Assembly: GCA_030668045.1 (NCBI GenBank)
Contig: DAOUUR010000023.1
Location: forward strand, 1-13,278
From: a bacterium
GTDB lineage: Bacteria > Zixibacteria > MSB-5A5 > GN15 > FEB-12
Direction: 5' to 3'
Length of the DNA stretch: 13,278 nt
Part shown: positions 1 through 13,278 of the stretch, piece by piece
Position numbering within the stretch: position 1 is the stretch's first letter
How the letters are laid out: every line of letters starts with the position of its first letter
Translations under genes and position numbers: made by a program
Notes under the pieces: generated by a model
Seen by the model: the letters and a program-made list of their open reading frames with translations, nothing else
Told to the model about the DNA's origin: nothing
Databases searched by the model: none

Positions 1-143
1 AGAGCCTTGCACTCGGACCTCAAAGTCGCAAGCACTGAATCCTCGACTTCTTGCCCAACGAAGGGATTTTTAACTTCTTGCCCATATATGGCACTTGCCA
101 GCAAAATCGCCAACGGGACTATAATTATCAGTTTTCTCATCAT
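1..143 (-). CDS. Secreted protein of unknown function, N-terminal part only
   Basis: The open frame starts at an ATG ATG pair (143 and 140) and runs off the left edge after 47 complete codons. It opens with a clear Sec signal peptide: MMRK, then a hydrophobic stretch LIIIVPLAILLASAIYG, with likely cleavage after ASA or after YG. The mature part begins QEVKNPFVGQEVEDSV, so a GQEV motif appears twice nine residues apart, encoded by the 12-base direct repeat at 46-57 and 73-84. I do not recognise the family. It is not RecX, the frequent downstream neighbour of recA, because RecX is cytoplasmic. The only ribosome-binding candidate is GGTGG (minus strand, 151-155), seven bases before the ATG and inside a hairpin arm. 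It lies 89 bases after the recA stop with no T-tract terminator between, so read-through from recA is possible. Confidence 0.7.
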   Translation of the reverse strand, partial: MMRKLIIIVPLAILLASAIYGQEVKNPFVGQEVEDSVLATLRSECKA

Positions 144-149
144 ATTTAC

Positions 150-175
150 GCCACCCGGCTTTTACACCGGGCGGC
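150..175 (-). promoter_or_regulatory. Hairpin in the recA to secreted-protein gap
   Basis: Arms at 150-158 and 167-175 with an 8-base loop. In minus-strand RNA all nine positions pair (one G-U). In plus-strand RNA the same position is an A-C mismatch, so the structure fits minus-strand transcription. The arm nearer the gene contains the GGTGG that would serve as its ribosome-binding site. There is no T run after the stem, so it is not a standard terminator. A role in hiding the ribosome-binding site is inference. Two weaker stems lie just upstream in the same gap (192-204 and 216-232). Confidence 0.45.
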
Positions 176-232
176 ACCCAAACAAGACAAAGGGGAGGAA
201 CCCCATGCCTCGATTTTTGTAATAGCTACAAA

Positions 233-1306
233 CTACTCTTGATCTTCGGTCTGGGTCATCGCCTCTGGGGCACCAAGCTGCTGTTTCACTTTGGCCATTA
301 TCTCGCTGCGAATATCTTCGTGCTCGTCGAGGAATCGCTTGGCGTTTTCGCGCCCCTGGCCGAGACGTTCCGACCCATAACTAAACCATGCACCTGATTT
401 TTCGACGATATTGTGATCGGCGGCAATATCAAGCAGTTCACCTGTGACGGAAATGCCCTTGCCATAGATGAGGTCAAACTCCGCTTCCCGGAAAGGTGGA
501 GCCACTTTGTTCTTGACCACCCGCACCCGTGTCCGGGAGCCGATCACTTCCAGATTGTCCTTGATAGTGGCGATCTTGCGAATATCAAGTCGCACCGTCG
601 AATAAAATTTGAGAGCGTTGCCGCCGGTGGTGGTCTCCGGGTTACCAAACATGACACCGATTTTCATCCGAATCTGATTGATAAAAACCACTGACGTTTT
701 CGATTTTGAAATGATCGCCGTCAACTTTCGCAGCGCCTGTGACATCAGACGGGCCTGCAAACCCATATGACTGTCACCCATGTCACCCTCGATTTCCGCC
801 TTTGGTGTCAGTGCCGCTACCGAATCGATAACAACGATATCAACCGCGCCGGATCGTACCAACGTCTCGGTGATCTCAAGCGCCTGCTCGCCGGTATCGG
901 GCTGGGAGACCAACAATTCGTCAGTGTTGACACCAAGAGCTCGGGCATAAGTGGCATCAAGAGCATGTTCAGCATCAATAAAAGCGGCCACGCCGCCAGC
1001 TTTCTGGGTCTCGGCAATAATGTGTATGGCCATAGTTGTCTTGCCCGAAGATTCCGGGCCATAGATCTCGGTTACTCGACCACGAGGAATACCCCATACG
1101 CCAAGGGCATGGTCCAGCCCCAGCGACCCGCTCGGGATGACCTCTATCTCAAGGACCGAACTGTCACCAAGGCGCATGATTGAGCCTTTTCCAAACGACC
1201 GCTCTATCTGAGTCAGGGCGGCGTCGAGAGCTTTCTTGCGGTCAGGCATCGTACTGGTTGCCATTTCTGCTTTGCCTTTCTTTATCTGAATTTTCCTGTT
1301 TGTCAC
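233..1306 (-). CDS. recA: Recombinase A
   Basis: RecA forms ATP-dependent filaments on single-stranded DNA, catalyses strand exchange in recombinational repair, and stimulates LexA self-cleavage in organisms with an SOS response. The family signature is continuous: [20 protein letters not shown] near the N-terminus, Walker [10 protein letters not shown], Walker B-type [11 protein letters not shown], the loop region [19 protein letters not shown], and [19 protein letters not shown] with the L2 segment. The C-terminus is acidic (EDQE), as in other RecAs. Two starts are possible. The GTG at 1306 has a GGAG five bases upstream (1312-1315) and adds a lysine-rich 14-residue leader. The ATG at 1264 gives [13 protein letters not shown], which matches the usual family length, but has only a weak AAAGG about ten bases upstream. 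I kept the longer form because of the better ribosome-binding site; homology favours 1264. Confidence 0.97.
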
Positions 1307-1337
1307 GGCTTCTCCAAAGGTAAGAAATGGATCAAAC

Positions 1338-1359
1338 CGAATATATCACATTCTATTCG
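1338..1359 (-). promoter_or_regulatory. Probable recA promoter with overlapping inverted repeat
   Basis: Read on the minus strand, TGATATATT gives an extended -10 (TG, one base, TATATT; hexamer at 1340-1345). Transcription would start near 1333, about 27 bases before the GTG and 69 before the ATG of recA. No good -35 lies at 17 bases, which is common for extended -10 promoters. A perfect inverted repeat CGAATA-N10-TATTCG spans 1338-1359 and overlaps the -10, the expected place for a repressor site. It matches neither the E. coli (CTGT-N8-ACAG) nor the B. subtilis (GAAC-N4-GTTC) LexA box, so calling it an SOS operator would be speculation. Confidence 0.45.
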
Positions 1360-1531
1360 CTCATAAAATAGTTTTGTCGTATGACAGGTGAGGTCACTAA
1401 TTGTGCCCGCAAAGACCAACAAATTAACAATACTCCGGGGCTCTTTGATCAGCCCGGCAGCTCAATCAGCGAAAACCAGACGGGACTGCCAAATGGTCGT
1501 GGAGACAACAGCATGTGGTCTACCGGTCAGG

Positions 1532-1555
1532 AAAAGTGCAACCCGTTGCACATTT
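1532..1555. promoter_or_regulatory. Palindrome, candidate upstream activator site
   Basis: The core is GTGCAAC-CC-GTTGCAC (1536-1551), a perfect 7-bp inverted repeat. After one mismatch on each side the symmetry continues for three more pairs (AAA with TTT), giving 24 bases. The centre is about 120 bases upstream of the -24 element at 1662 and about 145 bases upstream of the expected start site. Enhancer-binding activators of sigma-54 holoenzyme commonly bind dyads at this range. The pairing with the promoter is inference from position and symmetry. Confidence 0.5.
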
Positions 1556-1661
1556 GAAACTTGGATTAAATAAGTCCATGTTCCGTTGTCGCCGCACTGG
1601 CCGTATTGCGGTGTATCCCAATAGGTTATAAATTCGCAAAGACATCAAACGTAACCTGATC

Positions 1662-1678
1662 TTGGCACGGTGATTGCT
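1662..1678 (+). promoter_or_regulatory. Sigma-54 (RpoN) promoter
   Basis: TTGGCACGGTGATTGCT matches the sigma-54 consensus TTGGCACG-N4-TTGCW at every defined position, with the GG of -24 and GC of -12 correctly spaced. Transcription should start about 12 bases after the GC, near 1688-1690, leaving a leader of about 60 bases before the PEP-CTERM gene start at 1748. Sigma-54 promoters need an ATP-using enhancer-binding protein; none is encoded in this window. Confidence 0.85.
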
Positions 1679-1747
1679 TTCTTCAGGGCGTAAGTATCAT
1701 TGTACACACGAGAAAAAAGATTATTACAAAATATGAGGTCGGTTCCA

Positions 1748-2446
1748 ATGAAAAAAATACTGCTATTCGCTCTGGCGGTTGTGATTCTTGCGGGCTCAGT
1801 TTCCGCCGCACCGCCACTTCAGGTTTACATCCCATCTGCCACCTACATTGATGAGACGTGGATAACTACGGAAAGTAATTACGAGGTCTGGGTAGTCGCC
1901 GATCTGTATGATGGCATTATTGATCCTGCACATCGCGCTGATCTTTATGGAATCCAGTTGATCGCCTCGCTCGGATTAGAGGGTAGTCTTGGTGCCCCGG
2001 GTGATCTGAAGATCTTCGCCGAAGACAAAACTACATTGCTTCCAACTACTTCATGGATTAATGGCCTGCCTCCAGCAGCCGTATCAGACTGGAATATATC
2101 ACCACATGGCATTTACCCATCCTGGTTCACCGAGCTCGCTGTAGAGTCCAGCACATTCGGCAAGGCGGCTACCGATGAGATTCGTAACTACCAGGATCCA
2201 ATTTCCGGCGTGGAAAGCATGGGGATCATCTACAAATACTGGGTCGAGACAAATTATGATTATCTTCACTGGGACGCATACTGCTATACCGATGGTCTAG
2301 TAATGGACAAAACCACTAAATATGTAGCTCCGTTCTCCCACGATGCTGAGTCCAGGACAGTGATTCCCGAGCCTGCTACTATGCTACTGTTCGGATTCGG
2401 TCTGGCCGGCGCCGGAGTGGTTCGCCGCTTCAGACACAAAAAATAG
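1748..2446 (+). CDS. PEP-CTERM sorting domain protein (choice-of-anchor-N-like)
   Basis: A 232-residue exported protein. A Sec signal peptide (MKKILLFALAVVILAGSVSA) leads, with cleavage after SVSA. The last 28 residues are a complete PEP-CTERM tail: IPEP at about 206-209, hydrophobic MLLFGFGLAGAGVV, then basic RRFRHKK. Exosortases recognise such tails and process the protein at the cell envelope, usually with exopolysaccharide. The middle part carries SPHGIYPSWF and APFSHDA. I recall these from PEP-CTERM proteins named choice-of-anchor N; this rests on memory, not a search. ATG 1748 is preferred over 1700 because the signal peptide begins there and GAGG (1735-1738) lies nine bases upstream. 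The gene stands alone between a sigma-54 promoter and a terminator. No exosortase or polysaccharide cluster is in view, as is common for scattered PEP-CTERM genes. Confidence 0.88.
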   Translation: MKKILLFALAVVILAGSVSAAPPLQVYIPSATYIDETWITTESNYEVWVVADLYDGIIDPAHRADLYGIQLIASLGLEGSLGAPGDLKIFAEDKTTLLPTTSWINGLPPAAVSDWNISPHGIYPSWFTELAVESSTFGKAATDEIRNYQDPISGVESMGIIYKYWVETNYDYLHWDAYCYTDGLVMDKTTKYVAPFSHDAESRTVIPEPATMLLFGFGLAGAGVVRRFRHKK

Positions 2447-2475
2447 GCAGTTCCCAAAAAATAAATTGCTTAGAG

Positions 2476-2509
2476 CGGCCCGTCGTTAATGGCGGGCCGT
2501 TTTTCTTTT
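2476..2509 (+). terminator. Intrinsic terminator after the PEP-CTERM gene
   Basis: Stem CGGCCCGTC (2476-2484) with GGCGGGCCG (2491-2499): nine pairs including one G-U, six-base loop GTTAAT, followed by TTTTTCTTTT. It lies 30 bases after the stop codon. It isolates the sigma-54-driven gene from dnaE. Confidence 0.9.
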
Positions 2510-2574
2510 GCCTTCAAGCAGAGCTCGGGCCTTACCACCTGCACCGGGCAGCATCACATAAGAACCTCTATCGG

Positions 2575-2603
2575 TTGATAAAGCTGGCAATACTCCATAT
2601 ATT
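2575..2603 (+). promoter_or_regulatory. Probable sigma-70-type promoter for the dnaE operon
   Basis: TTGATA (2575-2580), 17-base spacer, TATATT (2598-2603): both hexamers match consensus at five of six positions with ideal spacing. The expected start is near 2610, giving a leader of about 60 bases that contains the hairpin at 2627-2645. Confidence 0.6.
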
Positions 2604-2626
2604 CGGAATGATACTTATGTTAAAAA

Positions 2627-2645
2627 GGTTACGGCGTCCGTAACC
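2627..2645. promoter_or_regulatory. Perfect hairpin in the dnaE leader
   Basis: GGTTACGG (2627-2634), loop CGT, CCGTAACC (2638-2645): eight perfect pairs with a three-base loop. On the plus strand it lies 25 bases before the dnaE ATG and has no T run after it. On the minus strand it is followed directly by TTTTT (2622-2626 complement), making a compact terminator for antisense transcripts coming out of dnaE. It could also act as a leader structure affecting dnaE translation. Confidence 0.5.
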
Positions 2646-2670
2646 CGAACCAGACTGTGATGAATAAAAA

Positions 2671-5600
2671 ATGAAGCACGCTAATTTCGTACATTTACAC
2701 ACTCATAGTCAATACTCGCTGCTTGATGGCGCCTGCCGTCTTGACTCGGTTATCGAACTGGCCAAAGAGTATCGGATGCCTGCGCTGGCCATCACCGATC
2801 ACGGCAACATGTTTGGTGCGATTGAGTTTTTCAAGAAGGCGACTCGAGCTGGAATAAAACCGATTATCGGTTCGGAAGTGTATGTTGCGGGGGGGAGTCG
2901 TTTTGACAAGAGACCATCCAACATCTATCCCGATGGTGGCTTCCACCTTGTTCTGCTGGTGCGGAATCTAACGGGCTACCATAATCTGATCAAGCTTTCG
3001 ACGGCAGGGTATCTTGAAGGGTTCTATCATCGTCCCCGCATCGACAAAGAACTACTTCGGGAACATTCCGAAGGGTTGATCGCTACTTCCGCCTGCCTGA
3101 AGGGTGAGGTCAACTGGAATCTTCTCAATGGCAAAACCGATGCTGCTGTTCTGGTCGCCAGAGAATTGAACGACATCTTTGGCGAAGGTAATTTCTATCT
3201 TGAGATTCAGAACCACAATATCGACAAAGAGCTGATCATTCTCCCCCGGATCGCGGCCATCTCCAAAGAGACCGGCATCCCAATGGTAGCAACCAACGAC
3301 TGTCATTACCTGCGACGCGAAGATGCCGAGGCGCACGATGCCCTCCTTTGTATCCAGACCGGCAAGTTAGTTTCCGACACCGACCGCATGAAGTACGGCA
3401 CCGACCAGATCTACTTCAAGTCAGCCGACGAGATGACCGAAGCGCTTGGCGAGTTCCCGGAAGCCCTGGAGAATACGATTCGTATAGCCGAAGTCTGCAA
3501 TCTCGAACTTGAGTTAGGGAAATTGCAACTGCCACGCTCTCCGATACCGAAGCCGTATGTGTCATCCGATGATTATCTCGAACATCTCTGCCGTCAGGGT
3601 GTCGAGGAATTGTATTCGGAAGTGACCGCCGAGATCGAGCAACGTCTCCAGTACGAACTGGGCGTTATCAAACAGATGGGCTACGCCGGTTATTTCCTGA
3701 TTGTAAAAGACTTCTGCGATTACGCCCGCCAGCAGAAAATCCGGGTTGGACCGGGTCGTGGCTCGGCGGCCGGTTCGCTTGTCTCCTACGCTCTGCGTAT
3801 CACGACGGTCGACCCTATCAAGTTTGACCTCCTCTTCGAACGATTCCTCAACCCGGAACGCGTGTCGATGCCTGATATTGATATCGACTTTGCCGACCGT
3901 GGCCGGGATGACATCATCAAGTACGTTATCTCCAAGTACGGCCAGGAGAACGTGACTCAGATAATAACGTTTGGTACGATGGCGGCTCGCGGGGTGGTGC
4001 GTGATGTTGGTCGGGTGTTGGGCATTCCGTATGGCGAAGTTGACAAGATTGCCAAGATGGTACCGGAACGAGTCGGCGTGACACTTAAGGACGCCTTGAA
4101 GGAAACACCGGAACTGGTCGAGCTGACTGAACGCGACGGACGCATTGAAAGACTAATCAACTACGCTCTGGTGCTGGAAGGTCTGGCCCGTCACTGCTCA
4201 ACCCATGCCGCTGGAGTTGTTATCGCGCCCTCGGCTCTGACTAATTTCGTCCCGTTGTTCAAGGGATCGCGCGACGAGGTTACCACGCAGTATGACATGA
4301 AGATGGTCGAAGAGATCGGCCTGCTCAAGATGGACTTCCTCGGATTGCGAACACTGACGGTGATCGATGATGCACTGAGAATGATCGGAGAGAATCACCC
4401 TGATGTCGAAGTTGATATCGACAACTGCCCCTTAGACGATCCTGAGGTTTTCAAACTGTTCGCTCGCGGGGATACTATCGGCATCTTCCAGTTTGAATCA
4501 TCCGGCATGCGCGACTATCTGCGGAAGTTGAAACCGGAGAGCTTTACCGATATCACTGCCATGAACGCCTTATATCGACCGGGACCGCTTGACGCGCACA
4601 TGATCGACATCTACATCCAGCGTAAACATGGGGCGGCCAATATTCAGTATCAACATCCTGATCTGGAAAAGATTGTTGGGAACACGTACGGCGTTATCGT
4701 TTTCCAGGAACAGGTGTTGCACATTGCCAACCAGTTGGCCGGGTATTCTCTGGGAAAAGCCGATCTGTTGCGCAAGGCGATGGGCAAAAAAGATGCTTCC
4801 CTGATGGCTGAGCAGAAACGTGAATTCCTCTCCGGAGCAGCTACCAACAAGATTGACTCGAAGATCGCCGACGAGATTTTTGTGCAAATTGAGAAATTTG
4901 CCCGCTACGGATTCAACAAGGCACACTCGACCTGCTACGCCTATATTGCATACCAGACAGCCTGGCTCAAACGTTACTATCCCCGCGAATTCATGGCCGC
5001 GCTGATGACATCGGAAATCACCAATAGCGACCGAATACATGTTTTCCTTGAAGAATGTCGTCGCATGAGAATCAAGATTCTTCCGCCCGATGTTAACGAA
5101 TCTGATGTTGACTTTCGTGTCATCGACGGCAACATCCGATTTGGTCTGCAAGCGGTCAAGAATGTTGGCGGCAATGCAGCCGCTGCCATTATGGAAGAGC
5201 GAAAAAATGGTGGCCGCTTCCAGGACCTGGCCGATCTGGTCAGTCGGGTGCCTGTCAAATCAATCAATCGACGAACGCTGGAATCATTGATAGCCGCCGG
5301 AGCCTGTGATACGCTGACCGGCACAAGGGCGCAGAACTATAATGTGGTAGAGGCGATCCTGGAATTTGGCCACAAGGTAGCCGAGCGGACAGCGACCCAT
5401 GACCTGTTCGCCGACACCACCGGAGCCATTACCCGAGTAGCGCCTTCGCTGCCCGATATCCCCGATTGGAACACTGCGAAAGCACTAGCCGAAGAAAAAG
5501 AGTGCCTCGGGTTTTATATCTCCGGTCATCCCCTGGATAAGTATCATGACGAGATGATCCATTTTGCCGACCACAACGCGGAACGATTGGCCGAAGCTAA

Positions 5601-6144
5601 CGACGGCCGAGAAGTTACTATCGGAGGGATTGTCTCCCGGGTCAAAACGATGCTGGACAAAAAGGGTAACTTGATGGCTTTCGTTACCTTGGAAGATTAC
5701 ACTGGTACGGTTGAGCTGATTTTCTTCTCCGATTGCTTTTCCAAGTATCGAGAACTGGTTGAACCTGAGAAGATGGTTCTAATCACCGGGCGAGTTTCAA
5801 CCCGCGAGGGAGAAGCCCCCAAAGTCATTGCCTCCGAAGTACTTCTCCTTGAGAAACTGACGGAACATTTCACCTGCCAACTCGTTATAAAGATCGATGC
5901 CGATTGCTCCGATAGTACAATTGATCAGGCCCTTGCTTCACTGGAACAGTTTAAAGGAGATGCTCCCGTTCTTGTAGCTACCCGGGAAAATGGTTCGGAG
6001 GTGTTTATCAAGTCGCGGAAATATGCCGTCCGTCCCGACTTTCAGTTACTGAACAAACTGAAGGAAGTTATGGGCGAGTCCTCGGCCTACCTTAGACCAC
6101 TAAGCCGAAAAGGCAATCAGCAACAGACGCAGGAAGGACTATGA
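2671..6144 (+). CDS. dnaE: DNA polymerase III alpha subunit (DnaE1)
   Basis: Replicative C-family polymerase, 1157 residues, close to E. coli DnaE (1160). The PHP domain opens with FVHLHTHSQYSLLDG (HxH at 10 and 12) and continues with ITDHGN (D43, H44), GSEVY (E69) and NDCHYL (D210-H212). These metal-type residues are degenerate in E. coli, so the PHP site may be active here. The catalytic aspartates are D402 and D404 in PDIDIDF, and D555 in MDFLGL. Polymerase motifs GPGRGSAAGSLVSYAL and FGFNKAHS-like YGFNKAHSTCYAYIAYQTAWLK are intact. A helix-hairpin-helix region (about 850-885) and an OB fold (about 982-1060) follow. The ribosome-binding site is poor. A mini-frame, ATG AAT AAA AAA TGA (2660-2674), overlaps the start. 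The next gene begins within the dnaE stop codon. Confidence 0.98.
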   Translation: MKHANFVHLHTHSQYSLLDGACRLDSVIELAKEYRMPALAITDHGNMFGAIEFFKKATRAGIKPIIGSEVYVAGGSRFDKRPSNIYPDGGFHLVLLVRNLTGYHNLIKLSTAGYLEGFYHRPRIDKELLREHSEGLIATSACLKGEVNWNLLNGKTDAAVLVARELNDIFGEGNFYLEIQNHNIDKELIILPRIAAISKETGIPMVATNDCHYLRREDAEAHDALLCIQTGKLVSDTDRMKYGTDQIYFKSADEMTEALGEFPEALENTIRIAEVCNLELELGKLQLPRSPIPKPYVSSDDYLEHLCRQGVEELYSEVTAEIEQRLQYELGVIKQMGYAGYFLIVKDFCDYARQQKIRVGPGRGSAAGSLVSYALRITTVDPIKFDLLFERFLNPERVSMPDIDIDFADRGRDDIIKYVISKYGQENVTQIITFGTMAARGVVRDVGRVLGIPYGEVDKIAKMVPERVGVTLKDALKETPELVELTERDGRIERLINYALVLEGLARHCSTHAAGVVIAPSALTNFVPLFKGSRDEVTTQYDMKMVEEIGLLKMDFLGLRTLTVIDDALRMIGENHPDVEVDIDNCPLDDPEVFKLFARGDTIGIFQFESSGMRDYLRKLKPESFTDITAMNALYRPGPLDAHMIDIYIQRKHGAANIQYQHPDLEKIVGNTYGVIVFQEQVLHIANQLAGYSLGKADLLRKAMGKKDASLMAEQKREFLSGAATNKIDSKIADEIFVQIEKFARYGFNKAHSTCYAYIAYQTAWLKRYYPREFMAALMTSEITNSDRIHVFLEECRRMRIKILPPDVNESDVDFRVIDGNIRFGLQAVKNVGGNAAAAIMEERKNGGRFQDLADLVSRVPVKSINRRTLESLIAAGACDTLTGTRAQNYNVVEAILEFGHKVAERTATHDLFADTTGAITRVAPSLPDIPDWNTAKALAEEKECLGFYISGHPLDKYHDEMIHFADHNAERLAEANDGREVTIGGIVSRVKTMLDKKGNLMAFVTLEDYTGTVELIFFSDCFSKYRELVEPEKMVLITGRVSTREGEAPKVIASEVLLLEKLTEHFTCQLVIKIDADCSDSTIDQALASLEQFKGDAPVLVATRENGSEVFIKSRKYAVRPDFQLLNKLKEVMGESSAYLRPLSRKGNQQQTQEGL

Positions 6145-6650
6145 AAACATTGAGAATACTGACAACCCTATTCCTCGTTACCGTTCTGGCGGTGCCATTG
6201 GTGGCAGGTGACAAGAATGTTAAGAAGAATTCCAACGAGATCAATTGGCTTGCCTATGACGTCGGTCTGGCGTTAGCTAAGAAAGAGAACAAGCATGTCT
6301 TTATCGACTTCACCGCCAAATGGTGTGGCTGGTGCAAAAAAATGGAGAAAGAAGCTTTTATCGATGAGGTCGTTTGCGATCTGATAAGAGATCACTTCGT
6401 ACCGATCAGAGTTGATGGAGACTCCAAGAAAGTTTTTGATATCGATGGCTACAAAATTTCGGAAAAAAATCTGGCTCGCAGCCAATACGGTGTGACAGGT
6501 TATCCTGCCTTCTGGTTTCTCAAGCCGGACGGCACCAAGCTCGGTCTTCTCAAAGGTTACCAGGCCACCGATGCCCTGAGGGGCGCTCTGGAATATGTGA
6601 AAGACTACCGTTACGACTCAACCCGTACCAATAAGGAATCGGGCAAGTAG
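6141..6650 (+). CDS. Secreted thioredoxin-fold protein (CGWC)
   Basis: A 169-residue exported protein. Residues 1-22 are a signal peptide (hydrophobic ILTTLFLVTVLAVPLVA, cleavage likely before GDK). The thioredoxin fold follows: HVFIDFTAKWCGWCKKME with redox pair C62 and C65, then GVTGYPAFWF with the cis-proline P122. The K-CGWC-KKME context and C-terminal FLKPDG resemble thioredoxin_7/DsbD-gamma-like periplasmic proteins that reduce or isomerise disulfides. The ATG overlaps the dnaE stop (ATGA), with AGGAAGG just upstream inside dnaE, so translation is probably coupled. An extra cysteine, C79, lies outside the active site. The partner protein is unknown; oxidase versus reductase role cannot be told from sequence. 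Confidence 0.85.
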   Translation: MKTLRILTTLFLVTVLAVPLVAGDKNVKKNSNEINWLAYDVGLALAKKENKHVFIDFTAKWCGWCKKMEKEAFIDEVVCDLIRDHFVPIRVDGDSKKVFDIDGYKISEKNLARSQYGVTGYPAFWFLKPDGTKLGLLKGYQATDALRGALEYVKDYRYDSTRTNKESGK

Positions 6651-6683
6651 GTTCGCCCGGACACCCGTTTGACGAAAGAGACT

Positions 6684-7241
6684 ATGAAAAATACCGTAGC
6701 AATTCTTATCGCAATAGTACTGTCCGTCGCTTTTCTCTCTTCCTGTTCCGATAGTGACAGCCAGACCGAAGCAGTCCAGCAGACTACTCCCGGCCAGACC
6801 GCATCGGCATCGGCACAGCATGGGTCCGAAACGACAAGAGCATTGTTTGAGGCGTACGACATAAACGGATCAATCCGCAGCTCTAACGAATGGATCGGCA
6901 AGCAACCGGTCGTGATCAATTTTTGGGGAACATGGTGCCCGCCTTGCCGCCGAGAGATTCCCGACTTGATTCGGCTCTACGATGAATACCGTTATCAGGG
7001 CGTGGAAATACTTGGGGTTGCTATCAAAGACAACGCCCAGCAGGTAACCGGTTATTCCAAACAAGCGGGAATGCAGTGGGTAATGATGGTAGCCAACAAG
7101 GACATTCTTACGGAGTACCAGATCGCCAGTGTTCCGACCACGATTTTCTACGATCGCCAGGGCAACCAGGTTTTGCGTCTAAAAGGTCTACGCAGCTACG
7201 AGGAACTCAAGCAGGGTTTTGAGGCTATCGCGGGTAGTTAG
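6684..7241 (+). CDS. TlpA/ResA-like thioredoxin lipoprotein
   Basis: A 185-residue protein with a lipoprotein signal: VLSVAFLSSC, lipidated cysteine C21. A low-complexity Ser/Gln/Thr linker (about 22-50) tethers the thioredoxin domain. The active site is INFWGTWCPPCRREIPDL (C85, C88), the TlpA/ResA/CcmG signature, with SVPTTIFYD giving cis-proline P151. Family members act outside the cytoplasmic membrane as reductants, for example in cytochrome c maturation, or in general thiol reduction. It lies 33 bases after the CGWC protein on the same strand, so the two envelope thiol proteins are likely co-transcribed with dnaE. ATG 6684 is preferred over a TTG at 6669 because the signal peptide starts there; GAAAGAG just upstream is a modest ribosome-binding site. 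No cytochrome-maturation genes are in view. Confidence 0.87.
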   Translation: MKNTVAILIAIVLSVAFLSSCSDSDSQTEAVQQTTPGQTASASAQHGSETTRALFEAYDINGSIRSSNEWIGKQPVVINFWGTWCPPCRREIPDLIRLYDEYRYQGVEILGVAIKDNAQQVTGYSKQAGMQWVMMVANKDILTEYQIASVPTTIFYDRQGNQVLRLKGLRSYEELKQGFEAIAGS

Positions 7242-7270
7242 ATCGAACCGGGAAGTTTCGGAACAGAATA

Positions 7271-7705
7271 TCAATCAAGCGGTGAGTTTCGTTTTGTGAA
7301 ATACTTTATCTCCCCCTCGCAACGATAACCGTTATTCTCAAAACAGGCCATCGAGGGGGCGTTATCCTCGTGGATAAGGGCGCAAATCACCACCGCTCCC
7401 TGTTCGTAGAGAAAATCTTCACACGCCTTGATGATTGTCCCGGCCAATTTCTTTCCCCGTAGGTCGGGATCAATCGCCACCCGGTTTATCCACCCGCGAC
7501 GACCATCCCAGTTTGCAAGACCAAGCCCGATCATCCGGTCGTTCTCAAACAAACCGAGAAAGACACAAAACGGTCGCGCCATCTCCGCAGCCATCAGCTC
7601 ACGGCGATCCCGCCCTTCTGGTTTATACTCCAGACCGGCATCCTGCCAGAGACGGATGATCTCATCGTAGTCATCGATAGTAAGTTCTCTAATCTCGGTG
7701 GCCAT
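7271..7705 (-). CDS. GNAT-family N-acetyltransferase
   Basis: A 144-residue protein covering one GNAT domain, with a typical N-terminus (EIRELTIDDYDEIIRLWQDA). The acetyl-CoA site is the NRVAIDPDLRGKKLAGTIIK region, where RGKKLAG stands for the usual R/Q-x-x-G-x-G/A. The C-terminal NAPSMACFENNGY is the common NxxAxxFYxxxGF motif. Its acyl acceptor (small molecule or protein amine) cannot be assigned. The start ATG lies within the end of the DUF116 gene (17-base overlap), with a near-perfect GGAGGAG four bases upstream that also encodes DUF116 residues. The two are therefore translationally linked. It ends 29 bases from the converging TlpA-like gene, with no clear terminator between. Confidence 0.87.
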   Translation of the reverse strand: MATEIRELTIDDYDEIIRLWQDAGLEYKPEGRDRRELMAAEMARPFCVFLGLFENDRMIGLGLANWDGRRGWINRVAIDPDLRGKKLAGTIIKACEDFLYEQGAVVICALIHEDNAPSMACFENNGYRCEGEIKYFTKRNSPLD

Positions 7706-8366
7706 ATTTCTCCTCCAGAATCTGCTCCAGCCACGATACGGTCATCTCCGATGCAAATGGTTGATCGTTCCAGTGATCACATCCACAGAAGTTAAGCAGT
7801 ACGCCACGTGCCGGTACGTCAAGATCAGCGGCGGTGCGCATACCGTCGGCCAGCATCATAATGCAGGCAATTCCAACCACGCTCAACGACTCACTCTTGG
7901 CGGCATAGTGCTCAATCTGCTCGCTGAGTTTACGCTTTGAGAATACTGTTTTGACGCGATAGCGGGCTCCCAGTTGCCTGATCAGATTGGCCTGGCAGTC
8001 ATCAAGGCAACCCTTGCAGACGTCACCATATGGCAGATCAGCTTTCTCGCACTCCGTTTCGTGAATGGAGAGACAGTCGGGCAGGATTATGATCGTATCT
8101 TTCTTCTTGTTGAAAGCCTCACGGTTCAGCCGGTCGTATATCCGAAAGGAAACGGCCTCCAGCAAGTACTTAACTTTCTCGGTCCGGCGGAGATCGTTAT
8201 CATCGCGCTCGCTTGCCTCCCGGTTTGCTTGCTGGATAAAGTCATCAATCCGGGAGAACTCGCCGGAGAAAGAGCGAAAACCGTCAGCTATAAATTGATC
8301 AACAAATTGGTCGAGTTTGGCGGGAAAGTCGGGGCCAAGCTTGTATGTGGGGTGCCTGTCAGTCAT
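7689..8366 (-). CDS. DUF116 family cysteine-rich protein
   Basis: A 225-residue cytoplasmic protein: no signal peptide or membrane segment. It has the DUF116 layout: a helical N-terminal half, then IIILPDCLS, a cysteine cluster (C106, C117, C120, C124 in CKGCLDDC), a VVGIACIMMLADG segment with C168, and NFCGCDHW (C194, C196). With C98 that makes eight cysteines, all in the C-terminal 130 residues, which suggests an iron-sulfur or zinc site. The biochemical function of the family is not established to my knowledge. The gene lies 47 bases after the TPR lipoprotein and overlaps the GNAT gene. The ribosome-binding site before ATG 8366 is weak, so expression may depend on the upstream gene. Confidence 0.82.
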   Translation of the reverse strand: MTDRHPTYKLGPDFPAKLDQFVDQFIADGFRSFSGEFSRIDDFIQQANREASERDDNDLRRTEKVKYLLEAVSFRIYDRLNREAFNKKKDTIIILPDCLSIHETECEKADLPYGDVCKGCLDDCQANLIRQLGARYRVKTVFSKRKLSEQIEHYAAKSESLSVVGIACIMMLADGMRTAADLDVPARGVLLNFCGCDHWNDQPFASEMTVSWLEQILEEKYGHRD

Positions 8367-8413
8367 GCGACCGGTAATATATGCTGGCGATCAGGACACG
8401 CGAAGTGAAATTT

Positions 8414-8935
8414 TCAGCGATCCACCTGCGTCAAAGCGCGGAGTCTTTCCAGGCCATCCTGAGCGGGCGATGATTGAGGATGTAGATTGAGGGCTGTCCG
8501 GTAGTGCTGCTCGGCGCGACCGCTCTCACCGTTGCGCTCAAAACATTCACCGAGCGCTACATATATCAAGGCGCGGCTTCGATTGTCGCGGGGGGCCTGA
8601 TCCAGGCTGAGATGGAGTTGAGCGATCGCCTGCCCATACGATTTATTCTTGCAATGTACCAGTCCAAGATAATAGTGAGCCAGCCAATGAACATGATTGC
8701 CGGCTACTACTTCCTCGAAAAAGAGCTGCGCCGCATCCAGATTGCCCTGACGGTACAGCATCAAACCATCGCCCAGACCATGATCGGAATCATTGTCCCA
8801 TCGGCTCTCGGTCGGCTGATCAGCAGGGTCGGGTTGTTGCCGTTTCTGCTCTTCGGCCTCGACGGTTGAATATTTTGACCCACAGCCTGCCAGGGTCATG
8901 ACAAGTAGCAATAATAGTATAATGATTTGGCGCAA
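8414..8935 (-). CDS. TPR-repeat lipoprotein
   Basis: A 173-residue protein with a lipoprotein signal (MRQIIILLLLLVMTLAGC, lipidated C18). A charged, Gln/Pro-rich linker (about 25-50) is followed by about three tetratricopeptide repeats, seen in LYRQGNLDAAQLFFEEVV, AHYYLGLVHCKNKSYGQAI and YVALGECFERNGESGRAEQHY. TPRs mediate protein-protein contacts; this one would scaffold an envelope assembly, but its partner is unknown. The start is TTG at 8935, supported by a perfect AGGAGG (minus strand, 8943-8948) seven bases upstream. The next ATG falls inside the signal peptide and is not plausible. It is the first gene of a three-gene minus-strand operon with DUF116 and GNAT. Confidence 0.85.
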   Translation of the reverse strand: MRQIIILLLLLVMTLAGCGSKYSTVEAEEQKRQQPDPADQPTESRWDNDSDHGLGDGLMLYRQGNLDAAQLFFEEVVAGNHVHWLAHYYLGLVHCKNKSYGQAIAQLHLSLDQAPRDNRSRALIYVALGECFERNGESGRAEQHYRTALNLHPQSSPAQDGLERLRALTQVDR

Positions 8936-9014
8936 TCGACACTCCTCCTGTCTTCATATTTTCGGCTGCCTCGGGAGGATGGTTAATGTCAACCGGCCGG
9001 ATTGTGGAAATTGG

Positions 9015-9048
9015 CTGGATTCTGAGCACCAATCGTACTATAATCCAG
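9015..9048 (+). promoter_or_regulatory. Possible promoter and inverted repeat before the TM2-like gene
   Basis: A perfect TATAAT lies at 9039-9044, about 40 bases before the TM2-like start. The -35 region is poor (TGGATT at 17 bases). A perfect 7-bp inverted repeat, CTGGATT (9015-9021) and AATCCAG (9042-9048), separated by 20 bases, flanks the promoter core, which would suit repressor binding. It lies in the divergent gap with the TPR lipoprotein gene. Confidence 0.35.
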
Positions 9049-9084
9049 CAGCAGGAACAGTCTTGCTACTAACCGGAGAAGTAT

Positions 9085-9378
9085 ATGAACAACCCGGCAA
9101 CCCCTGTTTTTTACAAGAATCCCGGACTGGCGGCGGTTCTGTCGTTTTTCTATATGGGTCTGGGGCAAATATATAACGGTCAAATTGCTAAAGGCATTTT
9201 CTTCATTGTTATTTATTCTCTCTCGTGGATAATGGTGGTGGTCCTGATCGGTATGCTGACCACACCGATTTTGTTCATCTATGGAATGTACGACGCCTAC
9301 AAATCGGCAGAGAAAATAAACCGTGACCTGGCCAGCCATCTTAGTGGCACCCGGTCCACCGGTCTACCGATAAACTGA
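9085..9378 (+). CDS. Small TM2-like membrane protein
   Basis: A 97-residue protein with no signal peptide but two hydrophobic segments, at about 13-30 and 36-68 (the second may be two short helices). KNPGLAAVLSFFYMGLGQIY then NGQIAKGIFF follows the TM2-domain pattern of a hydrophobic helix, a G-x-G-x-I/H-x-F/Y turn, and a G-x-x-x-K-G entry into the second helix. The tail DAYKSAEKINRDLASH is soluble. The family's role is unknown. GGAG (AACCGGAGAAGTAT before the ATG) is a good ribosome-binding site. coaX follows 24 bases later, so they are probably co-transcribed. Confidence 0.75.
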   Translation: MNNPATPVFYKNPGLAAVLSFFYMGLGQIYNGQIAKGIFFIVIYSLSWIMVVVLIGMLTTPILFIYGMYDAYKSAEKINRDLASHLSGTRSTGLPIN

Positions 9379-9402
9379 ACCAAAAACGAAAGCCGCAACC
9401 CG

Positions 9403-10167
9403 ATGCTTCTGGCAATCGACATAGGCAATACCAATATCGTAATCGGTGTCTACAAAGGCACGACCCTAAAAGATCATTTCCGGATCGCCTCAAGGCACAA
9501 CTTGACTACCGACGAAGCCGGGTTTTTTATCACCGGTTTTCTGGAACGGATGAGACTGTCGGGCGAGGATGTCGATGATGTCATCATCTGCTCGGTCGTA
9601 CCGGTGTTGACCGAAGTCTTTGAAACAACCAGCAGAAAACATCTTGGCTGCTTGCCGGTAACTGTCACCTGTCATATCAAATTACCGATTACCGTTGCGA
9701 CTGAACGACCCGAAGAAGTCGGTGCCGACCGTATTGCCAACGCGGCAGCCGGATATATGAAATTTGGCGGACCGATTATCATTGTCGATTTTGGGACGGC
9801 CACCACTTTTGATGTTGTCGATAAAGATGGCGCCTACGTTGGTGGCGTCATCATACCGGGGCCGGAGACTTCGATGGCCGAACTGGCCCGGAAAGCGGCT
9901 CGACTGTTTGAGGTTCGGATTGAAAAACCGAACTCGGTCATCGGCAAATCAACCGCCGGAGCGTTAAAATCGGGGTTATTCTATGGGACGGTCGGTCAGG
10001 TCGATTATATCATCGACCGGATTATCGAATCAACACCTGATATAGCGTATAAGATTATCGCCACTGGTGGGCTTTCAAAGAGTATCGAAAAGCAGACCCG
10101 TCATATCAATCAGGTCGAACCGACTCTGACGCTTGAAGGCCTCCGGCTCATCGCTGAGATGAACTAG
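9403..10167 (+). CDS. coaX: Type III pantothenate kinase
   Basis: This enzyme phosphorylates pantothenate with ATP, the first step of coenzyme A synthesis, in the cytoplasm. The 254-residue length is normal for CoaX. The ASKHA-fold phosphate motif is AIDIGNTNIVIGVY (D6, N9, T10). EEVGADRIANA (107-112, conserved D109) and IVDFGTATTFD (129-136) are the other CoaX signatures, and IIATGGLSKSI near the C-terminus is the adenosine motif. Type III enzymes use a monovalent cation and are not feedback-inhibited by CoA. The ribosome-binding site is weak, so translation probably depends on re-initiation from the TM2-like gene 24 bases upstream. BirA, a frequent neighbour, is absent. The convergent gap of 59 bases to the next gene shows no clear terminator. 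Confidence 0.96.
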   Translation: MLLAIDIGNTNIVIGVYKGTTLKDHFRIASRHNLTTDEAGFFITGFLERMRLSGEDVDDVIICSVVPVLTEVFETTSRKHLGCLPVTVTCHIKLPITVATERPEEVGADRIANAAAGYMKFGGPIIIVDFGTATTFDVVDKDGAYVGGVIIPGPETSMAELARKAARLFEVRIEKPNSVIGKSTAGALKSGLFYGTVGQVDYIIDRIIESTPDIAYKIIATGGLSKSIEKQTRHINQVEPTLTLEGLRLIAEMN

Positions 10168-10226
10168 GGGCGGGGTAGGATCAGCATCGTTTCAGAACTG
10201 GATTTGTCATTTCCAATCCGCCACCC

Positions 10227-11654
10227 TCAGATTGAGTAGTACTTTTCAAAATCGAACTGGAAATCTTTCGGCGCGTACGTCCCTTTCTCGCTGTTGAGCA
10301 GATAGTCTTTCTGATAATTACCGGCGGCTATTTTTCTGATCAGCTCAACAAAGATATCAACCTCCTCCAGCGTGTTGTAAATCCCAAACGATGCCCGCAC
10401 TGCTCCCGGAAGATTGGAGCGGTTTCGTTCCATAATTTCCTGTTCGTACTTTAAGGATTCTTCCTCCGTAATACGCAACAACGACTTGACATACATATGC
10501 GCGCAGAAACAGCCGGGTCGAACCCCAATCGCTCCTTCGTAGTTCAACACCGCCGCCACCAAGCCGTTGGGCAGGCCGTCGATATTGAACGCTATCACGC
10601 CCAAGCGATTAGCCGCATTGTCCGGGTCGATATCGCCGTAGAGATTGACGCCAGGGATCTCACGAAGTTGCCGGAGGGCGTGAGCTGCCAGTTCCGATTC
10701 ATGGTTGATAATACTCTCCCAGCCCAGCGCCTGGAACATCCCCACCGCCTTAGCCAGAGCAACGACGCCGATTATGTCGGGAGTACCGGCTTCTTCTTTG
10801 TCCGGCAGATCGGCCCAATAGGCATCCTCAAGAGTCACCATATCAACAACACCACCGCCAACCATTTCGGGATCACCCTCTTCAAAAACGGCCCGATCGC
10901 CTATCAATACACCCACACCAAAGGGAGCGTACATTTTGTGAGCTGAGAAAACAAGAAAGTCCATCCGATGCTCGGGATCATTCGGCTTCATATCGACCGG
11001 CCGATGCGGTATCAGTTGGGCACCATCGACAAAAAGTTTCGCCCCAACCCGATGAGTCTCGCGGGCAAAGAAATCCAGGTCGTTGATGTAGCCGGTGACA
11101 TTGGACGCGCCGGTGATGGCCACCAGTTTGATGCGCTGCCCGTATTTCTTCAACTTGGCAAGGAAGTCCTCTTTGGATACCGACCCGTCATCGCTTAGCT
11201 CGATATGACGAACCTCACCAACCCGACGCCACGGTAGTTCGTTGGAATGATGCTCCATCAATGTTGTCAGGATGATATCTTCCTTGTTGATCGCCAGGCG
11301 GTGGGCCGCTTTGTTGATTGCATCGGTTGAGTTTTTAGTGAAGAGTGTAATCTGGGTTTCCAGATCGGCACCAACAAACTCAGCCACAATATCACGCGCT
11401 CGCTCAAAAGCCCAGCTTGATAGCTGCGATTTGAAACCGGTTCCCCGGTGGACATTGGAATACCACCGAAGGAAGGAGGTGACCTCATCGGCAATTATCG
11501 TGAAGGTCGGTGTGGAAGCGGCGTTGTCGAAATTGATGTAGCGCCTGAGACCCGATAGAGTCGGAACCATCGTATCGGCTCCGATCAACAATTGTGGCAT
11601 ATCGTCAACGGTCAACTTCGTAATCGAAGCCGCCGAATTTGTATCAGCAGACAT
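10227..11654 (-). CDS. Class V aminotransferase, SufS-like cysteine desulfurase
   Basis: A PLP enzyme of the aminotransferase V fold. YINFDNAASTPT near residue 40, MEHHSNELPWR, FVDGAQLIPHRPVD and VFSAHKMYAPFGVGVL (PLP lysine K240) follow group II cysteine desulfurases/selenocysteine lyases. The active-site loop reads RPGCFCAH, whereas SufS has RTGHHCA. C384 aligns with the catalytic cysteine and C382 is an additional one. At 475 residues it is about 60-70 longer than typical SufS, from an N-terminal leader of about 35 and a C-terminal tail ending FDFEKYYSI. If it is a desulfurase it would release sulfur from cysteine as a persulfide. No SufBCDE, IscU or tRNA-thiolation partner is nearby, so the acceptor is unknown. 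GGGAG lies seven bases before the ATG. The glycosyltransferase gene is 68 bases upstream on the same strand. Confidence 0.85.
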   Translation of the reverse strand: MSADTNSAASITKLTVDDMPQLLIGADTMVPTLSGLRRYINFDNAASTPTFTIIADEVTSFLRWYSNVHRGTGFKSQLSSWAFERARDIVAEFVGADLETQITLFTKNSTDAINKAAHRLAINKEDIILTTLMEHHSNELPWRRVGEVRHIELSDDGSVSKEDFLAKLKKYGQRIKLVAITGASNVTGYINDLDFFARETHRVGAKLFVDGAQLIPHRPVDMKPNDPEHRMDFLVFSAHKMYAPFGVGVLIGDRAVFEEGDPEMVGGGVVDMVTLEDAYWADLPDKEEAGTPDIIGVVALAKAVGMFQALGWESIINHESELAAHALRQLREIPGVNLYGDIDPDNAANRLGVIAFNIDGLPNGLVAAVLNYEGAIGVRPGCFCAHMYVKSLLRITEEESLKYEQEIMERNRSNLPGAVRASFGIYNTLEEVDIFVELIRKIAAGNYQKDYLLNSEKGTYAPKDFQFDFEKYYSI

Positions 11655-11722
11655 AGCTAATCTCCCGGTTATAGATTCATGTTGGGGAAATATAGTAGAA
11701 ATGTCAGGCTAACAAAAGCGCC

Positions 11723-12949
11723 TTAGATGCTCTTGAGGAAATCAAGATAACGCTCGGCCCAGTCTTCGCGGCGGTGGTTGCGGGCAGCATACTCGCGGTA
11801 ACCCTCTCCCAGCCTGTCGCCGTCGATCTTGCCGGTCTTGACATCAAGAATCAGTTCGCAGAGACGATTGGTGTCGTTGGCCCGGAAGGAAAGCGCCCCA
11901 CCGGCTTTTTCCAACTCGCGAACCGGCTCTGATGTTTCCCGAGCTCCAAATACAATTGGCCGCCCCGCCGCCATATACTCATACAGCTTGGCCGGGTAGG
12001 TGCCCTTGGTAACCGGGTTGTCGGCCTTAACCTCTTTGAGGCTTTCAATCAGGATGTCGCTTGTCTGCAGAAAATATGGGATCGAATCAAGTGGCTGCAG
12101 GCCGATAAAGGTAACATTCTTGAGACCATAATCCTGCACCATGTCCTCAAGCACCGCCCGCTTCTCACCATCGCCCACAAAAACGAATCTGATATCGGGC
12201 TGGTCAATGAGCTTGCGGGCTGCCTCAATCACAACCTCGAAAGAATGTGCCCAGCCCATAGTTCCGGCGTACAGGATGACAAACTGCTCATCCCAGCCAA
12301 ATTTCGTTCGGATACCATTGGAGCCGGTATCGAAAAACTCACCTCCGACCCCGGATTTGATAGTAGTCAGTCTTTCTTTAGGTACGCCTGCGTGGAGGGC
12401 AAATTCAGTAAAACCTTCCGAGACACCAACCACACGGTCAGCATGGCGGTATACAAAGTGCACAATTTTCTTGATTGTCTTCGTGAATAACGATGGTTTC
12501 AGCGCGCCAAATTCTTCACTGCACTCCGGCTGAGGATCGCGAATCTCGATAACCAACTTCTTCCTCTTGATTTTCGAGATCAACCACCCGAGCACTGGCG
12601 TTGTCACCGGCGGGCTGGAAGCTACTATGACATCGAAATCGTCCTTGAGGCGAAACGAATTAATAACCGCCGTCAAGAGAAAAACGACAAAGCCCACCAT
12701 CCTCTTGCCGGGAAATCGGTTAGGAGCCGCCAGAACGTAGCTGCGGTACACTTTGACGCCATCCATCTCCTCGCGGTACATAAAATAGCCGCGGTATTTT
12801 TCCGGTACTATTCCATCCGGGTAGTTAGGGATAGCCGTCAGTACCGACACATCATGGCCCTGCCGAGCGAAATATCGGGAGAATTCAAAAAGCCGTCTGA
12901 CCGCCCCTTTTTCCGGCGGAAAATGCTGTGTAATAATCAAAATTTTCAT
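11723..12949 (-). CDS. Glycosyltransferase family 4 (WbuB-like)
   Basis: A 408-residue GT-B enzyme transferring a sugar from a nucleotide donor, probably in surface polysaccharide or glycan synthesis at the inner membrane face. The N-terminal acceptor domain opens MKILIITQHFPPEKGAVRRL, with FEFSRYFARQGHDVSVLTAI and NYPDGIVPEKYRGYF, typical of WbuB/WcaI-like GT4 proteins. A hydrophobic patch at about 95-110 may touch the membrane. The C-terminal donor domain has ILYAGTMGWAHSFEVVIEAA, FVFVGDGEKR and PAKLYEYMAAGRPIVFG (E324). The first glutamate of a canonical EX7E is not present, as is seen in parts of this family. ATG 12949 is used because the family begins MKIL; an upstream TTG at 12991 adds 14 residues without support. 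The ribosome-binding site is weak. The sugar and acceptor cannot be assigned. Confidence 0.9.
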   Translation of the reverse strand: MKILIITQHFPPEKGAVRRLFEFSRYFARQGHDVSVLTAIPNYPDGIVPEKYRGYFMYREEMDGVKVYRSYVLAAPNRFPGKRMVGFVVFLLTAVINSFRLKDDFDVIVASSPPVTTPVLGWLISKIKRKKLVIEIRDPQPECSEEFGALKPSLFTKTIKKIVHFVYRHADRVVGVSEGFTEFALHAGVPKERLTTIKSGVGGEFFDTGSNGIRTKFGWDEQFVILYAGTMGWAHSFEVVIEAARKLIDQPDIRFVFVGDGEKRAVLEDMVQDYGLKNVTFIGLQPLDSIPYFLQTSDILIESLKEVKADNPVTKGTYPAKLYEYMAAGRPIVFGARETSEPVRELEKAGGALSFRANDTNRLCELILDVKTGKIDGDRLGEGYREYAARNHRREDWAERYLDFLKSI

Positions 12950-13038
12950 ACAACTGCACCATAAGTTAGCCAAAAGATTGACTACGGGCAAGACCTTTTT
13001 TGAGGTCGAAAAGCCTGTGAAATAAGGGTTTTTTGATC

Positions 13039-13067
13039 TTGACTCAGACCGAATAGGGCTATATTTT
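13039..13067 (+). promoter_or_regulatory. Probable sigma-70-type promoter of the right-edge gene
   Basis: TTGACT (13039-13044), 17-base spacer, TATTTT (13062-13067). The start would be near 13074, leaving a leader of about 90 bases. The sequence CGAATAG (13050-13056) to TTTTCG (13064-13069) resembles the inverted repeat over the recA promoter. Confidence 0.6.
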
Positions 13068-13163
13068 CGACAAGAAATTGGACTATATGCGATTGTTTCC
13101 CTGTATAAGGGGTAGTATGGAAAATAGAAACTAAATTAATTGATTCAAGGCGAGGTATTGAAC

Positions 13164-13278
13164 ATGCGTAAATTTTTCACCATTCTGCTTCTCAGTCTGA
13201 GCGCAGTTGCCTTCCTGGCCGCCTTTGCGGTGGCTGACGAAGACAAGCCCGCAAAAGCGGTGACTGGCGAAGACAAGC
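13164..13278 (+). CDS. Secreted protein with 10-residue repeats, N-terminal part only
   Basis: Only 38 full codons are present before the window ends. The first 24 residues are a signal peptide (MRKFFTILLLSLSAVAFLAA, then FAVA), with cleavage before DEDK. The mature part begins DEDKPAKAVT then GEDK, so a ten-residue unit appears to repeat. At DNA level CGAAGACAAGC recurs exactly 30 bases apart (13238-13248 and 13268-13278). A GAGG eight bases before the ATG (13152-13155) and a strong upstream promoter support the start. I do not recognise the family. Lysine/acidic repeats of this kind occur in envelope and surface proteins, but with so little sequence no function is offered. Confidence 0.75.
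   Translation, partial: MRKFFTILLLSLSAVAFLAAFAVADEDKPAKAVTGEDK

What the first reader, a model, noticed from the sequence alone, without database searches (positions are those of the whole stretch)
1662..2446. Isolated PEP-CTERM gene behind a perfect sigma-54 promoter
The -24/-12 element matches consensus at every defined base, and the gene is bounded by its own terminator, so the PEP-CTERM protein is a single-gene RpoN unit. PEP-CTERM systems are known to carry the PrsK/PrsR two-component pair, with PrsR a sigma-54-type regulator, and to have PEP-CTERM genes scattered over the genome. Here the switch would control one surface protein next to recA and dnaE, far from any exosortase locus in view.
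Basis: partly seen in the sequence, partly recalled or inferred. Interest (0 to 1): 0.7.

Follow-up and report, generated by a model that had tools for sequence, protein, structure and literature searches.

The report
RpoN-controlled sorted surface-protein regulon
In a little-known group of uncultured bacteria, the Zixibacteria, genes for tail-tagged exported proteins seem to be switched on as a set by a special polymerase factor through a distant DNA switch; the scheme was known from Proteobacteria, but the switch here looks different.

Summary
Window 1748-2446 encodes a 232-aa PEP-CTERM protein behind a perfect -24/-12 element (1663-1678), closed by a terminator (2472-2503). The host is a Zixibacteria draft genome with rpoN, one exosortase and three PEP-CTERM genes; all three carry a sigma-54 element (one weak). 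Across 61 genomes of the order, 122 of 142 scored PEP-CTERM genes have one (>=11 bits) against 0 of 142 in each of three controls and 6 of 265 other ORFs. Six of six loci from other families of the class have it too. So this is a clade-wide candidate RpoN regulon of exosortase substrates. New here is an upstream dyad, TGCA-N6-TGCA, mostly 90-130 nt before the -24 (72 of 125 promoters within one mismatch; controls 1 and 1; exact at 1537-1550), which matches the E. coli AtoC enhancer. A second dyad is TGTnCA-N5-TGnACA (38 of 125; controls 2 and 1). The PrsK/PrsR reading is not supported in this genome. Sigma-54 control of PEP-CTERM genes was published for Proteobacteria (Haft 2006); the same wiring in another phylum with a different enhancer is a variant. 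The activator gene is not identified.

The parts
1537..1550 (.). Upstream activator site, type A: TGCAACCCGTTGCA (full inverted repeat GTGCAAC-CC-GTTGCAC at 1536-1551); enhancer candidate, 113 nt between its end and the GG of the -24
   Evidence: both 4-nt arms conserved in the same-genus relative G002 while the stretch 1551-1655 is 56 of 105 identical; PWM score 19.9
1663..1678 (+). -24/-12 sigma-54 promoter TGGCACGGTGATTGCT
   Evidence: 21.5 bits on the clade PWM; 18 of 19 identical in G002 over 1662-1680
1688..1690 (+). Predicted transcription start, about 12 nt after the -12 C (inferred, not mapped)
   Evidence: inference from the usual sigma-54 promoter geometry (recalled)
1735..1738 (+). 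GAGG, likely ribosome-binding site, 9 nt before ATG
   Evidence: sequence
1748..2446 (+). PEP-CTERM protein, choice-of-anchor N family, 232 aa, signal-peptide-like N-terminus (judged by hydrophobicity, no dedicated predictor)
2363..2443 (+). C-terminal PEP-CTERM sorting segment (IPEPATMLLFGFGLAGAGVVRRFRHKK)
2472..2503 (+). Intrinsic terminator

Best explanation
The window gene is one unit of a clade-wide RpoN regulon of exosortase substrates. RpoN holoenzyme sits as a closed complex on the -24/-12 element. An NtrC-family activator binds the TGCA-N6-TGCA dyad some 110 nt upstream, loops over and opens the complex by ATP hydrolysis. The transcript starts near 1689 and ends at the terminator at 2472-2503. 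The product is exported by its signal peptide, held by its C-terminal helix and processed by the one exosortase found (C204, with an EpsI partner). Shown by sequence: the promoter, the dyad, their conservation and specificity, and the presence of rpoN, exosortase and activator genes. Inferred: RpoN use, activator binding, transcription start, export and exosortase processing. Not known: which activator gene, what signal, what the protein does.
For: Perfect element. The 3 PEP-CTERM genes found in the own genome carry it (21.5, 19.1 and 12.6 bits). 122 of 142 PEP-CTERM genes in 61 genomes score >=11 bits; 0 of 142 in the antisense, reversed and CDS controls. Cross-validated between families at >=11 bits: 51 of 65 against 0, 0, 0, and 60 of 77 against 1, 1, 1. 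Other ORFs: 6 of 265. Ten further loci from a phylum search: 9 of 10 at >=12 bits, including 6 of 6 from families outside the order. Dyad A within one mismatch: 72 of 125 promoters against 1 (reversed) and 1 (CDS). The combined pattern gives 48 places in 61 genomes against 1 for the backwards control; 18 of the 31 that I read precede PEP-CTERM genes. In the own genome dyad A is at 3 of 3 PEP-CTERM promoters (one with one mismatch) and at 0 of 8 other sigma-54-like sites that I picked. The dyad PWM finds both inverted AtoC half-sites at E. coli atoDAEB (16.1 and 13.0 bits), about 110 nt before that operon's sigma-54 element. rpoN, exosortase, EpsI.
Against: No transcript data were available. 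The degenerate promoter pattern is not enriched genome-wide. 20 of 142 PEP-CTERM genes score below 11 bits, and 33 of 125 promoters have neither dyad within one mismatch. The genes counted are not independent: some are orthologues in related genomes or neighbours on one contig. The PWMs and 50 were trained on the genes scored; only and the six outside families separate training from test. The C502 element is weak (4 mismatches to the consensus), and one of the ten new loci fails (L334, 6.2 bits). 13 of 31 combined-pattern matches do not precede a recognised PEP-CTERM gene, among them the second match in the own genome, C127. The cognate activator is unknown: C423, the best-scoring candidate, occurs also in genomes without PEP-CTERM hits.
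Confidence: 0.88

Rival explanations
1. It is the classical PrsK/PrsR-controlled PEP-CTERM unit of Haft et al. 2006, with a diverged PrsR that scores below the curated cut-off.
For: Same architecture: single-gene unit, large upstream region, sigma-54 element, distal site (PMC1569441 section 7). Best PrsR-model hit 448 bits. The second dyad TGTnCA-N5-TGnACA is 17 nt long, as Haft's motif 1 is. One NtrC-type gene (C564) lies about 3.7 kb from an exopolysaccharide sugar transferase.
Against: PrsK best hit 102 bits against a cut-off of 300. E. coli AtoC itself scores 459 bits on the PrsR model, so 448 means little. TTTACA is not enriched (16 upstream, 21 reversed, 8 CDS of 125; TGTAAA-N5-TTTACA within two mismatches 4, 8 and 0). 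blastp with five regulators and two kinases of this genome against the ORFs of 20 exosortase loci (L212-L231) found one regulator, in L225, about 5 kb from the exosortase, and no kinase; several of those loci are short, so this is limited.
Confidence: 0.12
2. The activator is a shared NtrC-family regulator (AtoC-like C423, or the flagellar-cluster type C207), so the PEP-CTERM genes are one output of a wider switch.
For: Dyad A resembles the AtoC site, and AtoC is the top NCBIfam model for C423, C207 and C13 (below cut-off). A C423 orthologue (73 percent identity) lies about 0.7 kb from a PEP-CTERM gene in G017. Homologues of the window gene in the four family-f4 loci that I listed sit beside flagellar-type genes with a kinase/regulator pair. 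13 of 31 combined-pattern matches are not at PEP-CTERM genes.
Against: Eight other sigma-54-like sites of the own genome, two of them at flagellar-type genes, lack dyad A. C423 orthologues are kept in PEP-CTERM-less genomes G013, G025, G035 and G047. C423 and C207 recognition helices differ from that of AtoC (alignment, judged by eye).
Confidence: 0.3
3. The element is chance and the gene uses an ordinary sigma-70 promoter.
For: The genome-wide count of the degenerate pattern equals the backwards control.
Against: Conservation and specificity; no sigma-70-like match on the plus strand between 1300 and 1748 in the consensus scan.
Confidence: 0.03
4. The palindrome at 1536-1551 is a small terminator on the minus strand, not an enhancer.
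For: The scan flags it as terminator-like on the minus strand (6 pairs, short T tail).
Against: The same dyad with varying centres recurs mostly 90-130 nt before the -24 in dozens of promoters, and E. coli AtoC sites match its PWM.
Confidence: 0.03

Closest known systems
PEP-CTERM/EpsH regulon of Proteobacteria (Haft et al. 2006, PMC1569441; abstract passage, other passages and section 7 read)
   Same: Single-gene PEP-CTERM units, sigma-54 motif, distal activator site; 99 of 167 proteobacterial genes there
   Different: Haft reports these motifs only from Proteobacteria among the species discussed; motif 1 ends in TTTACA and tracks PrsK/PrsR. Here: Zixibacteria, TGCA-N6-TGCA and TGTnCA-N5-TGnACA dyads, no PrsK or PrsR over cut-off in the one genome searched
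Aquincola tertiaricarbonis pepA (PMC9850573; passages read)
   Same: RpoN-dependent PEP-CTERM gene with mapped start, TGGCAC/CTGCTT
   Different: Proteobacterium with prsK, prsR and prsT; experimentally shown
Desulfovibrio DVUA0057 (PMC3333781; passages read)
   Same: A response regulator whose five predicted PEP-CTERM targets were enriched in DAP-chip
   [quoted passage not shown] different lineage
E. coli AtoC at atoDAEB (PMC3118216, passages read; sequence of L338)
   Same: Enhancer dyad TGCA-N6-TGCA about 110 nt before a sigma-54 element
   Different: Controls short-chain fatty acid catabolism; none of the five full-length regulators of this genome tested reaches the AtoC cut-off (best 496 of 714 bits)

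Membership tests
PEP-CTERM protein (PF07589 / TIGR02595) | C-terminal PEP motif, hydrophobic helix, basic end, over cut-off | tested here: met
   28.4 bits (cut-off 20.7); TIGR02595 22.4 bits (cut-off 16)
choice-of-anchor N family (NF038141) | score over cut-off 40 bits | tested here: met
   62.4 bits
Exosortase system | exosortase gene in the genome | tested here: met
   C204, PF09721 226 bits; TIGR02602 186.6 bits (cut-off 105.55) and EpsI TIGR02914 93.9 bits (cut-off 42.8) next to it; XrtA model 180.6 bits, below its cut-off of 208
RpoN regulon | rpoN present and -24/-12 element in front of the gene | tested here: met
RpoN regulon | RpoN-dependent transcript | not testable with these tools
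   no expression data
Haft Prs-controlled PEP-CTERM regulon | PrsR (TIGR02915) over cut-off | tested here: not met
   448 of 502.6 bits, own genome only (94 percent complete)
Haft Prs-controlled PEP-CTERM regulon | PrsK (TIGR02916) over cut-off | tested here: not met
   102 of 300 bits, own genome only
Haft Prs-controlled PEP-CTERM regulon | motif 1 with TTTACA end | tested here: not met
   16 of 125 upstream, 21 reversed, 8 CDS; only the TTTACA end is given in the text, the logo is not held
Haft Prs-controlled PEP-CTERM regulon | PrsT (TIGR02917) | not tested
   genome not searched; the TPR protein in the window scores 31 of 312 bits
AtoC regulon | AtoC-type regulator over cut-off (NF008469) | tested here: not met
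   five full-length regulators of this genome tested: best 496 of 714 bits (C207), 479 for C423; other activators of the genome not tested

The most novel reading that the evidence does not exclude
Zixibacteria control most of their exosortase substrates through RpoN with their own enhancer codes (an AtoC-like TGCA-N6-TGCA dyad and a second TGTnCA-N5-TGnACA dyad) and without PrsK/PrsR. Sigma-54 would then be the recurring master switch of the PEP-CTERM system in unrelated phyla, with the activator swapped.
Probability: 0.65. Interest if true: 0.65.

Novelty: new variant of a known kind. Interest (0 to 1): 0.56.

Why it matters
Haft et al. stated that among the species they discussed only Proteobacteria share the sigma-54 signature of PEP-CTERM genes. 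Finding it in most PEP-CTERM genes of a separate, mostly uncultured phylum, with another enhancer, makes the coupling of RpoN to exosortase substrates a testable general rule. It also supplies promoter and enhancer motifs that predict surface-protein genes in genomes that cannot be grown.

Tried and rejected
Identifying the activator. RR_C423 looked promising (top PrsR-model score; neighbour of a PEP-CTERM gene in G017) but its orthologue is present in genomes without PEP-CTERM hits. The regulator of the flagellar-type cluster beside window-gene homologues in family f4 was considered, but sigma-54-like sites at flagellar-type genes of the own genome lack dyad A. C564 (near an exopolysaccharide sugar transferase) is cut off by the contig end before its DNA-binding domain. 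A regulator about 5 kb from the exosortase in L225 has a recognition helix like that of AtoC by eye, but no close orthologue was found in the stretches held.

A first combined-pattern search missed the window by one base of spacing and returned 3 places against 2 for the control; the shifted search is. A third seed (CAAT-N2-GTTAC) had only 4 seed sites in the promoter set and was dropped, although such k-mers stood out. Dyad B is the weaker motif: with the PWM 66 of 125 promoters passed, controls 7 and 4. PEP-CTERM genes in the named exosortase loci: a rough pattern found 2, in L216 (promoter 10.9 bits, dyad A exact but 191 nt away) and L226 (21.8 bits, no dyad; a record titled Proteobacteria). 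My working label 'fliL-like' for the gene behind the other perfect site (C217) was not borne out: Pfam gives only a weak MgtE_N hit.

Rows dropped: of 150 PEP-CTERM genes fetched, 142 were scored; 8 were left out because no start was found, there was too little upstream sequence, or no signal-peptide-like N-terminus. The match list was cut by the tool, so weaker PEP-CTERM hits were not taken. In some searches only the 125 genes with a promoter score of at least 10 were used. In one search I read 31 of the 48 matches. In one search only ORFs of at least 150 aa with ATG starts in the stretches held were used.

Full report
Observation. The -24/-12 element TGGCACGGTGATTGCT lies at 1663-1678. The ORF starts at ATG 1748, 71 nt after the -12 GC, with GAGG 9 nt before it, and encodes a 232-aa protein with a signal-peptide-like N-terminus and a PEP-CTERM tail. 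It belongs to the choice-of-anchor N family (62.4 bits, cut-off 40). recA is divergent upstream, and a terminator at 2472-2503 closes the unit.

Host. The window is contig C552 of a 3.03-Mb, 622-contig, 93.85 percent complete assembly. The exosortase of this genome is 96 percent identical to one in a record titled only 'bacterium', and 56-69 percent identical to seven records titled Candidatus Zixiibacteriota and to records titled GN15, FCB group and Calditrichota; I place the host in Zixibacteria by that. The genome has one rpoN match, one exosortase match with an EpsI partner, and three PEP-CTERM genes over cut-off.

Is the promoter more than chance? The motif alone is not: with up to two mismatches it occurs 346 times against 358 for the backwards control. 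Its place is. I collected 150 PEP-CTERM genes from the listed matches of 61 genomes of the order, 142 of them usable. In the 200 nt upstream of the start, 78 of 142 have a match with at most two mismatches, against 1 antisense, 2 with the backward pattern and 2 inside the gene. With a refined matrix 122 of 142 reach 11 bits against 0, 0 and 0. Trained on one set of families and tested on the other, 51 of 65 and 60 of 77 pass, against 0, 0, 0 and 1, 1, 1. Other ORFs in the same genomes pass in 6 of 265 cases. Ten extra loci from a phylum-wide search pass in 9 of 10 cases at 12 bits, including 6 of 6 from families outside the order. In the own genome all three genes pass (21.5, 19.1 and 12.6 bits). 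Genes counted here are partly related to each other, so the counts are not independent trials.

The enhancer. Upstream of these promoters I found a dyad, TGCA-N6-TGCA: exact in 32 of 125 promoters, within one mismatch in 72 of 125, against 1 and 1 in the controls, mostly 90-130 nt before the -24. The window has an exact copy, TGCAACCCGTTGCA, at 1537-1550. In the same-genus genome G002 the two arms are conserved (8 of 8) and 1662-1680 is 18 of 19 identical, while 1551-1655 is 56 of 105; the stretch nearer recA is also well kept (188 of 221). A second dyad, TGTnCA-N5-TGnACA, occurs in 38 of 125 promoters against 2 and 1. A search for the first dyad plus a sigma-54 element at the right spacing found 48 places in 61 genomes against 1 for the backwards control; of 31 read, 18 precede PEP-CTERM genes. 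In the own genome the dyad marks the PEP-CTERM promoters (3 of 3, one with one mismatch) and none of eight other sigma-54-like sites that I picked.

What it resembles. The matrix built from these promoters scores 16.1 and 13.0 bits on the two inverted AtoC half-sites before E. coli atoDAEB, which also lie about 110 nt before a sigma-54 element; that site was verified experimentally according to PMC3118216 (passages). I recalled this resemblance first and then tested it. It suggests that the activator reads DNA as AtoC does; none of the five full-length regulators of this genome that I tested reaches the AtoC cut-off.

PrsK/PrsR. Haft et al. (PMC1569441, passages and section 7) predicted sigma-54 control of proteobacterial PEP-CTERM genes, with PrsK/PrsR as the matching pair, and said that among their species only Proteobacteria share the motifs. 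In this genome no gene reaches the PrsR or PrsK cut-offs; the relatives were not searched. The best PrsR score, 448, is about what E. coli AtoC also gets (459). TTTACA is not enriched. Support in other lineages exists: Aquincola pepA (PMC9850573, passages) and Desulfovibrio DVUA0057 (PMC3333781, passages); an activator gene near a PEP-CTERM operon is noted in Thioalkalivibrio (PMC5744179, passages).

Which activator? Open. The genome has at least eleven sigma-54 activator genes or pieces. C423 has an orthologue about 0.7 kb from a PEP-CTERM gene in G017, but it is also kept in genomes without PEP-CTERM hits. C564 lies about 3.7 kb from an exopolysaccharide sugar transferase but is cut by the contig end.

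Novelty. Literature searches: 'PEP-CTERM' with 'Zixibacteria' gave 0 papers; with 'sigma54' 7; with 'sigma-54' 6; with 'enhancer binding protein' 2; broader ones are. I saw no title on this wiring outside Proteobacteria and relatives, but I opened only the five papers named here; a cyanobacterial paper that holds both terms (PMC9260433) was seen in the listing only. The library holds open-access papers only. I therefore rate it a new variant of a known kind.

Noticed in passing
L038 (G000:C448) 610-3919; also L296, L297, L306, L310, L321: A short RpoN-type PEP-CTERM gene (119 aa) lies between a phage terminase-large-subunit-like gene (phrog_2, E 9e-21) and a phrog_16951 gene (E 4e-16). tblastn finds both neighbours also in G001, G002, G012, G045 and G046, and the phrog_16951-type one in G008, G022 and G113; the short PEP-CTERM gene itself was found in G001, G002, G008, G012 and G022. 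It looks like a kept phage-derived cassette that carries host-regulated PEP-CTERM genes.
   Followed up: partly
L321 about 1097-1280: In G045 the same cassette keeps the dyad and the sigma-54 element, but the ORF behind it stops after 36 residues, just past the signal-peptide-like segment.
   Followed up: no
C279:8632, C509:2354, C559:8168 in G000: Near-identical sigma-54-like sites TGGCACGCCRTTTGTW follow three different NtrC-type regulator genes; they lack dyad A.
   Followed up: partly
L316, L323: Dyad A plus a sigma-54 element, about 180 nt before large Ig-domain secreted proteins that are cut at the locus end; no PEP-CTERM tail in the part seen.
   Followed up: no
L308, L309, L311: Dyad A plus a sigma-54-like site 25 nt before a conserved 120-124-aa ORF in three family-f2 genomes; no Pfam match for the one tested, L308.
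   Followed up: no
L279, L284, L285, L286: Homologues of the window protein sit beside flagellar-type genes with a histidine kinase and an NtrC-type regulator (flagellar names recalled from the sequences).
   Followed up: partly
window 11726-12991: WcaI-like glycosyltransferase on the minus strand of the same contig (172 bits, cut-off 276).
   Followed up: no
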